Assembly (NCBI GenBank): GCA_030065235.1
Contig: JASJDC010000002.1
Span: 830,001 to 894,000 of the forward strand
DNA length: 64,000 bases
Origin: Alphaproteobacteria bacterium
Lineage (GTDB): Bacteria > Pseudomonadota > Alphaproteobacteria > UBA8366 > Aestuariispiraceae
Reading direction: 5' to 3'
Part shown: one piece after another, positions 1 to 64,000 of the stretch
Layout of the letters: every line of letters starts with the position of its first letter
Numbering within the stretch: position 1 is the first letter of the stretch
Notes under the pieces: model-generated
The model's database searches: none
Seen by the model: only the letters and a program-made list of their open reading frames with translations
Told to the model about the DNA's origin: nothing
Made by a program: the position numbers and the translations under genes

Positions 1-547
1 GCGGCGCGAGGGTTGGCGCGGGCGGCGCGGCGCGTTCCGTTCTTTGCAAGACCGGTTGGCGATCGGCGGCGGCGAGGGCGGCGCTCAAGTCGGTAAAGGA
101 GCCTTTCGACGTCGGCTCTGGCGTCCGCTCTGGGTCTTGCGCCGGATTCTGCGCCGGGTCGGCGTCGCGTAAATTCGGTTCAGACTGCAGCGGTTCGGGC
201 GCCGCCTGTTCGGGCGCGGGCGGAGGTGTGCTTTGCTCTGCCGGACCGCGCCTGCCCGGCCGCGGGATCGCGCCGGATTCGACCATCCGGTAGAGCTGCG
301 CCATTTCGGTGCGCGCGCTCTCCAGATCGGCCTTGCTGAAATCATAGGCCCGTTTCAGCGCCAAGAGGTGGCGTGTGGCGCGGGCGTCGGCGGCGCGCCG
401 GGCCAAGATTTCATGCGCCAACGCACAGAGGGCGAACAGGCAGAGGCCCGCCAAGACCGGCGCGCCGACCCGGTCTTCCGGCGCATAAAGCGCGATGGCG
501 ACGGCGGCCGCGCCATAGGCCAGGATCAGACTCACATGCAGAAGCAT
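1..547 (-). CDS. membrane-anchored protein with coiled coil, C-terminus beyond window (possibly EAL-domain protein)
   Basis: Partial gene read on the minus strand from an ATG at 547, with an in-frame stop immediately upstream, open to the window edge (at least 182 residues). Residues 1-22 and about 28-46 are hydrophobic and would form two membrane segments. About 48-92 is a charged, helical stretch likely to be a coiled coil. From about 93 to 150 the chain is rich in Pro, Glu and Gln and looks disordered. This layout (two short TM helices, coiled coil, linker) resembles membrane-anchored EAL-type cyclic-di-GMP phosphodiesterases of alphaproteobacteria, but the catalytic domain lies outside the window, so the function is inference from family resemblance. 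It lies downstream of pyrD in the same direction with a gap of about 118 bases. Confidence 0.6.
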   Translation of the reverse strand, partial: MLLHVSLILAYGAAAVAIALYAPEDRVGAPVLAGLCLFALCALAHEILARRAADARATRHLLALKRAYDFSKADLESARTEMAQLYRMVESGAIPRPGRRGPAEQSTPPPAPEQAAPEPLQSEPNLRDADPAQNPAQDPERTPEPTSKGSFTDLSAALAAADRQPVLQRTERAAPPAPTLAP

Positions 548-665
548 CGCTCACCGGTCTTTGCTATGGGCGTCGCTTCGGGGCGCCGCGCCGCACTATC
601 CTGTTGAAAATCCTACGCTTGCCGGAACCGGCGGACAAGGCGGCGGCGCCCCGCCAATCACCGGG

Positions 666-1751
666 TCAGGCGTCGGCGCCGATCGCCTGGGCGATGCGTG
701 TATGGCCGTCCGCCTTCATCAAATCGACCAGCTCCGACTTGATCCGCCCGATCAGGGTCGGACCCTGATAGGCGAAGGCGGAATAGACCTGCACCAGGCT
801 CGCGCCGGCCCTGATCTTAGCGTAGGCCTCGGCCCCGGAGCCCACACCGCCGACGCCAATGATCGGCAGCGCGCCGTCGGTTCGCCGATAGAGCGCGCGC
901 AACGCCTCGGTTGAGCGGGTGAAGAGCGGCGCGCCGGACAGGCCGCCCGCCTCCGCCGCCTGGGCCGGGTCCAGACCGTCCGGCCGCGCCAGAGTCGTGT
1001 TTGAGACGATCAATCCGTGCAGCAACCCGCTTTCGGCCGCTGAGGCGACGAACCGGGCGATCTCGGCGATATCGTCGTCGGTCAGGTCCGGGGCCAGCTT
1101 GACCAGCACCGGCGGGGCGACGCCGCGGCCATTGACCTGTCGGGCCTCCGAGACCGCCTGCAGGATCGCCGTCAGCGCCGTCGGGTCCTGCAACGCCCGC
1201 AGTCCTGGTGTGTTAGGCGAGGAAACATTGACGACCAAATAATCGGCATGCGGCGACAGGGTCTTGGCCCCAAGCGCATAATCCGCCGCCGCGTCCGCGC
1301 TGGTCTTGTTCTTGCCCAGATTGACGCCGATCGCTCGGTCCCGCGCCCCCCAGCCGCGCCGCGCCAAGCGCGCCTCGGCCGCTGCGGCGCCGGCATTGTT
1401 GAAGCCCATCCGGTTGATGATCGCCTGCTGCGCCGGGGCGCGGAACAGCCTTGGCTTGGGGTTGCCGGGCTGTGGCTTCGGCGTGATCGAACCGACCTCC
1501 GTGAAGCCGAAACCGAGCGACAGGATCTGCGCGAAGACCTCGGCGTTCTTGTCGAACCCGGCGGCGAGACCGATCGGGTTCGGGAAATCCAGATCCAACA
1601 CGCGTACGGCCAGACGCGGATCATCCGTTGGCGGCGACTTTGGCGCCAGGCCGAGCGCAGGGCCCCAGCGCAAGCCCCGCAACGCCCAGTCATGCGCTGT
1701 CTCCGGCGGCAATTTCGTCAGCCAGGACTGCGCGATGTCGATCAGAGCCAT
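666..1751 (-). CDS. pyrD: dihydroorotate dehydrogenase (quinone), class 2
   Basis: Oxidises dihydroorotate to orotate with a membrane quinone as acceptor, step four of de novo pyrimidine synthesis. It is an FMN-dependent TIM barrel of 361 residues, the usual class 2 length with an N-terminal helical extension. Visible signatures are the FMN/substrate strand near 54-70 (PNPIGLAAGFDKN), the conserved VNVSSPNTPGLR at about 174-185 that carries the catalytic serine of class 2 enzymes, and the C-terminal phosphate-binding IGVGGVGSG. Start ATG at 1751. It is divergent from lepA; pyrF of the same pathway lies 3 kb away on the other strand. Confidence 0.96.
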   Translation of the reverse strand: MALIDIAQSWLTKLPPETAHDWALRGLRWGPALGLAPKSPPTDDPRLAVRVLDLDFPNPIGLAAGFDKNAEVFAQILSLGFGFTEVGSITPKPQPGNPKPRLFRAPAQQAIINRMGFNNAGAAAAEARLARRGWGARDRAIGVNLGKNKTSADAAADYALGAKTLSPHADYLVVNVSSPNTPGLRALQDPTALTAILQAVSEARQVNGRGVAPPVLVKLAPDLTDDDIAEIARFVASAAESGLLHGLIVSNTTLARPDGLDPAQAAEAGGLSGAPLFTRSTEALRALYRRTDGALPIIGVGGVGSGAEAYAKIRAGASLVQVYSAFAYQGPTLIGRIKSELVDLMKADGHTRIAQAIGADA

Positions 1752-1908
1752 GGCGGAACTGTATCGGCGCCCCGGACGGCGAATGCAAACCGAAATCGCG
1801 CTGCGCGAAATGCCCGATTGATGGGGCGGGTCCCGAACCTTATGGTGCGCCGCCTTGACCGGCCAACCCCGGCGCGGCGAAGGGTTTCACGATCCGCAAA
1901 GAGCCTTA

Positions 1909-3711
1909 ATGACCGATCTCAGCACCATTCGGAACTTTTCCATCATCGCGCATATCGATCACGGCAAGTCCACCCTGGCCGACCGGTTGATCCAGACTTG
2001 CGGCGGGCTGAGCCAGCGCGAGATGAAGGAGCAGGTGCTCGATTCCATGGATATCGAGCGCGAACGCGGCATCACGATCAAGGCCCAGACCGTACGCCTG
2101 CGCTACACGGCTCAGGATGGGATCGACTACACGCTGAACCTGATCGACACGCCCGGCCATGTCGATTTCTCCTATGAGGTCTCGCGCAGCCTGTCGGCTT
2201 GTGAAGGCTCGCTGCTGATCGTCGATTCCAGCCAAGGGGTCGAGGCGCAAACCCTCGCCAATGTCTATTTGGCGCTCGACAATGATCACGAGATCATCCC
2301 GGTCTTGAACAAGATCGACCTGCCGGCGTCGGAGCCGGAAAGGGTCAAGGCGCAAATCGAGGAAGTGATCGGCATCGACGCCAGCGACGCGATCCCTGTT
2401 TCCGCGAAGACCGGGAATGGGATTGAGGAATTGCTTGAGGCGATTGTCACCCGCCTGCCGCCGCCCAAGGGCGATGCGTCGGAACCATTGAAGGCGCTGT
2501 TGGTCGATAGCTGGTATGACGCTTATCTCGGCGTCGTCGCGCTGGTTCGGGTGCGCGACGGCGAACTCAAGAAGGGACAGAAGGTCCGCATGATGTCGAC
2601 CGGCGCCGCTCACGAAGTGGATCGGGTCGGCGTGTTGACGCCGAAAGGCCTGATGGTCGACAGGCTGGGGCCGGGCGAGGTCGGCTTCATCACCGCCGCG
2701 ATCAAGTCCGTCGCCGATTGCAAGGTCGGCGATACGCTGACCGATGAGCGCAAGCCGGCTGCGGAACCCTTGTCTGGCTTTAAGCCGTCGGTGCCGGTCG
2801 TTTTCTGCGGCCTGTTCCCGGTCGACAGTTCCGAGTTCGAGGCGCTGCGGGAGGCGATGGGCAAGCTGGCGTTGAACGATTCCAGCTTCCATTTCGAGAT
2901 GGAGACCTCCGCCGCTTTGGGCTTCGGCTTCCGTTGCGGCTTTCTCGGGCTGCTGCATCTGGAAATCATCCAGGAGCGGCTGGCGCGCGAGTTCAATCTG
3001 GAGCTGATTTCGACCGCGCCGTCGGTGGTCTACAAGATCACGCTGTCGGATGGGGCCGTGCTGAACCTGCACAATCCGGCCGATTATCCCGATCCGACCC
3101 GCATCGAGTCCGTGGAGGAGCCTTGGATCAAGGCGACGATCCTGGTGCCGGACGAGTATCTTGGACCGGTCCTGACGCTCTGCACCGAACGGCGCGGCGA
3201 ACAGGTGGACCTGACCTATGTCGGCTCGCGCGCCATGGTCGTCTATCGCCTGCCGCTGAACGAGGTGGTGTTCGATTTCTATGACCGGTTGAAGTCGGTC
3301 AGTCGCGGCTATGCGAGTTTCGATTACGAGATGGACGGCTATCGCGAGGGCGATCTGGTCAAGGTCTCGATCCTGGTCAATGGCGATCCGGTCGATGCGC
3401 TGGCGATGATCGTGCACAAGACGCAATCCGAGTTTCGCGGCCGCGCCATCTGCAAGCGCCTCAAGGATCTCATCCCACGTCAATTGTTCAAGGTTGCGTT
3501 GCAGGCGGCGATCGGCGGCAAGGTGATCGCGCGCGAGACCATCGGCGCCCTGCGCAAGGATGTGACCGCCAAATGCTATGGCGGCGATGTCTCGCGGAAA
3601 CGGAAGCTCCTGGACAAACAGAAAGAGGGCAAGAAACGGATGCGCCAGTTCGGCAAGGTCGACATCCCGCAATCCGCCTTCCTCGACGCCCTCAAAATGG
3701 GCGACAACTGA
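1909..3711 (+). CDS. lepA: elongation factor 4, translational GTPase LepA
   Basis: Ribosome-associated GTPase of the EF-G-like family, 600 residues, matching the usual length. The G1 loop AHIDHGKST is at 14-22, DTPGH at 80-84 and NKID at 134-137, and the LepA-specific C-terminal domain ends in a basic tail ([18 protein letters not shown] region). The reading frame is open upstream to 1855, but the ATG at 1909 gives the family-typical start [10 protein letters not shown]. It is divergent from pyrD and followed at once by a TerB-domain gene. Confidence 0.97.
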
Positions 3712-3726
3712 CGGGTGAATGCAATC

Positions 3727-4215
3727 ATGATTTCGAAGATCAAAAGCTTCCTGTTCGAAAAGCAGGGCGCGACCGATGCGGCCAAACATTCCGCCGAGGA
3801 ATTGCATATCGCCGCCGCCGCCTTGTTGCTGGAGGCCGGCATGCTGGACGGCGAACTGGCCGAGACCGAACGCGCCGAGACCGCGCGCCTGGTTCGCGCC
3901 CGTTTCGAGCTGAGCGAGGAAGAGACCGCCCTGATCATGCAGGATGCCGAGGCGCGCGCCGCCGATGCGGTCGATATCCACCAGTTCCTGCGCGTGTTGG
4001 TCGCCAATTTCGATCATGAGGAACAGGTGCAACTGATCGAAATGCTCTGGGAGGTCGTCTATGCCGACGGAGTCGTGCATGACTATGAGGCCAATCTGGT
4101 CCGCCGGGTCACCGGCATGACGGGCGTCAGCGACCGGGAGTCCGGCGCCGCGCGGAAACGCGCCCAGGCGAAGGCGGAAGCCAAGGGCTCGGCTCAAAGC
4201 CAGGCGACGGATTGA
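3727..4215 (+). CDS. TerB-family protein
   Basis: Small soluble acidic helical protein (162 residues) of the TerB (tellurite resistance protein B-like) fold. The central HIAAAALLLEAGMLDGELAE and later HEEQVQLIEMLWEVVYADG blocks are the two acidic helical repeats typical of the family, which can bind divalent metals. The C-terminus is charged and Ala/Lys-rich. A GTG at 3715 is in frame, but ATG 3727 gives a more compact start. It begins 15 bases after lepA, so co-transcription is likely. No tellurite operon partners are present, so a tellurite role is not supported; function is unknown beyond the fold. Confidence 0.85.
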   Translation: MISKIKSFLFEKQGATDAAKHSAEELHIAAAALLLEAGMLDGELAETERAETARLVRARFELSEEETALIMQDAEARAADAVDIHQFLRVLVANFDHEEQVQLIEMLWEVVYADGVVHDYEANLVRRVTGMTGVSDRESGAARKRAQAKAEAKGSAQSQATD

Positions 4216-4279
4216 TCCCGCCGCGCGACCCGGTCCATACTCTGAGCGACCGTTTCTCTGACTTCCAATCGGGACCGCC

Positions 4280-4666
4280 ATGCGTCTGATTTCCTGGATC
4301 GTCACACTCGCGCTCGCCATCGTCGCGGCCTCTTTCGCCGTCTCGAATCCGGGAAGCGTCACATTGGCGCTCTGGCCGACGCCGTTCGAATTGAGCGCGC
4401 CGGTCTATCTGATCGTCTTCATCCCCTTCCTGCTCGGCTTCGTCCTCGGCGGCCTATCGAGCTGGTTCGCGGCCGGCCGCACAAGGGGACGCGCGCGTCA
4501 GGCGGAACGCAGCGCCTACGCGGCCCAGCGCGAGGCGGACGAGGCCCATCGCGACGCCGAGGCGACGGGCCGCGAACTTGAGGAAACCCGCACGCAACTC
4601 AGCGACCTGGAACGCCAATCTAAGGCGCTGACCGTCTCCGGCGATACGGGATCGAAAGCGGCCTAG
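4280..4666 (+). CDS. lapA: LapA-family membrane protein (DUF1049)
   Basis: 128-residue inner-membrane protein. Two hydrophobic segments lie at about 4-24 and 38-60, followed by a charged coiled-coil tail (about 65-115, rich in Glu, Arg and Gln). This is the LapA/YciS layout, linked in enterobacteria to regulation of lipopolysaccharide assembly. It directly precedes pyrF with a 25-base gap; the lapA-pyrF neighbourhood is common in alphaproteobacteria, although the ihfB gene often found in front is not here. Confidence 0.82.
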   Translation: MRLISWIVTLALAIVAASFAVSNPGSVTLALWPTPFELSAPVYLIVFIPFLLGFVLGGLSSWFAAGRTRGRARQAERSAYAAQREADEAHRDAEATGRELEETRTQLSDLERQSKALTVSGDTGSKAA

Positions 4667-4691
4667 GGTCGCGTGGACCGGGGGAGGTCTG

Positions 4692-5462
4692 GTGGCGCAT
4701 CCGCGGCCGAACACGACTGCGCAGCGAATCCTGGTCGCGCTCGACACGCCGGATGTCGGGCACGCCGTCGCGCTCAGCCGGTCGCTCACCGGGATTGTGG
4801 GCGGGGTCAAGTTGGGGCTCGAATTCTTCAATCATAACGGGCCGGAGGGCGTGCGGCGGGTCGCCCGCGCCGGGCTCGCGGAAACACCGCGCGGGGCGCC
4901 GACGGCGACCCAACCCTTTTTCCTCGATCTGAAATATCACGATATTCCGAACACGGTGGCGGGCGCGGTGCGGGCTGCGGTCGCGCTGGGTCCGATGATC
5001 TTGAATGTGCATGCGTCCGGCGGGGCGGCGATGATGAAGGCGGCCATGGATGCGGCCCATTTCGCCGCCGAGCCGCTTGGCGTCGCCCGCCCGATCATGA
5101 TCGCCGTGACCGTCCTGACCAGCCTGGATGATGAGGATTTGTCCGCCGTGGGTCAGGCCGGCCCCACCGCCGATCAGGCTGTGCGACTCGCTGAACTGGC
5201 GCAACAGTCGGGCATGGACGGCGTCGTCTGCTCGCCGCATGAGATCACACGCATCCGCGCGGCCTGCGGCCCCGACTTCCGCCTGATCACGCCAGGCGTC
5301 CGGCCGGCGGGCGCCGACCGAGGCGATCAGAAACGCATCATGACGCCGGTTGAGGCGGTCCAGGCCGGCGCCGACTGGCTGGTCATCGGCCGCCCGATCA
5401 CCCAGGCCGCCGACCCGGCCTCGGCGGCGCGGGCGATCGCCGAAGAGCTGGCGGCGGCGTGA
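4692..5462 (+). CDS. pyrF: orotidine 5'-phosphate decarboxylase
   Basis: Decarboxylates OMP to UMP, the last step of de novo UMP synthesis. TIM barrel of 256 residues. The catalytic DLKYHD array (Asp79-Lys81-Asp84) in the family motif DLKYHDIPNTV is intact, a preceding Lys40 (VGGVKLG) completes the charged network, and the phosphate-binding VIGRPIT lies near the C-terminus. Start is GTG at 4692; no ATG lies near it in frame. Follows lapA closely, so probably one transcript. Confidence 0.95.
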   Translation: MAHPRPNTTAQRILVALDTPDVGHAVALSRSLTGIVGGVKLGLEFFNHNGPEGVRRVARAGLAETPRGAPTATQPFFLDLKYHDIPNTVAGAVRAAVALGPMILNVHASGGAAMMKAAMDAAHFAAEPLGVARPIMIAVTVLTSLDDEDLSAVGQAGPTADQAVRLAELAQQSGMDGVVCSPHEITRIRAACGPDFRLITPGVRPAGADRGDQKRIMTPVEAVQAGADWLVIGRPITQAADPASAARAIAEELAAA

Positions 5463-5483
5463 TGGTTGCTCACGTGCCCCGTC

Positions 5484-5545
5484 GCCCCGGACTTGATCCG
5501 GGGCCTATGGTTCCGTCCAATGGATGCCGACTCGGGGGCCGGCAT
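5484..5545. repeat. REP-like palindromic element
   Basis: Between pyrF and the aldo/keto reductase. A perfect 8-bp stem (GCCCCGGA / TCCGGGGC) with loop CTTGA spans 5484-5504. It is followed by a second imperfect inverted repeat, ATGCCG at about 5523 paired with CGGCAT at about 5541. The core CCCCGGACTTGATCCGGGG is familiar to me as a dispersed intergenic palindrome in many alphaproteobacteria. Only one copy was noticed in this window. Confidence 0.6.
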
Positions 5546-5607
5546 GCCGGACTCGCGCTTTGTCGCCGCTTCTCTCTCCCATCATTCTAACCAAGGACCC
5601 TTCCGAC

Positions 5608-6534
5608 ATGACTGCTCCTGACCTCGCCTTCGCGCCGATCCATCCCGACGGGCCCGCCCTGTCGCGTTTCGTCTGGGGCGCTTGGCGTCTGGCCGAAGCG
5701 GACTACGCCAATGATCCCGGCGCCGTCGCATCGGTGATCGAGGAGCTGGTCACGCTCGGCGTCACAAGCATCGATCACGCCGACATCTATGGCGGCTATA
5801 CCTGCGAGGCCTTGTTCGGCGCGGCGATCAAGGCGCGTCCTTCTCTACGCGACGCGATTCAGATCGTGACCAAGACCGATATCGCGCTGATCTCGCCGAA
5901 CCGGCCGGATCATCTTGTGAAACACTATGACACCAGCCGCGACCATATTCTCGCCTCGGTCGACCGGTCGCTCGCCAATCTATCGGTCGATTATATCGAT
6001 CTGCTGCTGCTGCACCGGCCGGACCCGCTGATGGATGCGGACGAGACGGCCGGCGCGCTGAGCGCCGTGCGGGCGGCCGGCAAGGTCGGCCATATCGGCG
6101 TTTCGAATTTCACACCGAGCCAGATGGCTTTGCTGCAATCGCGTCTCGATTCTCCGCTGGTCACCAATCAGATCGAACTGTCGGCGCTGCATCTCGACCC
6201 GCTGCATGACGGGACGTTGGACTATCTGCAGCAGCACCGGATGCGGCCGATGATCTGGTCGCCCCTGGCCGGCGCCGATCTGCTGACCGGAACGTCGGAG
6301 CGCCACAAAGCCGTGCGCGATGTGATGGAGGGAATGCTCGAAGAAACCGGCGCCGAGACAATCGTCCAACTGGCGCTGGCCTTCATCCTGCGCCATCCGA
6401 GCAAGCCTCTGCCGATCCTGGGCAGCATGAAGATGGATCGCCTGCGTTCGATGATCGCCGCCGAGCGCATCACGCTCACCCGCCAGCAATGGTTCTCAAT
6501 CTGGCAAGCCAGCGCCGGGCGGGAAGTTCCGTAG
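5608..6534 (+). CDS. aldo/keto reductase, YdhF-like
   Basis: NADP-dependent oxidoreductase of the aldo/keto reductase superfamily (308 residues, TIM barrel). The catalytic tetrad is recognisable: Asp and Tyr in DHADIYGGYTCE, Lys in IVTKTDI, and His in LLLLHRPDP. It ends with the cofactor-binding region PLPILGSMKMDRL. The sequence runs close to the E. coli YdhF oxidoreductase pattern. The frame is open from 5524, but ATG 5608 (MTAPDLAF) fits the family. Substrate unknown. Confidence 0.88.
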   Translation: MTAPDLAFAPIHPDGPALSRFVWGAWRLAEADYANDPGAVASVIEELVTLGVTSIDHADIYGGYTCEALFGAAIKARPSLRDAIQIVTKTDIALISPNRPDHLVKHYDTSRDHILASVDRSLANLSVDYIDLLLLHRPDPLMDADETAGALSAVRAAGKVGHIGVSNFTPSQMALLQSRLDSPLVTNQIELSALHLDPLHDGTLDYLQQHRMRPMIWSPLAGADLLTGTSERHKAVRDVMEGMLEETGAETIVQLALAFILRHPSKPLPILGSMKMDRLRSMIAAERITLTRQQWFSIWQASAGREVP

Positions 6535-6638
6535 GTGGTGTCAATGCTGGGCACAAGGCCGCGCTTATAAAAACTGTTTTTTGGGAGTCTGACTTCTCGT
6601 CACCTTTATCTAGATCGCAGTTTGGGTGAAGGCGTCCC

Positions 6639-6669
6639 AACACTGAATTAGTGTTATCCCTCAATTCAG
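6639..6669. other. overlapping inverted repeats beside the low-GC gene
   Basis: AACACT (6639-6644) pairs with AGTGTT (6650-6655) around a 5-base loop. CTGAATT (6643-6649) also pairs with AATTCAG (6663-6669). The two stems share bases and so exclude each other. They lie just beyond the stop of the minus-strand gene at 6691, where they could act in 3'-end processing. No T-run follows, so a standard terminator is not evident. Confidence 0.35.
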
Positions 6670-6690
6670 CCTATATCAATCGACGGCTCA

Positions 6691-7539
6691 TTATTGCTCG
6701 TGTTGCAGCGAATCAGTTTTCCTCATTGCAGTTAACATCAAGCGAAAGAAATCGTCTTCTTTTGTAAGGTTCTCGAGAACATCAACGAGACGAACAGGTG
6801 CCCGATACCCTTTATACGCTTCATGAAAGATGGCTTTAAGTTCGTATGGAATCTCAAAGACTTCGTAGCCTTCAGGTGTAGGGCTCGGAGCGAAAAACAC
6901 CCTGGCTGTTTCCAATTGGTTTTCGTTTTCAACGGTTGTTTCTACTTGGATACCAATAGCACCAGCTAAGCTGGTTCCTATGCAAACAGCCTCATCGACT
7001 GGCGCTTCATATTCTCCTGTTATCAGAAGAACAGCACCAATGATCTGATCTCTATCAGAGTTTAAGAACGTCACACCAATGCAAATCTTCTCACTGCTTC
7101 TACTTGCAACTACATCCTCGGTTAGCGGTTCACCGCCAAATGAATTAGCCATGCGTCGATAGTATTCATTGAAAATATCAACAACCTTTTGTGTTCCTCG
7201 AGACGCTGCAAGGACTAGGAAGTTCGACGTTCCATCGTATTCCTCAGTGGGGACCCCTAGTTCGGAATAGAAAACCTTAAGGCTTCGTTCAAGGTTTTGT
7301 AAAAGTCGTTCAGTATCTTTGCTGGCGTCAAGTCGCAGAGTGTAGGGCCTGATCGGATCTCTCCAGACTGGAACAACGCCGTTCTCGAAATAGACGATAT
7401 CATCGAGTCCAGTCAGGTTTTTTATGCCGTATTTGGACGCATTGGCGCCAAATCGATCCTCCGCCAATACTTGTGAAGTCGCCAAGCAAAGGATGGCGAT
7501 GATGAGACCACGGCTCAAGTTGTTCAGACACGCTTTCAC
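6691..7539 (-). CDS. secreted protein of unknown function, DUF2927-like
   Basis: Function not recognised. From a GTG at 7539 the product (282 residues) opens with a textbook signal peptide: KACLNN, then a hydrophobic core, then SQVLA before EDRFG. The frame is also open to an ATG at 7698, which would place the hydrophobic segment about 60 residues inside; I prefer the GTG because it makes the signal peptide N-terminal, though no strong ribosome site precedes either start. The mature part (a W-x-x-P-I-R segment, a NFLVLAA strand, two cysteines near CIGVTF and CIGTSLAG) loosely recalls DUF2927 proteins of Rhodobacterales but lacks their HExxQ-like motif. Base composition is clearly lower in GC than both sides (hand counts of two 60-base lines gave 40% and 45%), suggesting acquisition by transfer. 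Confidence 0.6.
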   Translation of the reverse strand: MKACLNNLSRGLIIAILCLATSQVLAEDRFGANASKYGIKNLTGLDDIVYFENGVVPVWRDPIRPYTLRLDASKDTERLLQNLERSLKVFYSELGVPTEEYDGTSNFLVLAASRGTQKVVDIFNEYYRRMANSFGGEPLTEDVVASRSSEKICIGVTFLNSDRDQIIGAVLLITGEYEAPVDEAVCIGTSLAGAIGIQVETTVENENQLETARVFFAPSPTPEGYEVFEIPYELKAIFHEAYKGYRAPVRLVDVLENLTKEDDFFRLMLTAMRKTDSLQHEQ

Positions 7540-7851
7540 GCTTCGGCGCCTGTTTGTCGAGTTTGAGCAAGAAACTTGTCGGGGTATTGCCGACAGGGTT
7601 TTGTCGTAGAGACTACTGTATTTCCTACCCGAATAGGTATTTATGAGCTGACCGTTAAGCAACATTGCATGGCTCGTGTTCTTGGGCCCTTCACGCAATC
7701 CGTTCTAGTTCAGAAGCGATTCGCGAAAAACACAATCAACGCTACTGGAGCGAAAAAGAATCGTCGAGCGTGAAGATAAAGGAGGATCAAGTTGCCGAAG
7801 GCGAATGGTGATCGGGCTGTGTGAAGCCGATTCACTTAGGTCATATTCGCC
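7540..7851. other. 312-base gap of lower GC; no complete gene
   Basis: Between the secreted-protein gene and the end of typA. The minus strand holds the possible N-terminal extension of the secreted protein up to 7698. The plus strand holds a strong Shine-Dalgarno-like AAAGGAGG at 7778-7785, with a TTG 7 bases further on starting a 10-codon reading frame (7792-7824) that ends in TGA. I see no tRNA, terminator or longer gene. Confidence 0.5.
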
Positions 7852-9690
7852 CTACGCCGCGCCTTCCTCGAGCGCCGCGCGTTTCCGGCTGTCGCGTTTG
7901 CGTTCGTGCGGGTCGAGGATGGCTTTGCGCAGGCGGATGACATTGGGGCTGACTTCGACGCGTTCGTCTTCCTCGATATAGGCGATGGCCTGTTCGAGCG
8001 TCATCTTGCGCGGCGTGGTCAGTTTCACCGCCTCGTCCTTGCCGGACGCGCGGAAGTTGGTGAGCTGTTTGCCTTTCAGCGGGTTCACTTCCAGGTCCTG
8101 GCCCTTGTTATGCTCGCCGATGATCATGCCCTGATAGACCTCGTCGCCGGCCTCGATGAAGATCGGGCCGCGCTCCTCCAGATTGAACAGCGCATAGGCG
8201 ACCGCCTTGCCTTGCTCGCCGGAGATGAGCGCGCCGGCGCGGCGGCCTGGCATCGGGCCCTTATAGGGACCATAGCCGGTGAACATGCGCGACAGGATGC
8301 CGGTGCCGCGCGTATCGCCGAGAAACTCGCTCTGATAGCCGATCAACCCGCGCGAGGGCATGTCGAAGACGATCCGCGTCTTGCCGCCGCCGGACGGGCG
8401 CATGTCCTTCATCTCCGCCTTGCGCTGCGCCAGCTTCTCGACCACGACGCCGGAATAGTCGTCATCGACATCGACTTGGACTTCTTCCATCGGCTCCAGC
8501 CGCTGGCCGCCTTCGCCTTCCTTGAACAGCACGCGCGGCGGGCCGACGGTCAGTTCGAACCCTTCCCGGCGCATGGTCTCGAGCAACACGCCCAATTGCA
8601 ATTCGCCCCGGCCCGCGACTTCGAACGCGTCCTTGTCGGCGGATTCGGTGATCTTGATGGCGACATTGCCTTCCGCCTCGCGTAGCAGCCGGTCGCCGAT
8701 CATCCGGCCCGTCAGCTTGTCGCCGCCATTGCGCCCGGCCAGCGGCCCGTCATTCACCGCCACCGTCATCGACATGGTTGGCGGGCTGATCGGCCGCGAT
8801 TCGAGCGGCGCGCTGACGGACGGCGCGCAGATCGTGTCGGCGACGGTCGCCGTCTGCAGCCCGGCCACGGCGATCACATCGCCCGCCTCGGCGCTGTCGA
8901 TCGGCTCGCGTTTCAGGCCGCGGAAGGAGAGCAGTTTGGTTAGGCGCACCTGTTCGATCGTCGCGCCGTCGCGCCCGATCGCCTTGACCGTGTCGTTGAC
9001 CTTCACGCGTCCGGCATAGATCCGCCCGGTCAGGATCCGGCCCAGGAACGGATCGGTCTCGAGCGTCGTCGCCAGCATGGTGAAAGGTCCGTCCGGATCG
9101 GCCTCGGGCGCGGGGACATGATCGACGACTTTGGAGAAAAGCGGCTCCATCGTCTCGCGCGGCGCGTCGAGATCGTCGGCGGCCCATCCCTGCTTCGCCG
9201 AGGCGTAGAGGATCGGGAAGTCCAACTGTTCGTCAGACGCGCCCAGCGCGACGAACAGGTCGAAGACCTGATCGACGACCCAATCGGGGCGCGAATCCGG
9301 CTTATCGACCTTGTTGACCAGCAGGATCGGCCGCAGGCCCAAGGCCAGCGCCTTCATGGTGACGAATTTGGTCTGCGGCATCGGGCCCTCGGCCGCGTCG
9401 ACCAGCAGCACGACGCCATCGACCATGCTGAGGATGCGTTCAACCTCGCCGCCGAAATCCGCGTGGCCGGGCGTGTCGACAATGTTCAGCCGCACGCCGT
9501 TCCACTCGACGCTGGTGCATTTCGCCAGGATGGTGATGCCGCGCTCGCGCTCGAGATCGCCGGAATCCATGGCGCGCTCGTCGACCGCCTGGTTCTGGCG
9601 CACCGCGCCCGATTGTTTTAGAAGCTCGTCGACCAGGGTGGTCTTGCCGTGATCGACATGGGCGATGATCGCCAGATTGCGCAGCTGCAT
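7852..9690 (-). CDS. typA: translational GTPase TypA/BipA
   Basis: Ribosome-binding GTPase of the EF-G family used under stress and low temperature and in ribosome assembly. 612 residues from ATG 9690 (MQLRNLAIIAHVDHGKTT). G1 AHVDHGKTT is at 10-18, DTPGH at 72-76, NKVD at 126-129, followed by the EF-G-like domains and the TypA-specific C-terminus (NVIRLRKAILD). The open frame extends to 9816, but the upstream part has no family match. It is the second translational GTPase here besides lepA. Confidence 0.96.
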   Translation of the reverse strand: MQLRNLAIIAHVDHGKTTLVDELLKQSGAVRQNQAVDERAMDSGDLERERGITILAKCTSVEWNGVRLNIVDTPGHADFGGEVERILSMVDGVVLLVDAAEGPMPQTKFVTMKALALGLRPILLVNKVDKPDSRPDWVVDQVFDLFVALGASDEQLDFPILYASAKQGWAADDLDAPRETMEPLFSKVVDHVPAPEADPDGPFTMLATTLETDPFLGRILTGRIYAGRVKVNDTVKAIGRDGATIEQVRLTKLLSFRGLKREPIDSAEAGDVIAVAGLQTATVADTICAPSVSAPLESRPISPPTMSMTVAVNDGPLAGRNGGDKLTGRMIGDRLLREAEGNVAIKITESADKDAFEVAGRGELQLGVLLETMRREGFELTVGPPRVLFKEGEGGQRLEPMEEVQVDVDDDYSGVVVEKLAQRKAEMKDMRPSGGGKTRIVFDMPSRGLIGYQSEFLGDTRGTGILSRMFTGYGPYKGPMPGRRAGALISGEQGKAVAYALFNLEERGPIFIEAGDEVYQGMIIGEHNKGQDLEVNPLKGKQLTNFRASGKDEAVKLTTPRKMTLEQAIAYIEEDERVEVSPNVIRLRKAILDPHERKRDSRKRAALEEGAA

Positions 9691-9790
9691 CGGTCTTATC
9701 CAGGCCCGGCCCCGGCGCGCCGGCGGGCGATTGAGTGAACAGGGTGTTGCGTTGGCGGGCTTTCTTCGCCGCCCGTCTTGTGCGCGGCTT

Positions 9791-10552
9791 CTACTCCGAA
9801 CGGCTTCCGCCCGCAAGGAAAGCCGCTAGAATTCTGTCGCTCAACAGATGGGGCTGATCGACGCTCGCCCAGTGCGACGCATTTGTCAGCACGGCGCGGC
9901 GAATAGGGTTGTGTGACAGCCAGTCCAATGTCTCTTGTGGGCAATTGTCTGGATTGTAGAGGTAGAGAACCTCCGCCGCCGCACGTAGCACTTCACCCGG
10001 CCTTTTCGAATTCGAGAAGGCGCGTGCGTCACAGCCTAATTCCCATAACGTTCTGGGGTCGGCGTGAGACACGACGTTTCGATAGCGGCGGATGATTGGG
10101 GACTTTACCGCCATGACGTCGAGGCGGGCAAGGAAGGCCACGCGAAAGGCCTCCGGTCCATCATAGTCGGCTGCCGCGCCCGAGAAATAGGCGTCCTCGG
10201 CTGTGATATTGCCTTCGAGTGAGACAATTGTCCGGATAGGGCAGTCATTCCGTCGTGCAGCAAGCGAGGCGGTTATGGACGCTACAGAGTGCGCCATGAT
10301 TAGTTCGGCGTCGTACTCGCGCGCTGCGTTCGCAACGACATCCGCCAGTTGTTCAAGCGTCGTCGGCGCTGGTAGCGGGGGCGCGCCGAAGCCGGGCAGA
10401 TTAAGAGGGAGAAGGTGAAATTTCTCCGCTAATTCGGTGTTGAGAACAGGCGCGAACATGCTTGCATCGTCGCCGAAGCCAGCGACCATAAGCATTGTAG
10501 GGCGGTGTGCGCCAGAAGATAAAACGCGCGTTCTATTTTCCGCATTTCGCAT
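9791..10552 (-). CDS. alpha/beta hydrolase
   Basis: 253-residue alpha/beta-hydrolase fold protein. The oxyanion-loop region MLMVAGFGDDASMF and LPLNLPGFGAPP is typical. The nucleophile elbow reads MAHSVAS rather than the usual GxSxG, keeping the serine, and the late NASHWASVDQP supplies the catalytic histidine. The lid segment holds many Arg/Asp residues. One hand-counted line gives about 52% GC, lower than the neighbouring genes, so it may be a later arrival. Substrate unknown; esterase, lipase or hydrolase are all possible. Confidence 0.75.
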   Translation of the reverse strand: MRNAENRTRVLSSGAHRPTMLMVAGFGDDASMFAPVLNTELAEKFHLLPLNLPGFGAPPLPAPTTLEQLADVVANAAREYDAELIMAHSVASITASLAARRNDCPIRTIVSLEGNITAEDAYFSGAAADYDGPEAFRVAFLARLDVMAVKSPIIRRYRNVVSHADPRTLWELGCDARAFSNSKRPGEVLRAAAEVLYLYNPDNCPQETLDWLSHNPIRRAVLTNASHWASVDQPHLLSDRILAAFLAGGSRSE

Positions 10553-10575
10553 GCCGCGACCCTTTCGCGCTTCGG

Positions 10576-11592
10576 TCAGAACTCACTAATATGCAGTTTT
10601 TCCCGTATAATGCTGCGTACATCAGCGCGCGGCCGTGCGCCGTAATGGCAGACAACCTCCGCCCCGGCGATCGAGGCCATTTTGCCGGCTGTTTCGAGAT
10701 CGAATCCGTGTGTATAGCCATAGAGGAAGCCGGCGGCGTATTGGTCGCCGGCGCCGGTCGTGTCGGTCAGCTTGTCGCCGACCGGGACCGGGTCGATCTC
10801 AATCACCTGCTCGCCGGATAGGATCAGCGAACCGCGCGCGCTTCGGGTCAGGCAAGCGATCTCGCAATGGCCGCGCACCCGTTCCATCGCTGCGTCGAAA
10901 TCACCGACCTGGTAGAGCGAGGTGATCTCTTCCTCATTGGCGAAGAGGATATCGATATGATCCTCAACCAGTGTGAGGAAGGCCTCGCGGTGGCGATCGA
11001 CGCAGAACGGGTCCGAGAGGCTCAGCGAGACCTTACGCCCCGCCGCGTGCGCGATGTCAGCCGCCTTCACGAAGGCGCGTTTGGCCGCTTCCGGGTCGAA
11101 CAGATAGCCTTCCATATAGAGAAGCTTGGACGCCGCGATGGTCTCCTCCGGAACGTCGTCGGGGCCGAGATCGACGGCTGTGCCCAAATAGGTCGCCATG
11201 GTGCGCTGCGCATCGGGGCTGACCATCACAAGGCAGCGCCCTGTCGCGGGACCCGTTGGCGCCGGCGTGACAGGGCAATCGACGCCGATCGCCTTCATGT
11301 CGTGGGCGAAGACCTTACCGAACGCGTCGTCGCGCACTTTGCCGAGATAGGCGCCTCTGCCGCCGAGCGCCGAGAAGCCGAACATCGTATTGCCGCAGGA
11401 CCCGCCGGAGGTCTCGATCGCCGGCGGCAGGCGGTCATAAAGCGCGTCGGATTGCTCGGCGTCGACCAGATTCATGCTGCCGCGCGGCAGATCGTTCGCC
11501 GCCAGGAAGGAATCCTCGATATCGACGACCACATCGACCAAGGCGTTGCCGATGCCGACAAGGTCGTAGCGGGCGTGGGGCGCTTCTGTCAT
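10576..11592 (-). CDS. adenosine kinase-like PfkB-family kinase
   Basis: Sugar/nucleoside kinase of the ribokinase (PfkB) family, 338 residues. The N-terminal GIGNALVDVVV and GGSCGNTMFGFSALGG segments form the substrate site. The C-terminal DTTGAGDQYAAGFLYG motif contains the catalytic Asp and the anion hole. The overall sequence is close to the alphaproteobacterial proteins annotated as adenosine kinase, which would phosphorylate adenosine to AMP using ATP; the substrate has not been shown here. Same strand as the hydrolase below it, 23 bases apart. Confidence 0.85.
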   Translation of the reverse strand: MTEAPHARYDLVGIGNALVDVVVDIEDSFLAANDLPRGSMNLVDAEQSDALYDRLPPAIETSGGSCGNTMFGFSALGGRGAYLGKVRDDAFGKVFAHDMKAIGVDCPVTPAPTGPATGRCLVMVSPDAQRTMATYLGTAVDLGPDDVPEETIAASKLLYMEGYLFDPEAAKRAFVKAADIAHAAGRKVSLSLSDPFCVDRHREAFLTLVEDHIDILFANEEEITSLYQVGDFDAAMERVRGHCEIACLTRSARGSLILSGEQVIEIDPVPVGDKLTDTTGAGDQYAAGFLYGYTHGFDLETAGKMASIAGAEVVCHYGARPRADVRSIIREKLHISEF

Positions 11593-11717
11593 GGGCGCGA
11601 ACTCTGACTGGTGTTGAAAAAGGGAGGGCTGAAAGGGGGCGCGGCCTGCGGCGGCGGCTTCACGATGAGAGCTGCAGAATTACCGCGCGCGGCCTGAAAG
11701 GCAAGCTGGAGCGGCGG

Positions 11718-13214
11718 TTACGCCGCGCCCCGCCTGTTGCGATGGTCTCGAGCCTGATTGTTCTTCCGGCCTTTTTTCCCGCCTTTCGCGGTTGCCGATC
11801 CGGCGCCGTTTCGGCCCTTGCGATGCGGCTTCGGCGCATTCTTTCCGGCGTGGCCGCGTGCGGGCCTGCGGCGTGGTTTCGCGCCGTCTTGAACCGGTTC
11901 GGCGGCTTCGCGCTTTGGTTCGGTCGCGGCCGCTTCCCGCACTTCCGGCGTTTCGTCAGCGAAACCGTGATTCAACCGCGCGATCCGTGAGTCCCGGCTC
12001 TCCGCAGGGACAGAGGTCTGCCGGCGCCGAGGCCGGGGGGCGCTGGATTTCTGTCCACGGCGCGGTTTCGGCTCGCGGGCGGGGCCGGCGGGTTCCGCGC
12101 CGACCACCGTCAGTTTCATCCGGATCAGTTTCTCGATCGCGCGCAGATAGCCGCGTTCGGTCGGATCGCAGAAAGAGACCGCCTGCCCCTCGGCGCCGGC
12201 GCGCGCGGTGCGGCCGATCCGATGAACATAGGTCTCCGCCTCATTCGGCAGTTCGAAATTGAAGACATGGCTGACATTGTCGACATCGATGCCGCGCGCG
12301 GCGATATCGGTGGCGATCATCACCCGCGCCTTGCCGTCGCGGAAGCTTTTGAGCGCGCGCTGCCTTGCGCCCTGGCTCTTGTCGCCATGCAGCGCTTCGG
12401 CGCCGATACCGGCTTTGTCCAGCCGTTTCGCAAGCCGGTCCGCGCGGTGCTTGGTGCGGACAAAGACGATGGCGCGCGTGACCGCTTCCGCCGTTGACAG
12501 CTCGATCAGAAGGTCGGTCTTCGCCTTGGTCTCCAGATGGTGCACGGCCTGCTCAATGCGGTCGATCGGCGTCGCTTGCGGCGCGACGGAGATTCTTTCC
12601 GGCTCGTTCAGGAAATCCGAAACCAGCGCGCCGACTTCCTTGGACAGGGTCGCCGAGAACAGCATCGTCTGGCGCGCCGTCGGCGTCTCGCCCAGGATCC
12701 GCCGCATGTCATGGACGAATCCCATATCGAGCATGCGGTCGGCCTCGTCCAGAACAGCGTGCTTGATGTCCTGCAGCGAGACTTGGCCTTGATTCATCAA
12801 ATCCATCAGCCGTCCCGGCGTGGCGATCACAATATCGACGCCGCGCCGCAAGTCCGCGACCTGCCGGCCCTGATTGACGCCGCCGAAAATGACCGTGTGT
12901 TTCAGATCGGTGTAGCGGCTGAAGGCGCGAATTTCGTCGGCGATCTGGCTGGCCAGTTCCCGGGTCGGGGCTAGGACCAGACCGCGCGGGCGGCGGAAGC
13001 CTTTTCGCACCCGGTCCTGACAAAGCGCATGCACCATGGGCAACGCGAAAGCCGCCGTTTTGCCGGTGCCGGTCTGGGCGACGCCCAGCATGTCGCGGCC
13101 CTGCAGTAGGCTGGGAATCGCGGCGGATTGGATTTGCGTCGGCGTGTCATAGCCGCGATCGGCCAGGGCGCGCAAAACACGCTTGGCCAGGCCAAGCTGC
13201 TCGAAAGTCGTCAC
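11718..13214 (-). CDS. DEAD-box RNA helicase, RhlE-like
   Basis: ATP-dependent RNA helicase, 498 residues. The Q motif is at about 24-29, motif I AQTGTGKT at 46-53, DEAD at 156-159 and SAT at 187-189, followed by the C-terminal RecA domain with HRIGRTARAG. From about residue 365 to the end the chain is a low-complexity, strongly basic tail (Lys, Arg, Ala, Pro, Gly), as in RhlE/CsdA-type helicases that use such tails to hold RNA. Probable roles are ribosome assembly and mRNA turnover at low temperature. The 272-base stretch upstream (13215-13486) holds no gene and only short GC-rich hairpins such as GCCC-GTTC-GGGC. Confidence 0.93.
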   Translation of the reverse strand: MTTFEQLGLAKRVLRALADRGYDTPTQIQSAAIPSLLQGRDMLGVAQTGTGKTAAFALPMVHALCQDRVRKGFRRPRGLVLAPTRELASQIADEIRAFSRYTDLKHTVIFGGVNQGRQVADLRRGVDIVIATPGRLMDLMNQGQVSLQDIKHAVLDEADRMLDMGFVHDMRRILGETPTARQTMLFSATLSKEVGALVSDFLNEPERISVAPQATPIDRIEQAVHHLETKAKTDLLIELSTAEAVTRAIVFVRTKHRADRLAKRLDKAGIGAEALHGDKSQGARQRALKSFRDGKARVMIATDIAARGIDVDNVSHVFNFELPNEAETYVHRIGRTARAGAEGQAVSFCDPTERGYLRAIEKLIRMKLTVVGAEPAGPAREPKPRRGQKSSAPRPRRRQTSVPAESRDSRIARLNHGFADETPEVREAAATEPKREAAEPVQDGAKPRRRPARGHAGKNAPKPHRKGRNGAGSATAKGGKKGRKNNQARDHRNRRGAA

Positions 13215-13486
13215 TGTGTGTCCTTTATGGCGCGTTCAAAATGAGCGGCCCCCGGTCTGTCAAGGGGCGGGTCCGTCCGGGCGGCGCCGTTGCGAGCGAT
13301 CCGGGCGCGTGCCGGAGCGTCTCGAATTTTTCTACGGTGATCCCGGACAAACGCCCGTTCGGGCGGTTCGCGCCATCGCGAGATAATCAGTAGGCGAGGA
13401 TGTGGCTGTTTTGTGCGCCAAAGTCAATAGACGGGCGTCGCATGTGTGGATTGCTCACCCTAAGGATCGATATGGGTCGGCTTGGG

Positions 13487-15007
13487 TCAGGCCGACGGCC
13501 GAATGCGTCGGTACGAGAGGGCTTCAGCGATATGCACCCGGCCCACGCCAGCCGATCCGGCGAGATCGGCGATGGTGCGGGCGACCCGCAAGACGCGGTG
13601 AAAGCCGCGCGCGGTGAGGCGCATTTTCTCCGCCGCCTCGACCAGCAGGGACCGACCGGCTTCGTCTGGCGCAGCGATTTCCTCCAGCAACGCGCCGTCC
13701 GCATGGGCGTTCAGACGGACCGCTGCGCCGACTTCTTTCTTTTCAAACCGTTGGGATTGAATCGCCCGCGCCTGCGCCACCCGCGCAGCGATCTCGGCCG
13801 AGCCTTCCGTCGGGGCAGGGGCCGACAGGTCCAAAGGGTTCACAGCGGCGACATCGATATGCAGGTCGATCCTGTCGAACAGCGGGCCGGATATCTTCGC
13901 CTGATAGTCGAGCGCGCATTTCGGCGCCCGCCCGCAATCCGCGTCCGGATCGCCGAGATGGCCGCAGCGGCAGGGGTTCATCGCCGAGACCAATTGGAAC
14001 CGAGCCGGATAGGCGACATGGGCGTTGGCGCGAGCGATCACCGCCTTGCCGGTCTCAAGCGGCTGGCGCAGCGATTCGAGCGCGGCGCGTGGGAATTCCG
14101 GCAACTCGTCCAGAAACAGCACGCCATTATGCGCCAGGCTGACCTCGCCCGGATTGGCGCGCTGGCCCCCGCCGATCAGCGCCGGCGTGCTGATCGTATG
14201 ATGCGGGTCGCGGAAAGGCGGATGCCGCGGCAGGCCGGTCTCGTGCAACAGGCCGGCGACGCTCTGGATCATCGAGGTCTCTAGCGCCTCGGCGGGGCTC
14301 AGCGGCGGCAGCAGTCCTGGCAGGCGCGCCGCCAGCATGCTTTTGCCGGCGCCGGGCGGTCCGATCATCAGGACATTGTGGCCGCCGGCCGCCGCGATCT
14401 CCAGAGCGCGCTTCGCCCCTTCCTGGCCCTTGATATCCGCCATGTCCGGCGGCGCCGGTCCGGGTTCGGCCAGTTTGCTTTTGGGCCGGGCGAGCGCGAA
14501 ACGGCCCTTGAAGTGATTGGCCAGTTCCATCAATTCGCGCGGGGCCAGGACCTCGATATCGCCGGCCCAGACCGCTTCCGAGCCGCAGGCGGCTGGGCAG
14601 ATCAGCCCCTTATCCGCTTCCAGCGCCGCCATTGCGGCGGGCAGCACGCCCGCGACCGGCGCGAGACGCGCGTCCAGACCCAACTCGCCGAGTACGACAT
14701 ACTCGTCCAGCGCGTCGGACGGCAGAACCTCCATCGCGCTCATCAGGCCCAGCGCGATCGGCAGGTCGTAATGGCTGCCTTCCTTCTGCTGGTCGGCGGG
14801 GCTGAGATTGACGGTGATCCGTTGCGGCGGCAGGGCCAGGCCGATCGCGGCCAGGGCGGCGCGCACCCGCTCGCGGCTTTCGGCGACCGCCTTGTCCGGC
14901 AGGCCGACAATGGTAAAGGCGGGCAGGCCGCCGGCCAATTGCACCTGAACATCGACCGGCCGTGTCTCGACGCCGTGAAAAGCGACCGTAGCGACGTGGG
15001 CGACCAT
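13487..15007 (-). CDS. comM: ComM/YifB family Mg-chelatase-like AAA+ ATPase
   Basis: Hexameric AAA+ helicase promoting branch migration during natural-transformation recombination in competent species; also widespread in non-competent bacteria. 506 residues from ATG 15007 (MVAHVATVAF, the family start); the frame is open to a TTG at 15022. The N-terminal Lon-protease-like domain is at about 1-180, Walker A GPPGAGKS at 216-223, followed by LFLDELPEF (Walker B). A cysteine-rich insert NPCRCGHLGDPDADCGR probably binds zinc, and the C-terminal Mg-chelatase subdomain ends the protein. Confidence 0.93.
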   Translation of the reverse strand: MVAHVATVAFHGVETRPVDVQVQLAGGLPAFTIVGLPDKAVAESRERVRAALAAIGLALPPQRITVNLSPADQQKEGSHYDLPIALGLMSAMEVLPSDALDEYVVLGELGLDARLAPVAGVLPAAMAALEADKGLICPAACGSEAVWAGDIEVLAPRELMELANHFKGRFALARPKSKLAEPGPAPPDMADIKGQEGAKRALEIAAAGGHNVLMIGPPGAGKSMLAARLPGLLPPLSPAEALETSMIQSVAGLLHETGLPRHPPFRDPHHTISTPALIGGGQRANPGEVSLAHNGVLFLDELPEFPRAALESLRQPLETGKAVIARANAHVAYPARFQLVSAMNPCRCGHLGDPDADCGRAPKCALDYQAKISGPLFDRIDLHIDVAAVNPLDLSAPAPTEGSAEIAARVAQARAIQSQRFEKKEVGAAVRLNAHADGALLEEIAAPDEAGRSLLVEAAEKMRLTARGFHRVLRVARTIADLAGSAGVGRVHIAEALSYRRIRPSA

Positions 15008-15095
15008 GCTCCGGAAATCCAATGCTCGGTTGACGAGAAGTCAATCTAGAATGTTCGCGTCAGAAGACGCCAGCGGAAACTCCCATTGTTTGTGA

Positions 15096-15119
15096 TCGCA
15101 CGCTTGGGTGGGCGTGCGA
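15096..15119. promoter_or_regulatory. 8-bp inverted repeat in divergent promoter region
   Basis: TCGCACGC (15096-15103) and GCGTGCGA (15112-15119) form a perfect inverted repeat with an 8-base spacer. It lies between comM and the oppositely oriented dehydrogenase gene, 52 bases before the latter's ATG. The size and symmetry suit an operator for a dimeric regulator. No regulator gene is adjacent, so the assignment is inference. Confidence 0.4.
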
Positions 15120-15171
15120 ACGGCGGTAAAAGCGTCGTAAGGGCCGCAGAGCGCGATCAAGGGAGAACGCC

Positions 15172-16080
15172 ATGACAGAAAACACACGCACCGGATTTGT
15201 CGGCTTGGGACGGATGGGCCAATCGATGGCGCTGAACATGGCGCGGCGCGGCTTCGCGCTGTCGGTCTTCGACACGCGGGCCGACCAGATGCAGCCCTTC
15301 ACCGCGTTCAACGAGTGCGCTCAGGCTGGATCGCCGGCGGAAGCTGCGTCCGGGTCTGAGGTCGCGATCACTGTGCTGCCCGGACCGGCGGAGGTCGACG
15401 CGGTGGTGCTGGGGCCAGGCGGGATGCTCGAGGCGATGGCGCCCGGTTCGCTGCTCATGGATCTCTCGACGATCTTGCCCGATGTGACCGACAGGATCGC
15501 CGCCGCCTGTAAGTCGAAAGGCGTCGCTTTCGTCGACGCGCCGATCGGGCGGCTGGCCAGCCATGCGGATGCAGGCGAGAGCCTGTTCATGGTCGGGGCC
15601 GAAGACGGTGATTTCGAGCGGGTCAAGCCGATGCTGGAGGCGATGGGGACGACCATCCTGCATTGCGGCGGCCCCGGCGCGGGCACGCGGGCGAAGCTGG
15701 TGAACAACTATCTGGCCATCACCTCCTGCTGGATGAACGCCGAAGCGATGGCCCTGACCCAGGCCTTCGGGCTCGATCTGGAAAAGACGCTTGAAGTGAT
15801 TCACGGCACGTCGGCGACCAACGGCCAGCTCAAGATGAATTACGCGACCAAGGTCTTCCAAGGCGATATCGAGCCTGGCTTCCAAATCGATCTGGCGCAT
15901 AAGGATCTCAGCCTGATCGTCGAATCCGCGCAGCGGCTTCGCGCGCCCATGCCCGTCGCCGCCGCCGCCCGCGAAGCGTTGAATAGCGCGCGCGCCGCCG
16001 GCTGGGGAGCCAAGGATTTCTCAGGCCTCGCCGACTACGCCTGCGAAATGGCGGGGGTGGAAAAGCCGCGTTTGGGCTAG
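15172..16080 (+). CDS. beta-hydroxyacid dehydrogenase family, YihU (3-sulfolactaldehyde reductase)-like
   Basis: NAD(P)-dependent reductase of the 3-hydroxyisobutyrate dehydrogenase superfamily, 302 residues. The Rossmann motif GLGRMG is at 11-16 and the catalytic Lys175 is in KLVNNY. The substrate loop reads DAPIGR at 122-127 instead of the DAPVSGG of hydroxyisobutyrate and tartronate-semialdehyde reductases. That GR, together with GGPGAGTRAKLVNNY and FQIDLAHKDLSL, is the pattern I recall for E. coli YihU, which reduces sulfolactaldehyde in sulfoglycolysis. No other sulfoquinovose gene is nearby, so the true substrate may be another short aldehyde acid. A good ribosome site (GGGAGAA) precedes ATG 15172. 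Confidence 0.8.
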   Translation: MTENTRTGFVGLGRMGQSMALNMARRGFALSVFDTRADQMQPFTAFNECAQAGSPAEAASGSEVAITVLPGPAEVDAVVLGPGGMLEAMAPGSLLMDLSTILPDVTDRIAAACKSKGVAFVDAPIGRLASHADAGESLFMVGAEDGDFERVKPMLEAMGTTILHCGGPGAGTRAKLVNNYLAITSCWMNAEAMALTQAFGLDLEKTLEVIHGTSATNGQLKMNYATKVFQGDIEPGFQIDLAHKDLSLIVESAQRLRAPMPVAAAAREALNSARAAGWGAKDFSGLADYACEMAGVEKPRLG

Positions 16081-16081
16081 G

Positions 16082-17032
16082 TCAAAGCCGCGCTTCGATT
16101 GCGTCCCAGATGTCGGCTTCGAGGGCGCCGCCGTCGAATCGGTTGACCTCTTGGATGCCGGTCGGGCTGGTTACGTTGATTTCGGTCAGATAGTCGCCGA
16201 TCACATCGATGCCGACGAAGATCAGGCCCTGTTCTTTGAGCGTCGGGCCAATGGCCTCGCAGATTTCGCGGTCGCGATCCGTCAGTTCCGCTTTCTCGGC
16301 GCGGCCGCCGACATGCATGTTCGAGCGGGACTCGCCTTCCGGCGGGACGCGGTTGATCGCCGCCGCCGCCTCGCCGTCGATCAGGATCACGCGTTTGTCG
16401 CCCTGCCGGACCTCCGGCAGATAGGCCTGGGCGATGATCGGTTCGCGATAGAGCTCGGTGAACAGCTCCAAGAGCGAGTTCAGATTCTCGTCGCCCGGCG
16501 TTAGGTGGAACACGCCTGCGCCGCCATTGCCATAGAGCGGCTTGACGATGATGTCCTGATACTCGGCGCGAAAGGCCAGGATATCGTCGCGGTTCGAGGT
16601 GATCAGGGTCGGCGGCATCAGCTCGGGGAAATGCGTGACCAGCAGCTTTTCCGGGGCGTTCCGGACATTCACAGGATCGTTCACCACCAGCGTCTTCGGG
16701 TGCACATGCTCCAGGATATGCGTCGCGGTGATGTAGCTCATGTCAAAAGGCGGGTCCTGCCGCATCAGGATCACGTCGAATTCGGTCAGGTCGACGATCT
16801 GCTCGTCGCCGAGGGTGAAATGGTCGCCCTTCTTGCGCTGCAGGGTCATCTCGCGGGCGCGCGCCGTCGCCACGCCGTTCCGGAAGCTGAGATCGCGCGG
16901 CAGATAGTGATAGAGCGCATAGCCGCGTTTCTGCGCCTCGAGCGACAGCGCGAAACTGCTGTCGCCGTCTATATCGATGGCGTGGATCGGGTCCATCTGG
17001 ACGGCGACGGCCAGGGGCTCGGCTCGGGACAT
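16082..17032 (-). CDS. gshB: glutathione synthetase
   Basis: ATP-grasp ligase joining gamma-glutamylcysteine and glycine to make glutathione. 316 residues from ATG 17032 ([16 protein letters not shown]), the family length. Visible are the N-terminal substrate domain with [16 protein letters not shown], the ATP-binding [11 protein letters not shown] loop, and the C-terminal [24 protein letters not shown] carrying metal and nucleotide ligands. The open frame runs further upstream to 17542, but this part overlaps the MFS gene and has no family match. Its stop lies 2 bases from the convergent dehydrogenase stop. Confidence 0.96.
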
Positions 17033-17082
17033 GCTCTTTTCTTTCGGATGGCTGCGTTCGAATGGCTGCGTTGCGATCTGAT

Positions 17083-18294
17083 CTAATCGCCGCCGCGCGC
17101 CCCGTCCAGGGGGGCCGTTTGGGATGGGGGTTCGGGCAGCGGCTTCCAGGTCAGCGCCGCGCCCAGCACCAAGAGCGCCGAGGCGCAGAGCGAGGGCGCG
17201 GTCAGGCTGCCGGTCGCCTCGAATAGCAATCCGGCGAAGGCGGGGCCGATCATCTGCCCGACGCCGAACGCGGCGGTCAAAAGCGCGATGGCGCGCCTCG
17301 GGTCGCCGCGCGTCACCCGGCGCGCCTCGACCATCGCCAGCGCCGTCAGGCCCATGATCGTGCCGCCCAGCATCACGGCGGCGGCCAGGACCAGCACGGG
17401 ACCTTGGCTCAGGACGCTCAGCGCGACGCCAAGCGCCAGGGTCAGACTGGCCAGCGCATAGGCGCGCAAGACCGTGGTCAGCCGCGCGACCCAGTTCCAG
17501 AACAACACGCTGGGCGCGGCCGCGAGGCCGACAGTAAGCCACAGGACCGTCTCATAGGCCGCGAGCGACGGCGTCTCCCGCGCCAGGGTCGAGAGGAAGG
17601 TCGCGGTGATGACATAGCCGAAACCCATGGTGAAATAGGCGGTGAACAACCGGCCCAGCCCGCGCGTCTCGCCCTCTTGGCGCGGCGGCGGCGGTTGGGC
17701 GGCTCGGTTCCGTTCGCCCGGGATCAGCACCCACGCGGCGGCCGCTGCTAGGCCGGTGATCGCAGCGCTCCAGAACCACAGTCCGGCGCCGTCATCGTTT
17801 GGCCGGCCTAGACCGCCGACCAGAACGGCCGAAACGGCGACGCCTATTCCAACTCCTGAGAAATACAGGCTGCTGAGACCGCCCCGGCCGGCCTGGGCCA
17901 ACCGGTCGAGGACCAGGGCAGAAGCGAAAAGCAACGCCACCGCGCTGGCGACGCCGCCGAGCAGGCGAAGACCGGCATAGAGCCAGGGATCCTGGGTCAG
18001 GCCCATCGCGCCGGTCGTTGCGGCGGACAGGGCCAGACCGGCAATGAACCAAAGCCGTTTATCGCCGGAGATGGCGGAGGAGGCCGCCAGCAGCGCGCCG
18101 AGCAGATAGCCCAGATAATTCGCCGCCGCGATCCAGCCGCCCGCCGCTTTGGACAGGCCGCCATTCTCGATCATGAAAGGGAGGATCGGTGTATAAACGA
18201 ACCGCCCGATCCCCATCGCCGCCGCGATCGCGATCATCCCGCCCAATGCGATCAGGATAGGCTTGTGGTTATTCCGGACGGCGGTTTGGGTCAT
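17083..18294 (-). CDS. MFS transporter, YbfB/YjiJ family
   Basis: Inner-membrane secondary transporter of about 12 hydrophobic segments (403 residues from ATG 18294). The N-terminal block [23 protein letters not shown] is the hallmark of the YbfB/YjiJ subgroup, whose substrates are unknown. A proline- and charge-rich central loop (about residues 190-215) divides the halves. It lies 50 bases upstream of gshB in the same direction, so the two may be co-transcribed. Confidence 0.86.
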
Positions 18295-18405
18295 CGACCC
18301 GATATGCGCTTGAACAGGCAATCGGGCAAAACAATATCGCGCGATAGTGCGGCCCGCGATGCGCGTTTGGTGCGGCGACGAAATCACCCGGGGTGAAGGG
18401 GGTAG

Positions 18406-18828
18406 ATGATGATCATACCGAACTTGATGGTGCGCGATGTGGCGGCTTCGGTCGGGTTCTATCGCGATGTATTGGGCTTGAGCCTTGAGATGTCGGTGGC
18501 CGCCGATCAGTCATTCAGTCAAGGCGCCGAGCTGGTGGCCGACCCCGTCTTCGCAGTCGTCAGCTGGAACGGCGCGGAGCTGATGCTCCAATCGGTCGAC
18601 AGCCTGGCTGCGGAAGTGCCCGATTTTGCGGCCGGTCAGGCGCCGCAGCCGGGCGGCACGGTCTATTTCCGGGGCTACCATCCCAACGACCTGCCCGCCG
18701 CGATCCCTGAGGACGCTAAGGTCAAGCCCGCCGAGACCGCGTGGTACGGCATGCGCGAGCAATATATCCGCGACCCGGACGGCCATATTCTCTGTTTCGG
18801 CGCCCCCGACGGCGCGCCGCCTGAATGA
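18406..18828 (+). CDS. VOC (glyoxalase/bleomycin resistance) family protein
   Basis: 140-residue protein with the paired beta-alpha-beta-beta-beta fold of the vicinal-oxygen-chelate superfamily. The opening IPNLMVRDVAASVGFYRDVLGLSLEM and closing MREQYIRDPDGHILCFG are standard. The C-terminal Asp/His/Glu metal-ligand region is only partly conserved, so dioxygenase, lyase or binding-protein roles cannot be separated. A second in-frame ATG follows at 18409. It is divergent from the MFS gene. Confidence 0.8.
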   Translation: MMIIPNLMVRDVAASVGFYRDVLGLSLEMSVAADQSFSQGAELVADPVFAVVSWNGAELMLQSVDSLAAEVPDFAAGQAPQPGGTVYFRGYHPNDLPAAIPEDAKVKPAETAWYGMREQYIRDPDGHILCFGAPDGAPPE

Positions 18829-18848
18829 TCCCGACACCCGCGCCGCTT

Positions 18849-18864
18849 CCGGCTTGAAAGCCGG
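18849..18864. other. short hairpin in front of rpmI
   Basis: CCGGC (18849-18853) pairs with GCCGG (18860-18864) around TTGAAA, 21 bases after the VOC gene stop. No T-run follows, so it is at best a weak terminator; it could belong to a leader of the ribosomal-protein transcript. Confidence 0.3.
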
Positions 18865-19004
18865 GGCGGGGTCCTCTATATCCGCGCGTCCCCGCATTTA
18901 AGAGAAAGCGGGCGAAAACAGCGCGCCGGGCCGATAGGGTATGCCTTGCCGCTGAGATCAAGATCGGCGGCGATCTCCATGCGCCGCCCGCGAAGGAGAA
19001 GAAA

Positions 19005-19202
19005 ATGCCCAAACTGAAAAACAAGAGCTCCGCCAAGAAGCGGTTCAAGATCACCGGCTCCGGCAAGGTCCGGTTCTACAGCGCCTATTTGCGCCACAAC
19101 ACCTCGACCCGTCCTCAGAAGATGAAGCGGCAGAATCGCGGCGGCCAGATCATGGCGGACGCGGATGCACGGATCGTGAAACGGAATTGGCTGCGCGGCT
19201 GA
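19005..19202 (+). CDS. rpmI: 50S ribosomal protein L35
   Basis: 65-residue basic large-subunit protein. The family motif [20 protein letters not shown] opens the chain and the late [10 protein letters not shown]... region is conserved. A strong ribosome site (AAGGAGAAGAAA) precedes ATG 19005. Paired with rplT 70 bases downstream as in nearly all bacteria, but the translation factor gene infC, normally in front, is absent. Confidence 0.98.
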
Positions 19203-19272
19203 CCGGCCCGCCCGTTTCGGCTCCGTTTTGGCCCCGTTTCAGACACAGACTTTACTTTAGGAGACAGGTACG

Positions 19273-19650
19273 ATGGCCCGCGTAAGCAATGGCAAGACCC
19301 GGCGCGCCCGGCATAAGAAGATTTTGAAAGCGGCGAAAGGCTATTACGGCCGCCGCAAGAACACCATCCGCACAGCGATGCAGGCGGTCGACAAGGCCGG
19401 CCAGTACGCCTATCGCGACCGCCGCGCCCGCAAGCGCGATTTCCGCGGTCTTTGGATTCAGCGCATCAACGCCGCAGTGCGTGAGGCGACGGATCATGAG
19501 ATGACCTACGCCCGCTTCATGGACGGCGTGCACAAGGCCGGCATCGAGCTGGACCGCAAGGTTCTGGCCGATATCGCAGTGCATGAGCCGGACGCCTTCA
19601 AGGCGATCGTTTCCCAGGCGCAAGCGGCGATCGCGGCGGCGAAAGCCTAA
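19273..19650 (+). CDS. rplT: 50S ribosomal protein L20
   Basis: 125-residue RNA-binding protein needed early in 50S assembly; in E. coli it also represses its own operon. The start [19 protein letters not shown] and the block [24 protein letters not shown] are standard. TAGGAGACAGGT precedes the ATG. Downstream, the usual pheS-pheT pair is missing; convergent yraN lies 40 bases away. Confidence 0.98.
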
Positions 19651-19690
19651 GCCAAACACAGTTTTTCTGTCATAGCCGTGGCGGTCGGGA

Positions 19691-20053
19691 TCAGCGTTCC
19701 GGCCGCCACGCGTCTTTCAGGTGGCGCAACCGCCAACGGCCGACAAGAACCGCATCGAACCGAATTGGCGCGGCGGCGAGGTCCGGTCGGTGCGCGACAT
19801 ACCAGGCGAGCGCCCGGGCGATCCGCTGCTGTTGACGCCGGTCGATCGCCGCGGCCGCTGTGGCCAGACTGTCCCGCCGTTTCACTTCCACCACGACGAG
19901 AGTTGCGCCGTCGCGCACCAACAGGTCGATTTCACCGACCGGCGTTTTCAGTCGCGTGGCGACGATCCGGCAGCCTTTTAGCCTGAGCCACAGGGCGGCG
20001 AGACGTTCGGCGCTGCGCCCGCGCCTCTCGGCCTTCCGCCGCGTGGCGGGCAC
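19691..20053 (-). CDS. yraN: YraN family endonuclease-like protein (UPF0102)
   Basis: 120-residue protein of the restriction-endonuclease-like YraN family. The metal-binding core is VGEIDLLVRDGATLVVVEVKRR (about 39-60, with the Asp and Glu-x-Lys of a PD-(D/E)xK site), preceded by the helix GRSAERLAALWLRLKG. Molecular function not settled. It follows rsmI by 3 bases on the minus strand, the arrangement seen in many proteobacteria. Confidence 0.9.
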   Translation of the reverse strand: MPATRRKAERRGRSAERLAALWLRLKGCRIVATRLKTPVGEIDLLVRDGATLVVVEVKRRDSLATAAAAIDRRQQQRIARALAWYVAHRPDLAAAPIRFDAVLVGRWRLRHLKDAWRPER

Positions 20054-20056
20054 GCT

Positions 20057-21022
20057 TCAGCCGGCCTTGGGCGGCGCGGCCAGCGCCAGGGCCCGCTGAT
20101 AGACGGTTCGCCGTTTCGCGCCGGTCTCGCCAGCCACACGGTCGGCCGCGTCGCGCGTCGACAGGCCCGCTGCGAGCGCGTCCCGCAATTGGCGATCGAT
20201 CTCTTCCGGATCGGCCTGCGACGCCTGTACGGGCGGATCGACGATCAGCACGACCTCACCCTTGGGCGGCCCCTCGGCGGCGTAATGCGCCGCCAATTGC
20301 GCGAGCGGGCTTGAGCGGAATTCTTCGAACAGTTTGGTGACTTCACGCGCCATCACCGCCCGCCGGTCGCCCAAGACCGCCGCCATGTCGGCCAGGCAGG
20401 CGGGCAGGCGTTTCGCCGATTCCAGGAAGATCAGACTGGCCGGCGTGTCGGCCCAGCGCGCCAGAAAATCGCGCCGCGCCTTGGTCTTGGTCGGTGGGAA
20501 GCCGGCGAATAGAAACGCGTCGGTCGGCGCGCCGGACGCGCTCAGCGCGCCGAGAATCGACGACGGGCCGGGGATCGGGACCACCCGCACGCCGTCCTCC
20601 CAGGCCTGTCGCACCAGCTTGAAGCCAGGGTCGGAGATCAGCGGCGTGCCGGCGTCGGAGACAAGCGCGACCGCCTGCCCCTGGCGAACGCGATCGAGCA
20701 AAGCGTCGCGGCGTCTCGGATCGCTGTGATCGTGATAGGCGGTCAACGCCTTGGAAAGGCCATAATGCGATAACAATCTCGCAGTTGTTCTTGTGTCTTC
20801 GCAGGCGATCAGGTCGGCGGCGCGCAAGATGTCTATGGCGCGTAAGGTGATGTCGCGCAGGTTGCCGATCGGGGTCGCGACGATATAGAGCGCGGGCGGC
20901 AGCGGGGCCGTCTCTTCTATCGGCCGCGCGCCTGCGGTCGATTTGGCGCCCGATTTAGCGCCCGGGTCAGGGCCGGCGTCGGCACGGGCATTCGGGCGAT
21001 TGTCGAAATCGGGGTCGGTCAT
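20057..21022 (-). CDS. rsmI: 16S rRNA (cytidine-1402-2'-O)-methyltransferase
   Basis: SAM-dependent tetrapyrrole-methylase-fold enzyme that 2'-O-methylates C1402 in the 30S decoding centre. 321 residues. ATPIGNLRDITLRAIDILR and the central VSDAGTPLISDPGF and PIPGPSSILGALSASG are the family motifs. An N-terminal extension of about 45 polar residues precedes the fold. A helical C-terminus (residues about 280-315) is the usual RsmI tail. Confidence 0.95.
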   Translation of the reverse strand: MTDPDFDNRPNARADAGPDPGAKSGAKSTAGARPIEETAPLPPALYIVATPIGNLRDITLRAIDILRAADLIACEDTRTTARLLSHYGLSKALTAYHDHSDPRRRDALLDRVRQGQAVALVSDAGTPLISDPGFKLVRQAWEDGVRVVPIPGPSSILGALSASGAPTDAFLFAGFPPTKTKARRDFLARWADTPASLIFLESAKRLPACLADMAAVLGDRRAVMAREVTKLFEEFRSSPLAQLAAHYAAEGPPKGEVVLIVDPPVQASQADPEEIDRQLRDALAAGLSTRDAADRVAGETGAKRRTVYQRALALAAPPKAG

Positions 21023-21068
21023 TAGGTTGGGCTTAGCACGCCGAGACGCTCACAAAGGGTCGCCATCT

Positions 21069-22508
21069 ATGCAGGATTTTTCTTCCCCACGCCATACGCC
21101 CATGGAACGCCAGGCCGGCGCCGCGTCCCGCTTTGGCATAGCGCAGGCGCTGGCGGCGGTCGCGTTAATCGTCCTGACGGCCTGCGCGACCGGCGGCGAG
21201 TCGGGGCCGGAGATCAGCCCTCCGAGCGACGCCGCCGCGGCGGAGAGCGATGCCGCTACGGCGGCGGCCACGTCGAGTCCCGCCGACCTGCTGGAGGAGG
21301 ATCCGTTCCTTCTGGAGACGCTCGGCCAACAACCGTCCGGCGTTCGGCTCGAACGCCCCGGCGCGCAAATCGGCCTGTTGGCGCCGCTAAGCGGCCCGAA
21401 CGCTGAGATCGGTCGGGCGCTGCTGGAAGGCGCGCAGATGGCGCTGTTCGATGTCGGCGCGACGGATGCGACACTGATGCCTTTCGATACACGGGGCGCG
21501 CCGGACGGCGCGGCGCAGGCCGCCAGCGAAGCGATCGGCCGCGGCGCCGACATCCTGATCGGACCCTTGTTGGCCGGGTCGGTGGAGGCGGTGAAGCCGA
21601 TCGCCGCACAGTCAGGCGTGCCAGTGGTTAGTTTTTCGAACAATCCGACGGTTGCGGATGACGGCGCCTTCGTGCTCGGATTCTCGCCCGCCCAACAGGT
21701 GCGGGCCATTGTGGATTTCGCGGTGCGGGAAGGGGCGACGCGCTTTGCGGTGATCGCTCCGAACACGCCCTATGGCGAGCTTGTGGTGCGCACGGTTCAG
21801 GAGACCGTGCCGCTCTACGCTGCGACGATTTCCAAGATCCGTTTCATCGATTCGACCGCGACCGATTTCTCCGAGACGATCATCGAGATGTCCGATTATG
21901 AGGCGCGGCGCGAGGCGTTGCTTGAAGAAATCCGCGCCTTGGAAGGCGAGACCGACGAGGCCTCGCGGGCGGCGCTGCGCCGGTTGGAGCTTTTCGACAC
22001 GCTGGGCGAGCCTGATTTCGATGCGATCCTGGTTCCGGCGGACAGCGAAAACGCCTTGCGCACCCTGTCGGCGCAACTCGCCTATTACGATGTCGATCAG
22101 CCCACCGTGCGGGTCTTGGGACTGCAGATCTGGGACGAGTTTTCCGGACTGTCCAACGAACCCTCTCTGATTGGGGCTTGGTATCCGGCGCCGGACAGCG
22201 CCCTGCTGACGCAGTTCCGCGACCGCTATCGGCGGTTCTACGGACGGCCGCCGCTGCGCATGGCCTCGCTCGGCTATGACGCAACCGCCTTGGCGGCGGT
22301 TCTGGCGCGCGGCGGCGCCGCCGGGAATGCCTCCCCCTATTCCAGGATCGCCTTGACCAACCCGCAAGGATTTCTCGGCGTCGACGGTCTGTTCCGGCTG
22401 AATCCCGATGGCGCAGCGCAGCGCGCCTATGCGATCCGAGAGATCACCCGGTCCGGCCTCCGCACCGTCCAACCCGCCGCCACCAGCTTCGAGCCTGCGA
22501 TCAATTAG
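21069..22508 (+). CDS. penicillin-binding protein activator LpoA-like lipoprotein
   Basis: 479-residue outer-membrane lipoprotein precursor. Basic N-terminus, a hydrophobic segment and lipobox LTAC with acylated Cys39 are clear, followed by a Ala/Ser/Glu-rich linker. The C-terminal domain (about 90-470) has the periplasmic-binding-protein type I fold of the YraM/LpoA family: QIGLLAPLSGPNAEIGRALLEGAQMAL and VSFSNNPTVADDGAFVLGFSP. In enterobacteria the equivalent protein activates PBP1A. It is divergent from rsmI with 46 bases between start codons, the same neighbourhood (rsmI, lpoA, yraN) as in E. coli. Confidence 0.9.
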   Translation: MQDFSSPRHTPMERQAGAASRFGIAQALAAVALIVLTACATGGESGPEISPPSDAAAAESDAATAAATSSPADLLEEDPFLLETLGQQPSGVRLERPGAQIGLLAPLSGPNAEIGRALLEGAQMALFDVGATDATLMPFDTRGAPDGAAQAASEAIGRGADILIGPLLAGSVEAVKPIAAQSGVPVVSFSNNPTVADDGAFVLGFSPAQQVRAIVDFAVREGATRFAVIAPNTPYGELVVRTVQETVPLYAATISKIRFIDSTATDFSETIIEMSDYEARREALLEEIRALEGETDEASRAALRRLELFDTLGEPDFDAILVPADSENALRTLSAQLAYYDVDQPTVRVLGLQIWDEFSGLSNEPSLIGAWYPAPDSALLTQFRDRYRRFYGRPPLRMASLGYDATALAAVLARGGAAGNASPYSRIALTNPQGFLGVDGLFRLNPDGAAQRAYAIREITRSGLRTVQPAATSFEPAIN

Positions 22509-22576
22509 CGGCTCGGTCGGAACTGGATACCGCAAGGGCGTCGCGGCCCACCATCGGTCGGCTCAAAACGGCCCTG

Positions 22577-22609
22577 TGTCATAAAATCGTAACCAAACCG
22601 TCACAAGAC
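22577..22609. promoter_or_regulatory. Pho box: three direct repeats at 11-base spacing
   Basis: Half-sites TGTCAT (22577), CGTAAC (22588) and CGTCAC (22599) repeat at exactly 11 bases, the PhoB recognition pattern (consensus unit near CTGTCAT plus A/T spacer). The block lies about 155 bases before the pstS start, in a region otherwise without a gene. It predicts induction of the pst operon under phosphate limitation by PhoB, which is itself encoded in the operon. Confidence 0.8.
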
Positions 22610-22763
22610 CTACGGCCTACGAAGGCTAACGGTCCGTCGGCGTGTATGGAGTCTCCCGAACCGGGCGGCAATCTGTAGACGTCGATCGAAAACAGGGACA
22701 GAGGCGCGTTTCCTGCGCGTCTTTCGAACACTTTTCCAATCAAACCAAATTATGGGGATTTCT

Positions 22764-23789
22764 ATGAAGGCTCTCTTCAAGTCTGTCGCCGTTGCAGCGC
22801 TCGGCGTCGTCGCCGTGGCCGGCGCGGCCGAAGCCCGCGATCAGATCCGCATTGTCGGCTCGTCCACGGTCTTCCCGTTCGCTACGGCTGTTGCGGAAAA
22901 CTTCGGCAAAACGACCAGCTTTAAAACGCCGGTCATTGAATCCACCGGTTCGGGCGGCGGCCTCAAACTGTTCTGCGCCGGCGTTGGCGTCGAGCATCCG
23001 GACGTGACCAATGCGTCGCGCCGGATCAAGAAATCCGAATATGATCTGTGCCAGTCGAATGGCGTGACCGATATCGTCGAGATGAAGATCGGCTATGACG
23101 GCATCGTCATGGGCAACGCGAAAAGCGCGACCGCGCTGAATGTGACCATCGATCAGGTCTTCCTGGCTCTCGCGAAGCAGGTTCCGGACGCCAGCGGCGC
23201 CCTCGTGCCGAATCCGAATAAGACCTGGGCCGATGTCGATCCGTCGCTGCCGAACATCGCGATCGAAGTGCTCGGTCCGCCGCCGACCTCCGGCACGCGC
23301 GACGCCTTTGTCGAGCTTGTGATGGAAGAAGGCGCGGAGATTGTCGCCGAAGCCACCGGCGCGGGCGAGGCTCTGGAAGACGTCGCCGGTGAAATCCGCG
23401 AAGACGGCGCCTTCATCGAAGCTGGCGAGAACGACAACCTGATCGTTCAGAAGCTGGAAGCCAACCCGAACGCCTTCGGCATCTTCGGTTTCTCGTTCCT
23501 CGATCAGAACGCCGATAAGATCAAAGGCGCGACGATGGGCGGCGTGGCGCCGACCTTTGACGCGATCGCCGACGGCTCCTATCCGGTTTCCCGGTCGCTC
23601 TACTTCTATGTGAAGAAAGCGCATGTGGGCGTCATTCCGGGTATTGAGGAATATCTGGCGGAGTTCTCCAGCGAGAACGCCTGGGGTCCGGACGGCTATC
23701 TGGCCGACAAGGGTCTGATCCCGATGCCCGACGCTGAGCGCGCTCAGTATGCGGGTGCGGCGTCAGGGTTGAGCGCGTTGGCGCTCTAA
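22764..23789 (+). CDS. pstS: phosphate ABC transporter substrate-binding protein
   Basis: Periplasmic phosphate-binding protein, 341 residues from ATG 22764; a nearby ATG at 22752 is in frame, but GGGGA sits correctly for 22764. Signal peptide 1-24 ends AEA before RDQIRIVG. Phosphate-binding stretches IVGSSTVFPF (about 29-38) and ESTGSGGGLKLF are present, and a later PPPTSGTRDAFVE. It delivers phosphate to PstCA. A strong terminator follows the gene, likely giving much more pstS than pstCAB mRNA. Confidence 0.96.
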   Translation: MKALFKSVAVAALGVVAVAGAAEARDQIRIVGSSTVFPFATAVAENFGKTTSFKTPVIESTGSGGGLKLFCAGVGVEHPDVTNASRRIKKSEYDLCQSNGVTDIVEMKIGYDGIVMGNAKSATALNVTIDQVFLALAKQVPDASGALVPNPNKTWADVDPSLPNIAIEVLGPPPTSGTRDAFVELVMEEGAEIVAEATGAGEALEDVAGEIREDGAFIEAGENDNLIVQKLEANPNAFGIFGFSFLDQNADKIKGATMGGVAPTFDAIADGSYPVSRSLYFYVKKAHVGVIPGIEEYLAEFSSENAWGPDGYLADKGLIPMPDAERAQYAGAASGLSALAL

Positions 23790-23819
23790 GTCCCGACGCG
23801 TTTCGCTCAATGAACATGA

Positions 23820-23856
23820 CGAGGGCCGGTCGGCTTCTGACCGGCCCTCGTTTTCT
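23820..23856 (+). terminator. intrinsic terminator between pstS and pstC
   Basis: Perfect 12-bp stem CGAGGGCCGGTC (23820-23831) / GACCGGCCCTCG (23839-23850) with a 7-base loop, then TTTTCT. Placed 31 bases after the pstS stop, it would attenuate transcription into pstC and keep the binding protein in excess. Confidence 0.9.
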
Positions 23857-23988
23857 AAAATCGGGCGGCTCGAAGCCGGTCGGCGAAACGCCGTCGACCT
23901 ACTGCGCGTCGCGCATCTTTTCTACGTTGGTCCCGGTCGACGATCGCCAATGGGTTCGACGGTTGTTTCGGTTTAGGGTGGTCAAGCG

Positions 23989-25371
23989 ATGAATTTGGCG
24001 ATTTTGCTGGCTGCCGTATTGCTGCTCGCCCTGTATTCCTATGCGTTAGGCCGGGGCCGCGCGCTCGGTCAGACGACGGGCCATCCCTCTGAGTTGCACT
24101 CCCGACCTGGCTATTACGGGACTTATACCGCGCTTTGGTCGGTCATTCCGGCCCTGCTGGTGATCGCGATCTGGCTGATGGCGGAAGGGGTGATCGTCGA
24201 GGGGCTGGTGGTCGCCTCGCTTCCGCAGGCGCAGCAAGATCTGCCCAATGCGCAACTGGGCCTTCTGCTGAACGATATTCGCAACGTCGCCTCCGGGGCC
24301 TTCTCCGCTGAGCAAGCCGAGCCCTTCGTCCGCGCCGCCGCGGAGCGCTATAATGGGCTACGCCTGACCAGCTTCATCGGCATGGCGGCGATCGCCGTCT
24401 TGCTCGCCGTTATCGGGCTTTATTGGGCGCGCCGCGCCATCGATCCGGGACTGCGCGCACGCAACGCAGTCGAGCGGATCGTCATGGTGTTTTTGGTCGC
24501 CGCTTCGACCATCGCGATTTTCACCACTGTCGGCATTGTCCTGTCGCTGCTTTTCGAGGCCTGGCGCTTTTTCTCCCAGGTGCCCTTCTATGAGTTTCTG
24601 TTCGGCCTGCAATGGTCGCCGCAGATCGCCCTGCGCGCGGACCAGGTCGGCTCGTCCGGGGCCTTTGGCGCGGTGCCGATTTTCGCCGGCACCTTGTTGA
24701 TCAGCTTCATCGCCATGGTGGTCGCCGTCCCGGTCGGCCTGATGTCGGCGATCTATATGGCGGAATATGCGACCCCGAAGTTTCGCTCTTTCGTCAAACC
24801 GCTGCTTGAGGTGTTGGCGGGGATTCCAACGGTGGTCTATGGCTTCTTCGCCGCCTTGACCGTGGCGCCGCAGATCCGCGGATTTGGCGAGTCGTTCGGT
24901 CTGGATGTCGCGTCGGAAAGCGCACTGGCCGCTGGTTTGGTGATGGGGATCATGATCATCCCCTTCGTTTCCAGCCTGTCGGACGATGTGATCTCGGCGG
25001 TGCCGCGCTCGCTGCGGGAAGGCTCCTATGGCATGGGCGCGACCAAGTCGGAGACGATTGTCCGGGTGATCCTGCCCGCCGCGCTGCCGGGCATTGTCGG
25101 TTCGATCCTGCTCGCGGTCAGCCGCGCGATCGGCGAGACGATGATCGTGGTCATGGCGGCGGGTCTGGCCGCGAACTTGACGGCGAACCCGTTCCAGGCG
25201 GTGACCACGGTCACGGTTCAGATCGTCACGCTGCTGGTCGGGGATCAGGAGTTCGACAGTCCCAAGACGCTCGCCGCCTTCGCGCTGGGCCTGGTGCTGT
25301 TCTTCATTACCCTCTGTTTGAACGTGATCGCGCTGCATGTCGTGCGCAAATATCGCGAGCAATATGATTGA
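23989..25371 (+). CDS. pstC: phosphate ABC transporter permease PstC, long form
   Basis: Inner-membrane permease, 460 residues, longer than the roughly 320 of E. coli PstC because of an N-terminal section. Hydrophobic segments occur at about 1-20, 46-66, 127-147 and 163-190, then the permease domain with AGTLLISFIAMVVAVPVGLMSAIYMAEYA. The ABC coupling (EAA) loop is MGATKSETIVRVILPAALPGIVGS. The extended N-terminus is usual for alphaproteobacterial PstC. Forms the channel together with PstA. Confidence 0.93.
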   Translation: MNLAILLAAVLLLALYSYALGRGRALGQTTGHPSELHSRPGYYGTYTALWSVIPALLVIAIWLMAEGVIVEGLVVASLPQAQQDLPNAQLGLLLNDIRNVASGAFSAEQAEPFVRAAAERYNGLRLTSFIGMAAIAVLLAVIGLYWARRAIDPGLRARNAVERIVMVFLVAASTIAIFTTVGIVLSLLFEAWRFFSQVPFYEFLFGLQWSPQIALRADQVGSSGAFGAVPIFAGTLLISFIAMVVAVPVGLMSAIYMAEYATPKFRSFVKPLLEVLAGIPTVVYGFFAALTVAPQIRGFGESFGLDVASESALAAGLVMGIMIIPFVSSLSDDVISAVPRSLREGSYGMGATKSETIVRVILPAALPGIVGSILLAVSRAIGETMIVVMAAGLAANLTANPFQAVTTVTVQIVTLLVGDQEFDSPKTLAAFALGLVLFFITLCLNVIALHVVRKYREQYD

Positions 25372-25414
25372 GCGGCGCCGCCGACCCGGCGCCCATGTCT
25401 AAGGAAGATCGGTC

Positions 25415-27220
25415 ATGACCGACGCGACTGTACCAAACGACCCTGCGGCCCCGGTGCGCGACGCCGAAGGAATCGCGGCCGCGGTTCAGAAGAGCCTGAA
25501 GAAGCGCTATGCCCGGGAAACCCGGTTCAAGCTTTATGGCGTGGCGGCGATCGGTTTCGCCTTGGCTGTCCTCGTGCTGCTGTTTTTCACGATCATTTCC
25601 AACGGCTACACCGCTTTCGTTCAGACAAAGGTGCAGCTGCCGATCGATCTGGCCCAGTCGGAAATCGATCCGGACGGCTCCGGCGATCCGGAAGTGATCG
25701 GCAAGGCGAACTACCGGTCGCTGGTCTTCAATGCGATGCGCGGGGAGTTTCCGTCCGTCTCCGGCCGCACCAACCGGCGCGCGCTCACCGGTTTGCTGTC
25801 CTCGGGCGCCGATTTTGAGCTGCGGGAAGCGGTGCTCGCCGATCCCAGCCTGATCGGCGGCGTGCGGCAGGTTTGGCTGACCATGTCCGATGACGCCGAT
25901 GTCTTTATCAAGGGCCGCTCGACCGATGTCGATCTGGCCGACGGGCGCGGTCGCGTCAGCCTGTTCGATGAGAGTGGCGTCGTCACTGTGACCTCGGGCG
26001 AAGACGATTTCGCGCAAGCCCTGACGGATGTGAAGGACGCGCTCGCCGAGCAGGCGGTGCGCGCCGAAAACGAAGCGGCGCGGCGGCAAGGCAGCATCGC
26101 GCTCTTCACCGCCGCCTTGAACGAGAATCCGAGCGAGGAGAAAGCGGCGGAGCTGCGCGAAGATCTGGAGCGGACCCGCGCTGAGATCATTGATTTCGAG
26201 GCGCGGGCGGCCGATCTGCGTGACCGGGCCGCCGCGGCCGGCGGCGAAGAGGCGATGGACAGCTCGATGCCCAGCTATTTCGCGGTCGTGAATGGCGGCG
26301 TGGTCAAGGCGACGTCCGTCAGCGCGAACAGTCTGACGGGCGAGGTGATTCTGCCGCTGGATAGTCTCGACCCGGCCGCCGCCGGCGATTGGCGGGTGCT
26401 GAGCCTGGAGACGCCGGAGGAGTCACGGCGGGTTAAGGACAATCAGGCGGTCTGGCTTTGGACCCTGCAGCAGGAAGGCAAGGTCGAGACCAAGTTCAAC
26501 ACCACTTTCTTCACCGCCGGCGACAGCCGCGAGCCGGAACAGGCGGGCATCTGGGGCGCTGCGGTCGGCTCTTTCTGGACCCTGCTGGTGACGCTGTTGC
26601 TCTCTTTCCCGATCGGGGTGATGGCGGCGGTCTATCTTGAGGAATTTGCGCCCAAGAACCGCTGGACCGATCTTGTCGAGGTCAACATCAACAATCTGGC
26701 CGCCGTGCCCTCGATCGTTTTCGGCCTCTTGGGACTGGCGATGTTCCTGAATGTCTTCGGCCTGCCGCGCTCGGCCCCCCTGGTCGGCGGCATGGTGCTA
26801 ACCCTGATGACCCTGCCGACCATCATCATCGCCAGCCGCGCCGCCCTGAAATCGGTGCCGCCCTCGATCCGCGAGGCGGCGCTGGGCATGGGCGCGAGCC
26901 GATTGCAGGCGATGACCCATCATGTGCTGCCGCTGGCCTTGCCCGGGATGCTGACCGGCACCATCATCGGTATGGCGCAGGCCTTGGGCGAGACAGCCCC
27001 GCTGCTGATGATCGGGATGGTCGCCTTCATTGTCGATATCCCCGGCGGCATGACCGATCCGGCGACCGTGCTGCCGGTGCAGATCTTCCTCTGGGCCGAC
27101 GCGCCGGAACGCGCCTTTGTCGAGCGCACCTCGGCGGCGATCATGGTTCTGCTTGGGTTCCTGATCCTGATGAATCTGACCGCCGTTCTGCTGCGCAAGA
27201 AATTCGAGACCCGCTGGTAG
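25415..27220 (+). CDS. pstA: phosphate ABC transporter permease PstA with large periplasmic insert
   Basis: 601 residues, about twice E. coli PstA. Residues 1-40 are cytosolic (KSLKKRYARETRFKLYG, the DUF3333 start), a membrane segment follows at about 41-62, then a periplasmic region of some 320 residues, then the permease domain from about 380 (TLLVTLLLSFPIGVMAAVYLEEFA; coupling loop MGASRLQAMTHHVLPLALPGML). Within the periplasmic region, about 200-280 is a charged coiled-coil-like stretch; FNTTFFTAGDSREPEQAGIWG at 361-381 is the usual junction of long PstA proteins. Compared with the roughly 430-residue form I recall, about 150 residues are extra. Confidence 0.92.
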   Translation: MTDATVPNDPAAPVRDAEGIAAAVQKSLKKRYARETRFKLYGVAAIGFALAVLVLLFFTIISNGYTAFVQTKVQLPIDLAQSEIDPDGSGDPEVIGKANYRSLVFNAMRGEFPSVSGRTNRRALTGLLSSGADFELREAVLADPSLIGGVRQVWLTMSDDADVFIKGRSTDVDLADGRGRVSLFDESGVVTVTSGEDDFAQALTDVKDALAEQAVRAENEAARRQGSIALFTAALNENPSEEKAAELREDLERTRAEIIDFEARAADLRDRAAAAGGEEAMDSSMPSYFAVVNGGVVKATSVSANSLTGEVILPLDSLDPAAAGDWRVLSLETPEESRRVKDNQAVWLWTLQQEGKVETKFNTTFFTAGDSREPEQAGIWGAAVGSFWTLLVTLLLSFPIGVMAAVYLEEFAPKNRWTDLVEVNINNLAAVPSIVFGLLGLAMFLNVFGLPRSAPLVGGMVLTLMTLPTIIIASRAALKSVPPSIREAALGMGASRLQAMTHHVLPLALPGMLTGTIIGMAQALGETAPLLMIGMVAFIVDIPGGMTDPATVLPVQIFLWADAPERAFVERTSAAIMVLLGFLILMNLTAVLLRKKFETRW

Positions 27221-27267
27221 GCCGGCGGCGCAATATTCGCACTCTGTGACACCGAAGGAATGGGACA

Positions 27268-28092
<825 letters not shown>

Positions 28093-28122
28093 TCCGGAGC
28101 GCGCCCCCACAGGACCTGACCC

Positions 28123-28872
28123 ATGACGCCCGAAGAAACCGAACCGCCGCATAATCACATCGTCAAAGCCTATGACGATGAAATCGCGCGCCTCAACCAA
28201 CTCTTCACGGAGATGAGCGGCGTGGCGGAGGCGCAGCTGGACGGGGCCCTGCGCGCGGTGGCGCGGCGGGACGAAGAGATGGCCGATCAGATCCGGCTCG
28301 GCGACCGGCGGCTTGACACATTGGACACCGAGATCGATGCGCTGGTTGTCCGCATGCTGGCGCTGCGTCAACCGGTCGCCAACGATCTGCGGCTGATCAT
28401 CGGCATGTTGCGCGCATCCTCCGATATCGAACGGATCGGCGATTACGCCAAGAATATCGCCAAGCGGGTGCCGGCGCTGGTCGCGATGCCGGTCACGCCG
28501 CATACACGCAGCGTCATCCGTCTTGGCCGTCTGGTTCAGGCGATGCTGAAGGATGTGTTCGACGCCTACGCCGATCAGGACATCGCCAAGGCGATCTCGG
28601 TCTGGGAGGCGGATGAAGAGGTCGACGAGCTCTATACCAGCGTCTTCCGCGAGCTCCTGACCTATATGATGGAAGACCCGCGCTACATCACCACCTGCAC
28701 GCATATGCTGTTCATCGCCAAGAATCTTGAGCGCATCGGCGACCACGCCACCAACATCGCTGAGACGCTGCACTACCAGGTGTCAGGCGAGCGGCTGGAT
28801 GAGCGGCGGTCCAAGGCGGATGAATTGGGCCCCGACATGCTCGATGGCGATTCGCCAGAGCGCGCGCCCTAG
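28123..28872 (+). CDS. phoU: phosphate signalling complex protein PhoU
   Basis: 249-residue all-helical protein that couples PstSCAB transport state to the PhoR kinase. It contains two PhoU three-helix repeats; the metal-binding motif ERIGDYAKNIAKR (first repeat) and ERIGDHATNIAE (second repeat) are both intact. It starts 30 bases after pstB. Confidence 0.96.
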   Translation: MTPEETEPPHNHIVKAYDDEIARLNQLFTEMSGVAEAQLDGALRAVARRDEEMADQIRLGDRRLDTLDTEIDALVVRMLALRQPVANDLRLIIGMLRASSDIERIGDYAKNIAKRVPALVAMPVTPHTRSVIRLGRLVQAMLKDVFDAYADQDIAKAISVWEADEEVDELYTSVFRELLTYMMEDPRYITTCTHMLFIAKNLERIGDHATNIAETLHYQVSGERLDERRSKADELGPDMLDGDSPERAP

Positions 28873-28905
28873 CAGACCGAACTGAACGATCGACAGAGGG
28901 GTTCG

Positions 28906-29598
28906 ATGAAACCGCATGTTTTGATCATTGAGGACGAGACGGCTGTCGTCACCTTGTTGCGCTACAATCTAGAACGCGACGGGTTCGAGGTCAGCGTCGC
29001 GATGGACGGGCGCGAGGCGCTGATGGCGGTTGACGAAAACCCGCCCGACCTCGTTCTATTGGACTGGATGCTGCCGGAAATGTCGGGGATCGAGCTGTGC
29101 CGTCAATTGCGCCGCAAGCCGGTGACCAAATCCATGCCGGTGATCATGCTAACGGCGCGGGGCGAGGAGGCGGACAAGGTGCGTGGGCTCGACGCCGGCG
29201 CCGACGATTATGTGACCAAGCCTTTCAGCCCGGCCGAACTGGTCGCCCGCATCCATGCGCTGCTGCGCCGGTCGCGGCCTGTCCTGGCGGACGAGCGGCT
29301 GACGGCGGCGGATATCAGCATGGACTTGGCCGCCCATCGCGTGCATCGCGGCGGCGAAGAGGTGAAGCTGGGCCCGACCGAGTTTCGCTTGCTGCGGCAC
29401 TTTCTGGAATATCCGGGCCGCGTCTTCAGCCGCGAGCAACTGTTGGACGCGGTCTGGGGCCGCGACGTCTATGTCGAGCCGCGCACGGTCGACGTGCATA
29501 TCCGGCGCTTGCGCAAGGCCCTGAATAATCCGGAGAACAGCGACGTGATTCGCACGGTGCGCTCCGCCGGCTATGCGCTGGAGCCGGAAGGCGCATAG
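28906..29598 (+). CDS. phoB: phosphate regulon response regulator
   Basis: OmpR-family transcription factor, 230 residues. Receiver domain at about 1-120 with phosphoacceptor Asp53 (VLLDWMLPEMSG) and VTKPFSP lysine. The winged-helix domain is at about 130-228 (PTEFRLLRHFLEYPGRVFSR; RTVDVHIRRLRKAL). It binds Pho boxes such as that at 22577-22609, closing a loop on its own operon. The cognate kinase gene phoR is not adjacent. Confidence 0.95.
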   Translation: MKPHVLIIEDETAVVTLLRYNLERDGFEVSVAMDGREALMAVDENPPDLVLLDWMLPEMSGIELCRQLRRKPVTKSMPVIMLTARGEEADKVRGLDAGADDYVTKPFSPAELVARIHALLRRSRPVLADERLTAADISMDLAAHRVHRGGEEVKLGPTEFRLLRHFLEYPGRVFSREQLLDAVWGRDVYVEPRTVDVHIRRLRKALNNPENSDVIRTVRSAGYALEPEGA

Positions 29599-29604
29599 TG
29601 CATC

Positions 29605-29624
29605 ATGCGTTCAACCGGACGCAT
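29605..29624. terminator. possible hairpin between convergent phoB and cobO
   Basis: ATGCGT (29605-29610) pairs with ACGCAT (29619-29624) around an 8-base loop in the 44-base gap between the two convergent stops. No T-run follows, so any terminator would be weak or Rho-assisted. Confidence 0.3.
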
Positions 29625-29642
29625 AAAGATGCGCGTGTCGCT

Positions 29643-30266
29643 TTAGAACTCGATGCCTTCCTGCGCCTTCACCCCGGCGCGGAAATGATGCTTCACCATG
29701 GTCATGTCAGTGACCATGTCGGCGATCTCGATCAGTTCGTCCTTGGCGTTGCGGCCGGTGACGACGACATGCTTCTTCTCCGGCTTGCCGCGTAGAGTCT
29801 CGATGATTTCGTCCAGCGGCAGATAGTCGTAGCGCATGACGATGTTCAACTCGTCCAGCACCACCATGTCATAGGCGGGATCGGCGATCGCCTCTTTGGC
29901 GTAGTCCCAGGCGGCGCAGGCGGCGGCGATGTCGCGCTGGCGGTCCTGGGTCTCCCAGGTGAAGCCGTCGCCCATCGCCTTCATCGTCACCTGCTCCGGG
30001 AAGCGTTCGAAGACCGCGCGCTCGCCGGTGTTCCAGACGCCCTTCACGAACTGCACGATGCAGATTCGCATGCCCGTTCCGATGGCGCGGGCGACCAGAC
30101 CCATGGCGGCGGTGGTCTTGCCTTTCCCCTTGCCGGTATGGACCATCAACAGGCCCTTCTCCAGCGTCTTGGTCGCGATCATCTTATCGCGCGCGGCCTT
30201 TTTCTTGGCCATCTTTTCGGCGTGGCGCTTGTTGACTTCGGCCTCGGTCATGCCGTCGGTTTTCAT
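29643..30266 (-). CDS. cobO: cob(I)yrinic acid a,c-diamide adenosyltransferase (CobA/CobO type)
   Basis: Transfers the 5'-deoxyadenosyl group of ATP to cob(I)yrinic acid a,c-diamide in adenosylcobalamin synthesis. 207 residues, P-loop MVHTGKGKGKTTAAMG after a Lys-rich N-terminal helix, and the family block DMVVLDELNIVMRYDYLPLDE. An inner ATG at 30251 is also in frame. It lies 32 bases after cobN on the same strand. Confidence 0.95.
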   Translation of the reverse strand: MKTDGMTEAEVNKRHAEKMAKKKAARDKMIATKTLEKGLLMVHTGKGKGKTTAAMGLVARAIGTGMRICIVQFVKGVWNTGERAVFERFPEQVTMKAMGDGFTWETQDRQRDIAAACAAWDYAKEAIADPAYDMVVLDELNIVMRYDYLPLDEIIETLRGKPEKKHVVVTGRNAKDELIEIADMVTDMTMVKHHFRAGVKAQEGIEF

Positions 30267-30298
30267 GGCTGATGCTTCCCCTCAATCGCCTTGCCAGC

Positions 30299-33200
30299 CT
30301 AGTCCGACGGCGCTTGCGAGGCCAGCAGGCTTTCCAGCCGCGCCCGGCCGCTGTTGCGACGCGGCGTCCACAGGCCGCGATCCTGCGCCTCCAAAAGACG
30401 CGCGGCGATCTCGCGCAGCGCCGCCGGGTTGGCCTCGGCGATGAAGGCGCGCACCGTCTCATCTTCGATATAGGCGTCCATCACCAGATCGAACTGATGC
30501 GCACCGACCGCCGTCGTCGTGGCGGCGAAGGCGAAGAGATAGTCCACCGTCGCCGCCATCTCGAACGCGCCTTTGTAACCGTGCCGCATGACGCCTTCGA
30601 TCCATTTCGGGTTCACGACGCGGGCCCGGACGACGCGGGCGATCTCTTCCTGGAGCGTTCGGATGCGCGGCGTTTCCGGGCGCGCATGGTCGTTGTGATA
30701 GACCGCCGGATCGGCGCCGGAGAAGGTGCGGACGGCCGCCGCCGCACCGCCTTCGAACTGGTAATAATCGTCCGAATCCAACAGGTCGTGTTCGCGATTG
30801 TCCTGATTGTGGACCACGGCCTGGGCGGCGCCCAGCCGCGCCTTCATGCCGTCCTTGTCCGAAACGCCTTCCTGACCGGCGCCATAGGCGTAGCCGCCCC
30901 AGGCAAGGTAGGCCTCAGCGAAATCGGCGTCCGTCTTCCACAAGCGCTCGTCGATCAGGGCCTGCAGTCCCGCGCCATAGGCCCCCGGTTTCGAGCCATA
31001 GACCCGCGACCCCGCCCGCCGCTCAGCCGCGTCCGCAGCAACGCCCTCGGCCAGCAGCGCCGCCCGGTCGGCCCGGAAGGCGGCGGCCAGCGGGTTGACG
31101 GCGTCCGGTTCTTCCAGGGCCGCGACCGCGCGGGCGGCGGAATCGACCAGATCGATCAGGTTGGGGAAGGCGTCGCGAAAAAAGCCGGAGATGCGGAAGG
31201 TCACATCGACCCGCGGCCGTCCCAGAACATCCGACGGCAAGATCTCAAAACCGGTGACCCGGCGTGACGCCGTATCCCAGACCGGACGCGCGCCCATCAG
31301 CGCCAAGGCCTGGGCCACATCGTCGCCCCCGGTGCGCATATTGGCCGTGCCCCAGGCGCTGACGATGAGCCGTTTCGGATAGTCGCCATGGTCCTGCGCG
31401 TGACGCTCGACCAGCATCTGCGCCGATTTCCAGCCCAGAGACCAAGCCGCCTGGGTCGGCGTCATCCGCGTATCGACGGAGTAGAAGTTGCGGCCCGTCG
31501 GCAGAACTTCCGGCTTTCCGCGTGTCGGCGCGCCGGACGGCCCCGGCTGGACAAAACGCCCGGCCAGCGCCCGCAAAAGACCGTCGATCTCCGCTGCGCC
31601 GGACTTGTCTAGATTGGGCGCAATCGCGCTTTCAATCTCCGCCAGCACGGCGGCGGAGGCTGGGCCCGGCGCGCTGGACGCATCTTCGATAATCCGCGCG
31701 GCGAGGATTTCCAGCCGTTCGAGCGTGTCGCCTTCGCTGCGCCAGACGTCTTCGCTGACTTCGGCCAATGGGTCGGGCCGCGGCCCGCGCCAGGACCCCG
31801 CCGGGTCCGGGTCCAACGGGTTGAAGTCCACCGGCAATCCCAGGTCCGAGGAGAGAGCGGAGAGGATTGAAGCCCCACCGCCGCCGGGGTCGCCGCTCGC
31901 ACGCGGTGTCCGGGTCAGGGCCGCCAGCGTGTCGGTCCGAAGCCGCCCGGTCGGCGCTTTGCCAAAGACATGCAGCCCGTCTCGGATTTGCAGCTCCTTC
32001 AATTCGCAGAGATGGTTGTCCAAGGCGGCGAGCGCCTCAGCGTCTTTGTCTGGCGATCCGGCGCGCGGGGAGAAATCAAGCCCCAAATCCGCGTCCAATC
32101 CCGCCGCCTGCGCCGTCTCGAGGATTTCCCGGCGCAGCACCGCCACCCGTCGCGGATCGCCTTGGGAGGCCTCGTAATACTCGTCGACCAGCAGTTCCAG
32201 ATCGCGCAGCGGGCCATAGCTCTCCGCCCGTGTCAGCGGCGGCGTTAGATGGTCGATGATCACCGCTTGCGCGCGCCGTTTGGCTTGGGTCCCTTCGCCG
32301 GGATCGTTGACGATGAAGGGGTAGAGATGCGGGGTCGGGCCGAAAACCGCTTCGGGAAAGCAGTCCTCTGACAGTCCGACCGCCTTGCCCGGCAGCCATT
32401 CCAGCGTGCCATGCTTGCCGAAATGGATCACCGCGTCGGCCCCGAAATCTTGGCGGAGCCAGGCGTAGAAGGCGAGATAGCCGTGCGGCGGCGGCAGCGC
32501 CGGATCGTGATAGCTCTCGACCGGGTCGATATTGTAGCCGCGCGCCGGCTGCAGACCGACCGCCAGATTCCCCAGAGTGAAGATTGGCAGCGCGAAACCC
32601 GCGCTCTCGGCGCGATAGAAGGGATCGCTTTCCGGGTCGCCCCAGCGTTCGGCGATCGCGGATCGGACCGGCTCGGGCAGTGCGTCCCAAAAGGCGTCAT
32701 AGTCCGCGCGCGCCAGGCTCACCCGCACCGCGCGCCCGGCTATCGCCGCGTTGGTCGGCCCCGCCGCCAGATGCCGGATCAGCGCGTCGCCATCCTCGAA
32801 TGGCGTCTCAACCGCATGACCTGACGCCGCCAGCGCTCGAATCGCCTCGAGCGCGCCCGCCGGCGTGTCCAGCCCGACGCCATTCCCGATGCGTCCGTCT
32901 CGGTTCGGGTAGTTCGCCAGAACCAGAGCGATTCTTTTCTCCGCCGCCGGCTTTCGCCGCAACCGCGCCCAGGCGGCGGCGAGATCGGCGACGAAATTGC
33001 AACGGTCTCCAACGGGTTCGTACGCCACGATGTCTGCTTCGATCGTTTCGTCGCGCCGGGCGGCGCCTTTGAAAGAGACGGCGCGGGACAGGATGCGGCC
33101 ATCGACTTCCGGCAGGGCGACATTCATGGCGATATCGCGGGCCGAGAGGCCGCTGGTGCGATCACGCCAAGATTCTTCCGCGCCGCCGGAGAAGACCAAT

Positions 33201-34078
33201 TGCAGCACCGGACAGTCGGTTGCGTCCAGCGGCGTCTGGGTCTTCGGCGCGCCCGGTAGCGAAACGGCGAATCCCATCCCATTCAAGGCGACGTCGATCT
33301 CGGCTTCCAGGGTTAGCGCCTCGATGGTCGCGGCGGAGACCGGGTCCTTCATGCTGGCGGCGAAGATCGGGACGGCGTCGAGGCCGCGTTCGGCCAGGGC
33401 TTCGATCAGCGCATCGATTGCGGCCGTATTTCCGGCCTGAACCAGCGCCCGGTAGAACAGGATCGCGGCTTTGGGCCGGTCGGGCGCGTGCGGCAGATCG
33501 GCCAGTCCGGGCGCCGTCAGGCCCGGCCAATAGAGGCCCGCCTTGACAAGGGGCGTCGGCGGCAGGGGAAGTACGTCTTCGTGACCCAGCCGTTCTGCCA
33601 GACGCCGCAACAGATTGACCGCGTTCTCCACGCCGCCCTGCGTGAAATATTCCCAAATTTCGGTATAGGCCGCGCCTTGTATGGTGGAGTGGTCGTAAAG
33701 CTCGGCGTCCGGCTTGTCGTCGCCGGGCAGAAAGACGATCTCGGCGCCTGTCGCCTTCGTCGCCGCCGCCAGCTCATCGACGCCATAGGGCCAATAGGAC
33801 CGGCCGCCCAGCACACGGCAGACAATCAGCCGGGCTTGGGACGCCATGCTCTCGACATATAGATCGACCGAATAATTGTGGCCGAGATGCATCAGATTGG
33901 CGGCGCGCAGCGAGGGCGCGCTTGGGTCCTCGTCCAACCGCCGCCGCTGCGCCGTGGCGAGACAGGCGATTTCCGTATCCGCCGCCGTCAGAAAGGCGAT
34001 CTCCCCCGGAGTCTGGCCGAGATCGACCGCTTGGGCGCCGTCATCAATGGCGCCGGACGTTGCGGCCAGCAGATGCAT
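30299..34078 (-). CDS. cobN: cobaltochelatase subunit CobN
   Basis: Large subunit of the aerobic ATP-dependent cobalt chelatase that inserts Co2+ into hydrogenobyrinic a,c-diamide, working with CobS and CobT, which are not in the window. 1259 residues, the expected size. Recognisable family blocks are HYNSV-like NYSVDLYVESMASQ near the N-terminus, YPNRDGRIGNGVGLDTP in the middle, HFGKHGTLEWLPGKAVGLS, and ISGFFRDAFPNLIDLVD with GSKPGAYGAGLQALID later. Starts only 21 bases after fabI, with no room for a cobalamin riboswitch in the gap. Confidence 0.96.
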   Translation of the reverse strand: MHLLAATSGAIDDGAQAVDLGQTPGEIAFLTAADTEIACLATAQRRRLDEDPSAPSLRAANLMHLGHNYSVDLYVESMASQARLIVCRVLGGRSYWPYGVDELAAATKATGAEIVFLPGDDKPDAELYDHSTIQGAAYTEIWEYFTQGGVENAVNLLRRLAERLGHEDVLPLPPTPLVKAGLYWPGLTAPGLADLPHAPDRPKAAILFYRALVQAGNTAAIDALIEALAERGLDAVPIFAASMKDPVSAATIEALTLEAEIDVALNGMGFAVSLPGAPKTQTPLDATDCPVLQLVFSGGAEESWRDRTSGLSARDIAMNVALPEVDGRILSRAVSFKGAARRDETIEADIVAYEPVGDRCNFVADLAAAWARLRRKPAAEKRIALVLANYPNRDGRIGNGVGLDTPAGALEAIRALAASGHAVETPFEDGDALIRHLAAGPTNAAIAGRAVRVSLARADYDAFWDALPEPVRSAIAERWGDPESDPFYRAESAGFALPIFTLGNLAVGLQPARGYNIDPVESYHDPALPPPHGYLAFYAWLRQDFGADAVIHFGKHGTLEWLPGKAVGLSEDCFPEAVFGPTPHLYPFIVNDPGEGTQAKRRAQAVIIDHLTPPLTRAESYGPLRDLELLVDEYYEASQGDPRRVAVLRREILETAQAAGLDADLGLDFSPRAGSPDKDAEALAALDNHLCELKELQIRDGLHVFGKAPTGRLRTDTLAALTRTPRASGDPGGGGASILSALSSDLGLPVDFNPLDPDPAGSWRGPRPDPLAEVSEDVWRSEGDTLERLEILAARIIEDASSAPGPASAAVLAEIESAIAPNLDKSGAAEIDGLLRALAGRFVQPGPSGAPTRGKPEVLPTGRNFYSVDTRMTPTQAAWSLGWKSAQMLVERHAQDHGDYPKRLIVSAWGTANMRTGGDDVAQALALMGARPVWDTASRRVTGFEILPSDVLGRPRVDVTFRISGFFRDAFPNLIDLVDSAARAVAALEEPDAVNPLAAAFRADRAALLAEGVAADAAERRAGSRVYGSKPGAYGAGLQALIDERLWKTDADFAEAYLAWGGYAYGAGQEGVSDKDGMKARLGAAQAVVHNQDNREHDLLDSDDYYQFEGGAAAAVRTFSGADPAVYHNDHARPETPRIRTLQEEIARVVRARVVNPKWIEGVMRHGYKGAFEMAATVDYLFAFAATTTAVGAHQFDLVMDAYIEDETVRAFIAEANPAALREIAARLLEAQDRGLWTPRRNSGRARLESLLASQAPSD

Positions 34079-34099
34079 CGCGGGTCGGGCTGGATCGGG

Positions 34100-34885
34100 C
34101 TAGGCGGGCGGCGCGGCCATGCCGATCACGTGATACCCGCTATCGACATGATGGACCTCGCCGGTGACTCCGATGGAAAGATCGGAGAGCAGATAGACCG
34201 CCGAGCCGCCGACATCTTCCAGCGTGATGTTCCGGCGCAGTGGCGCATTCTCGCCTTGCCAATTGTAGACAAAGCGTGCGCCGGCCACGGCAGAGCCCGC
34301 CAGAGTGCGCATTGGCCCGGCCGACAGGGCGTTCACCCGGATGCCCTTGGGGCCCAGGTCGGTCGCCAGATAGCGGACGCTCGCTTCGAGCGCCGCCTTG
34401 GCGACGCCCATGACGTTATAAGAGGGCATGACACGCTCGGCTCCGGAATAGGTCAGCGTCAACAGCCCGCCGCCTTCGCCCATCAAGGGTTCCGCGGCGC
34501 GCGCCACTTCGGTGAAGGAATAGCAGGAGATTTCCAGCGTCCGGCTGAAATTGGCCTTCGAGGTGTCGACATAACGCCCCTTCAGCTCGCCTTTGTCGGA
34601 AAAGGCGATGGCGTGCAGCACGAAATCCAGGCCGCCCCAGTCGTCCCCAAGCCGCTCGAAGACCCGGTCGATATCGCCGTCCGCATCGACATCGCAGGGC
34701 AGACAAAGATCGGCGTCCACCGATTCCGCCAGCGGCCGGACCCGCTTCTCCATCGCGGCGCCTTGAAAGGTGAAGGCCAGCTCGGCGCCCTGTGCGGCGG
34801 CGGTCTTGGCCACGCCCCAGGCGATGGAATGGTCGTTGGCGACCCCCATGATCAAGCCGCGCTTGCCTTGCATTATTCCAGACAC
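34100..34885 (-). CDS. fabI: enoyl-[acyl-carrier-protein] reductase (NADH)
   Basis: Reduces enoyl-ACP in the fatty-acid elongation cycle. 261 residues if translation starts at GTG 34885, giving the family-like (M)SGIMQGKRGLIMGVAND and a suitable AGGGGC ribosome site; ATG 34873 is the alternative. Catalytic Tyr146, Tyr156 and Lys163 (SYNVMGVAK) fall at the same numbers as in E. coli FabI. Triclosan-type inhibitors act on this family. Follows fabB by 52 bases. Confidence 0.95.
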   Translation of the reverse strand: MSGIMQGKRGLIMGVANDHSIAWGVAKTAAAQGAELAFTFQGAAMEKRVRPLAESVDADLCLPCDVDADGDIDRVFERLGDDWGGLDFVLHAIAFSDKGELKGRYVDTSKANFSRTLEISCYSFTEVARAAEPLMGEGGGLLTLTYSGAERVMPSYNVMGVAKAALEASVRYLATDLGPKGIRVNALSAGPMRTLAGSAVAGARFVYNWQGENAPLRRNITLEDVGGSAVYLLSDLSIGVTGEVHHVDSGYHVIGMAAPPA

Positions 34886-34937
34886 GAGAGCCCCTGTTGC
34901 TATTTTATCGAAGCCGGCGGCGGCGGTGCCGCCGCGC

Positions 34938-36164
34938 TCAAGCGTGATGGCGCTGAAACACCAGGCAGCCGTTGGTGCCGCCAAAGCCGAAACTATTCGA
35001 CAGGACGCATTCCAGGCCGGCGTCGTCGATCCGCTCTGTGACGATATCCGCGCCGACCGCTTCCTCGTCGAGATTGTCGATATTGACCGACGGCGTGATG
35101 AAATCATGCTCCAGCATCAGCAGCGAATAGATCGCCTCATGCACGCCGGTAGCGCCTTGGCTGTGCCCGGCCAGGGATTTCGTGGAACTGATTTTCGGCG
35201 TCTTGCCGGTAAAGACTTGCTTGATCGCCTCGACCTCACGCATGTCGCCGGCCGGGGTCGAAGTGCCATGTGCATTAATGTAGCCGATCGGTGCGTTAAG
35301 CCCCTCGACCGCCTGCTTCATGCAGCGCATCGCGCCTTCGCCGGACGGCGCCACCATGTCGTGGCCATCGGACGTTGCGCCATAGCCGGCCACAACGCCA
35401 TAGATCTTGGCGCCGCGCGCCTTGGCACGCTCAAGCTCCTCGAGCACCAGGACGCCGCCGCCGCCGGAGATCACGAACCCGTCGCGGTCGCGGTCGAAGG
35501 CGCGGCTGGCCTTGGTCGGCGTGTCGTTATATTTCGACGATAGCGCGCCCATGGCGTCGAACAGCACCGAGAGCGTCCAATTCAATTCCTCGCCGCCGCC
35601 GGCGAACATCACATCCTGCTTGCCCCATTGGATCTGCTCGGCCGCGTGGCCGATGCAATGCAGGCTGGTCGAGCAGGCGGAACTGATCGAATAGTTCACG
35701 CCTTTTATATGGAACGGCGTCGCCAGGGTGGCTGAGTTGGTGCTCGACATGGCGCGCGGCACCCGGTACGGGCCGATCCGTTTGACCCCGCGCTCGGACG
35801 CGATCTGCGCCGCTTCGACGATGTCGCGCGTGCTGGGGCCGCCGCTGCCCATCACCAGGCCGGTGCGTTCGTGGCTGACTTCGTTTTCGCCGAGCCCGGC
35901 GTCTTCGATCGCCTCCTGCATGGCGATATGGTTATAGGCTGCGCCGTCGCCCATGAAGCGCCGAATACGGCGGTCCACATGCGCCTCGATATCGATATCG
36001 ATCGCGCCATAGACGTGGCTGCGGAAACCGCGCTCCTGGTATTCCTCGCAGAATTCGATGCCCGATTTGGCCTCGCGCAGCGAGGTGAGGACTTCGTTCT
36101 TGTTGTTGCCGAGGGACGAGACGATTCCCATTCCGGTGACAGCAACGCGTCTGGGTCCGTTCAT
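34938..36164 (-). CDS. fabB: 3-oxoacyl-[ACP] synthase I, FabB
   Basis: Condensing enzyme that elongates the cis-3-decenoyl intermediate in unsaturated fatty-acid synthesis. 408 residues, thiolase fold. Catalytic Cys164 ([10 protein letters not shown]), His299 ([12 protein letters not shown]), Lys329 and His334 ([14 protein letters not shown]) are all present, and SFGFGGTN closes the chain. It is paired with fabA, the classical anaerobic unsaturated-lipid pair. Confidence 0.96.
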
Positions 36165-36332
36165 GGTGCTTTCCTATTCGCGGATCGGGGCCGGGGGCCG
36201 CCTCTTTCACAGGGTGCGGCCAACTGGCGCGTCGAAAGCCGGGTTTTGGCGATCCCAAGGCGCAGCGTCAAGCCGTTCGTCGGCATCCTTGCGCGTCGCC
36301 TTGGACGCGCCGACGCGCCGGGTAGCAGAGAG
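36165..36332. other. 168-base spacer between fabA and fabB
   Basis: Unusually long for the fabA-fabB pair. It is GC-rich and contains several CGCG-rich partial inverted repeats around 36275-36320 but no open gene, clear terminator or Pho-type box. A separate fabB promoter here is possible. Confidence 0.35.
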
Positions 36333-36896
36333 TTAGGTCGCCTCGGCCGGTTGGAACAGACCGACCTTCATATCTTTGACCTCGGCGGCGACGCGACCGT
36401 CCACTTTCATCACCCCGTCGGCGATCGCCATCACCAGACGCCGCGCGATCACCCGTTTGAGCGTGATGTGATAGGTCACTTTCTCCGCGTCCGGTAGAAC
36501 CTGATCCTGAAGCTTCACCTCGCCGACGCCTAGCGCCCGGCCTTTGCCCGGCTGACCGAGCCAGCCGAGGAAGAAACCGACCAACTGCCACATCGCGTCG
36601 AGGCCCAGACAGCCCGGCATCACCGGGTCGCCCTCGAAATGACAGCCGAAGAACCAAAGGTCGGGCTTGATGTCCAATTCCGCCAGAATCTCGCCCTTGT
36701 CATGCGCGCCGCCCTCTTTCGTGATCGAGGTGATGCGGTCGATCATCAGCATGTTCGGCAGCGGCAGTTGAGCGTTGCCCGGGCCGAACAGCCGACCCTT
36801 GCCGCATTCGATCAGATCGTCATAGCTGAATGCGTTTTTGCCCATGAAATCCTTTGCGGCGCCGGCGGCGCCCTGGATTTTTTCGCTTGCTGTCAT
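36333..36896 (-). CDS. fabA: 3-hydroxydecanoyl-[ACP] dehydratase/isomerase
   Basis: Hot-dog-fold enzyme that dehydrates and isomerises the C10 intermediate, the branch point to unsaturated fatty acids. 187 residues from ATG 36896, MTASEKIQG; an earlier in-frame start at 36917 is unnecessary. Catalytic His86 ([15 protein letters not shown]) and Asp100 (GLDAMWQL) are present. First gene of the fabA-fabB-fabI string. Confidence 0.95.
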
Positions 36897-36949
36897 GCGG
36901 TCACGCCTATGTTGCAAATTGTTTCAAAATCTCGGCGGACCCTATATCA

Positions 36950-36959
36950 GGTTCGAACC
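36950..36959. promoter_or_regulatory. perfect 10-bp palindrome in fabA/SDR divergent region
   Basis: GGTTCGAACC lies between the divergent fabA (start 36896) and SDR (start 36992) genes, next to an AT-rich CCTATATCAGG. The position suits an operator acting on one or both genes. No regulator is encoded next to it. Confidence 0.3.
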
Positions 36960-36991
36960 GTTCACAAGAAAGCAGCAAGCGGGGCAAGCCT

Positions 36992-37771
36992 ATGATGACG
37001 GTGACTGAGAAGGCCGGTCTAAGCGGCGACGGAGTACGGGGAAAGACACTGTTGGCGCTTGGCGGGGGCAGTGGGATTGGGCGCGCCGTCGCTTTGCAGG
37101 CTGCGGATGCCGGGGCCGAGGTGATTGTCGCCGGCCGCACGCTTGAGAAGCTGGAGGAGACGGCGGCTCGGGCCGAGGCGGTCGAAGCCCCCATCGGGAC
37201 CGTCGTCTTGGACATGACCGATGCGGACGCCGTCGCGCGTTTTGCAGAGGCGGCCCCGGCGTTGGACTTTCTGGTGGTCTCCGCTTCCAGCGCTGTGCAT
37301 GGACCTTTCGCCGAGCAGGATATCGATCTGGCGCAAGGCATGTTCCTGTCGAAATTTTGGGGCCCGTTCCGCGTCGCCCAGGCCTTGCTGCCGAAGCTGC
37401 GCGCCGGCGGCTCGATCACGCTCTTTTCCGGCGTCTTGTCGCGGCGGCCCGGCGCCAACTGTTCGGCGCTTGGCGCGGTCAACGCGGCGGTCGAGGGGCT
37501 GACGCACGGCATGGCGTTGGAGCTGGGGCCGGAGCTTCGGGTCAATTGCATCTCGCCCGGCATGGTCCGCAGCGAGGCCTATGACAAAATGCCGGAGGAC
37601 AAGCGCGCGGCGATGTATCAATCGACCGGCGAGTCGCTGCCGCTCGGCCGGGTCGGCACGGTGGACGAGATCGCCGCCCTGACGTTGGCGGTCGCATGCA
37701 ACGGCTTCATGACGGGGCAGGTGGTCGATATCGACGGCGGCCACATGATCCGACAATACGCCACGCGCTGA
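36992..37771 (+). CDS. SDR-fold protein lacking the YxxxK catalytic motif
   Basis: 259 residues with the classical SDR dinucleotide loop GGGSGIG at 24-30, and a late SPGMVRSEAYDKM and GQVVDIDGGHMI. Where the catalytic YxxxK should precede AAVEGLT, the chain reads LGAVN (160-164), so both Tyr and Lys are replaced. The usual NNAG is also missing (VVSASS). It may bind NAD(P) without standard hydride-transfer chemistry or use other residues. ATG 36992 is followed by another at 36995. Divergent from fabA. Confidence 0.8.
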   Translation: MMTVTEKAGLSGDGVRGKTLLALGGGSGIGRAVALQAADAGAEVIVAGRTLEKLEETAARAEAVEAPIGTVVLDMTDADAVARFAEAAPALDFLVVSASSAVHGPFAEQDIDLAQGMFLSKFWGPFRVAQALLPKLRAGGSITLFSGVLSRRPGANCSALGAVNAAVEGLTHGMALELGPELRVNCISPGMVRSEAYDKMPEDKRAAMYQSTGESLPLGRVGTVDEIAALTLAVACNGFMTGQVVDIDGGHMIRQYATR

Positions 37772-38003
37772 GCGGCGCTTGGGGCCGAACCCAGCCGTGC
37801 GACGGCGCGGCCCTGTTGATGCACGTCAAAACGGCGGCGGCCCAATTGATCTAGCCTGCAATTTCGGCAAGATAGCCGCGCGGCGGTTGCGTCGCCGACC
37901 GATGGGCCGTGCGGAGGGAACGCCGCCGCCGTTCCGCCTGCGGGAATGAAAAAGGTCGTGCGTCCGGCGACAGGGCGGCGGCGAGACCAAGAGGGGAAAC
38001 GCG

Positions 38004-39950
38004 ATGTTCGAAGCCCACAATTTTCCGGTGCCAGAGGCTGTCAAAGCCAACGCCTTGATCGACCAGGCGCAGTATGAGGCGATGTACAAGCAGTCTGTTG
38101 AAGACCCGGAAGCGTTTTGGGCCGAGCATGGCAAACGCGTGGACTGGATTAAGCCCTTCACCAAAGTGAAGGACGTCTCCTACGACGCGCCCGGCGTCTC
38201 GATCAAATGGTTCGAAGACGGCACGCTGAATGTCGCGGCGAACTGCATCGACCGCCATCTGGCGACGCGCGGCGATCAGGTCGCGATCATCTGGGAAGGC
38301 GACGATCCGGCGGACGACAAGAAGATCACCTACAACGAGTTGGCGGACCATGTCGGCCGGCTGGCCAATGTGATGAAGGCCCAGGGCGTGGCGAAAGGCG
38401 ACCGGGTTTGCATCTATATGCCGATGATCCCGGAAGCCGCTTATGCGATGCTGGCCTGCGCCCGGATCGGTGCGGTGCATTCCATCGTCTTCGGCGGTTT
38501 CTCTCCGGACGCGCTGGCGAACCGGATCGAGGACAGCGCTTGCAAGCTGGTGATCACCGCCGATGAAGGCCTGCGCGGCGGCCGGAAGGTCCCGCTGAAA
38601 GCGAACACCGACAAGGCGTTGGAGACCTGTCCGTCGGTCACGTCGGTGGTCGTGGTCAAACGCACCGGCGGCGACATCGGCTGGGTCGACGGTCGCGATA
38701 TCTGGTACGAAGAAGCGACGGCGGCGGCCTCGCCCGACTGTCCGCCGGAGGAAATGAACGCCGAGGACCCGTTGTTCATCCTCTATACCTCCGGCTCGAC
38801 CGGGAAGCCGAAAGGCGTGCTGCACACGACCGGCGGTTATCTGGTCTACGCCTCGATGACCCATCAATATGTCTTCGACTATCATGACGGGGAGATCTAT
38901 TGGTGCACCGCCGATGTCGGCTGGGTCACCGGCCATAGCTACATCGTTTATGGACCGTTGGCGAACGGCGCCACGACCCTGATGTTCGAGGGCGTGCCGA
39001 ACTATCCGGACTCGTCGCGCTTCTGGCAGGTCTGCGACAAGCATCAGGTCAATATTTTCTACACCGCGCCGACGGCGATCCGCGCGCTGATGCGCGAAGG
39101 CGAAGCGCCAGTGAAGAGCGCCTCGCGCGCCTCCCTACGGCTGTTGGGCTCGGTCGGCGAGCCGATCAATCCGGAAGCCTGGATGTGGTATCACGAGGTG
39201 GTCGGCGACAGCCGCTGTCCGATCGTCGACACGTGGTGGCAGACAGAAACGGGCGGCATCCTGATCACCCCGCTGCCGGGCGCCACAATGTTGAAACCCG
39301 GTTCCGCGACCCTGCCCTTTTTCGGCGTTCAGCCGCAGATTGTCGATAATGAAGGCGTGCCGCTCGACGGCGCGACAGAAGGCAATCTCTGCATCACCGA
39401 TAGTTGGCCGGGCCAGATGCGGACCGTCTATGGCGACCATGAACGGTTCGAACAGACGTATTTCTCGACCTATAAGGGCAAGTACTTTACCGGCGACGGC
39501 TGTCGTCGGGACGAGGACGGCTACTACTGGATCACTGGCCGGGTTGATGACGTGATCAACGTGTCGGGCCACCGGATGGGTACGGCGGAAGTGGAAAGCG
39601 CCCTGGTTGCCCACGATTCGGTGGCGGAAGCAGCCGTGGTCGGCGCCCCGCACGACATTAAAGGTCAAGGCATCTACGCCTATGTCACCTTGAATGTCGG
39701 CGAAGAACCGAGCGACGATCTCAAGAAGACCCTGGTCCAGCATGTCCGTAAGGAAATCGGGCCGATCGCCAGCCCGGACTGGCTGCAATGGGCGCCGGGC
39801 CTGCCCAAAACGCGGTCGGGCAAGATCATGCGCCGGATTTTACGCAAGATCGCCGAGGACGAGTTTTCCAACCTGGGCGACACGTCGACGCTGGCCGATC
39901 CGGCGGTGGTCGACGATTTGATCGACAACCGTCAGAACCGCACCGGTTGA
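38004..39950 (+). CDS. acs: acetyl-CoA synthetase (AMP-forming)
   Basis: Activates acetate to acetyl-CoA through acetyl-AMP; ANL superfamily, 648 residues. AMP-binding loop [11 protein letters not shown] is at about 260-270; [37 protein letters not shown] contains the hinge and A8 region in shorter blocks. The C-terminal [11 protein letters not shown] (about 600-610) carries the lysine that is acetylated and removed by CobB-type sirtuins in other bacteria; a sirtuin gene lies 7 kb downstream. AGAGGGGAAACGCG precedes the ATG. Confidence 0.97.
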
Positions 39951-40086
39951 CGCGTCGCTGCAACGAGACTCGGGCGCTGGCGGCTTGCGCGTCGGCTCCG
40001 ACATCGGACGTCTCTCGATCTTGTGCTCTGTTGAGCCGCCCGTGCCGGACCGCGCGGGCGGCGATCCCGCGTCTATTGTTTGCGGT

Positions 40087-40101
40087 TTAGAACTTTGTTA
40101 A
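40087..40101. promoter_or_regulatory. imperfect CtrA-type site
   Basis: TTAG-N7-TTAA, one mismatch from the CtrA consensus TTAA-N7-TTAA, 46 bases before the small membrane-protein gene at 40147. Suggestive only. Confidence 0.3.
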
Positions 40102-40146
40102 GTCACGACCTTTAGGGGTGGCCGGGACAAGACGAAAGGGCCAGAA

Positions 40147-40422
40147 ATGACCACGGCGGATGCGGCCAAGCGGATCCGGAAACTGACCGAAGAGCGCTCG
40201 AAACAGGTGAGCCTCTATAACAGCATTCCGGATAAAAAGGAAAAGGCGGCGCGGTCGGTCGCCCGGCGCATCAACAACATCGATAAGAAGATCGTCTCGA
40301 TCCAAAAAGAAAGCGACGGCTCGGGCGGGGTCCCGCTTTGGGTCTGGCTGGCGCTCGCGCTTGTCGCCGCCGTCGCGGCCTGGGCCGGGGCCTATTTCGC
40401 CGGCCAGGAGATCGGGCTCTAG
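40147..40422 (+). CDS. small membrane protein, unknown function
   Basis: 91 residues. The first 60 are highly charged and helical (KRIRKLTEERSKQ..., RRINNIDKKIVSIQKE), predicted cytosolic, followed by a single membrane helix at about 65-84 (WVWLALALVAAVAAWAGAYFA). Not recognised. AAAGGGCC precedes ATG 40147. It stands alone between acs and a VOC gene. Confidence 0.65.
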   Translation: MTTADAAKRIRKLTEERSKQVSLYNSIPDKKEKAARSVARRINNIDKKIVSIQKESDGSGGVPLWVWLALALVAAVAAWAGAYFAGQEIGL

Positions 40423-40507
40423 CGCCCGTCTCAGATCGCTTTGGTCTCCCTGGTCCGCGCGCCCTTTTCCCTGTATCCCTTTACAACAAACAACACGGGG
40501 AAACGCC

Positions 40508-41029
40508 ATGCCGCGCGCCGCTGCAAGAGATCTGAATCCGGACCAGCCGATTGTCGGTCTTCATCATAACGCCTATCGCTGCCGAGACTCGGAGGAGACA
40601 CGGAAATTCTACGAGGATTTTCTCGGGCTCCAACTGGCGGACGCGTTCGAGATAAAGGAGACCAAGACCGGTCGCGGCACCAGCGTGCTGCACAGTTTCT
40701 ATGAGATGGGCGACGGCTCGTATCTCGCCTTTTTCGAAGACCCGGCCACGCCGTTCGATTTCAAGGACCAGCGCGACTACGATCTCCACATCTCCCTGGA
40801 AGTCGCGCCGGAGGACCTGCGGCCCTTAATGGAGCGCGGCAAGCAGGCGGGCGTTGAGACGCGCGGCGTCGCCGATCACGGATTCATCGAATCGATCTAT
40901 TTCCGCGATCCCAACGGCTATGTCATCGAACTCTCCGCCGAAACCGAGATCGCGTCGGACTACAAGGTCACGGCGAAAGCGCGCGCGCACGGCCGTTTGG
41001 CCGAATGGCAGAAATCCAAGCCAGGTTGA
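40508..41029 (+). CDS. VOC (glyoxalase) family protein
   Basis: 173-residue vicinal-oxygen-chelate fold protein. Metal-ligand candidates are His in VGLHHNAYRCRDSEETRKFY near the start, His in YDLHISLEV in the middle, and Glu in RDPNGYVIELSAE near the end. Those three (His, His, Glu) match active dioxygenase/glyoxalase members better than the 18.4 kb paralogue does. Starts at ATG 40508 (MPRAAARDLN). Substrate unknown. Confidence 0.83.
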   Translation: MPRAAARDLNPDQPIVGLHHNAYRCRDSEETRKFYEDFLGLQLADAFEIKETKTGRGTSVLHSFYEMGDGSYLAFFEDPATPFDFKDQRDYDLHISLEVAPEDLRPLMERGKQAGVETRGVADHGFIESIYFRDPNGYVIELSAETEIASDYKVTAKARAHGRLAEWQKSKPG

Positions 41030-41197
41030 ACGTTGGCGCGCTCGTTGCAGATAGCGGGCGCCGCGCCCGCGTCGCTCTTTCGCCTCTGTTTCGGGGCCGG
41101 AAGAAAGACGTGACGCCGATGGATTTGTGGCTACTATGCTCGGCGCGCAGGTCAAGTTCGATGGGCCGGCGATGGATTAGAGGGTGAGGAACGGCGC

Positions 41198-41497
41198 ATG
41201 TCGGGCATAGAAATGGATCGCGACACGATCAAACGCGAGGTTGAGGAGCTCAGCCAGGAGATCGATCGCGTCGGCAGTTTCGCGCAAAATATCGACAAGA
41301 TCGCCAAGCAGACCAATCTGCTCGCTTTAAATGCGACCATCGAGGCCGCGCGCGCCGGGGACGCCGGGAAAGGGTTCGCCGTCGTGGCCGGCGAGGTGAA
41401 GACGCTGTCGAGCGAAACGGCGCGGGCGACGCAGGAAATCTCGGAGGTCGTGGACGGCCTGCGCTCCCGGATCGAACGTCTCAACGCAAAACTATAA
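41198..41497 (+). CDS. stand-alone chemoreceptor (MCP) signalling hairpin
   Basis: 99 residues consisting almost only of the kinase-control tip of a methyl-accepting chemotaxis protein. [23 protein letters not shown] and [17 protein letters not shown] (about 34-70) are the hairpin turn that in full receptors binds CheA and CheW. The flanking antiparallel helices are short (about 30 residues each side). No sensor domain, membrane segment or HAMP domain is encoded. The frame has a normal start (GGTGAGGAACGGCGC then ATG) and stop, so it looks like an intact small gene, though it could be a remnant of a larger receptor. Confidence 0.75.
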
Positions 41498-41693
41498 ACT
41501 CAGGGCGTTTGCCAGCGTCAATCGCCGGGCCAACCGTTTCTAAGCGGGCTTGGAACGACAGTGTTTCCGTCCCCTGCCTGGATTGATGGGCGGTTTCGCC
41601 GTTAGACAGAGCAGCGCGTGACGTTCCAATAAAGGGTCGCGCGTCTGCACCAACGTCATGCAGAGAGCCGCTGAAACGCGATCGAGGACCGTG

Positions 41694-42941
41694 ATGACCG
41701 CTCCATCCGCCGCGCCGCCGCAACTCGCGGGTCTTTCCGCGACGGTCAAGCTTGTGATTTGCGCCGCTTGCCTGATCTCGCTGATCGGCTTTGGGGTTCG
41801 GTCCGGCTTCGGCCTGTTTCAAACCGACCTGATCGCCGCACGCGGATGGGGACGTGAAGAGTTCTCGATCGCCCTCGCCGTCCAGAACCTGCTTTGGGGC
41901 GTCGCCTTGCCTTTCGCCGGCATGTTGGCCGATCGGTTCGGCTCGCGCGTGGTCCTGGCCGTCGGGGCGCTGATCTATGCGGCCGGCGTTTACGGCATGG
42001 CGACCGTCGAGACCCGGTCATTATTCTATATCGCCGGCGGCGTGATCACCGGCGTCGGCGTGGCCTTCACCGCCTTCACTCTGGCGATGGCGGCGATGGC
42101 GAAACTCGTGCCGCCTGAACGGCGCAGCCTGATCTTCGGGATCGGCACCGCTGCCGGCTCGGCCGGTCAGGTGGTGTTCGCGCCGCTCAGCGTCGCCTTC
42201 ATCGACGCCTTCGGCTGGGGCGACGCGATGATGATCATGACCGGCTTCGCGCTGCTCATTCTGCCGCTGGCGCTGCTCTTGCCGTCAAGCCCGTCTACGG
42301 GCGGCGCGGACGGGTCGGCGTCGCTGTCGATGGGCGACGCGATCCAAGAGGCGCTCAGCCATCGCGGCTATATCCTGCTCACGGTCGGGTTTTTCGTTTG
42401 CGGCTTTCATGTCGCCTTTATCACCGTGCATTTCCCGGCCTATGTCGAGGATCTGGGGCTTGCCGCTTCAGTCGGCGCGACGGCTCTGGCGCTGGTCGGC
42501 CTGCTGAACATCGCCGGCGCCTTCCTCAGCGGCCTGGTCGGGCAGAAATGGAGCAAACGCTATGGGCTGAGCGCGATCTATTTTGCGCGCGCCATCGCCA
42601 TCACCCTTTTGCTGATCGCGCCAAAGACCGAGGTCACGATCTACGCCTTCGCCGCCGCCATGGGGATCCTGTGGCTCTCGACGGTTCCCTTGACCACGGG
42701 AATCGTCGCCCAAGTGTTCGGCGTCCGTTACATGGCGACGCTGTTCGGGTTCGTGTTCCTGAGCCACCAGTTGGGCAGTTTTCTGGGTGTCTGGCTGGGC
42801 GGCTATCTCTACGATCAGTACGGAACCTATGACGCTGTCTGGTGGGCCGGGGTGGCGTTGGGATTTCTCGCGGCGGTCATTCATCTGCCGATCGACGAAC
42901 GGCCGATTGAACGCCCGGCGGCGCCGGCGCCCGCCGAATAG
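41694..42941 (+). CDS. MFS transporter (monocarboxylate/oxalate-type)
   Basis: 415 residues, about 12 membrane helices. FGVRSGFGLFQTDLIAARGWGREEFS near the start, ADRFGSRVVL (motif A) and QLGSFLGVWLGGYLYDQYGTYDAVWW near the end resemble OFA/MCT-type carriers for organic acids. Starts at ATG 41694 after GAGGA; frame open from 41658. Substrate unknown. Confidence 0.86.
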   Translation: MTAPSAAPPQLAGLSATVKLVICAACLISLIGFGVRSGFGLFQTDLIAARGWGREEFSIALAVQNLLWGVALPFAGMLADRFGSRVVLAVGALIYAAGVYGMATVETRSLFYIAGGVITGVGVAFTAFTLAMAAMAKLVPPERRSLIFGIGTAAGSAGQVVFAPLSVAFIDAFGWGDAMMIMTGFALLILPLALLLPSSPSTGGADGSASLSMGDAIQEALSHRGYILLTVGFFVCGFHVAFITVHFPAYVEDLGLAASVGATALALVGLLNIAGAFLSGLVGQKWSKRYGLSAIYFARAIAITLLLIAPKTEVTIYAFAAAMGILWLSTVPLTTGIVAQVFGVRYMATLFGFVFLSHQLGSFLGVWLGGYLYDQYGTYDAVWWAGVALGFLAAVIHLPIDERPIERPAAPAPAE

Positions 42942-42969
42942 GCCAAGTCTGCGGCTGGACCGGAGCGCT

Positions 42970-43551
42970 CTAGAGATCGAGCGGCGTTTCGAGCAAGGCC
43001 GAATAGGACAGCGTATCGTCTTGCGCGAAGAAAGGGATGTCGGCGTTCCGCGATTCTCCGAGCCGCAGTTCGACTTGAAAAGACAGTATCTGCGACGCCG
43101 CCTCGCCATCGTCGCTCAGAGGGGTCACCAGTCGGCCGAGCTGGCGGATCGACCCGCCGGTCCGAAATTCGGTCTCCGAATAGATCGCCCGCATTTCTGA
43201 CGCAGCGCGCCGATAGATGCCGCTGATATGGGCGTTGTAGTCCGCGTTGTCGGTCAGCGCCGACAACGTCCGCCCGGTCACGTCTTGGCCGATGAGGCTA
43301 TATTGTCCGGTTCCAGCCAGGCGGATCCGAAAATCGTCGGCTTCACGGTCCGCCAGAACGATCCAAGGGAGCAGGCCGGACGGAATCTCGGTCGGATCGA
43401 CGTCGCGCCTGCGCGGCGCCCGTCGTCCTTGGCGCAGGGACGCCCAATAGTCGGCGCCTGCGCGCAGGCGCTCGTCCTTGATCAGCCCGGCGATGCGAGT
43501 GGCCACCGAGGACTTCTCATCTGTTTGCGAGGCGATGCTCGAATAAGGCAT
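42970..43551 (-). CDS. PAS_5-family single-domain PAS protein
   Basis: 193-residue cytosolic protein from ATG 43551 (AGGA 10 bases upstream; alternative ATG 43581 has no ribosome site). The block YWASLRQGRRAPRRRDVDPTEIP followed by LPWIVLADREADDFRIRLAGTG is the signature of the PAS_5 family (PF07310), in which a short N-terminal helix precedes one PAS sensor domain and no output domain is attached. In Caulobacter the single-domain PAS protein MopJ acts on the CtrA cell-cycle and motility circuit; whether this is its counterpart needs a domain comparison. Confidence 0.82.
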   Translation of the reverse strand: MPYSSIASQTDEKSSVATRIAGLIKDERLRAGADYWASLRQGRRAPRRRDVDPTEIPSGLLPWIVLADREADDFRIRLAGTGQYSLIGQDVTGRTLSALTDNADYNAHISGIYRRAASEMRAIYSETEFRTGGSIRQLGRLVTPLSDDGEAASQILSFQVELRLGESRNADIPFFAQDDTLSYSALLETPLDL

Positions 43552-43615
43552 TCGGTTTAGATTCCTGCCAGCCGGCCGCATTGCGACCCGAATGGCGGAC
43601 TATGCGCCCAAGGGA

Positions 43616-43630
43616 TTAATTTTTCCTTAA
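43616..43630. promoter_or_regulatory. CtrA-type site TTAA-N7-TTAA
   Basis: TTAA at 43616-43619 and 43627-43630 with exactly 7 bases between, plus a third TTAA at 43635, in an otherwise GC-rich genome. It lies 65-79 bases upstream of the PAS_5 gene (minus strand). The spacing equals the CtrA consensus; binding is inferred. Confidence 0.6.
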
Positions 43631-43785
43631 ACCGTTAAACCCTGCGACACAGTGGTGAATCTAAAGCCTCGCCGACCTCTCGAACGGTGTGATCACGCCG
43701 CTGTTCAGAATGGTTTGCCGGACGGCGAGAGGCCCGACCGAGGCGGCGCGACCCTATTCAGAAAGGCGTTCAGCGCGAGTAGCGG

Positions 43786-44520
43786 TCATTGATGGGAGCG
43801 CGCGACGCCGACCGCGCCCGGCACGACAACCAGGCGGCGTCGCGCCACGGGCCGCGCCGTGCTGGCGGCGTAAATCTGTTTTGTCGCTTCCACCATCAAG
43901 ACCCCGCCGAAGCGGGTGAACAGTCGTTCGCCCAGCCGCTCCATGGGTTTTGAGAAACGATGCATCAGCGGGCTCGCCGAGGGCGGCAGATACAGCGCGC
44001 GGTCGGACTCGCCCGGTTCGAACTGACAGTCGCGCAACAACCGGCTCAATTGGCCATGGCTGAACGGTTTGCCATGACCAAAGGGCGTGCGTTCGTTGCG
44101 CGACCAAAAGCCGCGGCGCGCCGGGGCCACGACGATCATCTTGCCGACGCCGTTCAGCACCCGCCAGCACTCGCGGAGCGCCTCGCGCATGCGTTCTGAA
44201 TTCTCCAGTGAATGGACCAGCAACAGCCGGTCGATGGACAAGTCGCTGAGCGGCAATTGTGTTTCTTCGGCAAGGGCGACCAGACCCTGTTCGGCGCGCG
44301 GCCAGTGCGTGACGCCCTGGTTCGCCGGCATGACGGCCACGACCCGCTCGGCCTCGCCCCGAAACTGCTTCAGATAGGGCGTCGCATAGCCAAAGCCTGC
44401 GACCGCCTGTCCGCTGACATTGGGCCAAAGATGGCGGATCTTCTTCTCCAATAGGCTGCGGGCGATCCGCCCCTGTTTGGAGCGGTAGAAGGCGTTCAAA
44501 TCGACGACATCGGTCCACAT
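43786..44520 (-). CDS. class I SAM-dependent methyltransferase
   Basis: 244 residues. SAM-binding strand and loop AVAGFGYATPYL at about 39-50, acidic Asp/Glu region, LLLVHSLENSERMREALRECWRVLNGVGKMIVVAPARRG (Methyltransf_11 fold, in shorter blocks). Substrate unknown. This type commonly lies head-to-head with gloB in alphaproteobacteria, as it does here. The 204 bases downstream (to 43582) carry the PAS_5 promoter region. Confidence 0.82.
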   Translation of the reverse strand: MWTDVVDLNAFYRSKQGRIARSLLEKKIRHLWPNVSGQAVAGFGYATPYLKQFRGEAERVVAVMPANQGVTHWPRAEQGLVALAEETQLPLSDLSIDRLLLVHSLENSERMREALRECWRVLNGVGKMIVVAPARRGFWSRNERTPFGHGKPFSHGQLSRLLRDCQFEPGESDRALYLPPSASPLMHRFSKPMERLGERLFTRFGGVLMVEATKQIYAASTARPVARRRLVVVPGAVGVARSHQ

Positions 44521-44669
44521 AGGAACACCGCGTTTCTATTCATGACTGGCGCTTGATTTACGACGGCGCCGCTCTTTGTCATACTCCGGCGTGAGGGTGA
44601 TTGTATAGACGCCGATGGGAGGATCCGGTTTTGGCCGGCCCGCCCATGCGGTAAAAAAGGGTCGACCTA

Positions 44670-44930
44670 GTGACGGATCCGAACGATCAGAGCGAACGCG
44701 CGGGCGACGCCGGTCAGGGACGCACCTGGCTCGGCCTGTTGCGCGAAATCGCCCGGCGGCGGCCGACCTATATTCTGGCTTTGGTCGGCGTTTGCCTCGC
44801 AGCGTCGGTGTTCTGGTCGGTCGATCTGATCCGGCATGGCGACACCGCCGCTTTGGTTCTGGTGGGCGTCAATCTGTTCCTCTTCGTCGTCGCCCTGATC
44901 TATCTGGCCGACGACCTGCAATCCCGCTAG
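44670..44930 (+). CDS. small two-helix membrane protein
   Basis: 86 residues from GTG 44670, following AAAAAGGG. A polar start of about 28 residues precedes two hydrophobic segments (about 34-52 and 61-80) joined by DLIRHGDTAAL. Function not recognised. It sits 65 bases upstream of gloB and may share its transcript. Confidence 0.6.
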   Translation: MTDPNDQSERAGDAGQGRTWLGLLREIARRRPTYILALVGVCLAASVFWSVDLIRHGDTAALVLVGVNLFLFVVALIYLADDLQSR

Positions 44931-44995
44931 GGTCGCGCCGCGCCGCATCCGAGCCCGGCTCGCAAAGCCGCCGCCGAGTCAGAGAGGAGCTTCCG

Positions 44996-45760
44996 ATGCT
45001 GGATATCCGGCAAATTCCCGTCCTGTCGGACAATTACGTCTATCTGATCCGCGACCAAGAAAGCGGGCTGGTCGGGGTTGTCGATCCGGCGGTTCCCGAG
45101 CCTGTGCTGGCCGAGGCTGATCGGCTGGGCTGGACCGTCACGCATATTTTCAACACCCATCATCATGGCGATCATGTCGGCGGCAACCGCCGGATTAAGG
45201 CGGAGACCGGCTGCACGATCGTTGGACCGCGGGCGGACCAGGACCGCATTCCCGGCATCGATGTCGCCTTGGGTGACGGCGAGACCTATGATTTCGGCGG
45301 TTCTCAGGCGCTTGTGTTCGATGTGCCCGGCCATACGCGCGGCCATATCGCCTTCTGGTTTGCCGAGTCCGACGCCCTGTTCTGCGGGGACACGATCTTC
45401 GCGCTGGGCTGCGGCCGCATGTTCGAAGGCGATCCTCAGCAGTTCTGGACGTCGCTGAGCAAGCTTCGAGCGCTGCCGGATACGGCGCAAGTCTATTGCG
45501 CGCACGAATACACCCAGGCGAATGCGCGCTTCGCCCTCAGCGTTGATGGCGCAAACGCGGACTTGGTGCGGCGGGCGGCGGAGATCGACGCTGTGAGGGC
45601 TGAAGGCAAGCCGACTGTGCCTTCGCGGCTTGGCGACGAGAAAGCGACCAATCCCTTCCTGCGCGCCGACGATCCGGTCTTGGCGGGGAATGTCGGTCTT
45701 GCGGGCGCCGATCCGATCGCCGTCTTCGCCGAGATCCGCGCCCGCAAAGACAATTTCTAG
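44996..45760 (+). CDS. gloB: hydroxyacylglutathione hydrolase (glyoxalase II)
   Basis: Hydrolyses S-lactoylglutathione to lactate and glutathione, ending methylglyoxal detoxification. Metallo-beta-lactamase fold, 254 residues from ATG 44996 (strong GAGAGGAGC). The metal site THHHGDH is at 54-60 with VPGHTRGHIAF and CGDTIFALGCGRMFEG following, and the glyoxalase II C-terminal domain carries CAHEYTQANARFA. The upstream open frame to 44615 is not part of the protein. Confidence 0.95.
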   Translation: MLDIRQIPVLSDNYVYLIRDQESGLVGVVDPAVPEPVLAEADRLGWTVTHIFNTHHHGDHVGGNRRIKAETGCTIVGPRADQDRIPGIDVALGDGETYDFGGSQALVFDVPGHTRGHIAFWFAESDALFCGDTIFALGCGRMFEGDPQQFWTSLSKLRALPDTAQVYCAHEYTQANARFALSVDGANADLVRRAAEIDAVRAEGKPTVPSRLGDEKATNPFLRADDPVLAGNVGLAGADPIAVFAEIRARKDNF

Positions 45761-45790
45761 GCCCCCGCAGACAGTTTAAGGAGATGCGCC

Positions 45791-46396
45791 ATGACCATGG
45801 TGCTGCACAGCAATCCCGGTTCGCCCTACACGCGCAAGGTCATCGTGCTGGCGCATGAGTTGGGGCTCGCCGATAGAATCACGTTGGCGCCGATCCAAGT
45901 ATGGGAAGCGGAGGCGCAGATCCGGGCGGCCAATCCGCTTGGCAAGATTCCAGCCCTGGTCACCGAGGATCATGGAACCCTATTCGACTCGCCCGTCATC
46001 TGCGCCTACCTGATCGATCTCGCGGATGATAGTGAGATGCTCCCGACCGGCGCAGCGCGCTGGCCGGTGGAGAGCCTGCACGCCTTGGCGCAGGGCGCAA
46101 CCGACGCGGCAATCAGCCTGCGGGCCGAGGTCATGCGCGGCCGCGATGCGGAGCCCGATTGGTACGCCGAGCGGATGAAACGCACGGTCGCCTCCGGCGT
46201 CGCCGAAGCGGCGCGGCGCCTGCCCGAGTTCAAGGAACGGATGACGGTAGGCGCGATCGCGGTCGCGTGCCTGCTCGGCTATCTCGATTTCCGTTTCCCG
46301 GATTTCGGTTGGCGTGACGGGAATCCTGAACTGGCGGCCTGGTTTGCGGCATTCTCGGAACGGCCGTCGATGAAGGCGACCCAGCCGCCGGGCTGA
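45791..46396 (+). CDS. glutathione S-transferase family protein
   Basis: 201 residues. N-terminal thioredoxin-like domain with SNPGSPYTRKVIVLAHELGL and FDSPVICAYLIDLAD (glutathione gamma-glutamyl site, Ser after Asp), followed by the all-helical C-terminal domain. The likely catalytic residue is the Ser/Tyr of GSPYTRK. Preceded by AAGGAG. It starts 30 bases after gloB, so a joint role in electrophile defence is likely. ATG 45797 is an alternative start. Confidence 0.86.
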   Translation: MTMVLHSNPGSPYTRKVIVLAHELGLADRITLAPIQVWEAEAQIRAANPLGKIPALVTEDHGTLFDSPVICAYLIDLADDSEMLPTGAARWPVESLHALAQGATDAAISLRAEVMRGRDAEPDWYAERMKRTVASGVAEAARRLPEFKERMTVGAIAVACLLGYLDFRFPDFGWRDGNPELAAWFAAFSERPSMKATQPPG

Positions 46397-46406
46397 GCGC
46401 GCACGG

Positions 46407-46997
46407 CTACAGAATGGCCTGAACCTGGCGACGCAATTCCGGCAGCACCTCTTCCTCGAACCACGTGTTCTTTTTCAGCCAGCCATTGACCCGCCAGCTT
46501 GGATGCGGCGTCGGCAGGAAACCGTGGGCCAGATGGGTGCGAAAGTCGCGTACCGTCTCTGTAAGCGTCTTGCCGCGCGCGGGGCCGAGATAGCGCGCCT
46601 GGGCGTAGCTCCCGACCAGCAGCGTCAGCGCGATCTTCGGCATACGGGCGCGCAGCCGCTCGTGCCATGCCGGGGCGCATTCGACGCGCGGCGGCAGATC
46701 GCCGCCTCTCGGGTAGCGGCCCGGATAACAAAACCCCATCGGCGTCAGCGCGATCCGACTCGCGTCATAAAAGGTCTCTCGGTCCACCTGAAGCCAATCT
46801 CGCAGCCGGTCGCCGCTGGGATCGTTCCAGGGCACGCCGGTTTCATGAACCTTGGTCCCCGGCGCCTGTCCGATGATCATCAAGACCGCGTCTTCGCCCG
46901 CCTGAAGGACAGGCCGCGGCCCCAGCGGAAGATGCGTCTCACAGAGGCGGCATCGCCGGACCGAAGCCAGCAGGTCTGGAAGCGTTTCGTCTGTCAT
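46407..46997 (-). CDS. uracil-DNA glycosylase family protein, Fe-S type
   Basis: 196 residues. The UDG-like motif GQAPG is at 43-47 with GVPWNDPSGDRL after it, and the second motif TPHPSWRVNGW near the C-terminus. Four cysteines (C16, C19, C90, C107; CxxC then Cx16C) sit where family 4 glycosylases bind a 4Fe-4S cluster. The first motif differs from the usual GEAPG by Gln for Glu, so uracil excision activity is likely but not certain. Ends 10 bases from the convergent GST gene. Confidence 0.82.
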   Translation of the reverse strand: MTDETLPDLLASVRRCRLCETHLPLGPRPVLQAGEDAVLMIIGQAPGTKVHETGVPWNDPSGDRLRDWLQVDRETFYDASRIALTPMGFCYPGRYPRGGDLPPRVECAPAWHERLRARMPKIALTLLVGSYAQARYLGPARGKTLTETVRDFRTHLAHGFLPTPHPSWRVNGWLKKNTWFEEEVLPELRRQVQAIL

Positions 46998-47004
46998 GGC
47001 CGCT

Positions 47005-47736
47005 TCACGGGAGCGATTCCACCCCATCCAGCAGTTCCTCCATGAAGGCGGGAACCACCTCCGTCGCCGGTCCGTGGCGGCTTTCATGAAACAGGGCGGC
47101 CCCGTCGCTTGGCTCCAGGTTCAATTCGACCGTGCGCACGCCGCCGATCTGTCGTGCGAGACCGACAAAGCCCGCCGCCGGATAGACCGTCCCGCTGGTG
47201 CCGATGGCGATGAACATGCCAGCCGCCGCCAACGCCGCCTCAATCTCGTCCATGCCCATCGGGATTTCACCGAACCAGACGATGTCGGGCCGCATCGCGC
47301 CAACCTGGCCGCAGGCGGTGCAGCGCGTCGATACGGATAAGTCGTCGCGTTGCGGGCTTGTGTCGCCACAGGCCCCGCAGCGCGCCTTCAACAGTTCGCC
47401 ATGCATATGCAACACGCGCTTCGAGCCGCCGCGCTCATGAAGATCATCAATATTCTGAGTCACGGTCATAACGGGGGCCGGCCATTCGCGCTCGAGCCGC
47501 GCCAGAGCGCGATGCGCCGCGTTCGGCTCGACCGCCGGGTCCAGCAGGCCGCGCCGGCGATGATTGTAGAAGGCGTGCACCCGTTCCGGATCGCGTCGGA
47601 AGGCTTCCGGCGTGGCCACATCCTCCAGATCGACCTGCGCCCAAATCCCATCCTTATCGCGAAAGGTGTCCAAGCCGGATTCTTTCGACACGCCGGCGCC
47701 GGTGAGGATCACGATGGGGCTCGGGGTGATCGGCAT
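47005..47736 (-). CDS. cobB: NAD-dependent protein deacylase, sirtuin (CobB-type)
   Basis: 243 residues from ATG 47736. NAD-binding ILTGAGVSKESGLDTFR at about 10-26, TQNIDDLH, catalytic His in LHMHGEL, and four zinc cysteines in CGAC and CTAC. The Tyr/Arg pair of desuccinylases is plausible in FYNHRRRG. In other bacteria it removes acetyl from Acs; acs is in this window. It overlaps or abuts the glycosylase gene (8 bases between). Confidence 0.93.
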   Translation of the reverse strand: MPITPSPIVILTGAGVSKESGLDTFRDKDGIWAQVDLEDVATPEAFRRDPERVHAFYNHRRRGLLDPAVEPNAAHRALARLEREWPAPVMTVTQNIDDLHERGGSKRVLHMHGELLKARCGACGDTSPQRDDLSVSTRCTACGQVGAMRPDIVWFGEIPMGMDEIEAALAAAGMFIAIGTSGTVYPAAGFVGLARQIGGVRTVELNLEPSDGAALFHESRHGPATEVVPAFMEELLDGVESLP

Positions 47737-47848
47737 GACGGCATAATGGCGCCGCCGAGGAATTGCACGCAAGCGCGGCCGGGTCTTTCGAAGCGCGGCG
47801 ACGCCGCCTATTCTCGGCCTTCGCACCGGTTGGAAGGTCTGTTTCATC

Positions 47849-48316
47849 ATGCGTGTTCTGTTCGTCTGCACCGGGAATATCTGCCGCTCGCCAACCGCCG
47901 AGGCGGTGTTTCGCGCCAAGGTCGCCGAGGCGGGACTGGCGGATCGGATCACGGCGGATTCCTGCGGCACGTCAGGCTGGCATGTCGGAGACCCGCCGGA
48001 CGGCCGCGCGCAAAAGACGCTGCTGAATTATGGGATCGATATGTCGGACTTGCGCGGCCGGGCGCTGGCGGACAAGGATTTCTTGGATTTCGACTATCTC
48101 CTGGCGATGGACCACGGGCATTACCGACATTTGGTCCGCATGGCGCCGGGCGGTTACGAAGACCGTGTGCGCATGTTCCTGGAGCCGGTCGATCTCGCCG
48201 GCCGCACCGAGGTGCCCGACCCCTATTACGGCGATCTCGAGGACTATGAGTTGGCCTATCGATTGATCGAGCCGGCCTGTCAGGCCTGGCTGGACCGGAT
48301 CCGCGCGGCGCTGTGA
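47849..48316 (+). CDS. low-molecular-weight protein tyrosine phosphatase family
   Basis: 155 residues. The P-loop CTGNICRS (Cys7 to Arg13, CX5R) opens the protein and DPYYGD (general acid Asp) closes the active site. Some members of this family dephosphorylate ribulosamine or erythrulosamine 5-phosphates instead of phosphotyrosine. Its stop overlaps the next gene's GTG by 4 bases, so both are translated together. Confidence 0.93.
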   Translation: MRVLFVCTGNICRSPTAEAVFRAKVAEAGLADRITADSCGTSGWHVGDPPDGRAQKTLLNYGIDMSDLRGRALADKDFLDFDYLLAMDHGHYRHLVRMAPGGYEDRVRMFLEPVDLAGRTEVPDPYYGDLEDYELAYRLIEPACQAWLDRIRAAL

Positions 48317-49164
48317 CGCCGACCCAGCGGCAACGGATCGTGCAGGCGGCCGGCGCCGAGATCGCCTCATCCGGCGCCTTGTCGGGCGGCTGTATCGCTG
48401 ACGTTCGAAAACTGTCCCTGAGTGATGGCAGGGCGCTGGTCGCGAAACTGGGTCGGCACGGCGACGGACTGGATGTTGAGGGCCGGTCCCTGACGGCGCT
48501 GCGCGACCGCGGCGGGGCGCCGACGCCGGAGGTCCTGATCGGCGACGACGACCTGCTGGTCATGCGTTTCATTCCGAATAACGGCCATCGGTCGAGCGCG
48601 GAAGCCCATGCCGGCGCCGTTATCGCGGCGTTGCATAATGCGAGCGCGCCGCACTATGGGTTCGATGAGGATGTCCGCGTCGGTCCGTTGCCCCAGCCGA
48701 ACCCGCCCGCCGATCTATGGGTTCCCTTCTTCATCGAGCATCGCCTGGCTTACATGGCCGATATCGCTTTGCAGCGTGGAAGTCTGGCGGCGGAGGACCG
48801 TCTTGTGCTGGATCGCTTCATGGCGCGGTTGGAGCGGCTGCTGCCGGAGCCGGACCGGCCGTCGTTGCTGCATGGCGACCTTTGGTCCGGCAATGTGCTG
48901 TTCAAGGGGGACCAACTGGTCGGGCTGATCGATCCGGCTATCTGTTATGGCGCGGAGGAGATCGATCTCGCCATGACAACGCTGTTCGGTCCGTTCGGGG
49001 CGGATTTCTTCCAAAGCTACTGCGACCACAGGCAATTCGACTATGCGGGTTTCCTTGAGTCGCGGCGCGATATTTACAGCCTATGGCCGCTCCTGACCCA
49101 TGCGGCGCTATTCGGCGGGGGCTATGGCCAGGCTGCCATGCGCATTGTCCGGCGCTTCCTCTAG
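48313..49164 (+). CDS. fructosamine/ribulosamine kinase family protein
   Basis: 283 residues, FN3K (protein-kinase-like) fold. The catalytic LLHGDLWSGN and metal-binding IDPAICYGAEEIDLAM are typical; the N-terminal GGCIADV region is the nucleotide loop. Bacterial relatives phosphorylate ribulosamines or erythrulosamines on glycated proteins to trigger their removal. Start GTG 48313 lies inside the phosphatase stop (GTGA). Its 3' end overlaps convergent thpR by 57 bases. Confidence 0.9.
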   Translation: MTPTQRQRIVQAAGAEIASSGALSGGCIADVRKLSLSDGRALVAKLGRHGDGLDVEGRSLTALRDRGGAPTPEVLIGDDDLLVMRFIPNNGHRSSAEAHAGAVIAALHNASAPHYGFDEDVRVGPLPQPNPPADLWVPFFIEHRLAYMADIALQRGSLAAEDRLVLDRFMARLERLLPEPDRPSLLHGDLWSGNVLFKGDQLVGLIDPAICYGAEEIDLAMTTLFGPFGADFFQSYCDHRQFDYAGFLESRRDIYSLWPLLTHAALFGGGYGQAAMRIVRRFL

Positions 49165-49743
49165 GGCGTCCGCCTCATCTTCGTCGGACCAGACGTCGGC
49201 GCCGAAATCCCGCAACGGATAATCGGCCTCCGGCGTATAGATCGCGCCTGACTGAGACAGGAAGCTTGAATAGAGCGTGAACCGGTCGACGAAGAACGGT
49301 CGCGTCTGGAAATCGGCCCGTTCGGCGCAATAGCGCTGCACCGTAGGCACGGTTGCGCCTTTCAGACGCGCCAGGGTGACATGCGGCATGAATTTCCGGT
49401 CGTCCGGCCCCAATCCGGCGCGCGCCACCGCCGATTCGACCTTTTGATGCAGATGCAGCAAGGCGGGCGTTTTCTCGGCGCAGGCGACGATGGCGCTTGG
49501 CCGTTTCTGGGTTCCGAACCAACTCAGCCCGCTGAGGCGCAGGTCGAACCCGTCGGCCTGGATGCCGCTCAGCGCATCATGCACGTCATCAGCGACATGG
49601 CCGTCGACATTGCCGACGAAACGCAGCGTGAGGTGATAGTTCTGCGCCTGCGACCAGCGCGCGCCGGGAACGCCGTTTCCCAGATTGGAGAGCGCGTGGC
49701 GAACGTCATCCGGCAGACCCAAGGCGACGAAAAGGCGAATCAT
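49108..49743 (-). CDS. thpR: RNA 2',3'-cyclic phosphodiesterase (2H family)
   Basis: 211 residues. The two HxT catalytic motifs are YHLTLRF (His37) and PHVTLARL (His121), spaced as in 2'-5' RNA ligase/ThpR proteins. The C-terminal tail of about 20 acidic and Ala-rich residues extends into the 57 bases that overlap the kinase gene. ATG 49743 has GGAGG upstream. Confidence 0.92.
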   Translation of the reverse strand: MIRLFVALGLPDDVRHALSNLGNGVPGARWSQAQNYHLTLRFVGNVDGHVADDVHDALSGIQADGFDLRLSGLSWFGTQKRPSAIVACAEKTPALLHLHQKVESAVARAGLGPDDRKFMPHVTLARLKGATVPTVQRYCAERADFQTRPFFVDRFTLYSSFLSQSGAIYTPEADYPLRDFGADVWSDEDEADALEEAPDNAHGSLAIAPAE

Positions 49744-49827
49744 GGCGACCTCCTCTAACGGCTCTGAGCGAGGGCCATGCTACGCCGATTCCTTCATGCC
49801 GATACGAAAAACTTAGAGCGCGTCGGG

Positions 49828-50886
49828 CTATTGCTGCGCCGGAATCGGCGTTTCGAGTGAGATCTTGTCGATCTCGGCCAGAATCTCGTCACTCAGGGTT
49901 AGGTCCGCCGAGCGAAGGCAATTCTCCAACTGCGCGATCGAGGTCGCGCCGATGATGTTCGAGGTCACAAACGGCCGGTCATTGACGAAGGCCAAGGCCA
50001 TTTCGACCGGATCCAGGCCATGCGCTTGGGCCAGTTCGACGAATTTATGTGTTTCGCGACGCGCCAGGGGCTTGAGATAGCGGCTAAACGCGCTCCCGAA
50101 CAGGGTCAGGCGCGCGCCCTCGGGCCGCGCGTCGTCGAAATACTTGCCGCTCAGCACGCCATGGGCCAACGGCGAATAGGCCAGCAGGCCGCAACGCGCG
50201 CGGATCGACACTTCCGACAGCGCGAAATCATAGCCGCGCATCAGCAAATTGTACGGGTTCTGGATCGACTGGATGCGCGGCAGGCCCTTTGTCTCGTGCA
50301 GCCGCAGCATCTCCATCACGCCCCAGGGCGTCTCGTTTGAGACGCCGATATGGCGCACCTTGCCGGCTTTCACCAACTCCTGCAGCGCCGACAGGGTCTC
50401 TTCCAACGGCACGGTCCGGTCGGCTGCGTCGTGGTCGTAGAAGACTTTGCCGAAATTGTTCACCCGCCGATCGGGCCAGTGGGTCTGGTATAGGTCGATA
50501 TAATCGGTCTTCAGCCGTTTCAGACTGCCGTCGCAGGCGGCCAGAATCGCTTTGCGCGACAACCGGCTTTCGCCGTCATCGATGTCGGGCCGCCAGTAGT
50601 TGAAATTGCCCGATCGGCCGATGACCTTGGTGGCCAAAACGACCTCATGGCGTCGGCCGGTCTTCTGAAACCAGTCCCCGATAATGGTTTCGGTGGCGCC
50701 GACCGTCTCCTTCCTGACCGGCACGGAATACATCTCGGCGGTGTCCCAGAAAGTGACGCCGTGATCGAGCGCCAGGGCCATTTGCGCCTCGGCCTCATCG
50801 GCGGTGTTCTGTTGGCCCCAGGTCATGGTGCCGAGACAAATCTTGCTGACCATGAGGTCGGTGTCGCCAAGCGGGCGCATTTCCAT
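49828..50886 (-). CDS. aldo/keto reductase, Tas-like
   Basis: 352 residues, TIM barrel. FWDTAEMYSVP carries Asp and Tyr, VLATKVIG the Lys, and LYQTHWPDR the His. ENCLRSADLTLSDEILAEID near the end is typical of the Tas/YajO-like group. ATG 50886 with GGAG 9 bases upstream is preferred over 50901. Unrelated in subfamily to the 5.6 kb reductase. Confidence 0.88.
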   Translation of the reverse strand: MEMRPLGDTDLMVSKICLGTMTWGQQNTADEAEAQMALALDHGVTFWDTAEMYSVPVRKETVGATETIIGDWFQKTGRRHEVVLATKVIGRSGNFNYWRPDIDDGESRLSRKAILAACDGSLKRLKTDYIDLYQTHWPDRRVNNFGKVFYDHDAADRTVPLEETLSALQELVKAGKVRHIGVSNETPWGVMEMLRLHETKGLPRIQSIQNPYNLLMRGYDFALSEVSIRARCGLLAYSPLAHGVLSGKYFDDARPEGARLTLFGSAFSRYLKPLARRETHKFVELAQAHGLDPVEMALAFVNDRPFVTSNIIGATSIAQLENCLRSADLTLSDEILAEIDKISLETPIPAQQ

Positions 50887-50963
50887 CGCAGGAATCTCCA
50901 AATTGTCGAAAGGATGTCGGCGGCGGGGGCGCCGCCCGGGACGATTAGGTGGGATTAAGTGGT

Positions 50964-52196
50964 CTAGAGGAACAGCGCCAATATGCCGGTGAACCCATAG
51001 AGGCGGCCGCCATTAATCTCGCCATTGGCGAAGAAGCCCGTCAAGGGAAAGTCTCCAAGACGCGCACGGATCAGATCGGTTTCCGTCGCGCCGGCGTTGA
51101 ATTGGTTGGGACCGCGGGCGCAGCACGAGATATACACCCCGCCCCGGATCGTCCGGTCGCCAATGCGCGTCGCCAGGGAATCCAGCATCCGGTTCATATC
51201 GCTGACCGCCGTATGCGCATCGCGTCGGCAGAAGAGAAGACGGTCGCCCGCTTCCACCTCATCGCCAATCGCGATGAGCTCGTTTTCGACATCGATGCCG
51301 ATCAGCGTCCGCACCAGATAATCGCCGGTGTCCGAGCCGGTCACGGGCAAGCCGGCGAAGATCACGCCGGCGGCTTTGCGCAGGTCGGCGGCGATTTCCG
51401 GGCCGGCGTCCTGTTTGAGGACCTCGAGCGCGGGCCGGTTCTCGATCGATTTAATGACATGACCGTCCGCTTCGGTGATTCGCCTTGCCGGGCCGACCGG
51501 GCTGCAGCCCTGGGTCAGGGCGGATTGCACCTCGGCGAATTGCGGCGACAGCATCACGCCGCTGATCCGGTCCGGTCGGCCGTTCACCACCCCGTCGGCC
51601 AATTGACTACCGGAATCATTCGAGGCGCTGAGCCCGCCGAACAGATAGGCGTTGGCGGCGTCGCCGAACGCGTCCAGATGCTCGACCAGGAAACCGGCGA
51701 TCGGATCGGCATGCACCAGAGCCAGTGGCGTCTCAACGCCTTCGATCCACTGCCGGTGCGCGTTTAGCATCGCATCCGGCCCGGCGCGGCCGATCTGAAA
51801 GACGCGAAAGGCGCGCTCCGGCAAATCCGTGACGAGCACGCTCAGTCCCGGGCCGCCAAAATGCTCGGCGCCGGTCCCGACGACGCCATAGCCGACGGCG
51901 CCGACCCAATGCAGCACGCCTGTCGTCTGACGCAACAGGATCTCGATTTCCGCCAAATGCGGTTGGAACCGGTCAGACAGATAGACGAAGCCGAGCCGGT
52001 TCTCCGCCCGCGGCGGGCCAAGCTGGTGCACGATCGACGCGACCGCCCGGCGCCAGTCGGCGTCGTCTGAAACGCCCGCTCGGAACGGTCGGGCCACTTG
52101 TGGTTCGAGTTTTGCGGCAGGGTCCAAGGCCGACTCCTGAAATGCGGCGCTTTCGACAGGGTCAAAGCAAAGATCGTAAAGTAAAAATTGTGACAT
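50964..52196 (-). CDS. FIST-domain sensor protein
   Basis: 410 residues, FIST N (about 40-240) and FIST C (about 250-400) domains, which are thought to bind small ligands such as amino acids. HYGVVGTGAEHF-like YGVVGTGAEHFG and AGATETDLIRARLGDFPLTGFFANGEI are recognisable. It has no kinase, HAMP or GGDEF domain attached, so it must act through partners. A symmetric hairpin sits right at its 5' end. Function inferred from domain only. Confidence 0.84.
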   Translation of the reverse strand: MSQFLLYDLCFDPVESAAFQESALDPAAKLEPQVARPFRAGVSDDADWRRAVASIVHQLGPPRAENRLGFVYLSDRFQPHLAEIEILLRQTTGVLHWVGAVGYGVVGTGAEHFGGPGLSVLVTDLPERAFRVFQIGRAGPDAMLNAHRQWIEGVETPLALVHADPIAGFLVEHLDAFGDAANAYLFGGLSASNDSGSQLADGVVNGRPDRISGVMLSPQFAEVQSALTQGCSPVGPARRITEADGHVIKSIENRPALEVLKQDAGPEIAADLRKAAGVIFAGLPVTGSDTGDYLVRTLIGIDVENELIAIGDEVEAGDRLLFCRRDAHTAVSDMNRMLDSLATRIGDRTIRGGVYISCCARGPNQFNAGATETDLIRARLGDFPLTGFFANGEINGGRLYGFTGILALFL

Positions 52197-52201
52197 TCCA
52201 G

Positions 52202-52216
52202 GCGGTTACAAACCGC
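52202..52216. promoter_or_regulatory. hairpin beside the FIST gene start
   Basis: GCGGTT (52202-52207) and AACCGC (52211-52216) form a perfect stem with 3-base loop, 6 bases before the minus-strand ATG. It covers the ribosome-binding zone, so it could limit translation or serve as an operator. The remaining gap to 52393 shows no gene. Confidence 0.4.
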
Positions 52217-52393
52217 TGAGCAAGTAAGGGAAAGGATAGATCAACACCGGTCGCGGGAAAGGGCGCGGCGTCGGAATCGTCGAAAATAGTTTAAGGATCA
52301 AGTGAAGTAAGCACGCCTCTTGCGACCGCGCATGCCGCCACGAAGCCTGCCATTCCAAAACCTTATCGGCTTCGGCGGACGCTCTAAGTCAGG

Positions 52394-53059
52394 TCAGTTG
52401 GCGAGGCGCGCGATCGCTGCGCTGACGGTCGGTTTGATGCGGCGGACGATCTCCCGCACGCCCTCGGCGTTCGGATGAATGCCGTCGGATTGATTAAGCG
52501 CCCGCTCCGCCGCCACGCCTTCCAGAAAGAACGGATAGAACAGAACATCGGGCCGTTCCGCCGCGAGTTCCGGGAAAATCGCGTTGAACTCGCCGCCCCA
52601 TTCCCGTCCCAGATTCGGCGGCGCCACCATGCCGGCGAACACCACGACCGCGCCCGACGCGAGCGATTTGTCCAGGATCGTCGTCAGGTTCTTCCGCGTC
52701 TGCGCCGGCTCGACGCCGCGCAGCCCGTCATTGGCGCCCAACTCAACCAGAACGATGTTCGGATCCTCCGACAACGCCCAGTCGATGCGCGAGGCGCCGC
52801 CGGCCGACGTGTCGCCGGAGACGCCTGAATTGATCACCGAGACGTCATATCCGTCTTCGCGCAGGGCGGCTTCCAACTGGCGGGTGAAGCCTTCATCCTG
52901 GGGCAGACCATAACCGGCGGTCAGACTGTCCCCGAACGCGAGAATCGTGATCGGGTCCGACGCACGCGCCGCCGGCGCCGAGAGGCCGACCAGGACCGCG
53001 ATCGCGACCGCCGCGGCCCAAGCGCCGGGACTCCGGCCTGGGCGCCGATTGATTCCCAT
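52394..53059 (-). CDS. tesA: periplasmic GDSL arylesterase/thioesterase, TesA-like
   Basis: 221 residues from ATG 53059. A signal peptide (about 1-34, ending ARASDP) directs export. The SGNH motifs are complete: GDSLTAG at 43-49, GxVSG region (INSGVSGDTS), GANDG, and DGIHPN. E. coli TesA is a thioesterase/protease I/lysophospholipase. It is divergent from ybbA by 94 bases, the standard tesA-ybbAP arrangement. Confidence 0.92.
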   Translation of the reverse strand: MGINRRPGRSPGAWAAAVAIAVLVGLSAPAARASDPITILAFGDSLTAGYGLPQDEGFTRQLEAALREDGYDVSVINSGVSGDTSAGGASRIDWALSEDPNIVLVELGANDGLRGVEPAQTRKNLTTILDKSLASGAVVVFAGMVAPPNLGREWGGEFNAIFPELAAERPDVLFYPFFLEGVAAERALNQSDGIHPNAEGVREIVRRIKPTVSAAIARLAN

Positions 53060-53153
53060 CGATTCGCCGCCATATCCGGAGCGTCGGCGTTGAACCGGCT
53101 CGCGGCGGGCCGCGTATCGACTTGCAGGCGCGCCGCGCGCCGTCCAGCGTTGA

Positions 53154-53972
53154 ATGAAGGATGTCATATCAATCATGATCCAAGCCGATCGAGAAGACGG
53201 ACAGCAAACCGATGGCGACATCGGGGCGAACCCAGAGGCCGGCGAGCCCCGCGTGATCGATTTGCGCGATTTGCGGCTTACACTTGGGTCCGAGGCCGGC
53301 GAGGTCAACATCCTGCGCGGCATTGATTTGGCGGTGACCGCGGGCGAGACGATCAGCGTTGTCGGGCCGTCCGGCTCTGGCAAGACCTCGATGCTGATGA
53401 TCGTTGCGGGTTTAGAGCGCGCGACTGGCGGCGGCGTCACAATCGGCGACAAGGATTTCACGGCGCTGAGCGAGGACGAGTTGGCGCTGTTCCGGCGCGA
53501 CAATGTCGGCATCGTCTTTCAGAGTTTCCATTTGGTGCCGACCATGAACGCGGTTGAGAATGTCGCGATCCCGCTTGAGCTTGCGGGCCGCGCGGATGCG
53601 TTCGATCGGGCGCGCCATCTGTTGGAGCGAGTCGGGCTCGGACATCGGCTCGATCATTATCCCGGTCAATTGTCCGGCGGCGAACAACAGCGTGTCGCGC
53701 TGGCCCGCGCCTTTGCGCCGGAACCCCGCATTCTGTTGGCGGACGAGCCGACCGGCAATCTAGACGGCGCGACGGGCGAGCAGGTCATCGAACTGATGTT
53801 CGAAATGTCCCGTTTGCATGACGCCACACTGATGCTGATCACCCATGACCCGGCGCTCGCCGACCGCTGCAGCCGCGTGATCCGGCTTGAGGATGGTCTG
53901 ATCGTTGAGGACAGCGCCCGGCCCTCGTCTGAGCCTGCGCCCGATGCGGCCCCCCGGGCGGCGGCGGAGTAG
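53154..53972 (+). CDS. ABC transporter ATP-binding protein YbbA
   Basis: 272 residues. Walker A GPSGSGKTS, Q-loop VFQSFHL, signature LSGGEQQRV and Walker B LLADEPTGNLD are all intact; a MacB/LolD-type ATPase. The N-terminal 40 residues are polar and variable; ATG 53175 is an alternative start. Works with the YbbP permease 6 bases downstream; the pair probably handles a lipid or hydrophobic ligand related to TesA. Confidence 0.92.
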   Translation: MKDVISIMIQADREDGQQTDGDIGANPEAGEPRVIDLRDLRLTLGSEAGEVNILRGIDLAVTAGETISVVGPSGSGKTSMLMIVAGLERATGGGVTIGDKDFTALSEDELALFRRDNVGIVFQSFHLVPTMNAVENVAIPLELAGRADAFDRARHLLERVGLGHRLDHYPGQLSGGEQQRVALARAFAPEPRILLADEPTGNLDGATGEQVIELMFEMSRLHDATLMLITHDPALADRCSRVIRLEDGLIVEDSARPSSEPAPDAAPRAAAE

Positions 53973-53978
53973 GCGCGC

Positions 53979-56531
53979 ATGAGCGCGACATCGTTTGAGC
54001 CTCTGGGGTTGGCTTTTCGCTTCGCGCGGCGCGAGATGCGCGGCGGCTTGCGCGGCTTTCGGATCTTTCTCGCCTGTCTGGCGATGGGCGTCGCGGCGAT
54101 CGCCGCCGTCGGGTCGGTCTCTTCCGCCATCGTTCAGGGCTTGAAGGAAGACGGCAAGGTCCTGCTCGGCGCCGATGTCGATCTGCGCCTGACTCATATC
54201 CGCGCCGATGACGAGAAACTGACCTGGCTCCAGGCGAACGCGGCCCGTGTCGGAGAGCTGGCGCTGATGCGCGCCATGGCGGTGCGCGCCGACGGCGAAG
54301 GCCGGCGCCTGGTCGAATTGAAGGCGGTAGACGACACCTACCCGATGCATGGCGCTGTCGAATTGGCGCAACAGGAAACGCCCGGCGCCGATCTCGACTC
54401 CGTGCTTGCGCCGCGCGGCGACGCCTTTGGCGCAGCGGTGTCGTCGCGGCTGCTGACCCGGCTTGATCTGGACCTCGGCGACCGGTTCAAGATCGGCGAG
54501 GCGGATTTCATTGTCGCCGCGGAACTGCTTTCGACGCCGGACCGAGGCAATCAAGGATTCGAGCTCGGTCCCCCGGTGGTGATTTCGATGCCGGCATTGG
54601 AGGCGACCGACCTGCTTCAGCCAGGCAGTCTGATCCGCTTCCATTATCGCATCGACCTGCCGGCCGATCAGGATCTCGGGGCTTGGCTGGAGACGCTGCA
54701 GGAAACTTTTCCTAACGCCGGATGGCGGGTTCGCGCGCTCGACAACGCCGCGCCGGGCATCCAGCGCTTTGTCGATCGGGTGACGCTGTTTCTGACCCTG
54801 ACCGGTCTGACGGCGCTGCTGGTCGGCGGCGTCGGCGTCGGCAACGCCGTACGCGCCTTTCTCGATGCGCGCACCGGCACGATCGCGACGCTGAAATGTC
54901 TTGGCGCGTCGAGCGGTCTGATCTTCGCCACGTATCTGATCCAGGTGCTGGCGTTGGCGTTCGTCGGCATCGCCATCGGTCTTGTGATCGGCGGGCTGGC
55001 GCCCGTTCTGGCGGCCCCGATCCTGGTCGAGAAATTGCCGATCGCGGCGCGGGTCGGCTTCTATTGGGAGCCGATGATTGTCGCCACCGTGTTCGGCGTG
55101 CTGGTCACGCTGATCTTCGCCCTTTGGCCCTTGGCGAAGGCGCAAACCGTGCCGGCGGCCAGCCTGTTCCGCAATCTGCTCACCCCGATCACCAAGCGGC
55201 CCTCGACCCGGATGATGGCGGTGATCGCCGGCGCCGGGCTGCTTCTGGCCGCGGTCGCGATCCTGACCTCGGAACGGTGGGACATGGCGGCGGGCTTTGT
55301 CGGCGGCTCCGTCGCGGCCTTGGCGGCTTTTCGTCTCGCCGCGCTCGGCGTGATTCGTCTGGCCAGAGCGGCGCCGCGTCCGAAAAACGCCAAGCTTCGG
55401 CTCGCGCTCGCCAATCTGCATCGGCCCGGCGCGCCGACCGCCAGCGTTGTCGTGTCGTTGGGTCTTGGCCTCACGGTGCTGGCCACGGTGGCCCTGATCG
55501 AGGGCAACCTGTCGAACCAATTGAACAAGACGCTGCGCGGCGAAGCGCCCGGCTTCTTCTTCATTGATATTCAGCCCGACCAGATCGAGGAATTCGATGC
55601 GCGGATCAGCGCCTTCCCAACCGTAACGCAGGTCGACCGCGTGCCGATGATGCGCGGCGCCATTGCGGCGATGAATGGCGTGCGGGCGGAGGAGATCGAT
55701 GCGCCGCCGGACTTCTCCTGGATCCTGCGCGGCGATCGAGGCATCACCTGGTCGCGCGAGCCGCCCGCCAACAGCGACATTGTGCGCGGCGACTGGTGGC
55801 CGGCGGACTATAGTGGCGAGTTGCTGGTCTCTTTCGATGTCGAGGCGGCGGACGCGTTCGGTCTTGAGATCGGCGATACGCTGACGGTTAATCTGTTGGG
55901 GCGTGAATTGGAGGCGAAGATCGCCAACATGCGCAAGATCGACTGGTCCAGCTTCGGCATCAATTTCATCATGGTGTTCTCGCCGGGCGTCATGGAGAGC
56001 GCGCCGCAAAGCTTCCTGGCGACCGCCTTCCTCGATCCCGAGCGGGAAGCGGACTTGGAGGCGGAGATCACCCGCGCGTTCCCGAACGTTTCCTCGGTGC
56101 GGATGAAAGAAGTGCTGGAAAGCGTCAACACCATCGTCGCCAATCTAGCGACAGCGGTGCGCGCCATCGCCGCCGTCGCCATCGTCGCCGGCGTGCTCGT
56201 CCTGACCGGCGCTATCGCGGCCGGCCATGCGCGCCGGGTCTATGATGCGGTCGTTCTGAAGGTCTTGGGCGCGACCCGGCGCGACGTCGCCTCCGCCTTC
56301 CTGATCGAATATGGGCTGATGGGGCTGGTCACAGCCCTCATCGCCATCGCCGTCGGCACGGTCGCGGCCTGGAGCGTGATGACATTGGTGATGCGGGCCG
56401 AGTGGGTCTTTATCCCCGTCGCCGCCGGCTCGACAGTGTTGGTCTCGGTGTTGGCCACCATTGCGGTCGGCATGACCGGCGTCTGGCTCGCCCTGGGTCG
56501 GAAGGCCGCGCCGCTGTTACGGAACGAGTAG
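53979..56531 (+). CDS. FtsX-like ABC permease YbbP
   Basis: 850 residues, MacB/FtsX-type permease with two permease halves. Membrane segment near 25-45, periplasmic domain about 55-260, then FtsX helices at about 265-430, a second periplasmic part (about 500-700) and FtsX helices at about 710-850. Conserved GIATIKCLGASSGLIF-like segment TIATLKCLGASSGL and VLKVLGATRRDVAS mark the coupling regions. Pairs with YbbA. Confidence 0.92.
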   Translation: MSATSFEPLGLAFRFARREMRGGLRGFRIFLACLAMGVAAIAAVGSVSSAIVQGLKEDGKVLLGADVDLRLTHIRADDEKLTWLQANAARVGELALMRAMAVRADGEGRRLVELKAVDDTYPMHGAVELAQQETPGADLDSVLAPRGDAFGAAVSSRLLTRLDLDLGDRFKIGEADFIVAAELLSTPDRGNQGFELGPPVVISMPALEATDLLQPGSLIRFHYRIDLPADQDLGAWLETLQETFPNAGWRVRALDNAAPGIQRFVDRVTLFLTLTGLTALLVGGVGVGNAVRAFLDARTGTIATLKCLGASSGLIFATYLIQVLALAFVGIAIGLVIGGLAPVLAAPILVEKLPIAARVGFYWEPMIVATVFGVLVTLIFALWPLAKAQTVPAASLFRNLLTPITKRPSTRMMAVIAGAGLLLAAVAILTSERWDMAAGFVGGSVAALAAFRLAALGVIRLARAAPRPKNAKLRLALANLHRPGAPTASVVVSLGLGLTVLATVALIEGNLSNQLNKTLRGEAPGFFFIDIQPDQIEEFDARISAFPTVTQVDRVPMMRGAIAAMNGVRAEEIDAPPDFSWILRGDRGITWSREPPANSDIVRGDWWPADYSGELLVSFDVEAADAFGLEIGDTLTVNLLGRELEAKIANMRKIDWSSFGINFIMVFSPGVMESAPQSFLATAFLDPEREADLEAEITRAFPNVSSVRMKEVLESVNTIVANLATAVRAIAAVAIVAGVLVLTGAIAAGHARRVYDAVVLKVLGATRRDVASAFLIEYGLMGLVTALIAIAVGTVAAWSVMTLVMRAEWVFIPVAAGSTVLVSVLATIAVGMTGVWLALGRKAAPLLRNE

Positions 56532-56714
56532 GTCGCGACGTTGACCCGGTCGTCGATATCAGGGCGCCGCGACCCGGCGCCGAAAATCGGGTAACCCTAA
56601 TCGGCGTATGATTGAAATTTGCGCGGACGGCGCCAATATGTTCGCGGAAAGCACCGGATTTCGGGGAGTTATTCCTCAGTCCGGCGCTCGGATATGCAGA
56701 AACCACGAACGGGT

Positions 56715-57464
56715 ATGGGACAGATGGCTTTAGAACCTCAATCGCGCGCATTTACGCTGGGCGGCGCCGAGTCGCGGGCGGAATTCGACGAGGGCCTGCG
56801 CAAATATATGCTGGGCACCTACAACTACATGGCCTTGGGCGTCGCCTTCACGGGCGTGGTGGTTCTGGCCATGGCGAACATGCCGAATGTCATGATCTCA
56901 CTGGCGACCGGCCCGATGAAATGGGTTCTGTTCGCCGGCCTGATCGGCATGGGCTTCTTCTCGCCGAAAATCATCACCATGCGCAGCGCCGTCGCGGCGC
57001 AGGCCTTCTACTGGGTCTACTGCGCGCTTTGGGGTCTGATGATCTCGCCGATGGTCGCCTATTTCCTGCAGACGACCGCCGGCACGATGGATGTCGCCCG
57101 CGCCTTCTTCATCACCGCAGGCATGTTCGCCGGCGCCAGCCTGGTCGGCTACACGACCAAAAAGGACCTGAGCGGCCTGGGTCGGTTCTTCATGCTGGCG
57201 ACGATCGGTTTGTTGATCGCGATGATCGCTAACATCTTCATCGGCAGCACCGGCTTCGGTCTTTTGCTGTCCTTCGGCGTTGTGATCATCTTCGCGGGCA
57301 TCACCGCGTACGACACGCAGAACATTAAGAACCAGTATGCGGAGCATTACGGCCAGGACGTAATCGCGCGCCTGTCGATCTTCGGCGCTCTGCAACTCTA
57401 CGGAACCTTCGTGGTGATGTTCATCCATATCTTGAACATCATCGCGATCCTGCGCGGCGAATAA
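56715..57464 (+). CDS. Bax inhibitor-1/YccA family membrane protein
   Basis: About 249 residues with seven hydrophobic segments, from ATG 56715; ATG 56694 and 56724 are alternatives and no start has a strong ribosome site. FDEGLRKYMLGTYNYMALGVAFTG and ITAYDTQNIKNQYAEHYG are the family signature, including the acidic residue of the BI-1 pH-sensitive pore. Bacterial members affect FtsH proteolysis (YccA) or calcium leak. Upstream 56532-56714 contains no gene. Confidence 0.88.
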   Translation: MGQMALEPQSRAFTLGGAESRAEFDEGLRKYMLGTYNYMALGVAFTGVVVLAMANMPNVMISLATGPMKWVLFAGLIGMGFFSPKIITMRSAVAAQAFYWVYCALWGLMISPMVAYFLQTTAGTMDVARAFFITAGMFAGASLVGYTTKKDLSGLGRFFMLATIGLLIAMIANIFIGSTGFGLLLSFGVVIIFAGITAYDTQNIKNQYAEHYGQDVIARLSIFGALQLYGTFVVMFIHILNIIAILRGE

Positions 57465-57485
57465 CCGCGCGCGGCGACAGCCGAA

Positions 57486-57527
57486 AAAAGGCCCGGATCC
57501 CTGATGAGGGACCGGGCCTTTTCTTTT
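57486..57527. terminator. intrinsic terminator after the YccA-family gene
   Basis: AAAAGGCCCGG-TCCCT (57486-57502, one bulged A) pairs with AGGGACCGGGCCTTTT (57507-57522), loop GATG; T-rich on one strand and A-rich before the stem on the other, so it may serve the convergent lysE gene too. Confidence 0.85.
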
Positions 57528-57555
57528 GCCCGGCCGCAGGGGACGTTGCTGCGCG

Positions 57556-58227
57556 TCAGCTTGAGCGTTTCGCCGCCGCCGTGACCAGCCCGGCGCCGAT
57601 CAACAGCGAGCCGGCCAGCCTTTGCGTCCATTTCAATCCGCGCGGCCCCAGAAACGTTTTGCGCGCCCGGGATGCGAGCAGCACGTAGGCCCCATCACTA
57701 AGGAAGGCGAGCGCGACGAAGGTCGCGGTCATGATCAGCGCCTGCGGCGCCGTCTGCCGGCTAGGATCGAGGAATTGCGGGATGAAGGCGACCAAGAAGA
57801 CGGCGACCTTCGGATTCAGCAGCGTGGTGATGAAACCGTGCCAGAAGGTCGAGCGTTGTTTCTTGCCGGGCCCTTCTTGTGTGCGCTTCTCCTCGGGCTC
57901 CGACGCCGCGCCTTGTCGCGTTATCGCCGTCAACGGATTGTCGGCGCGCGCCCGCCACATGTTAACGCCAAGATAGATTAGATAGGCGGCCCCGATCCAT
58001 TTCATGATCGTGAAGGCGGTCGAACTGGCGGCCAGCAGCGCCCCCAACCCGCCGAACGCAATAGCGAAGGCGACCGTGGTGCCGAGACACGACCCGGCCA
58101 CCGCCCACAGCGCCGGCCCGGTTCCCCGCGTCAACGCATAGCTGACCACCAACAGCACTGTCGGGCCGGGGACCAACAGGATCAATTCAGTCGCGACCGC
58201 ATAGGCGATCCAGGTTTCCCAACTCAT
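57556..58227 (-). CDS. LysE-family translocator (amino-acid exporter)
   Basis: 223 residues, six membrane helices. LILLVPGPTVLLVVSYALTRG at the first helix and LNPKVAVFLVAFIPQFLDP at about 145-165 are the RhtB/LysE motifs, with proline-glycine kinks. A charged loop of about 25 residues lies near 105-130. Substrate probably a neutral or hydroxy amino acid. Confidence 0.88.
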   Translation of the reverse strand: MSWETWIAYAVATELILLVPGPTVLLVVSYALTRGTGPALWAVAGSCLGTTVAFAIAFGGLGALLAASSTAFTIMKWIGAAYLIYLGVNMWRARADNPLTAITRQGAASEPEEKRTQEGPGKKQRSTFWHGFITTLLNPKVAVFLVAFIPQFLDPSRQTAPQALIMTATFVALAFLSDGAYVLLASRARKTFLGPRGLKWTQRLAGSLLIGAGLVTAAAKRSS

Positions 58228-58252
58228 TTCCTCTCCCCCGCTCTCAGCCTGT

Positions 58253-59014
58253 TCAGCGCGGCGCCATGCGCAGCGCGTTGTCGATCCGCACCGTCTCGCC
58301 GTTCATCAGTGGATTGCCGATCATGAACAGGACGAGGTCCGCATATTCCGCCGGTTTGCCGAATCGCTGCGGAAAAGGCAGCGTCGCAGCCAGACTGTCC
58401 TGCACAGTCCGCGGCATGCCCAGCATCATCGGCGTCCCGAACAGGCCGGGCGCAATGCTGAGCACGCGAACCCCGCTCGAGGCCAGTTCGCGGGCCGCCG
58501 GCAGGGTCAGTCCGACGATCCCGCCTTTGGAGGCGGCGTAGGCGGCTTGTCCGATCTGCCCCTCATAGGCGGCGACCGAGGCGGTTGAAATGATCACCCC
58601 GCGCTCGCCGTCTTCGTTCGGTTCCCGCTCGACCATCTGAGCCGCAGCGAGGCGCATCACATTGAAACTGCCGATCAAGTTGATCTCGATGACCCGGCGG
58701 AAATCCTCAAGCGGCATCGGCCCGTCCCGCCCGACGATCTTCTTGGCCGGAGCCACGCCCGCGCAATTGACCGCCACGCCGACCGGTCCATGCGCCGCTT
58801 TGGCCGCCTCAAGCGCCGCCTCGGCGCTGGCTGCGTCCGTGACATCGCAGGCGCCGGCGACGCCGCCGATTTCGGAAGCCACTGCCTGCGCCTGGTCCGC
58901 CTGGATATCGAGTACTGCGACCTTCGCACCTCTCTCCGCCAGGGCGCGCGCCGTCGCTTCGCCCAGGCCCGAGGCGCCGCCCGTCACGACCGCCGAGACG
59001 CCGTGCAGTTCCAT
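58253..59014 (-). CDS. SDR 3-hydroxyacyl-CoA dehydrogenase (HSD10-like)
   Basis: 253 residues, classical SDR. TGGASGLGEATAR at about 11-23, NCAGV, Ser in STASVAAYEGQIG and YAASK (YxxxK) are intact, and GVRVLSIAPGLFGTPM and FPQRFGKPAEYADLV match HSD17B10-type 3-hydroxyacyl-CoA dehydrogenases of beta-oxidation and isoleucine breakdown. Same strand and 25 bases from lysE. Confidence 0.86.
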   Translation of the reverse strand: MELHGVSAVVTGGASGLGEATARALAERGAKVAVLDIQADQAQAVASEIGGVAGACDVTDAASAEAALEAAKAAHGPVGVAVNCAGVAPAKKIVGRDGPMPLEDFRRVIEINLIGSFNVMRLAAAQMVEREPNEDGERGVIISTASVAAYEGQIGQAAYAASKGGIVGLTLPAARELASSGVRVLSIAPGLFGTPMMLGMPRTVQDSLAATLPFPQRFGKPAEYADLVLFMIGNPLMNGETVRIDNALRMAPR

Positions 59015-59100
59015 GATCCTGTCCCCCGTTTGCGCCGTTTCTCGTCTCGGCGCGCCATCGGCCTATAGCAGAGCCGGCTTCGCCCGCCCATATCAAGCCC

Positions 59101-59562
59101 ATGCAAATCCGAAACGCGCAAGCCGGGCCCGCGGACCGCCCGACGCCCCACGCCCGCGCTGCTCGCGCCGCCGAGACCGCGGCTGCGGCGTTGCCGGTCC
59201 TCGCCGCGCCGAGCCGCGAAGGCGCCAACCGTCGAACGGTCGAGGCGGGCTTCTGGCCGAAGCTGCGGAAGTTCATGGCGCGGATCCCCTTCGCGGACGA
59301 GGCGGTCGCCGCCTATTTCGCAATCCGCGATCCGGCGACCCCGCGCCGCAGCAAGCTCTTGCTTCTGGCCGCGCTGGCCTATTTCATCACGCCGGCCGAC
59401 GCGATTCCGGATTTCCTCGCGATGTTCGGGTTCACTGATGACGCGGCGGTTTTCTGGGCGGCCTGGAGCCTGGCGCGGAACACGGTGAAGCCGGCGCACC
59501 GGGCGCTCGCGGCGAAGGCGATCGAGGAACTGCGCAATGACCAGGCGGATCCAGGCCAATAA
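59101..59562 (+). CDS. YkvA family protein (DUF1232)
   Basis: 153 residues. The DUF1232 core (about 80-125) reads ALAYFITPADAIPDFLAMFGFTDD, where the PxDAIPD motif sits between two membrane-inserting hydrophobic stretches. The first 50 residues are Ala/Arg-rich and variable. Molecular role unknown. Confidence 0.82.
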   Translation: MQIRNAQAGPADRPTPHARAARAAETAAAALPVLAAPSREGANRRTVEAGFWPKLRKFMARIPFADEAVAAYFAIRDPATPRRSKLLLLAALAYFITPADAIPDFLAMFGFTDDAAVFWAAWSLARNTVKPAHRALAAKAIEELRNDQADPGQ

Positions 59563-59571
59563 GGACGTTCC

Positions 59572-60015
59572 ATGCTGAGCGCCGTACCGGCGCCGGCGCG
59601 CTGGCTCGGCTTGGCCGGCTTGATCCCGTTCCTGGCCTGCGCCATCGCGGTTTGGAGCGGCGTTGGTTGGATCCAGGCGGAAGGGCTCGGTCTGCAATTG
59701 GGTTATGCGGCGGTGATCGTCACCTTTCTCGGCGGTGTGCATTGGGGCCGCGCCTTGGCGCCCGGCGCCGTCCCCGGCTGGCCCGGCCTGATCTGGTCGG
59801 TGACGCCGTCTCTCATCGCTTGGCTCGCGCTGCGGATGTATCCGACAAGCGGGCTCTTGGTCCTGATGGCGGCCTTCGTGCTGGCTTTCTGGATCGACCG
59901 GCGCGCGGTGAAGATCGGCCTGTTTCCGGAATGGTATCTCGCGCTTCGCCAGGTTCTGACCCTAGGCGCCATGCTCTGCCTGGCCGCGACGGTCGCGCGT
60001 CTGATCACGCTTTAG
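59572..60015 (+). CDS. DUF3429 membrane protein
   Basis: 147 residues with about five hydrophobic segments. The FLGGVHWGRAL block at about 49-59 and ALRMYPTSG are features of the DUF3429 family. Function unknown. Begins 9 bases after the YkvA gene. Its stop overlaps the Maf gene's stop by 4 bases. Confidence 0.8.
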   Translation: MLSAVPAPARWLGLAGLIPFLACAIAVWSGVGWIQAEGLGLQLGYAAVIVTFLGGVHWGRALAPGAVPGWPGLIWSVTPSLIAWLALRMYPTSGLLVLMAAFVLAFWIDRRAVKIGLFPEWYLALRQVLTLGAMLCLAATVARLITL

Positions 60016-61994
60016 CCGTCCCCGTTCACCGCCTCCGTCTTGGCGATGGCGGCATCGATCTCCGCCATTGCGTCACGTCGCATCGACGTCAGGGTCTCGC
60101 TGAGCACTGTCTTGAAGGCGGTCAGGAAGGCGTCTTGTTCGGCCCCGTCCAGCCGCCGCACCGTGAACCAGCCGAATTGCAACAGCGTCGTGACGGCGCC
60201 TGTTGAGAGCGCCTTCACCGCCGCCTCGACCGTGTAGCTGGGCGTTTCGGATGTCGGTCCCAGAAGCGGCGTCAGCCGGTCGATCAGCGCACCGATCCCC
60301 TCGGACCCGTACGGCTCGCAGGCGGCCAGGGCCTGCGCATACCACGCGTCCGTCTGGTCGCGAAACTCCCGCAGGGTCTCAAGCGACAGGTCGGCGCCGC
60401 GCGGGCGGCGCTCGATCTCCGCCAAGCATTGCGCGATCAGGTCTGACCGGCCTTCCAAGACCGGCAAGGGCGGAATTTCCCCCGGCGGCATCGGGGTTGC
60501 GCCCGCGATGCGCGCGCCGTCGCTACAATTGTAATACCGGCGCTTTGGAAAGAAACGGATCAGCCGTTCGACATACTGTCGGGCCATCACAAAATTCTTG
60601 TTGGTGTAGACGGTCTCTCGATGGGTTCCCGGCGTCGGGAGCGTCATCGGGTCGCTGCCGGCGCCCCCGCCGGCCGACCAGAATTCCGGCTCGTCATTGT
60701 TGAAATAGATCGTACCGCTGGCGTGATGCCGGTCCGGATCGACCGCCCCCAGATCAAGCCCGAACAGGTAGAAATCCGTGAAACCCATCGAAACCCCGGC
60801 GCGGAGGGCGAAGTTGGCCGCCGTCGGTCCGGCGAAATTCAGGTAGGTGTCCAAGGAGCCGAACAGGCGACTGGGGACGCTCGCCTCGCGCCAATAGAGC
60901 ACGGCCCGGTCGAAACACCGGATCGCCTCTACCGGAACCGTTACTGCGCCGAGCAGCACCACGCCGCTGATATCGAAGTCGCGCGCTGCGGTTTCGATGA
61001 TCTCGCGGTTGCGCTCGGTATTCTCGACCTCCGAGTGGAAATCCGGCTTCAGCCCCGCCGCCAACAGCGCCCGCAGGCTGGTCGTACAGGAGATTAGAAT
61101 CACCTGATCGCGATGCTTGCGGATGGTCTCCAACGATGCGTCGAGCGACGGGCCCGAGGCGGCGATGAAGACAGGCGTCGATTTCAACGCTCGGTCGGCG
61201 CGGTCCGCCAGCCGGCAATAGGATCCATTCACACAGGCGTCCACCGCCTGGCGCAACATGATCAGCTCATCCTCGAAGAACCCGTCGCTCGTCTCGACCA
61301 CGGGCATCAGCGCTTCGACTTGGGCGGCGCAGCGGTCGATCTCCGGCGTGGCGTAATGCCGATAAATGTAGAGCCCGTCCAACATCGGGAAGTACCGCCC
61401 GCGCAGCCGCAGCATGATCCCGTGCGCCAGATCGTCCGGTTCATCGCCCTCGATCAGGCTCAGCCTGCCGCCGCGCGCCGCTAGCGTATCGCGCCACGCC
61501 GCCCAGTCGGCGTAGAGGAGGCTGGCGAGAAGGAGCGAGTCCTGCGGCTCGACCAGTATCAGCTCTCGGAAATCGAGAGCCTCGATTAACGGGCCGATCT
61601 GTGCGCCGACGCCCAAGCCGAAACAGACGCAGGCGCCGGCGTTCTTGATCGGCGCGCGACCGACCCCTTCGGCGACCGCTTCTACTGTTACGCCCGACTG
61701 GGTCAGCACCTCCTGCGCCGCCTGATGCGCCAGGCGCGGGCTGTTCTCCGGCGGCATCGCGATCTGCGCCCAATAGCGCGCCGGTTTCTGCAAGAAGGCG
61801 GTGAGTTGTTGATTGGCGAAGGCCTGCGCCCCTTGCGGATACAGCGCCGCGCCGTCTTGGGCGATCAGACCCAAGGCCTCGTCCATCACCCCAGGTTCCG
61901 CCGCCAGCGCCCGGAGCCGCCGCGCCGTCCGCACCGCCCCGATGGACTCGAGCACGGCGAGGTTCCGCTCCAGCAGGGCGTCTGTGTCGCTCAA
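60012..61994 (-). CDS. Maf-type motility-associated glycosyltransferase (DUF115/MptE-like)
   Basis: 660 residues. The central domain (about 225-430) has PVFIAASGPSLDASLETIRK and DFHSEVENTERNREI with GPTAANFALRAGVSMGFTDFYLFGLDLG, typical of Maf proteins, which transfer nonulosonic or related sugars to flagellins. Start TTG 61994 overlaps the EamA stop (TTGA), the only sensible start for this frame; the frame upstream to 62144 is antisense-like sequence of the transporter. No flagellin or sugar-synthesis genes are in the window, so the target is unknown. Confidence 0.85.
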   Translation of the reverse strand: MSDTDALLERNLAVLESIGAVRTARRLRALAAEPGVMDEALGLIAQDGAALYPQGAQAFANQQLTAFLQKPARYWAQIAMPPENSPRLAHQAAQEVLTQSGVTVEAVAEGVGRAPIKNAGACVCFGLGVGAQIGPLIEALDFRELILVEPQDSLLLASLLYADWAAWRDTLAARGGRLSLIEGDEPDDLAHGIMLRLRGRYFPMLDGLYIYRHYATPEIDRCAAQVEALMPVVETSDGFFEDELIMLRQAVDACVNGSYCRLADRADRALKSTPVFIAASGPSLDASLETIRKHRDQVILISCTTSLRALLAAGLKPDFHSEVENTERNREIIETAARDFDISGVVLLGAVTVPVEAIRCFDRAVLYWREASVPSRLFGSLDTYLNFAGPTAANFALRAGVSMGFTDFYLFGLDLGAVDPDRHHASGTIYFNNDEPEFWSAGGGAGSDPMTLPTPGTHRETVYTNKNFVMARQYVERLIRFFPKRRYYNCSDGARIAGATPMPPGEIPPLPVLEGRSDLIAQCLAEIERRPRGADLSLETLREFRDQTDAWYAQALAACEPYGSEGIGALIDRLTPLLGPTSETPSYTVEAAVKALSTGAVTTLLQFGWFTVRRLDGAEQDAFLTAFKTVLSETLTSMRRDAMAEIDAAIAKTEAVNGDG

Positions 61995-62935
61995 GGCGCG
62001 GGATCGCCGTCGGTATGCGCCGCGGCGTCGCGCGCCTGCTTCGCCAATTGGCGCTCGCGGTTCGTGACATAGATGGCGCTGGCGGCGATGACGCCGCCGC
62101 CAATCCAGGTCGTCGTATCGACCGGCTCGCTGAACGCGACCCAACCCAACAGCGCGACAAAAGGCAGGCGCGTATAGTCCAGCGGCGCGATGATCGAGGC
62201 GTCCGCCGCTTCAAAACTGCGGGTCAGGCAGATATGCGCCAGCACCCCGACCAGGCCCATCGCGACGCCAAGCAGCCAGGCGTCTTGGGTCATCGGGGCC
62301 CAGACGAAAAGGGCGAAGGGCAATGTGCCGATGGTCAGGATCAGGCTCGTGTAAAAAACGATGCGCCGCGCCGGCTCTGTGCGGGTCAGGGACTTGGTGC
62401 AGAGAAGCGCAGTCGCCATCGCGGCGGCGGCGCAAAGCGCGATCACCGCCCCCGGCTGAAGCACGCCCAGCCCTGGCTTCAGGATGATCAGCACGCCGGT
62501 CAGGCCGACGGCCACCGCCGCCCAGCGGCGCATGCGAACCGTCTCGCGCAGGATCAGGGCGCTGCCAATCACCGCGATCAGCGGCGCGGCGAAGGTGATG
62601 GCGGTCGCCTCTGCCAACGGCATGATGGCGATCGCGCTGACCCAGAACAGGACGCCGGCCGTCGCCGCCGCCCCGCGCAGCAGAAACATCCGCCAGCGCG
62701 TCGACTTCAGGTCCGACAGGTTTGGGCGCAACCCGCCGCCGAGGCAGAAAGGCAGAATCAGGATCAGGGCGAAGACCGATCGTAGGAACGCGATCTGAAA
62801 CGGGTGAAGCGCGGCCTCGACCGCCAGCCGGACAAGCCCGTTCATGACTGCGAACAGCATGGCCGCAGTGATCATCCAGGCGGCGCCCTGCAGCGGACCC
62901 GACCAGTCCGAGGGCTTTACGAAGGCGAGGCTCAT
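61991..62935 (-). CDS. EamA/DMT-family transporter
   Basis: 314 residues, ten membrane helices in two EamA repeats (first about 18-140, second about 155-290). AMLFAVMNGLVRLAVE at the start and RLPFVALLGWVAFSEP in the second repeat are typical of RhaT/YdcZ-like drug/metabolite carriers. ATG 62935. Coupled by 4-base overlap to the glycosyltransferase. Substrate unknown. Confidence 0.88.
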   Translation of the reverse strand: MSLAFVKPSDWSGPLQGAAWMITAAMLFAVMNGLVRLAVEAALHPFQIAFLRSVFALILILPFCLGGGLRPNLSDLKSTRWRMFLLRGAAATAGVLFWVSAIAIMPLAEATAITFAAPLIAVIGSALILRETVRMRRWAAVAVGLTGVLIILKPGLGVLQPGAVIALCAAAAMATALLCTKSLTRTEPARRIVFYTSLILTIGTLPFALFVWAPMTQDAWLLGVAMGLVGVLAHICLTRSFEAADASIIAPLDYTRLPFVALLGWVAFSEPVDTTTWIGGGVIAASAIYVTNRERQLAKQARDAAAHTDGDPAP

Positions 62936-63091
62936 AACCGCGTCAAATCGGCTCCATAGGCGGTCGGTTGATGACGTGTGGGCGATGGTTTGATCCCGGC
63001 GTCCATCATCTTTGACCGGACCGTTCTTCGTGCTATCTGACCGGTCGATTGGGCGCAAGCCGCGCCGCTTGCTCAGACTGTCGGGGGAAGA

Positions 63092-64000
63092 ATGACACAG
63101 CCGCTTTGGACGCCCAGCGCCGATCGGATCGCCGAAGCCAATATCACGCGGTTCCGCGCCTTTCTGGGGGAGCGGACAGGCGCGACCCAAGCCGACTACA
63201 AGGCGCTGCACGCCTTTTCTATCGCCGAGCCCGAGCGTTTCTGGGATGCATTCTGGGATTTTGCCGAGATCAAGGCCGAGACCAAGGGCGCGCGCGTTTT
63301 GATCGACGGCGACAAGATGCCGGGCGCGCAATTCTTCCCGGACGCAAGATTGAATTTCGCCGAAAACCTGTTGCGCCGTCAGGACGAGACGGACGCGCTG
63401 GTCTTCTGGGCCGAGGACAAGGTGAAGCGCCGGATGAGCTGGCGCGACCTGTATGATCTGGTGTCGCGCTTGTCGAAGGCGTTGAAAGCGATGGGAGTCG
63501 GGCCCGGCGACCGGATCGCGGGATTCGTGCCTAATATGCCGGAGACTGTTGCGGCGATGCTGGCGGCGACCGCGCTGGGGGCGATCTGGACATCCTGCTC
63601 GCCCGATTTCGGCGTGCGCGGGGTCTTGGACCGGTTCGGCCAGACCGAGCCCAAGGTGCTGTTCACCGCCGACGGCTATTTCTACAACGGCAAGAGCCTG
63701 GATTCGTTGGGGCGCGTCGCCGAATTCGTCCGGCAATTGCCGAGCGTCGAGCAGGTGGTGGTGTTTCCGCTGATCTCCGAGACGCCGGATGTTGCGCCGG
63801 TCGCGGCGGTTGGCAAGCGCGCTGCGAGTCTGGCCGACTTCATCGCCGATCAAGAGGCGGGGCCGATCGACTTCGCCCAGATGCCCTTCAACCATCCACT
63901 CTACATCATGTATTCCAGCGGCACGACCGGCGCGCCGAAATGCATCGTCCACGGCGCCGGCGGCGTCCTGCTGAACCAGTTGAAGGAACATATTCTGCAC
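63092..64000 (+). CDS. acetoacetyl-CoA synthetase, 3' end beyond window
   Basis: First 303 codons of an ANL-superfamily ligase that activates acetoacetate. Start MTQPLWTPSADRIAEANITRF and later GAIWTSCSPDFGVRGVLDRFGQTEPKVLF are typical of acetoacetate-CoA ligase (AcsA/AacS). The A3 loop MYSSGTTGAPKCIVH is complete near residue 270. GGGGGAAGA precedes ATG 63092. The frame is open to the window edge. Likely role in polyhydroxybutyrate or ketone-body use. Confidence 0.93.
   Translation, partial: MTQPLWTPSADRIAEANITRFRAFLGERTGATQADYKALHAFSIAEPERFWDAFWDFAEIKAETKGARVLIDGDKMPGAQFFPDARLNFAENLLRRQDETDALVFWAEDKVKRRMSWRDLYDLVSRLSKALKAMGVGPGDRIAGFVPNMPETVAAMLAATALGAIWTSCSPDFGVRGVLDRFGQTEPKVLFTADGYFYNGKSLDSLGRVAEFVRQLPSVEQVVVFPLISETPDVAPVAAVGKRAASLADFIADQEAGPIDFAQMPFNHPLYIMYSSGTTGAPKCIVHGAGGVLLNQLKEHILH

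Follow-up and report, generated by a model that had tools for sequence, protein, structure and literature searches.

A single-domain PAS_5 gene with a probable CtrA-type site upstream in an alphaproteobacterium of the Aestuariispiraceae

The 64,000-nt window analysed here, from an alphaproteobacterial genome of the family Aestuariispiraceae, contains a gene for a single-domain PAS_5 protein, with an exact TTAA-N7-TTAA motif upstream that is probably a functional CtrA-type site. As far as sequence comparison goes, the product is most likely a single-domain PAS_5 protein specific to its lineage that is expressed alongside chemoreceptors as part of a CtrA-type regulon. The explanation preferred here, and held with modest confidence, is that it would be a cytoplasmic, sensor-only protein, placed under CtrA by the TTAA-N7-TTAA site, belonging to the same expression set as chemoreceptors, and docking on a partner sensor.

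The PAS_5 gene and its protein

The gene occupies 42970–43551 on the minus strand. Its open reading frame begins with ATG and encodes 193 amino acids; a 203-amino acid reading is also open, from an ATG at 43581. Pfam places PAS_5 (PF07310) at residues 30–155 of the 193-amino acid protein (56.6 bits, gathering cut-off 22) and finds no second domain over its cut-off, hence no output domain. A first-pass annotation, made from the letters and the predicted translations, had described a single-domain PAS_5 protein of 193 residues without an output domain, and the PF07310 match and the lack of any other domain bear this out. The top-scoring relative has 41% identity.

The AlphaFold2 model, built from four sequences, has a PAS fold (pLDDT 79.5, pTM 0.77), with an additional C-terminal strand at residues 182–190. 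With this model Foldseek ranks LOV and VqmA structures first, and VIA-align ranks VqmA (Z 10.8) and other PAS domains first; by sequence, no solved structure matches at E up to 1. The PAS fold is common to this protein, short single-domain LOV proteins, PYP, and other stand-alone PAS domains, but identity to these top fold matches is low (5–21%). The high Foldseek rank of LOV structures suggests a photoreceptor at first glance. LOV photochemistry requires cysteine, however, and there is none in the 193 residues, so on this chemistry a LOV photosensor is excluded.

On one side, the gene converges with a gene for an MFS transporter (41658–42941, plus strand; Pfam MFS_1, 152.4 bits), which serves as the synteny anchor with Hwanghaeella. 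On the other, upstream side lies a minus-strand methyltransferase gene (43786–44520; Methyltransf_11, 31.8 bits), whose end borders the gap with the PAS_5 promoter. A further small gene, at 41198–41497 on the plus strand, 160 bases before the MFS gene, encodes a 99-amino acid protein consisting of a chemoreceptor signalling tip alone (MCPsignal, 100.2 bits); the regions retrieved around both Hwanghaeella orthologues, described below, contain no counterpart of it.

The upstream site

TTAA occurs on the plus strand at 43616, 43627, and 43635, spanning 65 to 87 bases from the PAS_5 ATG. The first two copies form TTAA-N7-TTAA (43616–43630, 65–79 bases before the start codon; an exact match, unstranded), and the third lies at 43635–43638, an arrangement that the first-pass annotation had given correctly. 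TTAA is scarce in the window (33 copies seen, vs. ~65 expected from base composition), and three copies within 30 bp are found upstream of the PAS_5 gene alone. Both genes bordering the gap that contains them (43552–43785) are on the minus strand, which leaves the PAS_5 gene as the only one that the site can serve.

The pair could conceivably have arisen by chance in an AT-rich promoter gap, in which case the gene would be an ordinary PAS_5 paralogue under other control, with no part for CtrA; this is unlikely, though by no means negligible. The exact pattern occurs once in the window, against a mean of 0.05 in dinucleotide shuffles, and the fact that 5 of 100 shuffles yield at least one match gives chance some room. 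In the whole genome, exact TTAA-N7-TTAA is found nine times in 4.18 Mb, fewer than the 21 occurrences of the reversed control AATT-N7-AATT, and the raw count therefore does not speak for the site. The evidence against chance lies instead in the spacing between the TTAA copies, in the genes behind the sites, and in the orthologues, and is given with each of these.

CtrA in the genome

The genome encodes CtrA, at 388.2 bits against a cut-off of 350 for the equivalog model NF045991, and the ctrA promoter itself has a 7-of-8 match to the site, TTAACCGATTTTAA. About 1 kb after ctrA there is a second, partial CtrA-like winged-helix stretch (L056, 1501–1599; G000:C7:253092-253190; 26 bits), which looks like the 3′ end of ctrA in a broken or truncated second copy. 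The best Trans_reg_C match, which lies in the window at 28906–29598, was considered as a candidate CtrA and rejected, since it scores as PhoB (equivalog, 349.8 bits, cut-off 296.2). It belongs to a pstB-phoU-phoB-like run at 27268–29598, in which pstB and phoU are named from reading of the sequence and PhoB is over its equivalog cut-off.

According to the accessible portion of a study of Hyphomonas, CtrA was found bound there to TTAA-N7-TTAAC, intergenic DNA held 211 of the 222 sites, and other species are known to have closely similar motifs (PMC7200025). The site before the PAS_5 gene resembles those of other alphaproteobacterial CtrA regulons, as far as that portion describes them, both in having TTAA-N7-TTAA(C) and in being intergenic, as nearly all of them are. 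The predicted CtrA regulons of other alphaproteobacteria are enriched in several classes, signal transduction and cell motility included, again from the part of the source at hand (PMC2877005). PAS_5 is not named as a recurrent class in the accessible parts of either source (PMC7200025, PMC2877005), whereas here it emerges from sequence alone.

Spacing of paired TTAA

Paired TTAA copies with 0 to 16 bases between them were counted by hand in the own genome, and 50 of the 52 places found were tallied. N7 accounts for eight and N11 for seven; the spacings from N1 to N16 other than N7 average ~2.5 each, and the N7 excess has a Poisson probability of ~0.0015 with the mean set at 2.6. The tally gives one shortest match per place, which may undercount longer spacings. 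Four relatives (G003, G007, G002, and G010) have 46 N7 sites between them, against 66 for N8 to N10 combined, a mean of ~22 for each of those three (Poisson 5e-6). By genome, N7 is in strong excess in G007 (10 N7 vs. 4 for the three other spacings) and G002 (8 vs. 8), and in weak excess in G003 (17 vs. 30) and G010 (11 vs. 24). N7 is the preferred spacing of paired TTAA in this genome and its relatives, which argues against a chance origin of the pair.

Genes behind N7 sites

Genes downstream of exact N7 sites were collected from seven of 14 family genomes: the own genome (G000), G001, and G004, for which all sites were listed, and G002, G003, G007, and G010, which have few sites. This gave 128 sites (129 in the script count, one site being in two loci). 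Genes were called by our own codon-score script, not a standard caller, both here and in the spacing control. Four sites fall inside called genes, and 108 lie no more than 350 bp from a gene start; 140 downstream genes became 137 when three duplicates were dropped before the Pfam scan.

Among these 137 distinct genes the commonest families include MCPsignal (10), PAS_5 (9), HisKA (8), and HAMP (8). In the other genes of the same loci, 140 of 243 of which were Pfam-scanned, PAS_5 and MCPsignal are outside the 25 commonest families, the 25th of which has two members. A PAS_5 HMM of our own finds 11 genes behind N7 sites and one elsewhere in the same loci. By genome, the 11 are divided among G004 (four), G003 (three), G007 (two), G000 (one), and G010 (one), with none in G001 or G002. 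In 10 of the 11 the site is 39–166 bases from the gene start; in the remaining one the distance is 289, probably because the start has been called too late. Chance would place ~0.7 PAS_5 genes behind N7 sites, or 1.3 if half of all genes own a promoter, given a background of 138 MopJ-model matches (140 used in the tests) in ~29,000 genes, the latter number being estimated from genome sizes. One G004 case (from its coordinates) and one G003 case (from a listing) were already known before the test of gene classes. Without the present gene, PAS_5 makes up eight of 136, still in excess (p 6e-5 against the expectation of 1.3).

A spacing control was done in five genomes. PAS_5 genes make up seven of 57 genes behind N7 sites and none of 53 behind N8–N10 sites (74 sites in the script count, 72 listed), for a Fisher probability of 0.008, or 0.016 without the present gene. 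This is the second point against chance. One N10 site, in L307, overlaps a called PAS_5 start and is one base outside the search range; counting it raises the probability to 0.036, and to 0.06 if the present gene is excluded as well. A link between PAS_5 genes and N7 in this family is therefore likely rather than proven. For chemoreceptors the same control gives four of 57 vs. two of 53, a difference too small to count.

Two results keep chance in consideration. At one mismatch, the upstream regions of 53 family PAS_5 genes have no N7 peak (11, the same as N4 and N6); with 11 PAS_5 genes at 129 exact N7 sites and no clear peak at one mismatch, the signal is confined to exact sites. Among 94 PAS_5 loci from many families, exact N7 was found at one, that of the present gene, and the idea that N7 marks PAS_5 genes in every family is therefore rejected.

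The own genome's nine sites include one followed by an MCPsignal gene (L043) and one with an MCPsignal gene second in line (L041), as well as one preceding a HAMP/PAS sensor (L046) and one preceding a PAS/HisKA sensor (L047).

Orthologues in Hwanghaeella

Among 30 MFS loci examined, PAS_5 is found beside the same MFS gene in two, those of Hwanghaeella grinnelliae (G003; NZ_SADE01000002.1) and a Hwanghaeella metagenome-assembled genome (G008; JANQIT010000353.1). Hwanghaeella is placed by NCBI in Rhodospirillales, Aestuariispiraceae; the source organism belongs to the same family and a different genus. G007 and G002 have kept the MFS gene, at 66–67%, with no PAS_5 within 1,500 bases. The Hwanghaeella metagenome-assembled genome has a tandem PAS_5 pair beside the MFS gene (L124, 5941–6540 and 6553–7245), and H. 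grinnelliae has one copy.

The best local alignment of the two Hwanghaeella upstream regions is a 26-base block, the only one that can be aligned, whose score is reached by none of 200 shuffles. It contains TTCA-N7-TTAACC, with seven of the eight site bases, in both of the two syntenic orthologues, at −92 to −78 counted from the TTG taken as start codon; in the present genome the site is at −79 to −65. Aligned with each of these, the own upstream region scores no higher than shuffled sequence (79 and 93 of 200 shuffles do as well). A conserved block in the orthologues is the third point against chance. The first-pass description of the motif as CtrA-type is thus supported: CtrA is encoded, N7 is favored, chemoreceptor and PAS_5 genes are found behind N7 sites in the family, and a one-mismatch site precedes both orthologues.

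GANTC sites

Two GANTC sequences lie within 250 bp upstream of the PAS_5 gene: one at 43560–43564, nine bases before the start codon, which may be a CcrM-type methylation site, and one at 43657–43661, about 106–110 bases before it (both unstranded). They suggest another possibility, that the main control, whether or not CtrA takes part, resembles that of mopJ and works through GcrA together with methylation of GANTC by CcrM. The upstream regions of the 11 N7 PAS_5 genes contain 16 GANTC in all, against 0.59 per gene in 228 others (Poisson 0.001), but this comparison was made post hoc, and the 53 family PAS_5 genes, at 0.66 per gene, are near background. The excess at N7 genes is therefore only a lead, GANTC as a general mark of PAS_5 genes is rejected, and GcrA as the main control seems improbable.

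Comparison with MopJ

In Caulobacter crescentus, MopJ (CCNA_00999) consists of a single PAS_5 domain, lacks an output domain, and is localized to the pole through DivJ and PopZ. In the accessible part of the paper describing it (PMC4432633), it ends in two alanines resembling a ClpXP signal; its gene is activated by GcrA, has a methylated GANTC in its promoter, and is induced by (p)ppGpp. The present gene is like mopJ in its single PAS_5 domain, its lack of an output domain, and its upstream GANTC. It differs in that the protein ends in LDL rather than AA, and in having a CtrA-type site where the mopJ promoter, in the part of the source at hand, is controlled by GcrA, CcrM, and ppGpp (PMC4432633).

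The first-pass annotation had suggested that this gene could be the counterpart of MopJ. Were it a MopJ orthologue, it might reinforce CtrA accumulation through DivJ and DivL, and besides the shared domain and GANTC it is the best of five MopJ-model matches in the own genome (~58.5 bits, next 50.0). That margin of 8.5 bits over the next paralogue is too small for orthology to be called, however, and the score of ~58.6 bits is far from the curated cut-off of 200 for the MopJ equivalog (NF051868). No protein in the own genome is over this cut-off, and none in any of the 14 family genomes, while the Caulobacter control passes. The own genome has seven PAS_5 proteins, relatives have up to 32 matches each, and other paralogues in relatives reach up to 104.7 bits against the MopJ model. 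With the LDL ending as well, orthology to MopJ is very improbable and is rejected, and the first-pass suggestion falls with it. The same annotation had mopJ itself under CtrA control; this was not found in the accessible part of PMC4432633, which describes GcrA, GANTC methylation, and (p)ppGpp.

Possible role

If the preferred explanation holds, that of a sensor-only PAS_5 protein under CtrA, the gene would be transcribed from its own promoter, with CtrA bound at 43616–43630, and its product would come from a fast-evolving set of paralogues. CtrA would set its expression, whether up or down, together with that of chemoreceptors and other signalling genes. The PAS core may bind a small ligand and dock onto another sensor protein as its partner, much as MopJ acts on the DivJ/DivL pathway, though without being a MopJ orthologue.

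Extended to the family as a whole, this becomes rather speculative: CtrA might control a whole series of single-domain PAS_5 proteins together with chemoreceptors, and these proteins would pass on what they sense of ligands, either to the CtrA phosphorelay or to the chemotaxis array. The PAS_5 proteins of such a series could, just as tentatively, be interchangeable cytoplasmic sensor modules, with MopJ a distant and separately recruited example. In those portions of the literature searched that were accessible, no account was found of PAS_5 genes repeatedly lying behind exact CtrA-type sites in this family; a search for PAS_5 with CtrA returned the MopJ paper alone, and one for PF07310 returned none. 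Single-domain PAS_5 proteins are numerous in the family genomes, and MopJ is the only one for which a role was found in the literature searched. If several of them are CtrA targets, this would suggest a shared role for the set, in motility and cell-cycle sensing, and the site would single out the paralogues of highest priority. Another PAS_5 gene of the own genome is preceded by TTAA-N12-TTAA and by a sequence that agrees with the N7 site in seven of eight bases (G000:C1:239926-239945; L005).
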